From positions 2,294,001 to 2,358,000 of the forward strand of contig JALBUN010000023.1 in assembly GCA_025174535.1 (NCBI GenBank): a stretch of DNA of 64,000 nt. The letters run 5' to 3'. Positions 1-64,000 of the stretch are shown here, piece after piece. Position 1 is the first letter of the stretch, and each line of letters starts with the position of its first letter. Below the pieces are notes generated by a model. It did not search any database. It was not told the DNA's origin and was given only the letters and a program-made list of their open reading frames with translations. A program made the position numbers and the translations under genes. This DNA is from Cantharellus purpuraceus. Taxonomy: Eukaryota > Basidiomycota > Agaricomycetes > Cantharellales > Hydnaceae.

Positions 1-2031
1 GTGTTCAGGAGCTCCCGGACCGCTCCTTCGTCCCAGTCCCACACACGCGTCCCGCCACTCAGAAGGTGCTCCCGCAGGTACGGCTTATTCATCGTACAGG
101 TGATATCAGAGACATAGCTCTCTGCACGGTCCTTCTCCGTAAACCTAAAGTGAATCTCACCAAGCGCACGTATCTCGTCATGGTGGTACTTTTCGAGCGA
201 GGAGGAGCGAAGGAGCGAAAGGTACTTGAATATAGTCAACAGCACGGTTTCGTAGTTTTCTGGGGACCAAATCAGATTGGAAAGTGCATAAATGAAGGAC
301 TGCCTACCAAAGCCTTCCTTGGTGAGGAATACCTGTATACCAAATTTGGTGAACCCACGTCCTTGTGAGGAATTCCCAGCGCTGACACCGGTGCTCCATC
401 CTTTGCCCTTGAGATACGAGTGGATCGAACCGGGACCCTCGTGCCCAACGAGGTGGCCAAGGAAACTGGCAGGCTTTGAGCGATAGAGCGGGCTTTGCCA
501 CGGGATATGAAAGGATACTGAAATGGATCGGAAATCCATGACAGTCTTTGACTCAACAATAGTCTAAATACATGTGAATGAGGATCACTGATTGAACCAA
601 AGACACATACACCATGCTCATTTGGACCAAGCGGTGAATCTGTGATGAGAGGTGCAGGATCTTGTGAGCGATTCACGATCGGGGAGAAGAGAGTGGTCGT
701 CAACTGTGTGAGTTCATCGAGTGATTCTGCCACGTGTCTGAGTCACTATACAGGTTCAGAAATTGACCATTACCTCGTCCCACAATGGCCAGCTTCATCC
801 TCCCAGCACAATACTCTGTCTGCCACCACTCCACAAGCCTCCGACGCGTCTCGCGCCCGACAGGCCCGCCGTCCGGATCTGACTCAGAAGGCAATGCGGG
901 AAGAGGGTTGGCAGGATCGACGACAGGTGGCGCCACAGCATTCCCATTAGGGACGCCGTCTGTCTTGGTGGTATGGTTTTCCAAGGTCTGGGCGACGCTA
1001 CGGCCGTACGCGCTCAGAGTACCACGATGTCCTGTACCAAACTTGGTCCATGGATGTTTCCGCATGACGCCATCTTGGGATACGTCATCATCTGTGCAGA
1101 ACGAGGGCATGGCGCTCGAAAACTCACCTGTGCCTCGGACATCGCCGCTAAGACCCTTCTCAAGCTGAAAAATGCGCCATCTGTCGCTTTGGGAGTTTTT
1201 CTTGTGCTCCGAATCGACGGCGTTCAGCTCGCGAGCGGTGCCTGCGTCCGAGAAGAGGGGAGAATGGAAGAAAGAAGCAAACATTTCCAGGGCACGTGGG
1301 AGGGGGGACTTGCGTGGGATGGGAGTGACGGAGTCATTGGGGAGGGGCGTGCTTGCGCCCGAAGAGGGAGGTGTGGAGGTGGACGAGACGGAGAAATAGT
1401 AGTTGGTGTTGGAGGCTCCCGTGTAGGCATTGGTATGGCCTCCATGGGCTGAAATGTACTAGAAGGACATTAGGACAGTCGCATGGCAGGACAATGTTGA
1501 TACCTCATTGTACCCGTTCTCTTTAGGAAATTGTTTGGTGCCCTGAGGAGGATTAGCCGGAGGAAGACGCGTGCAGGAGGTGGACGTACCAGGAACAGCA
1601 TATGCTCGCAGAAATGCGCCTAGAAACTGAATCAGTGGGTTGCCATCGTGGGGAATCGCGTCAAGACGCACAAGACCAGGCATATCGTCCTGAAAACGCG
1701 GGGTGAGCGAGCGGGAGAGAGACTGCAAGAGGGAAGGACGTACAGGATCGTTGAGGTGGCCCACCGCAATGTCCATTGCAGCAGCGCTGGTGTCTGCATC
1801 CTTGTCGTGAATCAGCATGGCCTGGAGGCCATTTTCGAGACGGAGGAGACGGTATGCACGAGTGTCTTGTGCAGGTGTCTCTATGGCCCCGGTGAAGACA
1901 GAGTAAGCGGGGGCAGTGAGGGTGGAAGACACTGGTCGCCAGGGAGAGTCGCTGGTCGTGGAAGAGAGCATCCTGACTGCTCTGGGTACGCGTGAGGGTA
2001 GACGAGCAACAGCGAGAGAGGACCGCCACAT
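1..2031 (-). CDS. STE23: STE23/insulin-degrading-enzyme type M16 zinc metalloprotease (3' part beyond window)
   Basis: Large M16A peptidase that cleaves short peptides; the yeast relative Ste23 trims the a-factor pheromone. Inferred exons: 1744-2031, 1672-1689, 1590-1619, 1504-1542, 774-1458, 611-726 and 1-545, running off the left edge. The spliced protein reads [42 protein letters not shown]. This restores the inverted zinc motif HFCEH (HxxEH), with catalytic Glu and both His present. Further downstream are FQLEKG, KFGTG, LAIVGRESLDEL and GHLVGHEGPGS, all diagnostic of the family. The N-terminus is basic and Ser/Arg rich (MWRSSLAVARLPSRVPR), like a mitochondrial presequence. The active site is carried by a 30-nt exon preceded by an 18-nt exon. 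Family call is very sure; a dual mitochondrial location is inference. Confidence 0.93.
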
Positions 2032-2095
2032 ACACGTTACGTAAGCGGAAAAAAAAAAGGGAAAAGAGTACCCGACAGGTGAGGTGCAAAACAGC

Positions 2096-2189
2096 TAACC
2101 CGAGCGAGGATCGAACTCGCGACCAATGCATTTCTAGCAAAGATTTACCCTATAAGTACAACGCTCTAACCAAACTGAGCTACCGGGTT
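2096..2189 (-). tRNA. tRNA-Ile (anticodon UAU) with a 19-nt intron
   Basis: On the minus strand the sequence folds as a full cloverleaf. The 7-bp acceptor stem is AACCCGG/TCGGGTT with discriminator A at 2096. The D-arm is GCTC-AGTTTGGTTA-GAGC, the anticodon loop C-T-TAT-A-A, and the T-arm GCGAG-TTCGATC-CTCGC. A 19-nt insertion sits directly after position 37, the canonical place for a tRNA intron. CCA is not encoded. The anticodon UAU reads the Ile codon AUA. The gene lies between the start of STE23 and SKN7. Confidence 0.93.
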
Positions 2190-2496
2190 GTCAACTGCAG
2201 CTGGGGCCGATGCTAGAATATGATCCATATGTGGTGCGGGGGGAGACATGGATATACTGTATCGAGTTAATTCGTTCGATAACAGCTTCGCCGACGTGGA
2301 ACACGTGACTGGGAGCGACTCACGCTGCCAGAGAGCGTCGTCGGGGTTTGCGAGTTGCTCCTCTCCTCTCCTCGTCGCATCGCACAGCGAGCATCTGGTC
2401 TTTGTTCACTGGACGAGCCGGCGGAGACCGTCGCTTGGAGGCGCTCGAGACCGCATCGAGGCTGGCAGACGCTGTTCTAGACACTGCGTCCAGACC
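2190..2496. other. Upstream region / 5' UTR of SKN7
   Basis: No gene seen. The stretch lies between the tRNA 5' end and the SKN7 start; ORFs here are not family-like. Confidence 0.6.
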
Positions 2497-5342
2497 ATGG
2501 ATCGCCACCAGGATCAACCACCGTTTCCTCTTTTCCCGCCAACGCAGCTCCCTCCTCCCTCTCACCTTCATCTCCCACCGCCGCATTCGTCCTCCTCCTT
2601 TCGCTCAAACACGCTCCCGCCCTTATCCCCCCTCGCCCCCGGCAGATTTCCCCCCGCATCCTACCATCCCTCCCTCTCCTCTCCTCCCTCCACCCTTCCC
2701 TGGCCCCCCCACCGCACCTCCAGCGCCCGTGAAGACGTAAGGCCGTCGATCGTGTCACACCCCCCCGCAAATGACAACGCGAAGGGTAAGGCTATCGAAA
2801 GAGAAATGCCCCCTCCTCCCAGGGACAGGTCATACCAGGACCACCCGCATCCAAAGGACACCGACGATGGCTTGCCCCCAACAAGCGACTTTGTCAAAAA
2901 ACTGTTCAAGTAAGCTTGTCCCTCCCCGTCTCCCCACCGTCTCTTATCCCCCCGCCAGAATGCTCCAGGACAACACCTACTCCGACGTCGTCTGTTGGGG
3001 CCCCGGCGGCGATTGCTTTATCATCAAGGTCCGCACTTGCTCTATCAATGCCGCGCATAACTAACCCTCCCCTCCCCCCTCCCTCCCAGGACATGACCGA
3101 GTTTACAAAGTCAATCCTCCCACGCATGTTCAAGCACTCCAACTTTGCCAGTTTCGTCCGCCAGCTCAACAAGTATGACTTTCACAAGGTCAAGAATAAC
3201 GAGGAAAACACCTTTGGTGACCACAGCTGGACATTTCGACATCCCGATTTTCAGGCCGATCGTCGCGATGCCCTCGAAAATATCAAGCGCAAGGTCCCCT
3301 CCCAGCGCAAACCTGCCTCTTCCAAGGTTCCCCTCAACTCCAACCCTCCCACAGGTGTTACCGCCCATGTTGGATCCCCCGCCTCGCCTCCGCCCCCGTC
3401 TGATGCCAACATCATACAGTCCCTTCAGTCTCAAATCGACCGGCTCACACGCACCCAGGACGACATGGCTGCCCACATTCGCAGCCTGGAAAGCAATTAC
3501 CAGAGCGTGCTCGGTGAAATGGTCAACTTTCAACGCAACATGGCACAGCAAGACGGCCTCATGCAAAACCTCATCCAGTACTTTTTACAACTTGAGAATG
3601 GTTGCTGCGACTACTCTCTTACTTCACCACCGAGCTAATCATCCCCTTTTTTCCCAGGAAAGCAAAAAGAGGACCACGGCGTGCAGCTCCCTCCTACTGA
3701 GAGCCAGTTTGTGCCTGCGTCCGAGGCCCAACGCATCATCGGAGGCACCTACCCAGAGTCCGACGTTGCCCGTGCTTCGTTTGAGCAGATGAACGAAATC
3801 TCGCGCCGCGCCAACACCGCAGGCATGCAGTTCACGGGCGCAGCGACCCCGCCCCTCTCAGGCTCCCCTGTCCCGGGTAACTCTGGCTCTCCACTTACTC
3901 GGCAGGATGCGCTGCAGCGCATCGAAGAGCTCCAGCGCGCTCGTCCAACATCTGCACAGGATCAAAATGGATCCTCTACGTCGCAGGGGCACCAGCACCG
4001 GCAGCAACACCAGCAGCAGCAGCAACAACAACAACAGGCCGCCTTTTCCAGCATCCCAGAGAGCCTCGGGACCGTACCTAGTATGACTGGAAACGTTGAT
4101 GGCGACGTGCCGTTCCCTGGGTTGCAGGTATTCACCGTAGGGCACCTCCTCCCCCGTTCTTCCGCTACGCCAGATGACGGCACGTGGTCCTTTGACCCTG
4201 CCGCGCTCCAGCTTCCCGTGCCTCTAGACGTACAGTCCTCGTCGTCCTTTGCCGCACCTACCGCGGGCCCAAGCACCACCGTGGCGCGCCGTGCACCCAC
4301 ACCGCAGCGGCTGCGCGTGCGGCGCTCGACGTTTGTCCCGGGGTGGGCTGTTCCACCCCGTGTGCTGCTCGTGGACGACGATGCTGTCAGCCGGAAGCTA
4401 TCAAGCAAGTTCCTCCAAGTATTCGGGTGTACGATTGATGTGGCAGTGGATGGCGTGGGCGCGGTAAATAAGATGAATTTAGAGAAGTATGATCTAGTGT
4501 TGATGGTGAGAGAATTTTTATATCTAGAGTTCCAGACTTTGTTGACGAAGGTCGGGGTAGGATATTGTGATGCCAAAGCTGGACGGGGTGTCTGCGACTT
4601 CGTTGATTAGGCAGTTTGATCCCATGACTCCTATTATCTCAATGACAAGCAACTCCAAGCCAAATGAGATTCTCACGTACTATTCGCACGGTAGGTGGAG
4701 GTACCCACTTACACTGATGCCCCTGACGTCGCCGCGTAGGTATGAACGATATTTTACCCAAACCATTTACCAAAGAGGGCCTGCTCGATATGTTGGAAGT
4801 GAGTCGAGTACGGCCAGGGTCGATGCGTGCTCCTTCTGACTCTTGCACGATAGAAACACCTGATGCATCTCAAAGTTATACAAGAGATGGCCAGGGTACC
4901 ACGCGGTCCTGGGATCCCGCCGCTCAATGACGCCTCGTTCAACGAGGCACTCGTCGTTGGTAGCAGCAATGCCGCCGCCGCCGCAGCAGCAGCAGCAGCA
5001 GCCAGCAACAACAACAACAATGCCAGCGGAAGTAACATTACAAGCACACAGAGCCCCTTGCCACTTCTCCCCATGTCCGATGATGACGTGCGAATCAACC
5101 CGCTTGCAGGGTTGGGTCTTTCCGATGAGCAGTACGCCCAGATCTTGCAGACGATGATGCACGGCGCGTCGATTAGTGGATATGACGCCGGCTCAGGGTC
5201 CGGTTCAGGGTCGGGTAACGCGGGTGATGGGACTGGGGGAGGCGAGGGTGGCGAAAGTGGTGTTCTCGGCAAGCGCGCGTTGGAGGATCCTGAAAGAGAC
5301 CCGAGGGAAGAGAAGCGGAGTCGGTTCCAGGTAGTGGAATGA
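2497..5342 (+). CDS. SKN7: SKN7-type response regulator transcription factor (HSF DNA-binding domain + receiver)
   Basis: Nuclear output of the Sln1-type phosphorelay, acting in oxidative and osmotic stress and wall signalling. Exons: 2497-2909, 2959-3028, 3090-3600, 3658-4505, 4561-4690, 4740-4798 and 4854-5342, giving 839 aa in one frame. A Pro/Ser-rich N-terminus comes first. The HSF domain (about 131-230) contains DFVKKLFKMLQDNTYSDVV and FVRQLNKYDFHKV. A coiled coil follows (about 265-330). A receiver (about 563-680) has the acidic pocket LLVDDD, phospho-acceptor Asp in LVLMDIVMP, Thr/Ser in MTSN and Lys in PKPF. Poly-Gln lies near 4010 and poly-Ala near 4975. The C-terminus is basic (REEKRSRF). 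The ATG at 2497 has a good context (agaccATGg). An intron falls directly before the phospho-acceptor codon. Confidence 0.95.
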
Positions 5343-5806
5343 TGACGCTTGCGCGGCCACGGCCCCCATCAAGGTACCCCCCCGGTGGCACATACCTTCC
5401 AGGTTGTATCAACAATTGCTTTTACTTGCTGTGTGTCCCTTTTAGCTTTCTTACGCTATGTGTATTCCTTGTACTCATTCTGTGGACCTCCACGTACACG
5501 ATGATGGATGGATACCCCGTATTATGTTGAATACCATGCTAAAATTCTATGCTATTTCCCCACTCACACCATGCATACTCAGCTTCGTACAAACTTCAAA
5601 GGTATATTAAACAACCATTTACGATATACAATCCATGAACTGACGTTGCCAAAAGTCCATTAGCCCCGCCGCAGGCGAAACACCCAGACGGGGCGGGGGC
5701 TCAAAAAAAGGCAGGCGTGGAAGTCATCTTAAGGACAAGTCCGTTCGTGTAATCCAAAACTTTCTAAATCGCACGTGACGCAAACGACGAAAATGCAAGT
5801 AGCGCA
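5343..5806. other. Convergent intergenic region, SKN7 3' end / GH5-like 3' end
   Basis: AT-rich stretch that probably holds both 3' UTRs. No gene or repeat recognised. Confidence 0.6.
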
Positions 5807-8029
5807 TCAGACGTTCTTTGCCAGCTGTTGGAGTGCTCCGGCCTGGAAAATGTTCTGTAGGGCAGGCGTAATGCTAGACATGAAAAAAAGAGGTAAACGT
5901 CGGAGCGAAGTAATGAATGATCAATGGAAAACTGACGCTTGATAACCATCGTTGGGGGACATGTTCTGCTGACCCAGTGCCGGCGTGAAAACGTTTGTGC
6001 TCGACTGAGCAGGCACCTGGTTCTGGTCCTGCGAGGTCAGGTTAGTCTGACCCCACTGGTACTGTGTGATCCCCGCAATGTTGTTCTCGATCGCCGCTTG
6101 GATCCACTGTGTGTAGGTAACTTGCTGCTGAGAGTCTGTCAACGGCTGTTGACCCTGCTCCAGGCCCACCCCCAACGCGGTCGGGATCGGAACCTCAGGT
6201 GTAGTGACGGTCGAATTGGTGGGGAAGAGTGGCTGCGTAGAATTGAAAGGCGTGAATGCGGGTAGATTGCCTTGCGTGACGAGACCAAACCCGGTCAGCG
6301 ACATGGGTTTATTGAAGCTAAGGGATAAAAGACGACTTTAAAACGAGCATCGCTACCAGCGATGCAATGACTCACGTCGCAGCTGACTGGGCTTGCTGTG
6401 TGATCCATTCGATACCAGCCTGAATGGTGTTGTTGAAGGCATCCAGGTTGGGATCCAGAGGCACATACGTGTTCTGGTCCGGGAATAGTTGGCTACGAGT
6501 GACAAGATGTCAGAATATGCTCAGACAACGACAAGCAGAGCGTCGCACAATGTGCTGAACCCAATACTGAGAGGAACGTCAATGAGTGCCAACGCCATGT
6601 ATGTCAGGGGGAACGTACTCTGGAATATTGATGATGTCTTGAGAGTCAACTCCTTGGCTTCCGTCGAAAGCTGGGCCGACGCTCTGAGTACCAAGCTGCC
6701 TCTTAGAATACGCCTTCTCCGCAGTTGGTCCACGGTACGTCCATATGGCCTTCTTGCCTCGCGCGCGCTTCTGGGCGGCACCTTCCCTGCGTTGCTTGGC
6801 AGCTTCAGCGTTGCGCTTCAGTTTGGCGCGACGTTGACTGAGCACAGCTTTGGCAGTGAGAGGGCCGGTGGCACGCCTCTTTTGGCCCGGTGCAGGTGAG
6901 GCCTGTGGACGAGGCGCGAGAGGAAAGAGCTTGGGGCAGTCAACGCAGAAGAATCCTTGAGTCCTGAACAAAACGATAAGATGAGCCAGTGAAGCAGAGT
7001 ACCACAAACAGAATTGTTACCCTGAGGAGACAATGTGGTTCGGGTCAAGTGATTTCACATGCGATGCGATAGTGGCGTGCCATTGTGTCACGTTCTGCAC
7101 CCAAAGTTCAGTCTCTCGAGCCCTATCTGGCGGAAATACAGATCAGCATACCTGAGCGACACATGTAGGTGAGGTAGCAAGAGTAGAGTTGCATCGTGCG
7201 TCGTTGGCGAGCTCCCAAGACAATAACTCGGTATTGTCTTTGTATCGTGGAACAAGCACATTCAGAAAGTTTTGGAACGCGTCGATCAGGGTCTGATTTG
7301 TGAAAAATTGGTCATGTTCTGTTAGGTTATGTGCGCGAACGTATGCATCCATTCCACCGTAATCATTGGACAGAAAACCTGGTGGGTGGGTGACGTTTGT
7401 GGTAGTACCAGCACGTTTCGACAACGTGCTGTTGAGAGCTGACGAAAGGGGACGCAAAGGATTCCAGTTGTTAGTAAGGGACAACTGCACCCGAATGCCG
7501 TGAGCCTTGGCCGATGAGAGCACCTTGTCAAGGCGCTGAAGACCATTTACACCAGTGTTGATCGTTACGGTGCCATTAGGGTTGAACAACTGGCAGACAT
7601 GATTACGCCGCGATCTGGGAACAAGGGACACAACGCAGACATACCTGAAACCAGGCTCCTGCTAAAGGAATTTCGAACACGTCATTGAAGGCCCATGTAC
7701 GGACGACAGTAATATTTTTGGCAGCGATACTCTGGAGAGTGAGATCAATGTCGTCGTCTGAAAGCTGTTGGAGCCAATATGCGTCGGTTGCGAAATAAAA
7801 AAAGGGCCTGGCGAAGGTGTACGTTGAGTGGACCTGACAGACGCATCGGAGACACCACCTACTGGTTATTGACCATGAGTTGGCCGTTATTGGTTGTTAC
7901 AAAGCCCTGAGCCGCAGGGGAGACATTATTGCGCTTTTGGGCGCGCACAGAGTTTGGAATCCATGTGGTGGATGCCACAGACTTTACGAGGCAACCCACA
8001 GCGGCTGCCACTGCAAAGAACCGCATCAT
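5807..8029 (-). CDS. Secreted GH5-like (endo-mannanase fold) protein, probable catalytically dead pseudoenzyme
   Basis: Nine exons: 7863-8029, 7645-7807, 7152-7589, 7021-7094, 6619-6963, 6549-6566 (18 nt), 6376-6492, 5937-6317 and 5807-5873, giving 589 aa. A signal peptide opens the protein (MMRFFAVAAAVGCLVKSVAS). GH5 features are the PFFYFATDAYWL start, the VVRTWAFND strand, LLSWELANDARC and the ITQYQWGQ end. In active fungal GH5 mannanases the acid/base lies in an NEP motif and the nucleophile in an EFG/EYG motif. Here these positions read N-D240-A and T-G450-F-G, so both Glu are absent. A very basic insert (about 309-369) separates the halves and is bounded by dibasic KR sites. The role could be carbohydrate binding or structural. 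The family call is solid; loss of activity is inferred from the residues. Confidence 0.85.
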
Positions 8030-8472
8030 TTAATAGATTATCGTGAACGACCGTCAAGCGTAGCGGGGAGGTGGGAGGAGCAGACCCAGCGTCGGGAACA
8101 TCGTAAAGCATAGCATTTTCTTATAAAGGTAGATCTGGGCACAATTGCGCTACCAGCTCAATCGGGCACCCAGGGCTCATAGCGGTGTCGGGACTAGACA
8201 CACGGCCTCTGTGCTGCGCGCTTTGCGCTTTGTCATATGCTCAAATTCAAACATAAATTTTATCGTGAATTCTTCAACAAGTCCCGCTTCATCTCATACC
8301 TCATATAAAATCCCTTGTCATTATATACCATTCTTCACCTCCCCTCCCTGACTGCTGCATCACGACCTCTCGTCTTATCCGGGCGGGCACCCCGTTTGGA
8401 AGTGTGCTAAGTTGTTCGATCCATTTGGCACGCGTGTCAAACCAAGTCCGTATAGGCTTGACCAAACCAGGC
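8030..8472. other. Intergenic: upstream of the GH5-like gene, downstream of the TPR gene
   Basis: No coding family seen. Both flanking genes run on the minus strand, so this should contain the GH5-like promoter and the TPR-gene terminator. Confidence 0.55.
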
Positions 8473-10257
8473 CTAGTTCCCCAGCTCTCTTTTCCGCGCG
8501 TTTGTATACCTTTCCCAAAGCGATTGCCATGCATCCACGCTTGTCACGCGAAGTAAACCCTCTTCTACTTCCGCCCAGCCTAACGCTCGTTCATAACATT
8601 CGAGAGCCTTCCTTTGACCGTCTTCCACCTCTTCGTACAACACCCCGCACAAGTCCCAAGCTTCCACCGCCGTTCGTCGCGCATCTCGCAGCGCCGATCG
8701 TGCCGGTGTGTGTAGCCATGGGGATTGCCTATAGGTCAGCGCAAGGGGAGCATGCGAGGCGACGGGATGTGGCACGTTCGTGCCTGGTCCTGAGACCGAC
8801 TTCGAACTAACGCTGGATGACATATTAGGTGGGAGCGATGTGTCCGTCAGTACTTGAGCTACAATCTCAGACAAGGAAGCTGCTGTCACGAGGTCCGTGA
8901 GAGGCTTTGTAGGTGCTGCTTTGCGTCGACTCGAAGACGTTGATATTGAATAGGTCACCTCTGCATGGTGTAATGCGAGTATGGACTTGCGTTGCAGCAG
9001 ATACATTTGGTGCAATATTTGTCCTGGCGATTGAGGCTCAACCGAGGTGGGTGAAGACGTCTCAGGTATCACAACCATGTTATCAATGAGTGAAATGGCA
9101 TATTCCTGGATTTCTTTCGCTTCCTTGAGCTGGTTCATCTTCGAATAGTGAGCCGAAATGGAAAGAATAGCAGCAACGAGCGTTCTTTGTGCCGCTGGTG
9201 ATGAAGGTGGACGGATGGGTAACGTAAACTTCGTCGACTTCATCTCTATGCGAGGACTCGAAGACGTTTCTTCTGATGGCGTCCTTTGAGTCCATTTCCA
9301 AAAGGTTGATATATTCCCGTCAGTTGATGTCGGAGAAGGTGGCTGCACATGTGCCGGTACAGATGGATCCGAAGAAATGTCATCTGAAGTGAGATCGATG
9401 CCTCTGGTCCACCATGTAAGGGCTGCCTCATCGTTCCCAAGACGCTCAGAGATATCCCCAATCTTAACAGCAAGATGGGCTTGCGAAAGCCGGTGGCCCT
9501 TTCGGCCATCTACCAAGATCTGGAGATACTCCTCTCGGGCTCGTGACAATGCCGCCCGGGTTCCCATACGCTCTAGCACCGCAGCATGACGTTCGAGCAA
9601 GTCTGATCCGACCCTGTCCATGCGCACCCTTCCATCTTGATCATGAATGAATGCAATAGCTTTCTCCAAGTATATGCGTGCACTTTCGAGGTCTGAGCGC
9701 GCAAGGTTCAGGCTGCCCGCGCCTCGGCTTCCATCAGCTTGAGATATTGTTGTGGTGCCTCCAAAGGGCAAGGAATTGTGGAGGCTGAACCAAGCAGCAC
9801 GGACGGCATGCCGTCCAATGAAACCCAACGATGAACTCGTTCCACCATTTTCACCGCCTGTCCAGCCCTCTGGCTCCCATCCCCACCGCTTCGCGTCCTC
9901 GTCCCGGGGTATGCGCATCTGACGCTCGATCCAAAGGTGCCCACCCTCAAACGCGGTCACCGTTACAAGGCCTACGATGAGCGCACCATATCCAATAAAT
10001 GCGACCATTCTGCCCAAGTTTCTAAATGCAAACAGTGTATGCCCGATGAATTCATTTTGGACGTTCTCAGGACTAGCATCGGTGTCAGGCTCGTATCTGA
10101 CGGGTGGTGGCTGCGACTTGTTAGCGAATCCTCGTCTCCACTGCAAATCAATATGCGAGGTAGACCTAATGCGAAGACGAGTGACGGCCAGACGTCTCGA
10201 GTAGCATCGCGTCAACACCATATGAGAGCAATGTTGGTTTACTTCCGCGACCCTCAT
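8473..10257 (-). CDS. Mitochondrial inner-membrane TPR-like protein (Mgr3-like)
   Basis: Single-exon gene of 594 codons. An alternative in-frame Met at residue 13 starts a better presequence, with many Arg and almost no acidic residues. One transmembrane helix is visible at about 84-102 (MVAFIGYGALIVGLVTVTA). The rest is helical and resembles degenerate TPRs, for example the segments around SDLESARIYLEKAIAF, AREEYLQIL, GDISERLGNDEAALTWW and DGQRKALECYERALGWAEVE. This layout (presequence, one membrane span, TPRs) matches yeast Mgr3, an adaptor of the i-AAA protease. The assignment rests on architecture rather than a signature motif, so the function is tentative. Confidence 0.7.
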   Translation of the reverse strand: MRVAEVNQHCSHMVLTRCYSRRLAVTRLRIRSTSHIDLQWRRGFANKSQPPPVRYEPDTDASPENVQNEFIGHTLFAFRNLGRMVAFIGYGALIVGLVTVTAFEGGHLWIERQMRIPRDEDAKRWGWEPEGWTGGENGGTSSSLGFIGRHAVRAAWFSLHNSLPFGGTTTISQADGSRGAGSLNLARSDLESARIYLEKAIAFIHDQDGRVRMDRVGSDLLERHAAVLERMGTRAALSRAREEYLQILVDGRKGHRLSQAHLAVKIGDISERLGNDEAALTWWTRGIDLTSDDISSDPSVPAHVQPPSPTSTDGNISTFWKWTQRTPSEETSSSPRIEMKSTKFTLPIRPPSSPAAQRTLVAAILSISAHYSKMNQLKEAKEIQEYAISLIDNMVVIPETSSPTSVEPQSPGQILHQMYLLQRKSILALHHAEVTYSISTSSSRRKAAPTKPLTDLVTAASLSEIVAQVLTDTSLPPNMSSSVSSKSVSGPGTNVPHPVASHAPLALTYRQSPWLHTPARSALRDARRTAVEAWDLCGVLYEEVEDGQRKALECYERALGWAEVEEGLLRVTSVDAWQSLWERYTNARKRELGN

Positions 10258-10528
10258 GTGCGGAGTTCATATTTGTTCGTTCGTTCCGCCGCTTTTTCAT
10301 AGTTGCGACTCTATACCATTCGAGTTGACAACCGAGCCATGTCACTCATTTTAGCTATCTCGGTCCTGAACCCTTTTAATGAACGTTGTTATGTTCTGAC
10401 AGCTATCGCGGCTGCTAAAGCCTCGTCGGTGGACATGGCTACGAGACACGAAACGTCACGCGACCGTGTTACGTCACTGAGCGCGTCGGCTACTTGCCCT
10501 GCCTCTGAGATTTAATTCCAAGTATTAA

Positions 10529-11708
10529 CTACAGCTGTGGAGATACATGAACTTCACAAACATCTGGGTGATCTACTATCCTTCCAATGGAAGCACTGGC
10601 GGCCTTCCGGGTTTCCTCATCCACATCAACACCTACGTCGGCCAAAGGGAAGTACGTAGTCCTAGCATGTATGACAGGATAGCCAAGATCCCGAAGAGTT
10701 TTAAAAAGTGTCCCAAAATTGTCGGGTGTGGTCACGACCTACATGAAGACGTTGGCAGGGCGCATACAATGATGTGCGGAAATACTGACCTCCATGATCC
10801 TTGTATCGTCAGCATCCCCCGATCCTTTGTCTGTCACGTCAAGTGCTCCATGATCCAAAGCCTCCATCAACAACTCATCAGCTGATTGAGAGGAGCTTAG
10901 CAAAACCTGTATTGTCCCTTTCTTTTCAAACATAAAAGATACAGTAGTTTGCTGCAACCTAGATATATGTCTGATCAAGTTCGGGTCATGTAGTATTAGC
11001 ATGTTGCACACCCATGGTCCTTGAAGATCGTTTTTAATTCACGAAGCGTTCGATTTCTGTTATCAGTAGCGCACTGACTTTATCGTTGAAGTCAGGTTTT
11101 GGGCATGACCAGGGACTAAGCAGAAACTCACATTATAAGACCGACCTGTCCAGAAACCATGGCCTCGAGTTGTAACGTATCTACTTCGTAGTTGTGCTCC
11201 GGTTTTGACGCCTAAAACAGTTTCGACGACTGCACTAACAACTCCCCATTTTAGATTACATACTTGTTCAAGCGCTGCCTGAATGTTTGCTTTGGGCACA
11301 CCGGCCTCTTTGGCTTTCGCCATCGCAGTTGCTAGTGCACTGTTTAATGATGGATCAGCGGAGTCGCCCTCTGCAGTTGCGTGAACGTTGGGCAAAGAGT
11401 ACACAAGCGCAGCATTACCAACTTCTCACAGCGTTCAGTATGTCCTGTGAGTTGGTCAGCAGGACAGCCTAGTTAATTGAACATTGTACCGACTCGGTTT
11501 GCTCTTCCATAAATTCTAGATCTTGCTTGGTCGTTTGCGCCTTTCCCCTCCTTGATTTTGGACCACTGCGTTACCACATTAAGACAAGCATTGGCGGTGT
11601 GCAAATGCGAAGACATACTTTGTTATGTCCAGAGAAGGTGATTGCTGAAGTCGTTAGATAGCGCAAGCATTGTCGCGGCGGGGTAGTCACCGAGAGCGGA
11701 AGATGCAT
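10529..11708 (-). CDS. TACO1/YebC-family mitochondrial translational activator
   Basis: YebC/TACO1 proteins help ribosomes through difficult stretches of mitochondrial mRNAs such as COX1. Exons: 11619-11708, 11494-11565, 11423-11444 (22 nt), 11264-11370, 11132-11211, 11012-11077, 10790-10958 and 10529-10738, giving 271 aa. Family landmarks are GHNKWSKIKEGKGANDQAR near the start, DPSLNSALATAMAKAKEAGVP, GQVGLIIQCATDNRNRTL, VSFMFEKKG and the acidic C-terminal PDNFGTL domain. The first ATG at 11708 gives a presequence (MHLPLSVTTPPRQCLRYLTT). An acceptor ending AAAG rather than CAG/TAG is needed before the TDNRNRT segment. It is divergent from the hydrolase gene, only 129 bp away. Confidence 0.93.
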
Positions 11709-11837
11709 GTGGGAAACTTCTTTCGGTAACCAAATGGCCGGCGAGCCAAGCCGCACTGCAGGGCATCAAAGCACCGGGGCTGTCATCTCCTACGACCCCC
11801 TGCGAGCCGTGGCTTTCAGGCTTACAGCATTCTGAGA
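11709..11837. promoter_or_regulatory. Short divergent promoter, TACO1 / alpha-beta hydrolase
   Basis: 129 bp separate the two start codons, so the genes must share or overlap promoters. No factor site was identified with confidence. Confidence 0.5.
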
Positions 11838-13691
11838 ATGGGTTCGCATCTATCCCGGCTCACGAGTTGGCAGACGACTACCTGTAAGCCTACCCTATAC
11901 ATCTCTCCTTCTCCAGCATACCTGCAAGTCAAGGATTCGCCCACAAGGATCTCTTACAAGACTTTTTTGGAGTCCAGATGCCAGAGCATCTTCAAGGAGT
12001 TTAATCCTGCTTGGTGGCTATTCAACGGTCACCTTCAGACAGCGTAAGCCATATGCTTTTTGACGGGTGAGGATCATCAATGTCTACCTGGGCGATCAGT
12101 TACTGTGTCGTTGGCGATTTCTCCACCATAGATCAGGTTGTATATGAAAGGTTGCCCCGCTTTTCGTTTGCTGGCTATACAATGTTCCTAACATACCCCT
12201 TCCTTATGATCAGACGTCTTCTTCGTGTCCCGGATGGTGGAACTCTGTATGTTGACAGTCCTGTTGTGTCAACACGCTCGAGTACTAGTATTGGGACTTA
12301 GAGGTTTGGATTTTACTGCGCCGTCCACCCAGGACGCATTACACCCAGATACCCCAATCGTAGTTGTTTTGCACGGTATGCTAATTGATGACACCATAGT
12401 CACGACTCCCGCTTATCATGACCTCTGAACCTGGTTGCAGGTCTGACTGGCGGTACTTTTCTCTCGGATTGTACCTGACTGCAACAACCCTGATGACTGG
12501 TGATAGGGTCCTACGAATCTTACGTTCGCTCCATTCTGTCCTTTGCATGCGCTTCAAAAGAAGAAGGTGGATTAGGTTATCGCGGTGTTGTCGTCAATTT
12601 TCGCGGTTGTCAGTCTTGTTTATATTCAGGGGAATCCCAACGGTTAATTGCTTGTCAGGTGCCGGCGTCGAAATCACGAGCACCCAGTTTTATTCTGCTG
12701 GCTACACAGATGACCTTCGCCGGGCGCTCTTATACCTTTCGAATAAATACCCTCGCGCAAAACTACTTGGTATTGGATTCTCCTTGGGCGCTAACGTTAT
12801 AACGCGTTACCTCGGCGAAGAGGGCGAGAACAGCAGACTGGCATCTGGCTGTGTCCTGGCATGCGTATGTGCTCTTGACAACAGTGAATCAACGTCGATT
12901 AATAAGACATCGACAGCCGTGGGATTTGGTGACAAATAGTAAACAGTTTGTGGTCGTTCTCCTTCATCCAATCGTTTCCTGATCTCTTTACTTAGCCTTG
13001 AGGTATCTAGTCCGATTGTATGTTTGGTTTCCTCGAGTCGAAACTTTCATTCTAGGGACACTGGCTTTCCAGAACAGTCTACTCCAGGGCAATGGCAAAT
13101 AATCTGAGGTTACTCGTCAAGCGTCATCTTACCTCGCTCGCCCGGCTTGGTCCCTCCATTCTTACGCCCAACCTCGAGAGTTTGATGTTAGTCAAGGATG
13201 CTCGTCTTATTGACGTCGACGAGCAACTGACACGCTTAGTTGGTGGCTCATCTCCCCCGTTCCCGTTCTCTTCTGCGAAGGAATACTACAAGTGGGCGTC
13301 AAGTCACCATCATGTGAAGAATATCAGAATTCCCTTCCTGGCTATGAATTCCTTGGATGATCCCATTGTCAAGGAGGTGCCGCTACCGGTCCCGCAGGAA
13401 GCGGGCTGTGTGGCTATTGTGGTTACACCTCATGGTGGACATCTGGGATGGTTCCAACGAAACAAGAAGGCAGGGTTTAGGGCCGTCGAGCGATGGGTTA
13501 AAGCACCTGTATGTGAGTGGCTAAGAGCCACAGGGGAGGATCTGGTACTGGAACTTGGCGAAGGAGAGGTTGTGGAGAAAGTGGAGGGATTCACGCGATC
13601 AGTTGTCAACCCACATATTGGATATCAGGAGGTCGGTCAGTCAAAGGTGGTCACGTCCGCTAGTGCAATGGGTGTTTATGGAGGGCTGTAG
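11838..13691 (+). CDS. Alpha/beta hydrolase of the ABHD1/3 - yeast Eht1/Eeb1 family
   Basis: Members are lipases, esterases or acyl-ethanol acyltransferases; the substrate here is unknown. Exons: 11838-12043, 12100-12150, 12214-12246, 12302-12375, 12441-12452 (12 nt), 12507-12608, 12659-12864, 12917-12945, 12996-13002 (7 nt) and 13056-13691, giving 451 aa. Family hallmarks are FNPAWWLFNGHLQTAY near the N-terminus, GGTLGLDF, oxyanion motif HGLTGGSYESY, VVNFRGCAG, nucleophile elbow GFSLGAN, acid in NSLDDP and His in PHGGHLGW. The Ser-Asp-His triad is complete. The two microexons encode the middle of HGLTGG and the H-LE of NSKHLEGHW; both are needed to keep frame. Confidence 0.93.
12996..13002 (+). 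other. 7-nt microexon of the alpha/beta hydrolase gene
   Basis: CCTTGAG lies between introns 12946-12995 (50 nt, GTTTGT...TTAG) and 13003-13055 (53 nt, GTATCT...CTAG). It supplies the conserved L-E of the family motif S-x-x-LE-x-x-W. Skipping shifts the frame. Confidence 0.75.
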
Positions 13692-13735
13692 CAGTATTTC
13701 ATCGGAATTTAAACATTCAACGTAGCCAATAATTA

Positions 13736-13809
13736 CAGCGTTTTCAAAAAACCTGACGCGCGTCGTTTTTTTTTTTGTTTCTCAGAGGCGCCGGCTGCAA
13801 TTAGGCGCC
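13736..13809 (+). repeat. Left terminal inverted repeat
   Basis: About 74 bp and complementary to 14665-14736 with a few mismatches and a poly-T length difference. The outer 5 bases CAGCG are perfect. Confidence 0.8.
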
Positions 13810-13918
13810 CCAGTAACGATGGGTTTTTGACATATCAGTTGGGATATATCAAGCAGCGAGCTCTATATCTACTGGATGACGGATATGTTCCAGAAGGGTT
13901 CATTCAATCCTGGGCGTG

Positions 13919-14402
13919 TCTCAGAGTAGTTTAACCACAATCTCGATAAGTTTGGAGCGCAAGGACTGGACATTCTGTCCGGCTTTGGAGGCACGACACG
14001 CTGTGACAATCTCCTGTAAGAAGTCCTCCCACTGTGTGATCAAGTGGGCTCCAAAGATCCAAAGTGAAGAGGTGGTTGCTTCACCAACTTCTGCTTCCAA
14101 TTTACAACTTTGACCAACATTTCTTGCTCCACCTCAATTGTACATTCCACAGTAACTACAAGTTCACTATCACTTGAGGGTAACTTCAGTGCCTTGCCTG
14201 CCTTACGTCTGCCTGGTTGTGTCTTGGTTTCTGTAACTGATTCATCATCACTCTCCTCAAAGAGATCTTGTTCATCATGCAGTCTTTGAGCACATCTTGG
14301 CGTCAACTGCTGGCCCAATGGCTGGTAGACATGCAGGGGTGAGAGTGAGAACTGAGGAAGTAGCCTGCTCGGAAGCGGGGTGTGTGGATGGATCTTTGGC
14401 AA
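13919..14402 (-). pseudogene. Coding-like remnant inside the transposon
   Basis: On the minus strand a stretch reads like protein (acidic EESDDES, then EVEQEMLVKVVNWKQKLV). It meets a stop after HFGSLEPT, and the adjacent frame continues with GAHLITQWEDFLQEIV and ends at a TGA. A single frame change would join them. No family recognised. It may be a decayed internal gene or chance. Confidence 0.3.
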
Positions 14403-14664
14403 ATGCCAGCGGTGCGCTGATGTCTGTTATCATAGACATGGATGGGGTCACACGTGCTGATATGAAGCTTTGGCTGGCGAACTGATAAAATATGGGTCTT
14501 GTAAGCTCAAACCCACCTCCTAACTTACTGAATAGCCTCAAAAGCTTGTTCTTCCCCTCATGTGGGCAAAGACTACTCTCAGTGGTATCTTCCACAGCTT
14601 CTGGGACATAAGGGCCGGGGGGGTGGATCGGAGCTATCCTTCGTCTAGTGAGGATGTTACAACA

Positions 14665-14736
14665 GCGCCTAATTGCAGCTGGTGCCTCTGAATAAAAAAA
14701 AAAAACGACGTGCGTCAAGGTTTTTTGAAACCGCTG
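14665..14736 (-). repeat. Right terminal inverted repeat
   Basis: About 72 bp; its reverse complement begins CAGCGGTTTC and matches the left repeat through the TGCAATTAGGCGC block. Confidence 0.8.
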
Positions 14737-15135
14737 TAAGCGTGGAAGTCATGTCGGTCACCAATCAATAGCCGTGACATTCGCACTAAACAGCGAAAAA
14801 ATTGCAGTTCATGATGAGGTCATCTCTGTTTGATCGTACCATGAGTAACAGGACCGTCTACAAACTTTGTGACAAGAGTGGCACACTATATAGAAGACGC
14901 TGCATAGTATAGAGTGGGCAAGCTAGAACATCCTAGTCAAAAGAGATGAACTTCCGGCGCTCGTTACATCAGCGGTTGCTTGAACCACTCCGGTCACGAG
15001 TCTCCACGTTCTTCTGGCACTTCATTCCTGACTTAAGCACGTACAGTAAGTACCCTTGGCCTTCTTTCATATCACTCCCGAGCATTGGCCAAGCGCGGAG
15101 CGCCGCCGCCACGGAAATAATCCTATCAAAGTACG
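14737..15135. other. Upstream region of STRAP
   Basis: About 400 bp between the transposon and the STRAP start. The ORF at 14946-15215 is out of frame with STRAP and has no family. Likely STRAP promoter and 5' UTR. Confidence 0.5.
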
Positions 15136-16372
15136 ATGTCAACGGCTCGAGCTGTTCCCCTGACGTGTTCCGGACACACGCGACCAGTTGTACGCTTTTC
15201 ACAACATGCAATTAGCCGACGTAACTGTTGGGGTGACCATTGTTCCAGGTTCACCTTTCATTTTCCTCTTTAGAAGAAGATGGGACCTATTTGCTGGTGT
15301 CCAGTTGTAAAGACGGCAACCCGATGCTGAGGGAATGGACGGGTGATTGGATAGGCACCTTCATTGGGCACAAAGGTGCTGTGTGGAGTACAAAGCTCTC
15401 TGCGGATGCTTCCAAGGCTGCAACTGGGAGTGCAGATTTTACGGCGTGCGTCATCACCTTTGCTGTCCGAGGCAATCTGCATCCTAATTGCTCGGATGGC
15501 CTGCAGAAAAATATGGGATACATTCTCAGGTGCAGCTTTGCACTCATTTCCACATAATCATATTGTTCGGAGCGTGGCCTTTTCTCCCACTACATCACAT
15601 CTCCTTACCGGGGGTCAAGAAAAGAAAGTGCGGGTTTTTGACCTGAGAAGACCGGACGCCGAGCCAGATTTTCTGAGAAGTGTGGGGAGTACAACTGCTC
15701 ATGAAGGAACTGTTAAAAGTGTCGTATGGATCAATGAGTGGAATGGTGTTACAGCAGGCGAAGATGGGACAGTTAAGTACGTACCATTCCTGGTCAATGC
15801 AAGTCAGGTGATGAATTCAATATTGGTAGATGGTGGGATATACGTACCGGCACCCCCACTTCCACGTTGAATTTCTCTGGACCCGTCACGTCCATGGAAC
15901 TGTCAATAGCGACTTCAACTTTGGTCTTAACCTCTGGCCAAACTGTATCCTTTCTTCCTGCCCTGCCTTCTTCCAAGCCTTCACACAAGGTAGCACTTCC
16001 TTATTCTCCGTCGTCTGCGTCTCTGCATCCAGTCCTCGGCGATCGATTCGTGGCTGGGAGTGCAGGCGACCAATGGGTAAGGGTACATGGGATGAACGGA
16101 GAAGAAAGAGAAGTACTTAAAGGCCACCATGGTCCTGTGCACTGCGTCGAATACAGCCCTGACGGCGAGATGTACGCTAGTGGTAGTGGTGCGTGATCAG
16201 GTGCTAATCTCAAGATTCTTGTACTAACAACTCTACACAGAGGATGGCAAGTTTTATACAGTTGAAGTGTTCCTTCATCACAATAACTCGCTACCTTACA
16301 GGAACGATCCGTCTCTGGCAAACAACACCAGGGAAGACTTATGGCTTATGGCAAGGGACAAACGGCGTGTGA
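15136..16372 (+). CDS. STRAP / UNRIP-type WD40 protein
   Basis: STRAP is a seven-blade WD40 scaffold linked to the SMN complex and to translation or kinase-receptor signalling in animals; the fungal role is less clear. Exons: 15136-15189, 15249-15445, 15507-15776, 15830-16188, 16241-16246 (6 nt) and 16302-16372, giving 318 aa, the usual family length. Landmarks are [47 protein letters not shown], the TVKWWDIRTG blade and the end [20 protein letters not shown]. The last intron (16247-16301) has a GC donor (GCAAGT). The ED of the conserved SEDGTIRLWQ motif comes from the 6-nt exon. Confidence 0.95.
16241..16246 (+). other. 6-nt microexon of STRAP followed by a GC-AG intron
   Basis: AGGATG sits between intron 16189-16240 (52 nt) and GC-AG intron 16247-16301 (55 nt). 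With neighbouring bases it gives codons GAG GAT GGA (E-D-G) of the invariant SEDGTIRLW. Skipping keeps frame and removes only E-D. Confidence 0.8.
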
Positions 16373-16580
16373 TGGTATATATTGGAGCTTGCCATAATCA
16401 GGTTTTTGTCCCCACACTCTCTGCGACTCCTTTGCGAGTGCTATGCAATGTTATGTTTGGATGTAGTGTTTAGATTCGCCTTCCGTAGGGCACTAGTTAT
16501 TGTGCAATATTGCTGACGTCATTCACGTTAGAGCGAATGGGGCTGTGGGGTGAACGCAACTTAATACTTATTTGCTCACC

Positions 16581-17540
16581 ATGAGTCTCTCTAGATCACC
16601 CTCGCCCCCGACTATGGCTCATCATAAGTCGGTGGCTCTTCTCCCAGCAAGTCTGCCGACACCAGCTTTGGTTCGTTCAGTAGCAGAAGCTGCACATTAC
16701 TCAGGGGGGCGTCGCCCTAGCCAGGGTGAAAGAGCACAAGCGAGCTTTGGACGTGGAATATCAGTTGAAAGTCTGTCTGAAGGGAGGAGACGTGCTTTGA
16801 ATGACTTGAAAGAAGTGGGTGGCGACTGTCATTGGAGCGGACGCTAGATTGCCATGCCCCATCCCTGACTTCCTTCGTCCAAGTTATTCTGTTCAAGACC
16901 TACACTTGAAATTTTCGAGCGGGCTTGGAGACCGGACGCTGTTTTTGAGGTATTGCTGAAAGTCTCCTACAGGTCCGACACAGAAGTTGTAACGTTATTG
17001 ATACCTAGGATCCTTTCTCGAAATGCATAGGCTACAAGGAGTACGCACCACAAGTGGGTACTTTAACCCGTCATGCTCCTCAATTCCCATTGAACAATGT
17101 TTGATGCAGTGGTTTGCTATGGTAGAACAATGTCATCGATGATGATGCGTGTTCTTATCACCTTATGCCCATAGCCGAAAATCTTTCCACAATCGGAAAC
17201 ACTTTCCTCATGTGTGCTTGCGTCAACACACAATCCTAACCAATTGGTCTACTCGCAGACACAGCAATACACGCTACGCTTTTTTGGGACCAAAAAGGTG
17301 CCACCTTTCCTGGTTTGGTCAACGTCTATGCGCTCACTTATGATGTCTTTGCTTTTGTAGGTCGTCAAGTCGTTGGTGGTCGTTGATCTTGATGATGAGG
17401 ACAAGATTACAAAATTGGAGGACAAATGGAATGGAGAAGAACAACCAACACGCTGGGGTGCGAGTATTCTCCGAAGACTAAATGCTAGAGCTTTACCGTG
17501 GTTTATCCGCGTGAGTGATCCGAAAGAAAAGACTAGTTGA
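16581..17540 (+). CDS. Conserved fungal NTF2/SnoaL-like protein of unknown function
   Basis: Exons: 16581-16814, 16884-16949, 17009-17053, 17110-17121 (12 nt), 17175-17297 and 17361-17540, giving 219 aa. The body reads as a cone-shaped NTF2-like fold: LEIFERAWRPDAVFEDPFS, GYKEYAPQWFAMPKIFP, VYSQTQQYTLRFFG, SLVVVDLDDEDKITKLEDK and WNGEEQPTRWG. The N-terminal third is Ser/Pro-rich and probably disordered. The 12-nt exon encodes W-F-A-M of a conserved motif. I recognise the family pattern in fungi but know no function. It is convergent with EST1. Confidence 0.82.
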
Positions 17541-17979
17541 TGCGGACATCCTTCAGTCTGTAGCATTCACCTGTATCTGTATTGACATATCATCCTCTGA
17601 AATTTATATTTTCAAGAGTTACAAGATACATATGATGAGTATTAGATGGCAGGGCCTCTCTGGTACAAGTACAAAGAAATACAGTGAGAGGACAGGCATA
17701 TCAATGTCCGAAAAAACCGGATGAATGAATGACGTGCTATAAGTGAAATTGGCACCTGGATCGGTAAGGACAGTAAGGTAGATGGAACGCGCTATCAGGC
17801 CTGCGTTCCACGCGCGAAGGAATTTGTCCTTCCTGCTTCCTGCTAGCATCGTGCCTTCTATGCGCAATCAGGGCAATACAGCTTGTCGAAGGAAGCTGTG
17901 AGGTAGAGGGCACTGGACAAAGCGCGTGCTTCATAGGTGGTGTGGTTTATCTAGCTAGCTGGTTCCAGTGTTAGAGGGG
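17541..17979. other. Convergent intergenic region
   Basis: 3' ends of the NTF2-like and EST1 genes face each other. No gene recognised. Confidence 0.55.
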
Positions 17980-20900
17980 TCATGTGCCAGCGGTAAGGAT
18001 GGTTGCCATGTCCTTCTCGTCAGCCGCATCAAGTTGACGAGAACGTGCCTTCAATCGTACTGTATGATGATATCTCTATTAATTGTGCTTGGGGCATAAT
18101 TAAGAAGTACGTACGATTACGATCAAAGCTGAGCAGCACAACCTTGGCAGCATTGGCCGTATCGTCTGCTTTGGCTGATGGAGCTTTGAGTAGGGCTGAC
18201 CTGTCAAACCAATGCTCATCTTGCCAGATTGCGGCACGTAAAATGAGGTCATCCATGTTACGCTCCCACGAAAGCGCATCGCGGAGGTCAATCTGTTCTC
18301 GTCGGACACTGAGAGAATACAGGTAATTCCCCCGCGATGTCTGCACCTTCAGTGAGATTGAGTGTGAGCGCAAATGCGAAGTCAGATAGGCGAGAGCGTT
18401 TGTAGCGGCAGTGCCAAGTTGAGACTCATTCAACGAGAGTCCATCGAGTTCTGTGACAACTATATATGCAGGTAAGAACGTGATTGAAGGCGGAAGAGAA
18501 CAAGATGCTGTACCTGCAAGTGGCACAACGACCGTCCACCGTAAGCTCTCGACCAAGGACGAGAAAAGGTTGAGTGAAGATAAAAGAATGTTTGTATCAA
18601 CGACAAGGACAGAATAGCCGCAAATAACGTGCAATGGTGCTCGTGCTGACATAGATAGGGGTCTGCGCCGGGCAGGCAACCTGCGTCGTGGTGGCGGAGA
18701 CCCGCCACGTTGTGCGGCTAACAACAGACTACGGAAATGCCGTCTTCGAGCCTAGGAAGAGTGGTCAACCATCTGCATCAGAAAGCACGCGTAAAGAAAT
18801 ATCCTCACTTTGAGCTCCTTGACTTGCTCTGAATCCTCCTCGTCGTCACTATCCTCCTCCTCCGCCACTTCTTCCTCCACTTCCTCCTCGTCAATTTCCA
18901 TATCATCTGCCCATCTGCCACCTCTCATTCGCCTCTCTTCCTCCTCCTCACGTTCCTTTTGTTCAATCTCCTTCCAGTGTTGAACCTTATCTCGTAAAGC
19001 TCCCTCAACCTTCCATCGCTTCTCGACCTTATCCCAGCCAAAGCCATCCACTGCACGTACAAGGTGCACTCCCGCCCGAAACGAGCGAACCCAACGGCGT
19101 ACAGTCACACCATGCCTTCCCGGCCCCATCTCCTCTTCATCTTCCTCGATAATACCATCAGTGGCACCATCTGCACTTTCCTCGCTAGTATCAAGCACGT
19201 CAACCTCGCCGCTCCCAGCGTCAGGTTTCCAGAATCCCCGCTCGTACACACGGCGCATCCACTCGGTTCCACGAAGACACCAGTCCTCTGGGAGTGCACT
19301 ACATCCGTGTGTAAGGCCCTTTGCGCCAAGTTCTAGCTCTGCGACTGCAATGCTGCGTGGGATAGTGTTGAAGAAAGCTGCAAGATCATCCCACGGTACT
19401 GATCGTTCCATGATTGCCAGCACTGACGAGTGCTTGAAGAGGGTGCTAAGATAGGTCAAAACAATGGTGATGTAGGGATTAAGTGAAGGCTGAGCAAAGG
19501 CGTTGGCTTTGCGCAAGGGATTACGCAATGCATAGGACAATGCCGTGAAGGTCAAGTCGAGGGCAAGGTGAAACGAATGGGAGAGTTCAGGAGAATCCGA
19601 GGACAATATCTGGGGGATGCTGCCTGTAGCATTGCGGTTCTTGCTCTCTCCCTCGTTCAGGTCCAGGTCCACGTCTACGTCCATCTTCCTTTCTTCCTCG
19701 GTACTTTCCCCTATCTTCAAGTCCTCAGTTCGATTGACGACTGCCGTCACCTTTTTCTCGGATGCAGTCTGCACACGACCACCGAGCATAGCCATGAACG
19801 TCGTCTTCCGTATCACGCCGTCATTACGTCCGTATTCGAGCACAGCACCAAGGTTGATGATGGCCATCATGATCCACTCACGTTCTTCGGCACCTTCCAA
19901 CGAAAGACGTTCGACAAAGCGTGCATGTGTCGGAGCAAAGTCGTCGAGTTGGATATGTGTAAAAAGCATGCCATGCAAAAGGAGAAAAAGGTCGGCGGTG
20001 CGTGCATCTGGCTGTATGCGCCGTGCTTGCGCTGCAGGAGTAAACATGGCGAGAATGGATTCGCGAGAAGTAGGAAACGGATTCGACGTCATCATGCTGT
20101 TAAAGGGACAGTACAAATTAGACAGTACAACAACAGAAAAGGATTCACTGACCTCTTTACAAAGTGGTATACGGCTCGCATCTCTTCTCCTTCTCCTTCA
20201 CGGCTAACCACCGCCAAATGGTGATGTAGCCTTCCAAGAAGTGGTGTTTCCTTCAATCCCTGTGCGTACCAGCCTCTCGCGGTTTTACGCCAAGTTTCTC
20301 GTTCAGGCTCCACATCGAGGGCTAGTGCTGCTCCTAAACCTACGCTCGGACTTGGCGAGTCATCAATGCGAGCTTCTGGTGCATCAACTGACGAAAAGAG
20401 CGCTTGTGGCCGCTCGCTAGTGCGTCCACCGAACGGCGCACTTGCAACATGCGCAGCGACCGCCATACGATACCGCGCAAGATCCCCAAGAGCCTCGAGC
20501 CACCCACTTCGATAAGGGTCGAGAATGGGATTCTCAAGAAGGCCGGCATAGAAGTTATATGCGTAATAAATGAGATCAGAGAGATGTTCCAAGGCCAGAG
20601 GGGAGGTAAGAGAGGCACGGCGAAGGTGCTCAAGGATTCGGTGGAATGCATTCGTCCATAAACGAGAGGGAATATTATATGAGGTGGGGTATCCATGGAA
20701 TGAAACTGGAACTTGAGGCGAGAGCGTGAGTGTGAGGAAGTTATGCATAAGCTCCGCAAGTCTAGGAATTGTGTCAGTCAAGAAAAGCATCATATTATAT
20801 GAGCAACTGGGACTAACTCCTTGTGCTCTGATATTAGACGCGACCATGGATCCGGAGCCTCTGCAGTGGGATGTTCACGTGATTGCACCACGACACGGGC

Positions 20901-21686
20901 AGGCTCGTCAATGGCGTCATCTTGCTTATCGTCAAGTAACTTGCGCTCTGCGTGAGAAATTTGACGATAAAGCTTCTTGAGCTGCGCCACGACAGGGCTA
21001 TTGGGATCTTCCTTTTCCTTGCTGAATGGTGCAGAAGAAGAGGATGATGATGCGGATGTCAGGGTGAAGGCTGAAGAGCCGAGGGATGGTGGGTAGGAGG
21101 AGATGGAAGTGGAGGAGGCGGAAACGTAGTCACCAGAAGACCTGTGAGAGGGTGCAGGCTTCTCCACAGATATCCCCGCAGGTCTGGTAAGCACTGCAAA
21201 ACGAACTGGAGGGTCACGCTTGGGATCAAATAAACGACGTGAGCTGGAGGGGTCGGGACGCTGCTGAGCTGCCCTGACAGAGGCTCCTTTGGGTGGGGAA
21301 CCGGAGCCAATGTCAGACATGGCTTCTGGCTCCTGCGTGCGGCGGACCGGAATAGAATCAACATTTGGATTAAAAAGACGGGTAGTTGTGGATGGCGCTG
21401 GCATGTTGCGAGCGAACTCGTCTCGTTGTTGTGATTTCTCGCGGACAAACTCGTTCTTTGGAGGTTTCTCTCGAGGGGGGTCCTGGGGCTTTGCAGGAGA
21501 AAACTGAGAGGGTCTGTCAGACTTTGGGCGGGGTCTTGTATCCCTGAGAAAGGGTAAGTACAACATAATGAATGGTAGATCGACAACCTACGCGGCAGTT
21601 TTGCGCTGATACTGCACTAATCGTGCAGCGAGGTCAGTGGGGGCGGGGTCCTTCCTCGACCTCAGCTTTGTGGAGGCATCAGCCAT
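17980..21686 (-). CDS. EST1: EST1/SMG6-like protein with C-terminal PIN nuclease domain
   Basis: EST1/SMG5-7 proteins bind UPF1 or telomerase; SMG6 cuts mRNA in nonsense-mediated decay. The start ATG at 21686 opens a disordered, Ser/Pro-rich leader. The 14-3-3-like/TPR region follows (KKLYRQISHAERKLL, WSRLISEHKELAELMHNFL, FYAGLLENPILDPYRSGWLE, GWYAQGLKETPLLGRLHHHL). Next come a variable middle and an acidic stretch. The PIN domain carries VLVVDTNILLSS, VVTELDGL, NMDDLIL and SFDRNLRLKAR. The acidic residues expected for the active site are present (DTN, TELD, MDD and S-x-D), so catalysis looks possible. The protein ends KDMATILTAGT, stop at 17980-17982. About 1,100 aa; not every internal splice site was checked. 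Confidence 0.92.
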
Positions 21687-21844
21687 GAGAGTTGAGAGCT
21701 GGTCGGGTGGGAGGACTGTGCTTTCTTCCAGTTAGCTCCTTAGTCAGCCGCAGTCAAGGCCGCAGTATAGCAGGTCACGTGTTTTATCCGCAGCCCCGTC
21801 AATATGTACAATCACAGCATTTCTGTCCAGCGTCTTGCTCTTTC

Positions 21845-23126
21845 TCACCACGCATGATGTCCTCCACTAACCAGTATGCTAAACGCGCGGAGATAAATCT
21901 TTAGTTAGTAACAGTTTACGATGCTACCGACGATACTTACTCGCTCCCTGTGCAGAATGTGGATGCGTCACTGGCAAGCCACGCAACTACGCCCCGCAGC
22001 TCGTCTGGCCGGCCAAGTCTTCCCAGCGGATTCAATCCCGACCATTTCTTCAGCCTGCGCAAATGTTAAATGTTATCATTTTGAGGACTCACCCGTCAGA
22101 TTGGCCAACTTACAGCGCAGGCTCTTTGTCAAGATACGCTGCTGTCATGCTTTGTAACTCAGCAGCTGAGCTGCGCCGCTGAACACGTATACCACCTACC
22201 TTGTGTAAATGTGCCCAGGGGATATTGTGTTCACCCTGATTGCCTGCGGTCCGAATTCGCATGCCATGCTCCGTGCCATCTGCAAGACTGCGCTCTTTGA
22301 TGTGTTGTACGCAACCCAGGCGTGGTCCTGTTCCCTAGTCAGTCTTGGCGTGTCTCTTGCTTGAACTGCTTCTGCCCACCCTATTTGTGATGCTTCCGCT
22401 CATCGATGCGATCAGAATGATGCTACCTGGCAGCTTGAAGCGCTCCATCTGCCGTCCGACTGCTTGTGCTGTGTATAATACCCCGTTGGTATTCACGTTC
22501 ATTACCTGATCAACCTGTCAACCAGTGGCACCCTAAGCGGAATGGTCACACACCTTCTGGAAGTCCTCTGCCTCGTATTCAAGTGTCGGTGCTCCGTGCA
22601 GTATCCCTGCGGCTGCGACGCCGATATCCACACGTCCTTCTTTATCTCCAATTTTCGCGACCGTATCCCACACCTTCTTCTGATCTGTGACATCTACTCC
22701 ACCATCCAGATACTCTAACTTCGCGCCAGTCCCGAATGCTTTCACGTAGTCTTGCACGGCACGGAATTCTTCTCCAGGAGCTAGTGGAAGGTCTAACGCG
22801 TAGACACGTGCTCCCGCTTCTGCAAGTGCCAATGACATCTCTAGTCCTAGGCCACGGTTAGCCCCCGAGACTACAGCTACTCGTCCGTCTAGAGAAAACT
22901 CCTCAAATATGTGAGGTTTTGTGGGAGATGACTTTCCATGTTTGGCCGCGCCAAGGGCAGCAGCTACACCTATAGGCCTTTCTGACTGCACGCTAGAACT
23001 AACCGCAAAACCACGTCGCGAGGCCAGAACAGGGGCAGAGTCTATAGTCCCTCTTGAGAGTAACTGTAGGGACCGGCGCAGAAGAGGCTTCATCATGATC
23101 ATGGTTGTGAAAGACAACATAAACAT
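21845..23126 (-). CDS. Mitochondrial-type short-chain dehydrogenase/reductase
   Basis: NAD(P)-dependent classical SDR of the polyol/sorbose-reductase-like group; substrate unknown. Motifs are VVSGANRGLG (TGxxxGxG-type nucleotide site), AAAGI (NNAG-like), the catalytic Ser in SIILIASMSGS, the YNTSK catalytic Tyr/Lys pair and the end TFCTGSDILVSGGHHAW. Six exons are split by introns of about 40-60 nt. The final exon starts after TTTAG at about 21881 and the stop is at 21845-21847. The start is 23126, or 23102 which gives MIMMKPLLRRSLQLL; either gives an Arg-rich mitochondrial presequence. Head-to-tail with EST1, with 158 bp between. Confidence 0.9.
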
Positions 23127-25063
23127 AGCTCATGTGACTGGAGTATGTAATACTAATCAAATCGAAGTTCAATGGTGCGACAGCTTGTGGCACGCGCTCT
23201 TTGCTTTCCTTTCCTGTCGTGACGTGGAGACATAATTCCCACCAAATACGGCTGCGAAAGAAGTATTGTACGTTTGAATAAATTATTGCCAATGCGAAGA
23301 CACCGTATTCACGTCATGGCCGCAGCTCCTCGCACGACTTGAACTTACGTAGGCACGTCCAGTGGCAGATATCCCAAAACATCTTGATTGACCCACAAGC
23401 TTCAGTCACTTTTCAAAATTTGTCTGCCTATCTGTGTCTTGTATTTCGGAACCACCTTGCAACATCTTCCAGGACAGACACCCGTTTGAATGCCATGCCA
23501 CCAACGTTGGTTGAAGCTAGTCAAACATGATGGGTACAGTTACTGATCAGCGCAAGCATTCCGCCCCTGCTGCTTCGAGTAATGCAGGGCCCCTGGAACA
23601 TCAAAACCCGCTCAACGACTCCTTGCCGACGCAATCGCTTTCCGGCAAGCTGCTGAGGGTGGTCGACCTTAATGGCAATGACAGTAAACCTTTATCTCGC
23701 CAAGTTCGAATAATCACCTACGCCAGACTATGGACTATAGCAGTAATCCAAAGACGGAAACAGGTTGCATCACGGAAGGGCTTTAGAGGCGTAGTCTCTT
23801 GACAGTGCTGATCATTGAACATTGATAGCAGAGCCGTGTATGTCGCATGTCAGTAGATGGAAATCTCACGAAGAAGCGTCCAACAAGATCATTCGCTATC
23901 AACTGTCAAGTTGCTGAAAGCGGTTCATGTAATTTTTTGGTGTCTGCTCGTTCACATGTACATATGTACGTTGGGTGACAGGCTTGGCTCTGAAATCTGA
24001 CTAATAGTTGACTGCAATGCATCCAGTAGTACTGATGGAGACCAGAGTCGAGAGAAACTTGAAGCGAGGAAATTAAGGGTCACACGTGCTAGAGAAAATG
24101 CATTGAACAACCTCAGAGGGGGACATAAAGTGCAACCACAGGAACGTAGAAGGGTGAATGGGTACGCAGCCCAATGGAGTAGCAATACATTAACAACTCG
24201 AGCGAAGTAATTTCAGGGCTGAGTAAAATGCGGCTCATTCCCCTCCCTACCAGACATAGGTGATGAATCCAGACAAGAAGCAGCCATAACCGGGGACGCG
24301 ATCGCTAACAGGGTAGGGCCAATTGAAGACGATGGAACCACTGGGTGTCGTAGATCTAACGTACGTGAGGCAACGTTTGTACACATTCCAAATAGCTGAC
24401 AACTAGACAGATTAACTCAAGAAAGGAGGGAACAGAAGCATAAGCACTGCTCTCTTGTCGTATTTTCGAAACTGCGTCAGCAAACTGAATTGTACATAAT
24501 AGGCAAAATTCAGTTTGCCGGCTTCAACTGGTGTAACATCAAAACCACACTTCTTCGCTCACCGATAGAATGCCTTCAAGGTCTGGAGAGTCAGTGCAGA
24601 GAGACCAAGCCGTGCACGTTCCTAGATTGTCGGTGCGGACGGCGAGGCCGGACACAGCTTAGTATCCCTATTTAGAAACTCGAAACGACGGTACTAAATC
24701 AATACAATCAAAATTGGAAAGTAGGGGAACGAACTCGCGGAATCCGAAACTTATCGTTGGGAAACTTTGATGCAGTGACTGATCACGAAGAGGATCACGG
24801 CATCTGTTCTCAGTGAGGACCAGATAAACAATGAAATGATTCCGCAGGAAGGAGGGGTCCGAGTGAAGGTGTGAAGACTGCCCCGAATTCGTTACAATAT
24901 CATGAAGTCGGAGACACGGAATCGGTCTCCTTGAAAAGACATAATCACTCTGACATCACAGCTCTCCTGACGGGCTCAAAGCAGCTGGGTATGGTAACGA
25001 CGTTCACCCTGCGGCCTACAGACTTGGTTGCCGGCCATTAGGCAAACTCCGACAAACCAACCT
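23127..25063. other. 1.9-kb region without a recognisable gene
   Basis: Lies between two divergent genes (SDR and MRP21). Short ORFs occur, such as 23527-23802 on the plus strand, but none shows a family, a convincing splice pattern or compositional bias. A perfect 12-bp inverted repeat lies at 24480-24518. Upstream regulatory DNA or decayed sequence. Confidence 0.5.
24480..24518. repeat. Perfect 12-bp inverted repeat (hairpin)
   Basis: gcaaactgaatt (24480-24491) and its exact reverse complement (24507-24518) are separated by 15 bases. Could form a cruciform or RNA hairpin; no known family. Confidence 0.6.
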
Positions 25064-25791
25064 ATGCTTCTAGCAACTCTCGCGCGAGCTGCAGAGGGCT
25101 TTGGACACGCTTCCCACTCGCTTCGAGCTCCACTAACCTCAGCCACTCACCGCCGAACTCTTTTCCATCCTTCTACATCCCCTCCCTCAACAGACTCTGC
25201 GTCTGGTGTAGAGTATCCCGCTCAGTCTCGTGCTCACGTTTCTAGAGAACAATTCCACATTGTTCGCCAATATGTCGAGAACAACGAATTCTCAAATCCT
25301 GTATTCGGTAACCTCTTCGATTGGTCTCAGGATCATATAAGTGGCCATATGGGGGGTACGCCTGGAGAAAGATGGAAAAACATGACAGATGAACAGGGAG
25401 GGCGGTTACTAGCTCCTCCTGGTGTATATGCTGGTAGCTTGGCAATTTATATTCTTTTTCTGATCGCGAGACTGATGCATGTTGTCAGGGAGGACCGTAC
25501 TTGTTCGGAAGGGGGAAGGCGTTGCGCAGGCATACAGCAGACTCCAATCTATACTTAGGATAAATAACGTGCGAAAGGAACTAAGGCTAGCGGAACGACA
25601 CGAGAAGAAGGGAGAGAAGCGTCGTCGACTACGTAGCGAGCGGTGGAGACGCAAGTTCGCTGACGAGGTATACAATAGCTTGGTGCAAGAATCATTCAGG
25701 AATATTGACGAGTACATTACAGGTGAGGAAGAAAGTTAAATTGGTAACTGAAATTCGGTTGCGGGATCGCATGTGGGGCGCTAGACATTAG
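25064..25791 (+). CDS. MRP21: Mitochondrial small-ribosomal-subunit protein bS21m (Mrp21)
   Basis: Exons 25064-25433, 25489-25667 and 25723-25791, giving 205 aa. The S21 core is GRTVLVRKGEGVAQAYSRLQ, NNVRKELRLAERHEKKGEK and RRRLRSERWRRKF. It is the basic helical protein that sits near the anti-Shine-Dalgarno end of small-subunit rRNA. The N-terminal extension has a presequence (MLLATLARAAEGFGHASHSL) and a Ser/Thr-rich linker, as in fungal Mrp21. The tail KVKLVTEIRLRDRMWG follows a third exon and keeps frame to TAG. Confidence 0.93.
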
Positions 25792-27869
25792 ATTGAAGGT
25801 TCTGTATCAATTCAACTGACTTGTTATTGCATGGCACCCATCTGCTAATGCTTTTTTCGACTATGCACACAAGAGTCTCCGACTTCGTATGGTGCTCGCA
25901 ATTTCCCCCAGAAGCCCATGAGCATCATAATGTGCCAGGGGTGGTTCTTCATACTAGTACTGTCTGATTCTATCTTCAAGTCACGACTGCCTAGCAGGCA
26001 TAGTATTGAATCGCCAAGTTGCCGGCCTCTGCACCAGCTGGGGACGCGGGCTAGTGCCTCTTTCCCTCGCTATGACTTCTCTGACCGTCCCTCTTGTGGA
26101 CGGCATGTGATACATCGAGTCGGACTGATGCGAATTGGGTTCCGGACTGGTAAACCCATCATTCTGATACAGCTCTGCGATTTGCAACCTGTGGGGCACC
26201 CTCAACCAAATCATACAGCAGAAGGCAACAAAACAGAAAAGCGGTGAGCAGTGAATACCCCAGGTAACCCAGGATACTCGTCAGCGTTCCCTCGTGGCAT
26301 TGATGGAAGTGCTCTACCAAAAGGGTGCAGGTGCCTCTGACTGAAAATGCAATTGGCCCGAAGACAATCGTGGCGACGTGTCGACATGGACACAAAATGA
26401 CCGCAGGGGGTGTGAAATCTTCCGTCAATAATCTTCGGATCTCGGAGAGTCAATCATACGACTCTCATGCGCATGGATATTGAATCTCACGTTATGGCAC
26501 ATTTTGGCAAATGTAGGTTGTCAAAGGTGCCGCTGAAGAATTGTGACGGATCCACACTGGGGGGGGGGTAGCAGGAGGCCAACTGTGTCGCGTGGTAAGT
26601 AGTGCCAATCTTCACGCCTGAAGGGCTTTAGGCGGTTTTATATCGAAGATGCCCTTGATGTGGCGAAGTAGCATCTGGCACAGGGGGCCTGACCCGAACC
26701 TGAGGGGTGTTTGCGTGCAGGTTTCCTGGCGTGGAATTACGTTTTCGAAAGGGCAAGACTCTCACTACTTCGACTGAAAGGGGGAGGCGCGCTCCACCCA
26801 TCGATATACCTCCCCTTCTATCAAACTGAATCAGTGCAACCTGGAAATGGCACTTAGTATGACGTTTCTGTTTACGTCCCCTCCTCAAGCTCGCGGGCTC
26901 GGATCCCCACTTGACTAGACACCCCGTGATGAGGTTCAGATGTCAGGGTGGTTTACCATTCAGGCGACACGTTCTGGTCTACGTACACTCCTCCACGATG
27001 ACTTTTCTCCCCTTGAGACCCGGAATGCAGTAGGGGCATGCATGAGTTTTTGGCACCCTCACGTCATTGCCGTTGGATAATGACACCGTTTACACGTTTT
27101 GAAGTTGCATTACACACTACGGCACACTGCTCTGAACGACTTCTCAGGACTGAACCCTGCACGCTATATTCAATCTAACGGGTAGTCATGTCAAACTATC
27201 AGTGTTATCGTTACGGTCCAAACTGTTGTCACAAAGAATCCGAAATTCGTTCCACTTATGTGGATTGGATGGTATTACGACCTATTGCGACCATGCTCAA
27301 CTGTTGGGAGTCTTTAAGCTCACTTCGATCCTGGTAATTACCCTCCAACATGCAATGCAGACATGCCAGGGTGACATCGCGGTAGACCGACTGCCTGCAG
27401 CGCTCGATCTGCATAAGATTGGTCTGGACAATGGCATCTCTGGAGCAGTTCAACTCATACCCGCGCACGCGATGCCGACTGGCGGAGAGGAGGGATCACC
27501 CGGTCCGTAGTTGTATGTGGCGGCGAAAGGAAGCTTCCACCTGGTAGGTAAGCCGAGACGCTAAGAAGACATGCATGGTCAGGTCACATGCATTGGCCAC
27601 TTCTTCTTCAAGTTTGGATAAAGTTCTCCGCGGAAAACCAGAATAAAACTGTCATGGACGCTGAATGCCCTGCTGGGGGCGCGGGATTTCCTCTGCGCTC
27701 CATAGCTGACTCAGTCTCTCATAGCCAACGTCAACCTCACTTTTTTCCGTATCTGGGATGCACAGCCAACTTACAGGCATAAAACTCAGTCGCATTTGAT
27801 GCAACTCAAGGGCGAGAGATTGATACCTAGCCTACAATTAGTCGCAGTCACTCCCCTTATGAGGCGATT

Positions 27870-27897
27870 GGGGACGGGGACGGGGACGGGGACGGGG
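27870..27897 (+). repeat. (GGGGAC)n tract, G-quadruplex candidate
   Basis: Five GGGG runs separated by AC, followed by TTGCGGG. Four or more G4 runs with 2-base loops fit a parallel quadruplex. Confidence 0.8.
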
Positions 27898-28330
27898 TTG
27901 CGGGATGATGGCATCGACTCTCACCCCAAGGCCGTGTGATATGCGCTCCCCCCCCCCTCCTTTCACCACTACCATTCCAGGAGAGAGTTGCAAGCAGCGG
28001 AAGAGGAGAGGTGAAGATGTTCTGGACAGGGGGCAAGCTAGTTGCAGGCATGGATGTTGATTAGATGCGTAGATGTGACAGATCAAAAGAGGACTTGGCA
28101 AAGGGACAAGGAATTTCATGGGTCGATGTTGGCGTCGGCAGTGTAGAGGCCAAGGAGCTCCAGGACTAGATTGTGAAAGAAGGCGGTGTGATTCCAGAAG
28201 GTGAGCTTGTGATTGAAACGTGTTTGTAATAAATAACTAACTGGGGATATTAGGCACACATTCAGTTTCTCGATATTTCGTGGGCAGCGAATTATACACT
28301 CTATGAGGATCAGACGGGTGCGAAATAACG

Positions 28331-28555
28331 CGCGTCAGCTGACAGATATTAGTTGTGGATGTCAACATTAGGCATACCGCACATCCTGTGGCAATGCGGA
28401 ATCCTTCACTAGACTGAGTGAGGTGAAATATAAGCAGGTGAACTTGAAATGATGACCAGATGGCTCAAAACAATCGCGTCAGCTGACAAACCGGATAGAT
28501 CATGATGCATGATGTCCAATGCCACTGCCAAGGGTAGCGTTTGCATACCGCACAT
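28331..28555. repeat. Degenerate direct repeat carrying a 10-bp palindrome
   Basis: The block cgcgtcagctgaca occurs at 28331-28344 and 28475-28488; it contains the palindrome GTCAGCTGAC. The block gcataccgcacat occurs at 28372-28384 and 28543-28555. Order and approximate spacing are conserved, so an old tandem duplication is likely. Confidence 0.6.
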
Positions 28556-30028
28556 ACTTTGCGACAATGGAGCGGCTCAATTCCCGCAAGGCATCATCGC
28601 CTCTGTGCGTGGAAGCACATGTGAGTATTAGCTGATATAAAACCTATACATGCCAGTGATTTGGAGATGGGGCCGGGAATGTATGGGACAAAACATGTCA
28701 AAGAGTGCTGTTATAGAGAGGTATACAGTGTGGCATGCGTACTGGGTCCATAGGCAATTCGCATGAACTCATCGTTGCCAGAAAACACAAGATTTTCTAA
28801 TGAGAAAGAGAAAGCACTGACTTGGATGTGGCCACCTCGTTGCGGCACAGACAAGCAATCAATGAGCTTGTTGGGGCAGTGACTCGACTCGCTCGCTCGA
28901 AATGCTTTAATGGTCTGCATCTCAGAGAGGGGGAGGGACAGCGAGCCGGCAGCCCAACTTCATTTTCAACACAAGTAGAAGCTGGTGGGCGAGTGCAATT
29001 CCATAAGTATTGGTGCAGGACGAGACCATGAGCTCTTGGTGGGCGCTCTGCGGCGCACTCCAACGGCCCGGATAAGTCGTATATGAGATTGCTGTAAGCA
29101 TGGCAGCTTGGAGGCTATGGACTTCATCCCCTTAATGAGCTCGTGTAAACTAAAACTTCATGAGTACTAATTTAACAGGCATATGAAAGACTCGATGAAG
29201 ACGAGATATCAATATGTATATAATTACAAAGCCCCCTCATTGTATGATAGACAAGTTTCACACAATAATTCTGCCTGGGGTAGCAAATATCCTCCCAACT
29301 CATATCCACACATTTCGAAGTGTCGGGAGGAGTATTCTGGGACATAAACTTGAATAGAATACCGGATACCTTGTTCTGAATCTTGTGTGTGTAGAGTACC
29401 CTCAAACATTGAACATTGAGAGCATCCATGCCAAAGCAGCAAGGATCAGATGGACCGGAAACGACAGAGAGAACTTGCGGTGTCATGTTCATCGCGAGGA
29501 CCCACCTGTGTGGAGCGCGTGCACACCAAGACTAGATCATAAGGGAAAAGAGATTGGGGGACAGGCAGCTGCTTGAGATATGCAGAAGGAAAACATGCCC
29601 TGGGTGATGCTAATCGAGACCGCAGCATCACATGGATGATCTCTAGTCGCAAACCTGAAAATCTTACAAGACATTGAAAAGGGTAACAGGAAGGGGGAGT
29701 ATCCATGGAGGCAACCGGAAAAGAGGATTGGGTCATGTGGAAAGATATGCTTCAAGTTGCTTTGGGATGCAGTCAAGCAGGAGAGGCTTGCGTCCTAGAA
29801 ACATGATTGCTTTCATCAAAGATGCAATTGGACCAGGGCCAAAACAATTGCGATGCTCGTGTTTACGCCTGAATGCGTCTAGATATTGCGAATAGCAGTA
29901 TTGTGGTCATCAGAAGACCAGTCATAATGCAGTCGATCCATGCTTCTAAGCTTGAAAGATCCATGAGCATTTGAAGCGGAGCTCAAATGTGTTTCCCGAC
30001 GTAAGGTAGATCTCCGACGCCCTTGCAA

Positions 30029-31035
30029 ATGGCGACGCAAGTCCTTGCAGAAGAATTTGAGGTGCATTTGTCTTGATCATATCTAGCCAAGGAAATGTCA
30101 GACTCATGAATGTCAGGTCCTTGACTCCATCTATCCTACAGAACTAACCAGTTAGTCACCAGTCCAATGGTCTACAACGCGTTTCGCGAGCTGAGACTCA
30201 TGGGAAGAATTATCTGACAAGCAGATCGAGATTGTCGTCGAACCAGATGAGCAGATCAGTGGTGAAGATGATCGTGAGTCATGTGGTTCTCTTATGCAAA
30301 CCTTCTTCACTTATGAGCTCTACAGTGAGATTATTGCTCAGGGTCATGTACCCAGATTCTTATCCCGATGTTCTACCCGAACTATCTCTGAACTTCCTTG
30401 ATGGTGCATTAGAAGATCGGGAATTAGACACTTTGATGGCAGAGTTGACTACGATTGGCGAAGAGAATATTGGCATGGCCATGACATTCACGTTAATATC
30501 ACATATCCGGGAAAAGCTTTTAGCATTATTGCAATCCCGAGTGGAACGCAAACGAAGAGAGGCAATAGAAAAGGAGCGATTAGAAATCGAGGTACTCTAG
30601 TTTCCTGATTATCGTCCTCATTATTAACTCATGTGGGCTCTCCACAGGCAGAGGAAGCTCGCACGCGGGGGACGTCAGTCACAATTGAATCATTCCTTGC
30701 TTGGAAAACAAGTTTTTTCAAGGAAATGACAACTCGTAGAGTCATAGAACAAGAAGAACGTCTCAAAGGATTACCAGCGAAAGAACGTGACGAATACCGT
30801 AAAATTGGTGTTAGACCAACTGGTTTGCATACTTCTCCTTCCCCGAGGATTAGCCACATCTCAGTAAGTCAATTTAGGTCGGCAGCTCTTCGAGCGCGAT
30901 CGAAACTTGGCTACCTCGGATGCCACTCTTGTAGAGGAAGGCACAGTCTCGATCGATATATCACAGTACGACCGCACGGCCAATAAATTGGAAACAGAAG
31001 AGGTCGAGGGGTTACACTTTAGCGACAGTGATTAG
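30029..31035 (+). CDS. GIR2: RWD-domain protein Gir2/RWDD1 (DFRP2-type partner of Rbg GTPases)
   Basis: Gir2 binds Gcn1 and the GTPase Rbg2, linking translation stress to Gcn2. Exons: 30029-30061, 30117-30150, 30208-30273, 30326-30591, 30648-30822 and 30878-31035, giving 243 aa. The RWD domain begins MATQVLAEEFEVLDSIYPTE and includes LRVMYPDSYPDVLPEL. A charged helix follows (RKRREAIEKERLEIEAEEAR), then the shared motif TIESFLAWKTSFFKEM. The C-terminal GTPase-binding tail reads GRQLFERDRNL and ends with acidic HFSDSD. Short first exons explain why the start is easily missed. Confidence 0.94.
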
Positions 31036-31320
31036 CGGGTTGCTTGTTTCATAGAGGCGTTCGAAAATGGCGCCCTTGGGTGCCTGTCAACGGATGACCT
31101 TTAATGCCAATGATAAACCAGGAAAGATGAATGTAATTGCCGCTTGTCCAGCCTTGCCACGGACTTCCGAGGCTGGATCAACGAAGGTTGTATTATCATA
31201 TATTAAACTCTTCATGATGTTCGGATCTACACAGTTAATCTCCTGGGAGTCATCCATAGTACACATAGTCATACATTAGAAATGAGAGCGGCAAGATGAT
31301 GTCTCGAAACAAGTGAGACA

Positions 31321-32796
31321 TTAACTTAGATCCAGGGGTGGTGCCCTGCGCGGAACCTCAACATTCCCGGGCTTCTCTTGCGCCGGAGGATCGCCAGATG
31401 GTGTGGTACTTCCATTAACCAGTACAGGGCTTGAAGGTTTATCTGATGCAGGTGTACCTCCGGAGCGACGAGGTGTCCGACCCATCGATGCAGGAGTAAT
31501 GCCTCCATCGTTTGGACTCACAGCGGTTCCGTTCGGTTGATCATGTGTCTGAGGAACAGAGTCTTCAGAATAGATGTCTCTGTATAAAGGTGGTAGCGAT
31601 GGATGGGCAATCTGGTGACCACATAAGAAGCTGCATCGTAGCAAGGCAACATCAGCACAATCTTACTTCCGTCACAGGGTGTAAATGAGAATCTTTATCG
31701 TCCTGTGTAATATGTGCTGCATAGAAATTTAGCATAATGGCGATGGTGACTGAGTTGAAACCTCTATGGTCAGAGGGGCTCAACAAGAATAGGGGGAAAT
31801 GCATACTAGCTACGGCTTCCATTTCCGACTCCGAAAGTTGATAAAAACCTTGAGCGAAATTCGCAGACGGGGGCGATCGAGGATGCAGATGGGGTGGGGT
31901 AGGCAACGAAGCCGATGATCGGGAATATATTCGCTCGTCTAGAGATGCAGAGTTAGATCCTTCCTCCAATTTCTGTGCAAGTATAAAGCACGCAGTGGCG
32001 ATTATGCGCGGAGGTTGTAGTATGCAGAGTGGCGTTCGCAAACTGGTAGTTGAAATTATCAAACCGTTCAGGAGAGATAAAACACCTGAGCAAGAATGAC
32101 AGACTAACGAGTCATTGATAAGAGTCCATGCATACTGTTCCAGTATTTCGCCAGCATTAAATGCGGCCAGGAGATCGACGAGTTCCGCCTGAGGATGATC
32201 GACAATGAAATCAAAACATAGAGCATCAAGGAGTATTTCTTCGGTAGCCAGGATATTTTTCTGCCAACGCTGAACCTCCTGATATAATGAATGAGCTATC
32301 TGGGGAAAACCGGAATCTGATATGCCGACGAACTGGGGAACTGTCATCCGTTCCACCAGTAGCTTTCGAATAGCAGACATAGGACACATCTTTGAGCTTC
32401 CGCGAATTCTCCTCGGTCTTTGTTGCAAGAAACACACTAGCTGCAGCTACCTCCTATGTCACGCACACCGTGAGTACCATCACGAGTGGTTCCGGTAGGC
32501 ACGTGCGACGTACCTGGCGGGGATAGTCTTCCATGGAAAATCGCATATAAAAACGATGGAAGTACTGCGCAGCAGCGCAGAAGACTGCATTGGAGCTAAT
32601 ATTCTCTGAGTCAGACGGATAAAGTAGCAGCATCTCCCAGTAGATTGACCCACAGACCGAGCTGAGCGGCGACTCGAAAGAGGAATTCGACACCCTTGGC
32701 ACGCTCTCTCAGTTCATTTTTGAGAGGTATATCAGAAAGTTCGCGGCTTGGTGTGTTGGAGAGCACAGATAGAGGGAAAAGCCACTGCGCATCCAT
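31321..32796 (-). CDS. Cyclin K / Ctk2 / Pch1-type transcriptional cyclin
   Basis: Partner of a CDK9/CDK12-type kinase that phosphorylates the RNA polymerase II tail. Exons: 32654-32796, 32514-32595, 32357-32453, 32109-32316, 31807-32042, 31667-31749 and 31321-31611, giving 379 aa. The first cyclin box has QWLFPLSVLSNTPS, AQYFHRFYMRFSMEDYPRQ, VFLATKTEENSRKLKDV, WQKNILATEEILL and ALCFDFIVDHP. The second box has the segment around LRTPLCILQPPRIIATACF. The tail is Pro/Ser-rich (GGTPASDKPSSP). One intron (32317-32356) is only 40 nt but is required to keep frame. Confidence 0.9.
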
Positions 32797-35300
32797 GAGG
32801 TGAAGACACCACAGCTTTCCCAGACTGGAAGCGTACGTAAGCAGATTCTCCTACAAGTTGGCGCAGCCAGCGTGCAATGGACAAGATTACTCGTACAAGG
32901 AATAGTATACCTTCAAAAGACTTTCAACGGCATCTTTGAAATCATACAGGTGTTAAATGAGAAAAAAAGGTGCCTGACCATTTGTTTTTGTTCCCACTCC
33001 TTCATGCTCGTGGCACCGAACTGAATTTCATGCCCAAGAAATTTGCTGAAAAAAAAGATCATCTAGGAATCAAAATTAGTTCCTGAATCAAGGGTCCCCA
33101 TCGTATTGGTAAAATAATGACGTCGTGAGATATCTGTTGGACTCAATATTGATTCTGGACATCATACGGTCACCTCTCCTTCCGAGGGATGGGATCTGTT
33201 CCACGTGGATTATCTCTCAAGTCGCGCAAATTATGTATGGCCGCTGAATGCATTGTCTCGCTTTCTTCTCACCTTCCGATCTGCTTGGGACATCTCGACC
33301 TCGTGGTGTGCAGCGCCACCAAAATGCTCCCTAAGTCCGACGTCTCTTCCTTTACTAATGGGCGCGTCCCCTGACGGCAATGGTGTACTACAACTGCTAT
33401 GACTGGTGTAACGCCCTATCTCACTAATCTTTGCCCTTGTCTCTTTGCGAAAGCATGGGTAAACCTCCTATCCAGTGTTTCCCACATGTTGTTGTCCCGG
33501 CTACGTCGGAACGACACTGATTTGACACACACGACCACAATTTGCAGCTTCGGGTCGCCTCGCATCCCCGTCGTGGGAGATCCGTCAAAACAGGGTCCCG
33601 AGTAGTCAATGCCCTGCACTGGCATGGCATCGCCACCATTAGCAATGTCACTAATACATATCTTTTTTCTTCAAGCGTTAATTTCTCCGTTGTCAAAACC
33701 TTCTTGGATCACCTCATGGCCCCATCGCAGATCCGTCGAAAGCAGGATCCTGAGTAATCAATTGCTCTCGTGATATTGCCATTGTTTCATAGCCACCAGT
33801 ATATTAGTTTTCAAACGTTAATTATCTCTGTTGTCAAACTGTTGCTCTGAGATCTGCTCCACATGAATAACATCCTAACGAAGTCTACGAGAACTTCTCT
33901 CAGCTTCTTGACAAGGTGGGCACTTGCTCTTGATATGAGGCCCTGACAATTAATGAAGTCAGCGGCATGTATCGGTGAGTGGAAGGCTGTAACTCATACC
34001 ATATTGCTGGGGAAACTGGCGGCTATTGGGCAGGCGTGAGACATCGAAGACGAAAACGAAAAGTTGAGGGCTCACTATTGCCAACACGTCGCCTTGCAAT
34101 CAGAGCATTCTTGGGGGTGCGTGGTAGAGAATTTGCACCAGCGATTGTCGCACACAAGCTGAGAGGTCTTGGTGAATGTATGCTGTGGAGGAGCATAGAG
34201 TTACATACCAGTTCTTCTGGCTGAGCAAGCATGTACGTGTCAATATAAAGTTCTCTTTAAGGGTTCGTGCATAACGTACCAGATTGATAGAATGGCCGCA
34301 AAGCGTGTAATAATTGCAGACCCTAGCAAAGTTGCATCGACATTTTGAGACTCATGCAACGCGGGGAATTACATGAGGGCATACCTGCGATAGCAGCACA
34401 TTGTAGTAGATGGTGAGTAGTAGAGGAATCGAAGGTGTCGGAGGAAGTTCAAGAACGAGTTCTCAACTGCTTGAGGGTTTCTTTTCTCTCTAAGACAGGA
34501 CGTGCTTTATATGCAGGGAAGGGGGTTAGTTTAAACTTTGCGAGGCTACTGGAGATACGGCACACTCCGCATTCTGAATAGACCTCCGAGCAGCCCAGGG
34601 ACGGCAGGTTTGTATCGCGAGTGCCAGAACGTTGGATTAAGTTGGCGTGAGAGTAAGATTTCGGAGATGTGAAAATGAAGAAGACTGCTGAAATGCGAAA
34701 GTGATGGAAGAGAGCAAGAGCGCAGCCCCATGAGGTCAGCATCCTGATTGTCATGCCTGCAGGATACCGGACGTTACTAAATTTAAAATCCAATTTAACC
34801 AGGCCCTGTGTCGATGCGACAGGATCTCCGGCACGGTAGAGTATGTCAAGAAATGAGGAACAGCGCAGGGGCAGATGGAGGTCTCCTCCCTCCATATGTT
34901 GCATTTGCATTAACAGTTGTCCGTGACACCCACGATTTCCAGCATGCATCAAGGGCTGGCGGCGCGTTTCTCCCCCACAAGCTGCTTTGAATTACTGCCG
35001 ACTAAACTTGCTTTGGGAGCATGGGAAGGGGTAACTGCGTGAGCTAAGGCCATTGGTTAGCATCTGAGAGACTCGCTCCGGTGCCCCGAATGCATCCGCG
35101 ATCGCTCTTAGCTTTTGCTTTCTCGCCGTAGCACGAATCTCCTCAACTCAGCATTGAGGCCCTGCAGGAGTCTATCAGTGTTTTTGATAGCATCCTTCAT
35201 CTCAAACCTATCTGGAGCCATCCTCCCTCGTTTCGTCTCGTCTCGTCCAGGTCTTGCTTAGTTCGCTTCGTCCATCTTAATCCACCACAGATCACTCCTG
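32797..35300. other. 2.5-kb gene-poor region with an imperfect tandem repeat
   Basis: No conserved protein found. The 167-codon ORF at 34449-34952 (minus) has no domain, no splice context and no promoter cue, so I do not call it a gene. An imperfect duplication lies at about 33566-33845. Confidence 0.5.
33566..33845. repeat. Imperfect tandem duplication (two units of about 130-150 bp)
   Basis: Unit 1 (about 33566-33702) and unit 2 (about 33719-33845) share agatccgtc, gag-tagtcaat/taatcaat, atcgccac/atagccac, cgttaat, and tccgttgtcaaa/tctgttgtcaaa in the same order. Offsets run from 151 to 140 bp, so indels have built up. Confidence 0.6.
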
Positions 35301-35813
35301 ATGACGCCAATGCCTAAAAGGGGCAAGGTCTTTATGCAAGACAAGGTGAGACGACAGCTGAGACGGTATCTCCGTGGATGCCCTCGCAGTTTCGTTGACA
35401 AAACGAATGTTAGGATGACCTGCTGAAACTAGCCAACTTGATTACGTCGGGAAAAGAACTTGACATCCGACAGAAAATTGACAAAACCAAGGCCTCTGCT
35501 TCGTCCATTCACGTCTCTTCCCGACATAGCACCGGCGCACGACCAAAACATGGCTATCCTCCGGCTTCCGACAAACTCGTACGTGTTTAATCTCGAGGCG
35601 TTTTGGCCTAGTCCACTTGCATTGGTAAAGCATTAATCTGACTAAATTTAGCGTACCGCTAAAGAGCTTCTCGTAGCTCGGAAAGCCAAGCAGAAACGAG
35701 AAAAGTCCAGGGCGCGGAAACGCGAGGGACAAGACTCCAAGAAAGATCCCGGCTTCCACGGCAGCATGGCTTCACCTTCGCCACCCAGTCATAAGAAAGT
35801 TTCCTTTGCCTGA
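35301..35813 (+). CDS. Small basic protein of unknown function
   Basis: Exons 35301-35345, 35414-35578 and 35652-35813, giving 123 aa. All three splice junctions are canonical (GTGAGA, GTACGT; TTAG acceptors) and in phase zero. The middle is a Ser/Lys-rich linker. The C-terminal third is very basic (ARKAKQKREKSRARKREGQD), likely nucleic-acid binding or nuclear/nucleolar. It ends KKVSFA. No family recognised; the consistent splice frame is the support for it being real. Confidence 0.6.
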
Positions 35814-36515
35814 CCTGTATGGGACCTGCACTGCCCACCCTTTGTGCCGTTCTTGTCATCAATTATTTTGACAGTGCCATCCTTTTCAGCGACAAGCGCT
35901 CTTTTTGCTTACAGTAGAGGGCAATTCATTGCAGCTAGTGGACTTCACGGACATCCATCATATTATGTGTTTCGCGCGCCGAGGATCCACTTGCACAGCG
36001 CGCGATCTTTGCCCTCAGGTATCAATTTGTTTGATCAGAGTGCTCTGCACGTCACCCACTCTATTGTGTGTCACTTTCTCTTCAATATTGTGCAATGTAG
36101 ATGCCGTCGCAAGGCAGGTAATTTGCATTATCTGGAGCAGTCATCATGGCGTCGCTTACCATTTTCTTCATGCCGTATCAGCTTTACAGGCAGCATCGGG
36201 TAAGTATCGTCTGTAGCCGGGTTGAGCAATGTCCGAATTTGCTATCTGTTCTGGAACAGTGATGCACAAAGTGCTATATTCAAAGTCGCAGGACTGGTGC
36301 AGCGGTTGATATTATTGAGCGGCACCAAGTATATACAGCATAGTGTGCCTCTCTACGTTAGCAAGATTTTACAGGTCAAGACTTTGATCATGGGTGTGAC
36401 AGCAAATGTAGATCTATGTATGACAGGCCGACAGGCGAGTGTCAAACAGGCAGTTATTGGGCTCAGAGTGAAGCGAAGCGACGCTCTGATATGTTTGTCT
36501 TCAACCGCAGATTCG
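35814..36515. other. Convergent intergenic region
   Basis: About 700 bp between two 3' ends. ORFs of about 120-130 codons on the plus strand (35844-36203, 36222-36614) overlap the end of GCN3 or lack any family. No gene called. Confidence 0.5.
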
Positions 36516-37913
36516 TCACCCAGCAAACATTCCGACAAGATACTGACTAACCCCCTCTGGCGTGAGAATACCAACGTCAGAGAAGACCAGCGTAATCAAA
36601 TCGGGTCTAGTTGAAGAAAGTCAAAGTCCGTTGGAAACAGATTAAACAACGCATACTTTGTGTAATCAACCTCTGGGTTGCATTTCAATTGTTCCTCGGT
36701 CAAAGCGGAATGTGTCGCTCTTGGCAAGGCGTGATTTGTAGCTGCAGGTGACTGAGATAAGGCAGTGGGACTGTGTAGAACGTTGCGAGTGGAGGCCTTA
36801 ACCTGGGCTGGGCTGGGCCGTAACGCTTTAGAATTCGCGGCAGGAAAAGAAAGTATGCCATCGGTATGGGTCGGAAGGTCGTATTGGGATAACGGGAACA
36901 TCCGATGGAATTTGTAGCTGTAGCGAAACAAGGTAAGGAACGGGACAAAAGCTTTCTCGAAGAGACAAACCTTTCTGCCAGGGCATAGAATGGGACATTA
37001 GCAGCCTTTGCTATGAGAGCTATTTGATAGCTCCCTACCGCATTGATCAGGCCACCACTTTCCACGACAGCTTCGGAGCCAACGAGAACTAAGTCAACTT
37101 TGCCCATGGCATAGGCAACGGCAGAATCTAGAACAACTGTGCAAGGTATGCCGGCTTTACTAAGAAAGTCATAGGTCTTTGAGCTGTTGGAAAGTCAATT
37201 CAATACGCATGTATCCGGATGGCAAAGCACTCGCCCTAGCCCCGACGGCCGCGCTTCTGTGACGTAGACGGAGAAACGCTTGTTGCCATACTTGTAGGCA
37301 TGGAGAAGCACCTGCTCAACCACTCGAGAGTACGAATGGGTGAGTATCTACTTCTAAGATGAGCTGAGTGACGGCTCAAGATAGTACACCAACATACGAC
37401 CGAGTCATCTTGGATGAAGTCAAGTGCGAGCTTTGCAATCTTGGCGCGGGAGTTAGCGGCATCCTTAGCGTATTCTCGACCTTGGCGGACAAGCTCCCGT
37501 TTTAAGTCCTCGAAATTCTACTGATCTATGAGAGGTTGACAATAAAAAGGATGGGGATACAAAACGCACGTCGGATTCATGGGGGAATATAGTAACGAAG
37601 GCAACGAAAAGTTCGCAACCAGCACTGAGACTGATCGGGTTCGGAGAGTGGGATTTCAAAATTTCGGCACCGTCGTTGAGCGCGCCGACGAGCTCAAACA
37701 TTGTACCTGCATTTGAGTGTGCGATCAACTCGGTGAGTGCCAAAATGGCCGCAATGGGCATCGAGATCTGTATTGCATGACCTGCGGGCGTTAGGAATGA
37801 AAAAAAAAAAAAAAGAGAAGAAGTTTCACGATGCGCACCGAGTGCTCATTGTCAAGAATACGATGATAGGCAGCGTATACGTCGAAAGAAGGAGGGAGAG
37901 AAGGAGCAACCAT
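36516..37913 (-). CDS. GCN3: Translation initiation factor eIF2B subunit alpha (Gcn3)
   Basis: Regulatory subunit of the eIF2 guanine-nucleotide exchange factor; it senses phosphorylated eIF2. Exons: 37839-37913, 37570-37767, 37398-37517, 37235-37347, 36971-37183, 36657-36917 and 36516-36606, giving 356 aa. Landmarks are ISMPIAAILALTELI, HSPNPISLSAGCELFVAFVT, ILTHSYSRVVEQVL, TEARPSGLG, VDLVLVGSEAVVESGG, YKFHRMFPLSQYDLP, and the end PDLITLVFSDVGILTPEGVS. Intron 37184-37234 needs a GC donor (GCGAGT). A Ser/Ala/Pro-rich linker of about 65 residues separates DLP from PEVDYT. The start ATG is at 37913. Confidence 0.95.
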
Positions 37914-38656
37914 GGAGATGATGACGGCGGTCACAGATCGTGACTCAAGAGGAGTCAAGGCAACGCGGGTGTGGTTGGGTCGTTCACCCTTGACGACTCT
38001 CACGTGGGTCACACGCGACGAGCTGTGCAATGACAAACTGGATGTTGTGCTCCCCGTCGGGGTAGCCAATGACCTCCGCCAAGTTGGGTCAGGGCGCTCG
38101 GCAAGAGGGACTGTTCAGCCCTTTGAACGGATTTGTGAAGCCAAGTGAAACGGCCGCGTTGCAGGTTTGCTTGTAAGATCTAAATAAGATAATGAGGATT
38201 ACACATTTCCACGCAGCTCTTCTTCTCTTCCATCTGCACACACACTTACCTCGTCACTTGCCGTCGACTTGTGCACGTCGTGAAGAAAGTGATCAGAGAC
38301 GGGATGGATGGCGGGCGGGGACGGTCGTGGGAACGATGCCCAAAGTGGCCAGGGTTAAGTTAAAGCGGCGGGACCGTGAAACGTTTTTTGGTGCCAACGA
38401 GCCGGCCGAGATCTCATCCGTATTCTCTATGAAATTTTCACCATTTTCATACCCTATATCGACGCCCATACCCGCCTTTCACGACTGCCCACCCTCTCTC
38501 CCCGTTCCAAGCGCTTTCCTGTCTCTTTATATACAGGTCAGCCTTTTCGCCCCCTTCCCTCTCCAACCTAGTACGCCCTATATTTCACCTTCAAAATGCA
38601 CGTCTTTTATTTTCTTGCCTTCAGTGCCGTTTCATTATTTATACTTTGTGCCACAG
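37914..38656. other. Divergent intergenic region, GCN3 / orphan ORF
   Basis: About 740 bp. The right part (38430-38656) is pyrimidine-rich and reads open by chance; an in-frame upstream ATG at 38337 (MPKVARVKLKRRD) is an alternative start for the orphan gene. Confidence 0.45.
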
Positions 38657-39247
38657 ATGTTGCTTGTCGAATTTTCTACCGAGGTCAAGCAACTTGACGA
38701 ATGGTCTCGACGTGTTGGCGTCGCCCTGAGCGTTGAGAGTCTTGGTGCGCCCTACGCCCGCGCCCACCGTCATCTCCAGTCCATGAAACAAGCCCTCGTT
38801 CGCCAACATGGCTTCCGCGAACTCACCCCTTCGGACAACCGTGTCTTGTTCACTGTCGAGTGCCAGCCGCCACATCGTTCCTCAACTGGCGTCCCTCGTA
38901 GCCCTACCATGAAGCTGGAGCTCCCCATACACGCTTCCTCCTTCTTCTCTCCCGAGCGTCGCGTCCAGTGGCAAATGGTCTTCCACAGCGCCATGTGGCC
39001 TACGCTCCGCCATAGCGTACAACCGGTGGGAGACATGTTGCATCTCCTCCAGTGCCTCATGCCCGGCCTTCTTCTCGTTGTTCAGACAGAAGATGGCTGG
39101 CGCACTGCCCGTGGTCTCCCTCCAGCGGATTGGATTAACATGAATCAACAGATGCTGGTCGACATCCTGGGCCAATCCCACTTTAGGCGTTTATATAGGG
39201 CTGCTTCCGACCCCAAGCTGGCGTTTATGACCGCACCCCAACGATGA
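38657..39247 (+). CDS. Uncharacterised protein, single exon
   Basis: 197 aa from ATG 38657; the same frame is open back to 38192, so a longer protein is possible. No family recognised. Visible features are a helical start (EFSTEVKQLDEWSRRVGVAL), RAHRHLQSMKQALVRQHG, a compact hydrophobic stretch (GDMLHLLQCLMPGLLLVV) and a basic end. GC-rich codon use and length suggest a real gene. The base before the ATG is the G of a CAG, so an intron acceptor could also lie there. Confidence 0.55.
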   Translation: MLLVEFSTEVKQLDEWSRRVGVALSVESLGAPYARAHRHLQSMKQALVRQHGFRELTPSDNRVLFTVECQPPHRSSTGVPRSPTMKLELPIHASSFFSPERRVQWQMVFHSAMWPTLRHSVQPVGDMLHLLQCLMPGLLLVVQTEDGWRTARGLPPADWINMNQQMLVDILGQSHFRRLYRAASDPKLAFMTAPQR

Positions 39248-39863
39248 TCTCTGGTAGGACTTGTGCCTCATCTCCTACGGTTTCTATTCTGACATGCTTC
39301 AAGGATGCGTCATACTTGGCTTTGCATGCTAAACCAAAATCCATGACCATCGTGAAATCTTGCATCATTGTCTATCTTATTCGTTCTCTGCTCATCTCAC
39401 CCAACTCGCATTATCAATTCTTCTTACTCGCCCGCAATCTTCTTTAATAAAACACACCTAGATAGACTCAGCCTGTATATCTACAATCACTCTCGTCCTC
39501 ACCTTTTTTTTTTTTGTCTCTAGGTCTCCCCCAACTGTCATCATATATTTTTTGTTCCTGCTCTATCTCTCACCTACGCTACACTTGCATTGTTTTCTTC
39601 AATGCTCTCTCGCTCGAGTTCTAATGATCTTGTTCCTTTCGCTTTCTCGTATGTATTTCCAGCACGATCTCATGCATATGCTACATGCCCTTAGTCAATG
39701 ACAATTATTTTTTCTACTTGTCCTGATTTCCACACTGGGATATGGCATGTCGGCTATCAATTTACAGCGGGGTAAGTACTTGTGTGTACTTGTTTACGCG
39801 TGACAGATAGTTTCGGGTGCGCCTCAAGTTTGGCTTGCAGTTTCCGCGTCTCTCCAACCCATC
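39248..39863. other. Upstream region of STU2
   Basis: About 600 bp, AT- and T-rich with a poly-T run near 39505. Presumed 3' UTR of the orphan gene plus the STU2 promoter. Confidence 0.5.
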
Positions 39864-42800
39864 ATGGATGGGCCACCTCCTCAAGAGGAGGATTTCAGTC
39901 AAGTCCCTATATCTGACAGACTCAAGCACAAAAACTGGAAGGCCAGGATATCCGCCTACGAACAGCTTGTCAAGGCTTTCCAGACAACGGCCTCGGATGT
40001 CGATCCTGCATTCAAGCCATACCTATCCAACCATGATCTTTTGAAGGGCATGGTCACGGACGCCAATGCTGTTGCTCAGGAGAAAGGCGTCGAATGTGTC
40101 GTGTCATTCGTTAAGTTTGCTGGTGAAACTGCCGCGCGCACGCGAGAAGTTGTGCTTCCGGCTGTGGTCGACAAGTGCCTGGGCTCTACGCGGGCTGGAA
40201 CAAAGAATAACGCGGTGGAACTTGTATTGCAGTACGTGGAAGTGGAGAACGGAGGCGCTGGCGTTGTTGTGAGTAGCCAACACTGGTTTACTGGTTCTAC
40301 GGCATGCTTATGGAATAATAGGCTGATTTATTGCCTGGTCTGACTGCCAAGCAGCCTAAAGCGGTGGCGGGAACAGTGCTTGTATTCAAAGAACTCATTC
40401 GGTACGTCAATACCCTGTTTACGATGTCTGGCTGCCCTGATTCTTCGGCTTAGCCAATTTGGCACCCAAACGGTTCCTCCGCCCCCCATCCTTAAGTCGC
40501 TTCCGAAGATTTTTGGTCATACAGACAAGACTGTCCGTGCTGAAGGCACCACACTTGCTCAAAATCTGTATCAGTGTATAGGTGCGGCTATCGAGCCTTT
40601 TTTAAATGATCTCAAGCCTGTGCAAGTCAAGGAATTGCACGAGGCATTTGAGGCTATGGATGGCGACGGTAAGGGGAAGGGGACATTCAAAGCGGAACGG
40701 TTGACGCGTCAGCAAGCGCGGGACGCAGAGCAAATGGCAGCTAACGGAGAGGAGGCACCAGCTGCAGCGGAAGAAGAAGCAGCACCGCCCGATCTGCGGA
40801 TGTTTGCAGAGGAAGTTGATGTTGTCCCAAAATTGCCCTCAGGCTATCAAGCGGCTTTGGCTTCTTCGAAGTGGAAGGAACGAAAAGAGGCATTGGATGA
40901 GATTGCCGCGGCATTAAATACGCCTAAGATAAAGGACGCACCGGAGCTAGGCGAACTGATCAAAGCACTCGCGGGCAGGATGAGTGATGCAAACATCAAC
41001 TGTGTCATGGGTGCTGCTGCGTGCTTGGAAGCGCTAGCAAAGGGTCTCATGAAAGCATTTGGGCGTCATAGGGAAACTGTAGTGCCACCTATGTTAGGGA
41101 GACTAAAAGAACGTAAACAAAATGTAGTTGACGCATTGGGCTTGGCCTTGGATGCGGTATTTACGACTGTAAGTGGTCTCTTTTATCACCCAGTAATATC
41201 AGCCCCTAATGGTCTGTTCATGTTCTAGACGACGCTTGCGGATATCATTGCGGATATCCAGCCTCCGTTATCAGACAAGAATCCACAGGTCAAGGAGGGC
41301 ACACTCAAATTCTTACACCGTTGTCTCTTGTCGACTCTTACGCCACCAGCTCCTACTCAAGTGAAGCCGCTATCAGAAGCCCTGGCATCCCTCTTAGGTG
41401 ACTCAGCTGCCGGTGTTCGTGATGAAGCCGCACTTTCCCTGGGTGCGCTTATGAAGATCGTTGGTGAGCGTGCCCTAAATCCTGTCGTTGAGCCCCTCGA
41501 GGCTACTCGCAAGACGAAAGTCAAAGAAGCCTTTGATCAAGCCGTCGTAAAGTGCAAAGCTGGAAGTACAGCTCCGAAACCCTCTCCACCTGTACCGAAA
41601 GAAGCCACACTTGCGAAGAAGAAGGTACCTGCGGTAGGGAAGGAGATGCGCCCTATTTCCCCTGCGTTAGCGGACGAGCCTTCGTCGGCAGTGCCTCGAA
41701 CAAAACCTCCTGCACGTATAATGGTTTGTCTGACAGTGTATGTTGATGTCTACTGCTGAAATTTTTTGCAGGCCAAGAAGCCTGCAGCCTCTGTACTCTC
41801 CACAGCAGCTCTGGGTGCCAAGAAGCCTCCCGCTGCGGCAGGAGCAAAGGCCGCAAAGCCGACGGCTCCAGCGCCACCAGGGGCCCTCGATACATTTAAA
41901 TACAAGCATACTCCCGAAGATGCAGAGGTGTTGGCAGCGGGCTTGCTTCCTTCCTCAATCGCTACTGGTTTTGCAGACGCGAATTGGAAGACAAGGTTGG
42001 CTGCTCTGGACGAGATGAATACTTGGCTGGCAGGGGCAATTGCTAACATCGATAGTGAGGTGTTGATAAGGTTCATCGCGAAGAAGGGTTGGAACGAGAA
42101 GAATTTTCAGGCTAGTCTTAAGTGCTCTTCTCGGGTGTTGGGACTTCATGCTGATGTCCATGTTGTTCAAAGGTATCTGCAAAGATATATGGCATTCTGT
42201 CGATGCTGGCAGAGAGCTGTCCGACCTTTGGCAGGTCTTCAGCTGCGCTCTCTGTTCCTCACCTAAGCGAGAAATTGGGTGACATCAAGTTGAAGAAGCC
42301 TGCTGGAGATACCTTACTCCTCTTTGCTGAGAAGACGTCTTTGTCATTCGTTCTTAATCAAGGTAAAAACCAATATTATGTTCGTAGTTTCACCATCTAA
42401 TTATTCTTTCTCCTAGCATACGAGCCACTTTCCAAGCAGAAGGCACCCAAAGTTCTTGCGGACTCGATCACATGGATGAATCAAGCATTGACTGAGTTTG
42501 GAATTGCAGGCCTTTCGCTAAGAAACTTAATTGAATTTCTTAAGGGCGCGCTCAAGAACTCTAATGCCGCTGTGCGGACCAGCGCAACGTCAACGTTTGT
42601 CACTCTGCGCTTGTTCGCTGGGGCGAGTAAGGATGATTTGTTGTTCGACTGTGCTATTCTTCTTGACGTGTACTCCAGGTATCAAGGATCTCTTGGAAGA
42701 TCTCAATCCCCAGTTGCTAGCAACCATCCAATCCGAATTCGATAAAGTTGACGGCCAAGCTGCGCCTGAACCCAGTCGTACTTGTGCAGATCTTGCCACT

Positions 42801-45800
42801 CTACCACAGGCTAGCGGTTCGAGTAAAGGAGGTAAAGCGACTGATCCTATGGATGACCTCTTCCCTAGAGTAGAGATAGACAAGTTATTGGTGGGCACGA
42901 CGATATTGGCGGATGTCAAAAGCGATGCGTGGAAGACGAGGAAGGAGGGTTTAGAGGCACTGCAAGGCATTCTAGATATTGCGGCGAACAAGCGATTGAA
43001 ACCCACTATGGGTAACTCTCCCAGTTAATTCTGCATTTGATGTATCTAATACTCATTGATTTGTTTCCTGTAGGCGACATTGGACAAGTCCTCAAAGCGC
43101 GCATCACGGATACCAATAAGGCTGTGCAGCTCATTGCGCTTGACATTGTGTCCCGAATAGCCACCGGAATGAACAAACCCTTTGAAAAACACACTCGCTT
43201 CTTTGCACTGCCTGTTGCTACAGCACTCGCTGATCAGAAAACCCACATTCGCGCTGCAGCGCTTCAGACGCTCACATCAATTGCGACAGCCTGCGAAGGC
43301 GTGGACTCCATGGTCAGTGGGCTTGGCACCGCTTTGGAGTCCTCGAATCCCGTACAACGGGCATCGTTGCTCACGTGGATAGCAGACTGGTTCAAAGCGC
43401 ACAAAGGTGGCTCTGGGTTAGATTTGCAGCCTTGGGTGGCTCCCGTTGTCTCGTGCCTGGAGGATCGCAATGGTGATGTTCGAAAGGGCGCCCAGGCTGT
43501 CCTGCCTTTCATTATCGCGGGTGCTGGCTTTGACCGCGTCATGCGGGAGACGTCATCTCTCAAACCTGCTTCTCGGTCGATGGTGGTCCCACTTATCCAG
43601 GCAGCGCGTGCGTCGGCTCCAGCGCCACCCACCCCTGTAGCGAAACTGCCCCCTGCAACTGTTGCGACATCAGAACCGGCTACGGCTCCCAGTCCAGTAT
43701 CATCTTCCCCATCACCTACGACCCTACCGCCAGCGTTTGGGAATGGTCGTTCCACAGGCGTTAGAAGCAGGAAGATTCAGCCCCCTGGCTCACGCCCTGA
43801 GTCCAGCGTCTCTGTACGCGATGATGAGTCTGCGCCACTCAGTCGACTTGCTAAGCCTGGCACAGCGCTCAAACGCCCAGCAAGTATTGCATCTGCCAAG
43901 CCGTCTGCTGCCTCCCCCACTTCCTCGTCTTTAAGTCCATTCATTGGAGCAAGTCCAGATGCCAAGAAAGGAAGGTTGACAAAGGACTCCACCAAATGGA
44001 TTATTGAATCCAATTCCTCGAGGAAGGACCTTCTAGATATTCTTCAGCATCAAATGGAACCGCATGTCTCTCGTGAACTCAATACCTTACTTTTCAGTCA
44101 TGATCACAACGCTGTCAATGACCACGTCTCTGGGTTAGGTATCATCGCTGATTGCTATGCAGCCACCCTCGCTGGCGAGGAGAAGTATGGTCATTCTATC
44201 AGCGATATGAAGGCCATTCTAGTCGCGAACTCGGACTTGCCATTCAAATTTGTTTCATTAAAAGTCCACGAATCTCAACCCAACTTAATCACACGGTGTT
44301 TGGACGTAGTGGACCACATGCTAGCATTTCTTCGTAGCGCCAATTATCAGCTTACAGATCAAGAGGCATTATGCTTTGTTCCAACAATAATTCACAAAGT
44401 GCGATCTACTCGATGTGTCATTGCATGCCACTGACTCACCCATTTTTTCCAGCTTGGGGATGCACGGGAGGCCGTGCGTGTTCGTGTCTCACAAATTATA
44501 CAGACACTTCCGAAAGTATACGCCTATAGTCGAATTTTCCAACTCCTCCTTGAACACGGGCTTAAATCCAAAGTTGCGAAGACCAGGCAAGGCTCCTTGG
44601 ACGAATTAGAAGGCATTCTTAAAAAAGCCGGTATGGGAGCTTGTGAACCTCACAAGGCTTTACCTGCTGTAGCGTCTATGATCGCGGATAAGGATGCACA
44701 TGTGCGAAAATCTGCCCTAGCTACCCTGAGGTGATTTTTTCACTCAACACAATACTAACTATCTAAATGAAATTTGCAGTGAAGCATACATTCTGGTAGG
44801 GGATAAAATATGGACTTTGGTGGGGCGTTTGTCTCCTAAGGACAAGACGCAATTGGAAGAACGCTTGCGCCGTGTATCAGCCCCTGCATCCCAGGATCCA
44901 ATCCGACTTGACTCACCTGTTCAGTCCCAGGTTGCGCGTTTCACCTCTGGGATCGCTCGACCAACATCCCCTGTCTCCCATCTACCTCGTACTACTGGTG
45001 TCGGACCCTCGACCGTAGCGCGCACGACGTCTCCTAATCCTCGACCTTTCAGTGGTTCCCCACCGCGCACGGCATCGCCTCCTCCATCTGGTATCAGCCG
45101 ACCCAAAAGCATGCTACCTTCTCGACTAGGGCCAAGTCGAGGCCGTCCGAACATCCCTACGTCAACGTCAGGTAATCATCTTGTTGCACCTGTTGATCAC
45201 AGACGCGCTCTCCGGCAGTTGAATGGCGGTCCAATATCTCGTCCCACGGGCTCAGAAGAACCTCCAATGACACCCGTTGGAGACGATGTGAGTATCACGA
45301 TCTCTAGCATCCTAAGTCACGATCCGTCTCGCAGTGTGGATGCGCTGAAGAAAATCCAACGGATCCTCGAGATTGCACCTGAGGATGCTCGAAGATCCCC
45401 GACTTATGTTGAACTCTCTGAGCACACTGAAGGCCTTGTGGAGACCATTACGCTTCAGATGGGGCATGTATTTGAGCGGCCTGAAGCTATAGCCGAGCCT
45501 GATAATTTCCGCTTGGCCAAACATCTTATTCAGACTTTAAATGCATTCTGTGATCACCCTATTTTGGCCGAATCGCTCTCAGTCGACATCGTCACTGCTC
45601 TCCTTGAGGAGTTGACAGCGCGGTTGCTCCAGACGGACGACAGCCATGATTCGAAGGTCAAAGATCTTTCACGATTTATCAATATGATTATTTTACGACT
45701 GTTTGCGACGGGTCGACGCATAGTAATTTTCCGGTATGATCTCGATATTACGAATACTTAGGAAAGTTCGGCTCACAATCTTTTTCCCTTTTCCCCCTTT

Positions 45801-47083
45801 ATGTCGGGTCTTGCATATAGTGCATTATTTGGCCTTCTTCTGCAGGTGGTCAAGCCATTTCCCGGGAACGGAACGTCGGCTGATTCGCGCGAAGCCAAGG
45901 TCTCGGAACTGGTTTTGAAGTGCGTTTGGAAATTAGCACGAAATATCCCAGGAGACCTCGAAAAACATCTATTGGACCCTGCAGAACTCTTCCCTGCAAT
46001 CGAGCATTTCTTGCAATCGGTTCCGCCGAACGAATGGCGCGCAAGAGCAACAAATAAGGTACCCGCTGGTGACATGCCTCTCCGTACGATCAAGGTAATC
46101 ATTCAGCATGTTGTCGGTAAGTTGTAAAACTCCGGTGTTGGTCCACAACGCTGAAAACCTGAGTAGCACAATTCGGAGATGAAGTTTACGAACAATTGTC
46201 TGCTGCTTTTGAAGATCCATCCGCAACGATAGTGTACCCTTACGTTTACCGAATACTGAACTCCAGCGCGCGTCCGACCTCCGAAGTTCCGACACGTATG
46301 CGCTCCGTCACAAACATGTCAGATGCAGCTCGCCATTCGGCTCCAGTTCTCAATCGACCCGTTTCGCCCAGCGCCATGTCCGTAGCATCATCCTCACGGC
46401 TTACCACGGAGTCTGAACCCCCTGGAACCCCTTCTACGGCTTCTCCAGGCCGGAATGACAGAACGAGTGTGTTTAGCAATCCTGGAGATGATGATGACCC
46501 AGATGCGCAATTGATTAAAATCATTGGGCATATCTCTAGCGAGACAACGGGTGCTCTGCACAAGGAAGGCATTACACAGTTGCATAAGTTCATCAAGGCA
46601 TATCCGCACAAGAAACCTCGTGTGGACAAAATGCTTGATTCGACGGGTCCTGCTTTCCGCAAATATATCGCACGAGCATTAGCTTCACGAGCGGCAGAAG
46701 ACGATGAGCGGGATGTCGCCGTTGCGGACACTTTATCTCGTGAGTGTAAATAAACAAATTCATTAACTGCAAGGTGAATTAAATTCCACCACAAAGGGCT
46801 TGAAGCGGTACGAAGAGATACACCTCTCTCTCCGAGTAGTCCTCGGTCGTCATCATCTCCCAAACGTAGTAGCGTAGTTTCGGATGGAGACGACCCAAAA
46901 CTAAGCCGTCTACATGATCTGTTTGGATACCACGGACGGTCGAGCCGTACGTCAGGGGGCTCCGTGTCAGCGACAGTAACCTCCTCTCCGACGTCAGGAA
47001 CAGTGACAGGCGCAGGCATTGAGCAGGCCAATGCAATTATTGCACAACTAGCTACTCTGCGGGCAGAGAGTGAGAGCGGGTAG
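39864..47083 (+). CDS. STU2: XMAP215/Stu2/Alp14-family TOG-domain microtubule polymerase
   Basis: Processive plus-end microtubule polymerase acting at spindle poles, kinetochores and cytoplasmic microtubules. TOG1 starts SDRLKHKNWKARISAYEQL. TOG2 starts YQAALASSKWKERKEALDE. TOG3 is at FADANWKTRLAALDEM, TOG4 at DVKSDAWKTRKEGLEAL, and TOG5 near TRQGSLDELEGILKKAG. Basic Lys/Ala/Pro linkers (AKKPAASV, SRKIQPPGSRPE) between TOGs likely bind the lattice. C-terminal segments are helical. Roughly 2,000 aa across more than ten exons with short introns. Five TOGs match animal and basidiomycete proteins rather than the two-TOG yeast Stu2. Stop at 47081-47083. Not every splice site was checked. Confidence 0.95.
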
Positions 47084-47242
47084 CGATAGATTTTCCTCTT
47101 ATGTTCCTTGCGTTCCGAGCATATGTATTTCTTATCACGAGATTCGTTGTACAACTAGCTTGTAATTTCATTTCATTTTCCCTCATAACGTCACTAATGC
47201 TGAGCTAGCGCATACGGCGCCAAATGTGTACACGCTCTACCA

Positions 47243-47985
47243 ATGAGTATACTGCGACCTTTCCGTGCCACTGATCTGCTGAAGTTTAATAATGTGTAAG
47301 ATTCCAGTCCATCTTATTGTTATAGAACGCTGAGATACTTTTAAAGCAATTTGGACATCTGGACTGAGACGGTGGGTGATGTACGACAGGGTGGCGCCAT
47401 CGTTAACGGTCACAACAGTTCAGCATCTCATTTTACCTCAGCTACTTATCGCGATGGCCGGATTTGTGCTGTGCTCAGCAGGCTGCTAATGGGCAGCTCA
47501 TGTCTTACGGTGCGTCGAGAAGGACAATATCGAAGGACGAGCTAACACGATGTATATAGTATTGGGTAAAGCGGAAGGCCAGGGAGCCGAGTGGCATGGT
47601 CATGTAACAGCTTTAACTGTTGCTCCAGAATATCGTCGACTGCATCTGGGTCGGAATATGATGGATCTCTTGGAACGCATATCAGACCAAGTGTATCACG
47701 GTTTCTTCGTCGACTTATACGTCCGTTACTCGAATTATAAAGCGATAGGGATGTACGAAGCACTTGGCTACAGCGTGTACCGGAGGGTACGGGAGTATTA
47801 TGGGAGTATTGGGCCAGGGGGGGTGGAGGATGAGGATGCATTTGGTACTTGCCACTAATGTCCACTGCGCCAAAGGCTCACTGATTATTTCAGACATGAG
47901 GAAGCCACTATCTCGAGACATCAACCGTCGATCTGTACGTCCTAATGGTAGAAGTATCCTGGTGAGCGCGGCAGATGTACCCTAA
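47243..47985 (+). CDS. NAT3: NatB N-terminal acetyltransferase catalytic subunit (Naa20/Nat3)
   Basis: Acetylates N-terminal Met followed by Asp, Glu, Asn or Gln, together with Mdm20/Naa25. Exons: 47243-47295, 47347-47371 (25 nt), 47419-47509, 47560-47844 and 47894-47985, giving 181 aa, the usual size. The spliced N-terminus reads ILRPFRATDLLKFNNVNLDI then WTETFSISFYLSYLSRWPDL. The acetyl-CoA loop follows LTVAPEYRRLHLGRNMM (an R/Q-x-x-G-x-G/A-type site). The end is VYRRVREYYGSIGPGG then RPNGRSILVSAADVP. Stu2 lies just upstream on the same strand; IML1 is convergent, 70 bp away. Confidence 0.95.
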
Positions 47986-48055
47986 TTGGTCGCGCGCCGC
48001 CATGGCTTTTATCCTTCTTGTCATTCCTCATGTTCATGGACATTGCGTAACTCCT

Positions 48056-51000
48056 TTATATTGACAAAGGTTCCATGTCGTCTTCCAAGTTAGTCGCCAT
48101 TGTATCGGTGTAAAATGTACTCAACGCTACTGGGTCAGAACAAAAGGCGTACAGCGCATCGCGAATGTCATCTGCCACCTGAGACGGTGTCCTCCCTTTG
48201 ATGTTACGTGCACTCCCGAGTCGTCCTGGTGCCAGAAGGCGATTGGTCAAAAATCTGAAGCCTTCCTGGCCGCCTATTACTTGTACGAAAGCTGCTCCCG
48301 ACCGATGGACAAACTGAGTATACTTGTACGGGGACCGGCGGTAAGAGTAGAATACCTCTACTTGATCGCTGTACCCGTCTTGAGCTTCGACATCCACCAC
48401 AAACCCAAATTTCTTTAACAAGACGCATTCGAAATGATAGTTAGATGCTGGAGTGTGATTCTCAGGACTCCGTTTTACAATTGGTGGCGGGATGGCGAAG
48501 CGTATGGGGAAGCAGGACTGAAAAGAGTTTTTATCTCGGATGTCTGTGATTTGGTCGACAAATCCTGTAGAATGTATGTTTGAACTTTCAGCACATCCCC
48601 TACCCAGGTGGGACGATACCTTCTACCAGCCTGAGACCATATTTCTCAACTGACCGACTCCACTGTCGTATAAGTTCTTCTAGACACCGGGCACTGGTGG
48701 AAATCCAATTTAGCTCAAAATGAAATGCTGTAGCCGGGTTGTGGATAATATCGTGATGAAGAATTCTATATAAGAGGAAGATTAGATAACATCTTAATGC
48801 CAAAGTGACGGGACATGCGCTGTTTCTGCGTAGAGACTCCTCTTGCTAAGGTCTGCGTCGATGACCATAGTTTGACTAAGAACCAGTCGTCTCTTATATT
48901 TTCGAGGAGTTATCATGGTTCCCTTATTAGCGATAGGAGAGCCTGAAGGGGCAGCGCTCGGTCTCTCTGCTGCCTCTAACTGACGACCGCGAAAGCTCCA
49001 AATAGAACCTCGCGGCGTTCTAGGCACCGCAAACTCATTCTTGAATCGGTAAAAGTAATGTCTTAATGAACGTGTCAGCAAAGCCTTTGACAATCACACA
49101 TATGACGACTAACCCATCTAGAAATCCGTGATGTTTTCTGCAATGTTCAAACAATCCTTGTGCGTGAAGTTTGGATCCAGCCTCTACTGCCTGCTCTCTC
49201 GTGGAAATGTCACTGAACTCACGGACGAGCCAAGATGTTAAGTCTGCGCCAGTGAAACTGTCTGAATATACTGTGCCATGCCATCTGTGATCCTTGATAG
49301 AGACACCTTCCTCGTCACGCATAGCCTTGGCTATAAATGACAATGAGTATTCCTGAAAAACTTTATCACTGTTCTTCTTTTTCTTGAGAGGTCCAGAGGC
49401 ATGAATCTCTTCCAACTGCGTGACAACAGCATCGTCGCAAACAGACGCTGCAGGGCCAAGATATGTCGGAAGAAAATGGGGCGCTGGATACGCTTCTGCT
49501 CTCTCCCCTGGCGGAACCCAACGCGCCTTCCCCAATAGATCAGCAAGTTTGTCCATACCCGCTAAGCGAACCTCTTCGTCGTTTAGTCTCTCCCCTGAAC
49601 TGCCGTTCATCGGAGCTGGTGCCTCTTCCGTGGGGATAATAATGAATCTTGTTCGCCAAAAGCGAGAAGAACGGTTGAAATGTTGTTCATAGCCAGCAAC
49701 TACCATGTCCATGCTGATAGAAAAGGAGTAAGCAGGCATCAAAGAGAAGACGTAGGCTAAGGACGCACCTATTCCAACCTAGCTTCTCTAGGCCAGGAGA
49801 CTTGAATAATGTGGAGACTTCTGTGTATCCATCCCCAAGCTTTGGCCAAATAAGGCATTCGTAATCGAACGGCCTTGCTGCTGATCCAACGCGACGTACA
49901 TAAAGTTCAACCTTGATAACTTCTCCATTATAGGACAGCCGATGTATCTCATTTGTCATGCTTAAATATACGGGCAGGAAAGGCGTCTGAAGCACTTCAG
50001 AAGCGCCAACGGGTTTTGGCTCAATTTCCTCATCTGCTGCGAAAGACCTTGACCGACGAAAAATATTACGGTCCTCCTGGGCGCGAGGGTTGGTCCCACA
50101 ATGCGGTCGTAATATGAATTGGAAACCTTGAGCTAGCCTAAGAGCCGTCTGGCCTTTCATGACAGCCAGAGCAAACATGTCCTTGGCCTGCTGTGTCGGT
50201 CGATTTCTCCAATCTCCTGGTACTTTAATACAGAACGAGCTGCTCATGGAAGGAGGGTCGACCACAAAGTCATATGAAAAGTATTCGAAGCCTGTGTCTA
50301 GCTCATGTTGGGTGGGGAAGTGTTCTACAGTCAACGGCAGACAAGCAGGCGTCAGAATAGATTTCCACTTTATTTGATATTCGAAGCTTGGGACAGGGAA
50401 GACGTGCTGCCATCGGCGTGCAAGGGACACTTGGCCGTATGACATAAAAGGCGTTGGGCGTGACGGATTGCTCTGTAGTCTAGGAGGCGACGAAGCTACG
50501 GGTGGAAGCGTTAATGTGGACATTGTCGACCGTCGGACAGCCGTTAATGCATCGGAGCCATCACGATCACGTGGCGAGGATGAGAGAGGTGATGTACGAG
50601 GATAAGATGAACGGCTTGAACCAAATGGCCCTGGGTCATCAATATTTCGCCCTTGACTTCGCCTGTTCTTAATGGAGACAGGCTTCGGCGGCGGTAATGG
50701 TAACGTGCTTGTAGTTGATGATGATTCTGAGAGTCGTGGTAACGGCGACATGGTCGATGTCACAGATATCACTGACGTTTGCGGCTGGCTTGAGGTTCGG
50801 AAAGGATTGAACAGCCAGCCAGGAGCGAACTTGGATGCCAGGGAGCCCTGCGTACCCCCATCTTTCTTAGAGCTCGATGAAGACACGCTGGCCGTAGATC
50901 GTGATGAGCGAACAGACGCGTGAGATGGGGAAGTGCTCAGCATAGGCATGATGCTTGGTTCACGAGCCCGCATAACGGATAACGGAACGGGGGCAGGAGC

Positions 51001-53061
51001 AGGGTTGGGGAGACCGGCAGGGGGTGATAATGCAGACATCTCTTGCCCTTGATCTTCTACAATAGGGGGAAACTTGGACGATGCGCTAGATGACAATGAT
51101 ATAGACATGCGTTCCCTTCCAACCCCAGAGGGCGTTACCATGCCTGGCACAATGGTACTGGCGCTGCTCGACGAAGCACCAACTGAATTACGAGTAATGA
51201 TGGCTAAAGAATCATTTGCAGTATCAGATCTCCTCAGAGCGAACGTGTTGAGGTCAAAATTATCCGCTTCCGTCCTACGTGCATTTCGTGGGTCAGACGC
51301 ACCCTCTGATGAAATTGCAGAGTCGGTTTGCCAGATATCCAGATAAGGTATCTCAATGGTAGAAAGAAGGTCATGCTCAAGGAGACCAAGCATTTGAATC
51401 TCGTGCATTCTGGCACGTGCGACGAATCTATCGACCCGAAAGGGAAGATCCATTTGTTGGTCCCAGAAGGTGGTTGATATCCAAAAGGGCTCCCACCAAA
51501 ATTGAGACTTGAGCAACGACTCCCCATCGCCACCACCCCAGAGAGGATCTAGCTCTCTACTCCCACTACTCCCAATTCGGCCTTCTTTCTCGGGGTTGTG
51601 AGAACGCAGCTCAGGCAGCTCACCCTTGAAACTAAAAATTGGGGTGCGGTGCAGCGGTTTCTTTGCCAGCGAGATCAGATCCAGACCAAAACCTTGGTCC
51701 AATAATCGTAAGGTGGTGGTTCGAAGAAGTCGTTTAGGCACCACGAAATAACCCGTGCCCGGGGTGATGAGGATTGTAGAAGCGCCTGTTAAGGACAATG
51801 GTCGATCAATATAGTGGGTCTCGAAGGGGTTTAGTGTCAAATTGATCGCCTCCAAAATGGGACCGTCATGTGCATAGGAAAGGGTGCCAACGAGGCGAAC
51901 TTCTGCTGAACCGACAGAATTAGAGGATAGCACATACGGAATGCTGGTGTCCGCTTTACGGAACGCGCGGTGGTAGTGATGAGTGAGAAGAATATCTCGT
52001 TGGAACGCAAAAAATGAATCCTTCAAACTGACAAGCGTCGGTTTCCAGTCTTGAATGGTCTCGAGATCGGTGATAACCTTGTAGAAGTCTTTATACCATC
52101 TACCATCGTCGCCCAGGCGTAATGGACCTGCAGCATATTCGACCTCTGTCTGGTCATAATGAACGCGCGAAATGAGAACAATCGTCACGATATGCTTGGC
52201 TCCCGCTTCGCTCCACCGAGAGAACAGAGCAGGTAAAAACGAGTGAACTATTTTCTCATAATACCGCTCACCATCTCCAGCGAAGTCCCAGAGTTCACGG
52301 CAAACTTGAATGAAAATGGTCACCTTCGCTGAGAGAGAGCGGTATATGGTCTTTGTTGCAGGTGTGACCTGTGCGGACGCAACCTGGTTTCATAAATGGA
52401 CCCACTGTGAGAGAAGTGAAGGCGCGGAATCAATGGCACATGAACCTTGACACCCCGAGTGTATATATTACCAATGATGCCTGCAGTCGAACCTAAGAAG
52501 TTTATTTCCTGGCCAGAATATACACACTGGTCTTGTAGCGTTCCGAGAATCCGCCACATATCGCATCGACCCAAGTATTGATCTTGGAAAGTAATCTCTA
52601 TGTAGTCTGCCAAATGGTCCTCCCTATCCACCTTAGTGAGAATAACTTCTCTGTAGTTAATAAACCCGAAGGTGTCGGCAATCGTCTTCGCTATCGTTAT
52701 CTGTAATTGATAAAAGCGAAGGAAGCCAGAAAGACATGAATTAAAAGGGTACCTGCTGTTGGGTCTGTTTCGCCAAGCCTGCGTCGTTTTGAACTATGAA
52801 GAGAAATCCTGGACGTTCACCTTGTGTCTGCGTTGTGACTTCTATCATATCACCTTCAGCAACGCCAGGCCAATAGTCATGATTCAGCACAACTGGAAGG
52901 GCTGGATTGTCGGATACCCATGTGCTTAGAGTAGTGGTGTCACCAATTTGCAGCGGTTGATGTGGGACATTCTTGAACATTGAAGTACTCGAGACTGTAC
53001 TCGAACGCTTTCGAGAATACGGAGGATTGGATTCACCGCGGATGACATTATGATTCGACAT
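48056..53061 (-). CDS. IML1: Iml1/DEPDC5, GATOR1/SEACIT GAP subunit
   Basis: GTPase-activating subunit that restrains TORC1 at the vacuole during amino-acid shortage. The start ATG at 53061 gives MSNHNVIRGE. N-terminal domain: GDTTTLSTWVSDNPALPVVL, EITFQDQYLGRCDMWRI. IML1 core: SAKVTIFIQVCRELWDFAGD, ALFSRWSEAGAKHIVT, YYKDF-type FYKVI. A long Ser/Pro-rich disordered insert follows. DEP domain: SFTGADLTSWLVREFSD, EHCRKHHGFLDG. The conserved C-terminus has HHDIIHNPATAFHFELNWIS and ends at TAA 48056-48058. It is one long exon plus several short ones, roughly 1,400-1,500 aa. The junction near 52,330-52,450 was not fully resolved (VKVH to VTPATKTIYRS). Confidence 0.93.
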
Positions 53062-53258
53062 ACTCAGGGGACGTGTTAGCAACGGCCTCACGTCCCAGAT
53101 ATAGGCCTACCAGTGTCTGTATCGTCACCGTGACGGTCACGCCGTGTCACTTCAGCGTCTATAGGATCGACGCCACAACCAGCAACCCCAGACTAGACTT
53201 GCAGAACTCTAGTTACACCTTCGGCAATTTCTGGCATTTTAATTTTTCACTGCCATTT
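53062..53258. promoter_or_regulatory. Short divergent promoter, IML1 / SCT1
   Basis: 197 bp between start codons of a TORC1 inhibitor and a phospholipid-synthesis acyltransferase. Specific sites not identified. Confidence 0.5.
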
Positions 53259-56134
53259 ATGGCATCATTTAGACCACTTCAGACTTCTGCACAAGTGACC
53301 GCAGATGTTGTCTATGACACTATGCTCTTCTTCTGGCGGATTGTTACAAACCTATTTTTTAGGGAAATACGGCCCAGAGGTGCATTCAACATCCCCAGAA
53401 CTGGACCAGTAATATTTGCTATCGCACCTCATTGTAATCAGGTGTGGAGGGATAGTAGATTCATTCTGTATTGATGCTTAAGAGCTTCTCCAGTTTCTTG
53501 ACCCCCTCTTGGTCATGTCAGAAGTGTACCGGGAGACACACCGTCGCGTAAGGAATTTAATAGCAGCTAAAAGCATGGAGAGGGCTGCCGTAGGTGGTTT
53601 TGCGGCGTTGATGTCTAGTAGTAAGCTGCTCAATTCTTTTATCCAGACTTCAGGCTCATAACAGAGAAGTACCGGTTGCTCGAGCTCAAGATCACGCAAG
53701 GCCTGGAACAGGTGAAGTGTGGTTGGATGAGGACGACCCCCTTCTCGTTCAAGGTGAATCCACCAAATTTTTGACGGAGCTTGGCCCCAAGATGCAGATC
53801 ATGCTCCCCAAATCCACTGGGCCTGCGCTCGGCACTGTTGTTGAGGTGATATCGAATACTCGATTAAGAATCAAAAAAGAATTTGGTGGTGACAGCGGCA
53901 AGGGTACCTTTCGCGTTCGAGAGCAAATAGAAGAGGCTAGACAAGCTGGTCACCAAGGATTATCATACAAGATCCTTCCCTTCGTGAATCAGCAGGACAT
54001 GTATGCTCATGTCTTTCGCTGTTTAAAGGAAGGTGGTTGTATTGGAATATTTCCCGAAGGTGCATTATACCTTGGGCTATTAGCACGTATCTTGACAAGA
54101 GAACAGGTGGCAGCCATGATCGTACGGACCTTCTGCCATTAAAGGCTGGCGTGTCTCTAATGGCTTTGGGTGCCATGGAACATATTCCCAATTTGCAAGT
54201 CCGGATCGTGCCAGTCGGCCTCTCATACTTTCATCCGCACCGCTTCCGATCGCGCGCCGTTGTGGAGTTCGGGCCCGCTTTAGATATACCAAAGGAACTT
54301 GTAGATCAATTCCGACAAGGAGGGGATGAAAAGCGGAAGGCGGCCGGGAAGCTTTTGGATATGATCTACGACGCATTGAAGACCGTCACGATCCGTGCGC
54401 CGGATTACGAGACCTTGATGGCAAGTACTGTTTGCCTCGTTATCATTTAGTTTATTGAAACGGGTCCAGGTTATTCAAGCTGCCAGGCGATTATACAAGA
54501 CCCCAGGTCAACACTTGACCCTCGGACAAGTTGTAGAATTGAATAAGCGATTTATTGAAGGCTACATGCACTTCCAGCACCAGCCTCGTGTTCAACGTTT
54601 ACGTGAAAGCGTATTAAAATACAACAGACGCGTCAGGGACCTTGGACTTCGAGATCATCAGGTAAATACTTGTTAGACGATTGTTGGGAGTCTCGTCAGG
54701 GGTGGGTGCTTATGGGTTTCAGGTTCCCAGAGCGAAAAAGGCAGGCTGGAAGACATTGGGGTTGCTTCTGTACCGAATAGGATTGCTCTCCGTATGGACG
54801 GTGCTCGCGTTGCCTGGGGTAGTCCTCAACGGCCCCATCTTCCTACTCGCTTCCGTCATTTCTCGTAAAAAGGCGAAGGGTAATAGTCTCGATATAGCTC
54901 CAGACGAAGATAGCTGATTGATTTGTTGCATATAGAGGCTCTGGCGGCATCCAGTGTGAAGATCGCTGGACGAGACGTGCTTGCTACTTGGAAGGTGCTC
55001 ATCTCTCTGGGAGTCACACCATTTTTATATGCTTTCTATGCGATTCTTGCCACGGCTGTGGCTGTGAAAGCCAATGCACCGCCTAAGTGGAGACTTTGGA
55101 CGCCATTCATTGTCATAGCTGCGTTGCCTTTCATTGGCTTCGCAGCACTGAAATTTGGGGAAGCCGGGATGGATGTTCTGAAGTATGTCTCTCACGATAC
55201 TTGTAAATCGTCTGTTGTTGATCGTACTCCTTACACTAGGTCTCTGCGGCCTCTGGTGGTGTCTTTGTTCCCGGGTCAACAACGATTACTAGACCAACTC
55301 AAGGCACAAAGAATCGCACTTTCCAACGAGTTGACGGACGTCATCAATGAGTTCGGTCCACAGCTATATGAGGATTTCGATGAGGTATATAAAGACATCC
55401 CTTATGAAGTGCGATTTCTTAACGAAGGTGTATGCTAGTGGCGCATCCTAGTACCTTCGGCAAGCGCTCCTCCCTCTGGGGGTCAACAAGGTCTATGGCG
55501 AAGGAAGAGCGCTACTGGAGCTGTTGACGCTCAAGGCTGGGGATTCTCTCATCCAATGACCTGGTTAGATGAACGGCTCTTCGGTTGGAGTCGCAGCGCC
55601 CGTCGAGGCACCAGTGCCTGGGGAGGATTGCCAAGTCTTGACATCAGTCGAACGGCCACGCCCGATATGTCGGACGAAGAGGAAGAAGGCGACTATGACA
55701 ACGTCATCGATTACTTGGGTTCTTATGTTGGCACAAGTCCTTCAGAGAAGCGGGGGAGGTCAAAGAGCATGCGGGGGTCATATGCAGACTTGCAGCACCT
55801 CAAGCACAAAGAATCAGCGTGCGACAATCAAGACGGCCAAACTAAGTCCCGGGGTATTTTGAGTTCCACGCAAGCTCAGTACGCGCCTGTTTATCAAAAG
55901 CGACCGATGCTGCAGCGGTCGCCAAATTCTTCTGGAGCGACGGAAACTTCGATCGTTGAATCTACGTCCCCCGTAGGCGATTCTCCCTATCCCAACCCCC
56001 GCAAAAGTCCGCGGGAGAGGCGATCATCGTTGTCAGATCGAGTAGCCGTTGAAAGGATCGGAGGTCTGAATCCAGTGAACACTTTCAAACATGCAACTGA
56101 GGAACTTAACCGGGATATTGCTGACCGTTCTTAA
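53259..56134 (+). CDS. SCT1: Glycerol-3-phosphate / DHAP acyltransferase (Sct1/Gpt2 type)
   Basis: First acyl transfer of phospholipid and triacylglycerol synthesis in the ER. The acyltransferase box is IFAIAPHCNQFLDPLLVMSE, i.e. H-x4-D as usual for Sct1/Gpt2. Later blocks are GIFPEGGSHDRTDLLPLKAG and IVPVGLSYFHPHRFRSRAVV. C-terminal membrane spans lie around LLSVWTVLALPGVVLNGPIF, LISLGVTPFLYAFYAILA and FIVIAALPFIGFAAL. The tail is Ser-rich and probably phosphorylated. One intron (54421-54469, 49 nt) has a GC donor (GCAAGT) between PDYETLM and VIQAARRLY. About 780 aa. Confidence 0.94.
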
Positions 56135-56380
56135 GAGGATCATACTTCCATTTTTGTTCCTGTATTTTGACTTATCATAAGCCTCCATCCATGTGTTTTA
56201 AAGATGATTGCTCCATTCAGTCTACTTCCTTTTCTACGCCTGTACTATCGATGTACATCTCATGTAGCTCAGCACAGATATTGGATGGTGGAAGATTAAC
56301 AGCGTAAGAAAAAAAAAACGATTCGCAATAGGCAAGCGTCGTAAATTGCAGTAAATTGAGAGGCAACGGTTAGCCCAGGT

Positions 56381-58251
56381 CTAGTAACTTTTTGGTTTCC
56401 CTGCCGTCAGGACTTCGACGCCGGTTTCCGTGATCCTACACTAGAGGTGAGGAATTATACAATTGAGTATGGAATATAAACATCATACAAAAGTGTCTCT
56501 TCGAATTGTGCGCTGAAGCTACCATCCATTGTTGTAGCGGTCCAGTTATCTGGCCAATGTTCCTCTTGCGCCCTTTTGCCCAGGTTGATCATCTTCCGGG
56601 AGTGCAAGAGTAAGTAAAAACACGAAATGAAACCACAGAGACTTATTTACAGGTTCGATGGTAAATGTCTAGGAAGCAAATGATGAGAATCAGTTTCCCG
56701 TTTTTTATTTTATTTTCTTGCTTATTTGACGTACCATTCCCGCTTTCATAGTCCCGACAGCTTTATTTTTTGCATAATGTGGTACATTTGGTGCGGTATG
56801 GAATAGCTGATTGATTCCGTGACCAGTGTATGTCCGCACAGAGCAACAACCATTCGCAACTGCAATAGGCTCGCTATACCACGGTAGGAATAACTAATGA
56901 GCCATGAAAAGCATAAGCCGTAACATTCTGTCACTGACATCACTTTACCGATCTCCCGGAAGAGGGCTCCTGGCTTGCAGATCTTAATAGCCTCGTCAAG
57001 ACAATTTCGAGATGTCCTGATCAATAGAGCATTTTCTTCGGATATTTTTCCAACTGGGTAGGTCTCGTTCAAATCTCCGTGAAAACCTGCCCGAATATAA
57101 GACAATAACTATAAACTCAACTAACGCTCCTCACCGTCATAGTACAACGTGACATCTGCGAATTCTTAGCCCGTGGAGAAATAGGAAGGAACTAAAAACC
57201 GTTACCTAAATTCACAATATCACCCTCGAGTAGCTTCCGTTGGTCGGGTATCCCATGACAAACGACTTCGTTCACAGATCTATACAAAGCATCAATAAAA
57301 ATCTTCAACCAGAAACAGTGATCGTACGTGCAAAGGGATTTTGGAAACTCTCTGTAGTTGAGAGGCGAAGGGTAAGCCCCACGCTTTATTATTTCCTCGT
57401 GAACAATAGAGTCGAGAAAGTCCGTGGTGACTCCAGGCTTAACATGTTGCGCCGCGATATCAAGAACCTCTCTAGCCAGCTAGGTGTGGAACGTCAGTAA
57501 GCCTATAGAAATAAAGCATTCCTCTTAATAGCATACACGGCAAACTACTCGCATCTTTTCTTGCTCCGCTTTGTTCAATATTCGGGGTGGCTGACCCGAA
57601 CGCAGTCTTTCAGCCGTGGGTAAACCTGGAAATTAAACGGAAAGAAAAACCATCAACTTTCGAGCTCACATTGAGAGGACCCCATCCATAAAATGTTTCA
57701 TACCATCTTCTGCATAGTCGGGTCGTGGTATTTCTAGAGGCACGTGGCGGCGAGGAGAAAGAGGATAAACAGGTCGAAGATCTCCTGTGAATCTAAACCC
57801 CGGGAAAGGGTTAAAAGTGCCATCTTGAACGCCGGTCAGAATGATATTCATAATAATTGGTACCCGAGTTGAGCTGTACCTCTATTGATTGATGGGTCAT
57901 TTAAAAGAGGCTCCCTGGGCCGTGCAAAGTCGTGAATTATCTTGTGGGTTTTCTTGGAGATCCAGGATGTCAATTCATCGCATCCCTTCTTAAAGCACAA
58001 CATACCCCTACCATCGTTTCAGCGACAATCTATAGTGATGTAACATGGGAAGACTCACATCCAGCCTTGAAACATTCCTGCCCACAGAAGAAAGACCCTT
58101 GTATCCCGATCCTAATATGGAGAAGCATCATCGAGATACACTGAGATCCATACATGGAGAGGACTTACTTGTTACATGTCGGACATTCTAGACGTGAAGG
58201 CGGATTGCCGTTGAGGCACTGGCTGCTCTGGCATGTTATCACGTTGGTCAT
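56381..58251 (-). CDS. MAP1: Methionine aminopeptidase 1 (Map1), with N-terminal zinc fingers
   Basis: Removes initiator Met from nascent proteins at the ribosome. Fourteen exons: 58169-58251, 58059-58111, 58006-58007 (2 nt), 57880-57952, 57704-57823, 57537-57625, 57328-57479, 57206-57279, 57135-57155 (21 nt), 56939-57086, 56735-56873, 56651-56668 (18 nt), 56489-56592 and 56381-56435; sum 1,131 nt, 376 aa, close to human and yeast Map1. The zinc fingers are complete: C-x4-C (CQSSQC), [18 protein letters not shown] and KTHKIIHD. Metal ligands appear in [19 protein letters not shown], the His in [10 protein letters not shown], and Glu in TFTIEP and QFEETLL. The 2-nt exon completes the conserved Trp codon. 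Confidence 0.93.
58006..58007 (-). other. MAP1: Candidate 2-nt microexon of MAP1
   Basis: On the minus strand the bases read ...ATGGTAG|GG|GTATGT.... The flanking introns are 58008-58058 (51 nt, GTGAGT...TAG) and 57953-58005 (53 nt, GTATGT...AAG), each of typical local size. T|GG forms the Trp of ECFKAGW-KTHK, conserved in Map1 zinc fingers. Removing the whole 106 nt as one intron would give GGA TAA, a stop. Confidence 0.7.
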
Positions 58252-58985
58252 TTCTGTATACTTGTACTGGGATAATGACGACCTGTGGTATTTTATAACA
58301 GTCCGATGCCACCTAAGAAAGAAATGTCAAGATATGAGTGCGCCACCAGCAAGTGGCAATAAGTGGCGGTTGTAATGATCACGTAATCTAGTGATGTGTG
58401 TGATGCGTTCACGTTGTAAAAAGAGACAGACTGGCCGCCAAATTGCATCCATGCCTATGGCCTAAAGAGGCCTTTCATGATTTTGGAGCGTCTTCTATCA
58501 CCCCCAATATCTAGTATCTAGTAGAATAGTACGAATGGTTGTATGGTCCCCAAGTTGACCATTCGGCTTTTGGTATTCTGGAGGGTGCGGTAGGCTCCGC
58601 TGAGTAATGATGGAACTGGCTAGGGTTGTGCGTTGGATAAATATATAATCCATATACTCGAGGACGAGCCGACTTTCATGGTGATATATCATATCACCTG
58701 TACCCTGCTTGTTACAGACTCAAGCCAAGTCAGTACTTGCCAATTTCACAGCCTCAAAAGAATCCCAGTGAGCACCAGCTGATGCTTATCAATTGAATTT
58801 TCAGCAGAGGGAGACTTCACCTGGGCATATGCAATGTCTGTAACGTGCAAAAACGACCTGGTTCATCCTTCGATAACATTCATACTTGATACTTCAACGA
58901 GGAGTGATAGGTATATCAAAACCACGATTAGAGATAGACAAGTAAACTCGAAAATAATATAACTCGCAGCACATAAAAATACACT
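58252..58985. other. Intergenic: upstream of MAP1, downstream of the PAXBP1-like gene
   Basis: About 730 bp with only short ORFs lacking family (for example 58498-58692 minus). Presumed MAP1 promoter. Confidence 0.5.
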
Positions 58986-61949
58986 TTAGGGAATCCGCCT
59001 CGTTACTTCTACAGGAAGTAGTTCCCGTGGCATGTTTTCCGCGACCTGAATTGTGGGGTGATCAGCGGTAGAGCGACGAGTTCAAACCAGAATCATACAG
59101 ACCTTCCTCAACATCTCCTCCCCACCTACCTCCCACCCTCTTTCGGCAACCGGCAAGATACAACTACGCACCAACAATCTTGCATGCTCACCGATACCAA
59201 ATCGCTCTCCAGTGTATTTTCTCCATTTGAGGAGGTTAGTCAGGAGTTTGAGACGCCGCACGAGGAAGCGACGCCATGCATCTAGAGATTGTGGATCAAA
59301 TGGCGCTCCCGGGTTAGCGAGACCCAGCGACTGCGCGAGCAGTGTCTGAGTCGATATGACAGCCTCCCTAAAGGCAATGGACGCAGATTTCAGAAGTGCC
59401 TATACGGTACCGAGTCACCTCAAAAGCGACATAATCCAATACTAGAAGAACAGCTTACTTGGAATTTCACCCCCTCCTGTTCCACAGAAGCTTCTACTTG
59501 CTCTGTGATATCAATCATTCGTCGAGTGTGACGTGCTGAGTATGGATCAAATGCACCACCCTCGATCAGCTTGGATAATCGAGGGATGAATGCCTGTGAG
59601 ATCATGGAAGACACCATATCACCTCCAGGGCCAATGTTAGGCTCATAATCGTCCTCGTCCTTATCCACATCGGGTTTTTCCCGAGGCCGCGAGTACTCGT
59701 GCAACGCTGCGTACCACTCAAACGAATCAAGGTCTCTTGTAGTATCCTAAAAATCCCTCATGATATCAGGATCAATGTGTGCCGTGTCTGTCACCATAGA
59801 GCCTACCTCAATGGGGTCCCAGCCTAGTATTTCTAACCGACACCAAAACTCCCATGCAGCAACGAGACCAAGACCACCCCACGCTCCCACATAGCTTTCC
59901 TCATACAGTGTCCTCCACTCGCCAAACCACTTCGCAAGCCCCAGCTGTGGATCCCGAAAGTCATCGGCTCGCACGTCTGACAGAACACCCTCTCTCCGCT
60001 GGTCGAGCTGAACCATAGCCGCACGGAAATCGTCAGCATCTGCGGGAGAAAGAGAGCCATCTGTCGAGTGGCCGTCGTCTTCTTCCCGAGCTGCCTGATT
60101 CCGAGCCCGACGCAGGAGACGTCGGTTAGACCGCGCCAGGCGTCGGGAGGTGCGCAATGCCAGTGTAGTGTTCTTTGAGGGAACAACTCGGCCCAATTCA
60201 TCGGTCTCTTCGACAGAGTCCGGAGGCGGTGCAGACGGTGGGACACCGAGGAATGATGCAATATCATCTTCGTCGTCAAGCCGCCTCCGCTTGGATTTCA
60301 TGTCATAACGCTCAGTCAAGAGCGAAACGTATTCGTCTTCCAGCTTCTCCAGAGATGGGTACTAAAAGGGCATGGAAGTCAGCTTAGACCTACACATTGC
60401 ATTCAACTCGCCTTCTCGTCTAAGAAGCCGGCTACGCTCTCAACCCAATCCCTGAAGGCGGCAAACCAGCTACGTTTGCGCTCCGCCTTTTCGATCATTT
60501 GCCGCAGTTCAGCTTCTTTTGATTCTAGTGCGACTTGTTCGTCAGCCAACGTGGTTAGTGCTGCCGTGTGGGAAGAATGTGACGCTGTAAGCGTTGTAAG
60601 CGAGCTTGTCAGGCGGCCTAAAGAGGACGCAAGTGTTGGAATGGGCGTGACGGAAGGTACTAATGGATAGCAATGATCAGACGGTTAACAAATGGTTAAA
60701 TGGGCTAGATGGAAGTATGATGACTTACTTGGCGCTGGCGTATAGGTCGCTTTTGCCTAACACATGGGGTTAGACTGATTCGAGTAGTTATCTCAAGACA
60801 AACCGCTTTCAGCTCCTGCTCTCTATCAGCATCAGGTCCAGCTCTCCGAATCTGCGCCATTTCCCACTCTATGGTCTCCTCGTCCTCGTCCTCTCTAGAG
60901 TAGAGTAAAGTCTTGAGTAAATCGGATGAATATTAGGAAGTGCACTCACGCGTCTTCAATCATCTCAACCATACCCATCCGCCGCTTTCGCTCCTCATCC
61001 TTTCTAGCTTTCTTTCCCAATGCAATCCTCTCCTGTGCACCTGTGTATTCTGCCAATTCTACACGGCAAAATCAGTTATAGAATAGTTACAGTACAAACC
61101 TTGACGTACCGTCCTCACCCTCACCCAACTCATCTTCCTCACGTACCAGCCGACTTTCTGGATGGGGTCCTTGTGGCATATCTCCTGGCTTAGTAACAGA
61201 GAGCGAGATAAAGTCATCCGCAGTTCCCGTGCCACGAAGCCGTCCACGCTTTTCCTTCGCTGCAGATATGGCTGAGGCAGATGGAATGGCAGTTTCTGGT
61301 TTCATTATATCAAGCAAAGAAATTGTAAGACAGAAGAGGTAGCTGACCGCAGAAGACCTCGGACGCATTCTCAACAACAGCACCATCAATGTCAAAGGAT
61401 GCATCGAATGACATGTCCGAGTCTGTTTGTCGGACAGATGCGCGTACAGCTGGTGTTGATGGCGTACTGGCTTTGAGTTCGTCAAGGTAGGCCTTTGTAT
61501 AGCTGGGGCTGGTTGAAATAGAGGCTTGGTCAAGATCTGTCGGTACTGAAACTCTGGCATAGTCACTCATTTAGCTACGGATGCTACGGTATCAAGTGTA
61601 AAAAGATGTGCTCACTCGGGCAAGGAAGGTGCAACTAGTTTCCGGCTAAGATTAGACTTTTTAACCTTGAACACGTCGCCATCAGATGACTTCTCACCCC
61701 GAAGCACGCCACAAAACCAATGAGTACAAAATCAGGTTATGAGTAAAGCACTGGCACCTGATCATCCGTCCCAAAACTGAGCCTAGATTTGGGCCTGGAT
61801 CGCTTATGTTTATTTTTAAGCTTGGTAGCTAATGTATCAGGTGTTGTAGAAGGAGAGCCGTCGACTGCATCAGTCGCAGGGGGAGATGCGGCGCGAATCC
61901 TCGAAGCACGCGAACGCACGCGTTTGATAATCTGTGGTTCGGCGGACAT
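58986..61949 (-). CDS. GCFC/PAXBP1 (GC-rich-sequence-binding-factor-like) protein
   Basis: GCFC proteins (PAXBP1, ILP1; yeast Ntr2 relatives) act in spliceosome disassembly and RNA processing. Start ATG 61949 gives MSAEPQIIKRVRSRASRIR. Then come a basic/Ser region, DELKASTPSTPAV, SASAISAAKEKRGRLRGTGT, the family segment ISLSVTKPGDMPQGPHPESR and ERIALGKKARKDEERKRR. A long helix (HTAALTTLADEQVALESKEA) leads to RKRSWFAAFRDWVESVAGFL, then a Lys/Arg run. The C-terminal GCFC domain has WFGEWRTLYEESYVGAWGGL, VAAWEFWCRLEILGWDPIE, SFEWYAALHEY and FIPRLSKLIEGGAFDPYS. One intron (60362-60411) has a GC donor (GCGAGT). About 800 aa. Confidence 0.9.
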
Positions 61950-62096
61950 GACCAGTTTCGCAGACAACCGAGAAGCACGCTGTGCAATGATGCTTGTGCG
62001 CCTTAGCGTTAGCCTGTTAAGAACTCAGGATACAAGGTGGTGACAACCTGGCGACCTAACGGAGTTTGAATCCGGTTAGTGCTTCAGAAATGTAAC
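61950..62096. promoter_or_regulatory. Short divergent promoter, PAXBP1-like / DUF4504-like
   Basis: 147 bp between two start codons. It includes an imperfect palindrome around ctaacggagtttgaatccgg at 62056-62079. Function of the palindrome unknown. Confidence 0.45.
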
Positions 62097-63088
62097 ATGT
62101 CGCACAAGTCACTTGTTCTTCGCGCTGTCAAGAATACTCCCTCATTCCCCCGCATTTCTTCGCAAAAACTGGACATGTTTTGCACCGATATTGGTCTCGT
62201 CGCCCTTGGATTTAGGTATCGTCCGGCGAGCACTGCTGTTCTGTGCTCATTAATAACAACTCAGATGCAAGGACAGCATACCTGCTCGATTTGTTCTTCA
62301 TATCCGAGACTAGTGCACGTCGTTTCAACTCTGTCTTGCGGTCGGTACGTGCACTACTCTCCAAATACGAGCATACCGTGACTCCATTTACAGGAAGACA
62401 CCGAGTTTAGGAACGTTCTTGTCGTATTTCACACAGAGATGGAGCAGGTGTTCTTCGTTAATGCTTCGCTCCTTCAAAATCAACACTTAGAGGCACAAAG
62501 TGGAACACCATGGACATCATTTATCTACTTGACACCAGGTCCTCAAGATGTGCGGTATCTTCTATAAGATGTCCACGTTAATGTCAGTGATAAAATTCCC
62601 CACAGGTTCCCGGACTCGTTGCTAAAATACATACTGTCTCCCAAACCATCCTCGACACCTGGAAAGATCAGTCCTCAACCTTTCACACGTGTATATCTTC
62701 TCTTTCTCCTCCTCAAATGATCGCACTCGCCGGGTATCTCCTCGAGTATCCCGTCTCATATTATCCTACAGCCTCTATCCAAGATTCTTTCCTTCATGAC
62801 ATTCCCCTGGACGTGTATGAATGTACCCTCTTTCCCAATACGCCAGACTTACCCAGGTTCGTCTATGAATACACTCATGAATATGACCACTCGATCACAC
62901 ATCCCCCCATTCAACATAGACATTCGTTTATGAAGTTCTCTCGCCCCGTAGGGCTAGGCAGCTCTTCCACAGTACTCGCGGATAAGATTCATCGACGGTT
63001 TGAACAGAGATTGCTTCAATTACACCCTGACTGGAAAGAAATAAAGGTCACTTGCGAGACCAGGACAATGGACAGAGTTGCCATGTGA
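62097..63088 (+). CDS. DUF4504 / C1orf74-like protein
   Basis: Exons 62097-62215, 62272-62344, 62394-62549 and 62606-63088, giving 276 aa. Recognisable blocks are FCTDIGLVALGFRTAYLLDL near the start, FRNVLVVFHTEMEQVFFVNA, TPWTSFIYLTPGP, MIALAGYLLEYPVSYYPTAS, FLHDIPLDVYE and the ending ETRTMDRVAM. The family is widespread in eukaryotes with no agreed function. One acceptor (CAAG, 62271) is unusual but required for frame. Confidence 0.8.
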
Positions 63089-63570
63089 TATGGTTCACGT
63101 TCTTGGGCTTGGTGGTTCATGTATCATACTTGTATAGTCCTATATCTGATGCTTGATGCAACAGAATTGTCACGAGCCGCGTTTCCCAGTAGGTCATTGA
63201 CGTTGATGTTGCCAACTGAGATACGCCAGTACGCCCGCTACATGATTATAATGATAAACCCTACATTCAGAGGCCAGAAATCCTCACAGCCGGGCTACAA
63301 TATTCTTGCATGTGTTCCCTCCCCTTTCATGAGCACTGCATCATCCAACCACACGTGCCGTGCGTAGGATCACATAATGTAGATGTTGGATCTTTCCCAG
63401 TGTGGAAATATCCATGATCGGCATCAAAATTAAAAACACCGTCACTCCCCGCCGCACACCACATGCTATAGTTCATTGAAGCCACAGGAACGAACGCTCA
63501 GAGTGAAAGTAAGATCTGGTGTAGTCGGTGCTGGCGTTGAGTGCCGGGAGACATCGGTCCAAAACACTCT
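63089..63570. other. Convergent intergenic region
   Basis: 3' ends of the DUF4504-like and POP7-like genes face each other. No gene recognised. Confidence 0.55.
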
Positions 63571-64000
63571 TCAATTCATCTCCTCGTCTTCTTGTTCTTG
63601 TTCTTGAACAACGATGATTTCCCTGTGCTTGCCTTTTCCCCCAGACCCCTCAGCAGGCTGAGAGTTATTTGCGACAGGATCGCCAGCATCCCGGATTTTG
63701 AGTATCACACTGACTCCACCCTTTCCTCGAGTCCTCAAACTGATATCCTCATCCTCGTCATCTGGTATAACCTCATCCAACACTTCAATAGTACCCGTAC
63801 GGACCTCGAGGTGAAGATCGTCCTTCGCAAAAGGCAGAATCGCAGGAAGAGAAACAGACAGAGTGAGAAGATGAGGAATTGCAGCTCCCATGGCGCGAAG
63901 ATCGAGGACGTTATATCTGGATCCTGATATATAAGAAAAAACTACTAATGCTGTTGTTGAAAAAACGCACCCTTCATCGACCAGAAGCTTTTTGCATCGA
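63571..64000 (-). CDS. POP7: Rpp20/Pop7-like Alba-fold subunit of RNase P/MRP (5' part beyond window)
   Basis: Alba-like protein that, with Pop6, binds RNase P and MRP RNA. An exon entering from the right edge encodes RCKKLLVDEG, then an intron of about 55 nt (GTGCG...TCAG). Next is SRYNVLDLRAMGAAIPHLLT, followed by the acidic KDDLHLEVRTGTIEVLDEVI, DDEDEDISLRTR and SVILKIRDAGD. The Ser/Gly tail ends with QEQEQEDEEMN, stop at 63571-63573. N-terminus missing. Could also be a related Alba-family protein; the pattern fits fungal Pop7/Rpp20 best. Confidence 0.8.
   Translation of the reverse strand, partial: RCKKLLVDEGCVFSTTALVVFSYISGSRYNVLDLRAMGAAIPHLLTLSVSLPAILPFAKDDLHLEVRTGTIEVLDEVIPDDEDEDISLRTRGKGGVSVILKIRDAGDPVANNSQPAEGSGGKGKHREIIVVQEQEQEDEEMN

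Follow-up and report, generated by a model that had tools for sequence, protein, structure and literature searches.

A predicted two-nucleotide exon in the methionine aminopeptidase 1 gene of Cantharellus purpuraceus

In 2026, an exon of 1 nt, backed by RNA reads, was described in CYP621A of Fusarium; the available text of that report terms it the first in a fungal gene and cites exons of 2-5 bp in Arabidopsis, Drosophila and human (PMC12940212). For the 1-nt exon of Arabidopsis APC11, described in 2015, the accessible portions of the paper suggest intron definition together with recursive, successive removal of the introns, and cite a potato mini-exon whose second intron leaves first (PMC4674806). 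Exons of 1 nt in both APC11 and VPS55 are found across land plants, with pervasive misannotation, according to the available part of a further study (PMC8831610), and microexons are mentioned as an aligner setting in what is available of a paper on Cryptococcus (PMC3990503). An earlier note on the DNA studied here had held that recognition of an exon this small would be new; the APC11 proposal and the Fusarium exon with its reads, as given in the available text of PMC4674806 and PMC12940212, had both already anticipated it. The literature matches listed, which leave out most subscription papers, include no description of a 2-nt exon, either in MAP1 or in any basidiomycete.

Here, we describe a candidate 2-nt exon in the gene for methionine aminopeptidase 1 (MAP1), located in a 64,000-nt stretch of Cantharellus purpuraceus DNA (hereafter, the window). 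On the basis of the sequence, the reading frame, a solution that is unique among the choices enumerated and the tryptophan present in relatives, we regard the exon as very probably real, and we infer from these observations how the transcript of this species is joined.

The MAP1 gene and its predicted two-base exon

The gene spans 1,871 nt, and the spliced model of 1,131 nt encodes 376 amino acids plus a stop codon. The features of the locus that are discussed below are as follows, with the basis of each assignment in parentheses.

56381..58251, minus strand: MAP1 (methionine aminopeptidase 1), whole gene; 14 exons, 376 aa, with zf-C6H2 (PF15801) and peptidase M24 (PF00557) domains
58169..58251, minus strand: exon 1, 83 nt, ATG at 58251 (alignment with the start of Gautieria P0001)
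58112..58168, minus strand: intron 1, 57 nt (gene model)
58059..58111, minus strand: exon 2, 53 nt, ending in ...FKAG plus T, phase 1 (gene model)
58008..58058, minus strand: intron A, 51 nt, GTGAGT...TAG (sequence, gene model, splice-site ranks)
58006..58007, minus strand: predicted exon 3, 2 nt (GG), second and third bases of the Trp codon (sequence, enumeration, relatives)
57953..58005, minus strand: intron B, 53 nt, GTATGT...TTGAC...AAG (sequence, gene model, splice-site ranks)
57880..57952, minus strand: exon 4, 73 nt, starting with KTHK, phase 0 (gene model)
57135..57155, minus strand: exon 9, 21 nt, encoding DVTLYYD, the second small exon (gene model)
56651..56668, minus strand: exon 12, 18 nt, encoding TFTIEP, the third small exon (gene model)

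The product combines an M24 domain with an N-terminal zf-C6H2 finger, the arrangement of a type 1 methionine aminopeptidase. It scores 157.4 bits against PF00557 (peptidase M24; cut-off 23) and, with the 2-nt exon included, 64.9 bits against PF15801 (zf-C6H2; cut-off 30), and its finger aligns with that of human MetAP1, QECFKGSWATHK. The nearest proteins among the matches listed are those of Gautieria morchelliformis (Gomphales; 92% identity) and Ramaria rubella (85%). A second Gautieria Map1, P0003, is 85% identical to that of the window, and its model has CFKAAYSKKSHK at the junction. Exactly the seven residues encoded by exon 9, no more and no fewer, are absent from the models P0002 (Ramaria rubella) and P0003; judging from the sequences, exon 9 has probably been overlooked by annotation in these two as well.

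A search of the contigs of the window's genome found no second finger-bearing Map1. The other Map1 match outside the window, on C45, is weaker (46% identity over query residues 154-307) and has no finger match. A search of IMG/VR for fungal Map1 DNA returned 29 loci (L017-L045) at 33-51% identity, none of them informative on the exon. These loci are relatives of the M24 part; none matches query residues before 88, and no zinc finger was detected in them.

The tryptophan codon of the finger is split by both introns, as T^GG in phase 1 and as TGG^ in phase 0, and the predicted joined string at the junction is (end of exon 2)-T-GG-AAAACCCAC. The two bases are flanked by a canonical AG and a canonical GT (TAG/GG/GT). 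Introns A and B measure 51 and 53 nt, and the other 11 introns of the gene measure 48-78 nt; a single 106-nt intron would be longer than all 11 of these and would lead to ...FKAG-stop. If the GG exon is skipped, or if either intron or the pair is retained, a stop follows at most 13 codons past the final complete codon of exon 2. The earlier note had described this layout as a 51-nt intron, GG and a 53-nt intron within a gene of 14 exons summing to 1,131 nt, and had foreseen the stop that one 106-nt intron would cause; the coordinates (58058-58008, 58007-58006 and 58005-57953), the sum and the stop were all recovered exactly. Canonical AG and GT flanks, introns of normal size and the dependence of both the frame and a conserved residue on the two bases would place this predicted exon with the ultra-small (1-2 nt) constitutive exons; its inclusion in the mature mRNA has indirect support from the relatives described below. 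Because tryptophan has only one codon, both exon bases are invariant unless the tryptophan is lost.

Splice sites between 58111 and 57880 were ranked with weight matrices derived from a small set, 11 introns that all belong to MAP1 itself. The donor of B ranks first and that of A second among the 11 GT dinucleotides; among the 13 AG dinucleotides, the acceptor of B again ranks first, and that of A is tied for sixth, a middling position. Intron B has a branch site, TTGAC, 17 nt from its end, and the branch-site match of intron A is weak (CTGAA at 11 nt).

Two other classes of element were considered for this stretch. A zero-nucleotide recursive splice site is an AG/GT without any exonic base, and here two coding bases lie between the AG and the GT. 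An introner-type repeated intron was likewise rejected: the 106 nt match only themselves in the genome (G000), in a search that passes over very common words.

Splice products of the same interval were enumerated under two schemes, with 30 nt as the minimum intron length: no intron or a single one of GT/GC-AG or AT-AC type, or a pair of GT-AG introns. The enumeration yielded 97 distinct full-length products, and only the one made through the 2-nt exon contains CFKxxWxxHK, the tryptophan that the earlier note had expected from this route. Single GC-AG and AT-AC introns also give full-length products in this enumeration, none of which contains CFKxxWxxHK. Scored on a profile made only from 28 transcript-like relatives (defined below), the 2-nt-exon product is the best of those enumerated at 722.4 bits; the runner-up reaches 708.9. 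When 200,000 stretches of 106 nt were drawn at random from both strands of the window, 421 (0.2%, real site included) contained AG-GG-GT with at least 45 nt on both flanks; dinucleotide shuffling of the 106 nt produced this arrangement 58 times in 20,000 (0.3%). Both figures are those obtained before a tryptophan in the right place is demanded.

Tryptophan and model errors in relatives

Two protein searches, each giving the best 120 of about 8,000 proteins scored, provided 140 distinct relatives, which are the closest rather than all. By source, 30 are transcript-like and 109 genome-annotated; the remaining EukProt entry (P0024, 52% identity), in which the tryptophan is present, was left out of the counts. 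The transcript-like proteins come from JGI or 'lgn' contigs, taken to be transcript assemblies from their source and from how long the contigs are: 11 are below 1.9 kb, 8 are of 2.0-2.8 kb, 7 of 3.4-5.0 kb and 4 of 8-16.5 kb, and for 11 of the 30 the contig is shorter than the 1,871-nt span of MAP1.

Counted with the pattern CF[KR]..W..H[KRQ], tryptophan stands at the correct spacing in 30/30 transcript-like and 48/109 genome-annotated proteins among the matches listed; in the first search alone, the figures are 28/28 and 43/91. Since the protein database takes intact open reading frames only, the 30/30 is silent on how often the exon is missed. A stricter pattern gives 26/28 and 37/91, which are undercounts as WKKHK, WKVHK and similar forms escape it, and a cruder one gives 72/120. 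P0101 (WVGHK) passes the wider pattern, and its V may be read-through. In the first search, indels fall at the 2-nt-exon junction in 38 of the 91 annotated models and in none of the 28 transcript-like proteins. No other MAP1 junction has them in more than 14 of the 91 or 6 of the 28, and the lowest figure is 0 in both groups, the two most indel-rich of these junctions having 9 and 14 annotated and 3 and 6 transcript-like cases.

The finger tryptophan is thus absent from 61 of the 109 genome-annotated models, and the residues found in its place show recurrent patterns. Cysteine stands directly after CFKxx in 44 of the 61, which fits read-through of a T/GT donor; among the 48 Trp-less models of the first search, 25 have CE or CK, which would fit T/GTGAG and T/GTAA. 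Glutamine immediately before KxHK (15 of the 61) fits read-through of a CAG/AAR acceptor, and both marks occur together in 9. In P0075 (Cyclocybe aegerita) and P0131 (Moniliophthora roreri), W and V are followed by foreign residues, in keeping with GG/GT read-through. Taken jointly, the models seem to preserve traces of the donor on the left, of the acceptor on the right and of the two-base exon between them. Seventeen of the 61 do not begin with C. At least six models (P0027, P0063, P0077, P0082, P0111 and P0136) have C for W with the length unchanged and do not carry both read-through marks; P0111 is from Cantharellales and P0136 from Hymenochaetales, and P0132 (Sistotremastrales) has the Q mark only.

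The clearest comparison pairs the transcript-like P0090 with P0099, a model of Tricholoma matsutake; the two share 368 identical residues (99.7% outside gaps) and differ at the 2-nt-exon junction, W in the former versus CECL in the latter. This pair has two more 2-residue indels elsewhere, and P0090 lies on the longest contig of the transcript-like set.

Trp-less models occur in Agaricales, Boletales, Polyporales and Russulales and also in Hysterangiales, Cantharellales, Hymenochaetales, Gloeophyllales, Sistotremastrales and others, with one example per order looked up. Many published models of related mushrooms are wrong at this junction, probably because the software overlooked the same tiny exon, and the 2-nt-exon arrangement is probably ancestral in Agaricomycetes, as judged from proteins rather than from DNA. 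Annotated gene sets may contain too few exons of this size. The model of Schizophyllum commune (P0069) reads CEFPLRRWKNHK, with W directly before KNHK after an apparent donor read-through; intron B could have been lost in this species, with GG fused to exon 4.

Alternative readings and a proposed order of splicing

Three other explanations of the junction have to be weighed. One 92-nt intron from a donor at 58044 to the acceptor at 57953 would give CESSH-KTHK, four residues longer and with no tryptophan; the earlier note had named this product correctly, but had put the donor at 58040, whereas the first base of its GT is 58044. Such an intron is in frame, has canonical GT-AG ends and yields a full-length product whose finger, at 49.7 bits, is still above the Pfam cut-off of 30, and 44 of the 61 Trp-less models of relatives likewise start with C. 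Nevertheless, its donor scores 2.4 versus 6.0 and 6.4 for the two donors of the 2-nt-exon route, its product reaches 708.6 bits on the profile (13.8 worse than the 2-nt-exon product) and its finger is 15.2 bits worse (49.7 versus 64.9). All 30 transcript-like relatives among the matches listed have the tryptophan instead, and the T. matsutake pair (W versus CECL) also speaks against it. We consider the 92-nt intron highly improbable.

A stwintron (nested twin intron) would look similar, as it too comprises a pair of adjoining short introns, about 100 nt in total, that are excised one after the other; several papers, in their available text, describe such introns in fungi. In a stwintron, one intron lies inside a splice signal (donor, branch site or acceptor) of the other and there is no exon between them. 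At this locus, removal of A leaves TGG/GTATGT, with the donor of B whole on its own side, and removal of B leaves TAG/GGAAAACC, with the acceptor of A intact. Neither a donor nor an acceptor is interrupted, and GG stays in the coding sequence, which makes a stwintron barely credible. Just as hard to credit is a decaying or mis-sequenced locus that has truly lost its tryptophan, given that the remaining 13 exons join flawlessly into a protein of 376 aa with 92% identity to that of Gautieria, that this is the only finger-bearing Map1 found in the genome and that the same junction is disturbed in the models of many other genomes.

In the reading that we hold to be very probable, the 2-nt exon is constitutive and set between two ordinary short GT-AG introns that lie two bases apart. 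With recognition taking place across each intron (intron definition), the GG exon itself would require no signals; owing to their ordinary lengths and strong donors, A and B should each be recognisable in this way. Two bases offer too little room for U1 at the donor of B and the 3' splice-site factors at the acceptor of A together. With just these two bases between the acceptor end of A and the donor end of B, the introns would have to be removed singly. Whichever is removed first, GG would then form the edge of a normal exon, either closing exon 2 or opening exon 4. We expect B to be spliced first and then A, an order derived from site strength, since both acceptor and branch site are stronger in B than in A. 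Mis-spliced forms might be subject to nonsense-mediated decay, since every failure tested gives a stop within 13 codons.

Given that removal has to be successive and that every failure tested gives a stop, the exon might further be read as an Agaricomycetes-wide splicing checkpoint, i.e. an on/off valve for the amount of enzyme that has been kept for that reason. Such a valve would act, for example, through nonsense-mediated decay whenever splicing is slow. We regard this role as unlikely.

Significance and comparison with described tiny exons

The novelty lies in the MAP1 exon itself, in how widely it appears to occur and in the faulty annotation; tiny exons as a kind and the stepwise mechanism are already in print. 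With MAP1, a coding exon of 2 nt would be added in a housekeeping enzyme; the breakage of gene models suggests that it is old and common to many mushroom orders. If orthologs without A, B or both exist, they would form a natural series on how the spliceosome handles introns two bases apart. There is also a practical warning, as the 61 of 109 annotated Map1 models without the tryptophan, among the matches listed, would misdirect work on the structure or the evolution of the finger. The same count qualifies the statement in the earlier note that exons this small are possible but very rare: possible they are, and their rarity has to be treated with care when the tryptophan is missed in so many annotated relatives.

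Among the described systems, as far as the available texts of the reports go, the 1-nt exons of plant APC11 and VPS55 resemble the MAP1 exon in being smaller than a codon and missed by annotation, and they are long conserved, as the MAP1 exon apparently is, with its age inferred from proteins (PMC4674806, PMC8831610). They differ in occurring in plants, in measuring 1 nt and in their proof by RT-PCR and RNA-seq, and VPS55 is alternatively spliced in some plants. The stwintrons of ascomycetes, in the accessible literature, share two adjacent short U2-type introns and their consecutive excision; there one intron interrupts the splice signal of the other, whereas in MAP1 the donors and acceptors are whole and two coding bases remain.

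The exon of Fusarium CYP621A differs, according to the available text of its report, in being 1 nt long, in belonging to Ascomycota, where it occurs in 20 Fusarium orthologs, in lying in a P450 of unknown function and in being confirmed by RNA. That of MAP1, in contrast, is 2 nt long, lies in a housekeeping enzyme of Basidiomycota, apparently extends over many orders and is predicted here from sequence. In both cases, in what is available of the Fusarium report, a fungal nuclear coding exon of minimal size is set between two short introns within a conserved motif, and the public models are wrong at the exon, with one named exception in Fusarium (PMC12940212). Likewise, both exons consist of G only, stand between AG and GT and were found through the misfit of the flanking phases, again as far as the accessible portions of that report describe it.
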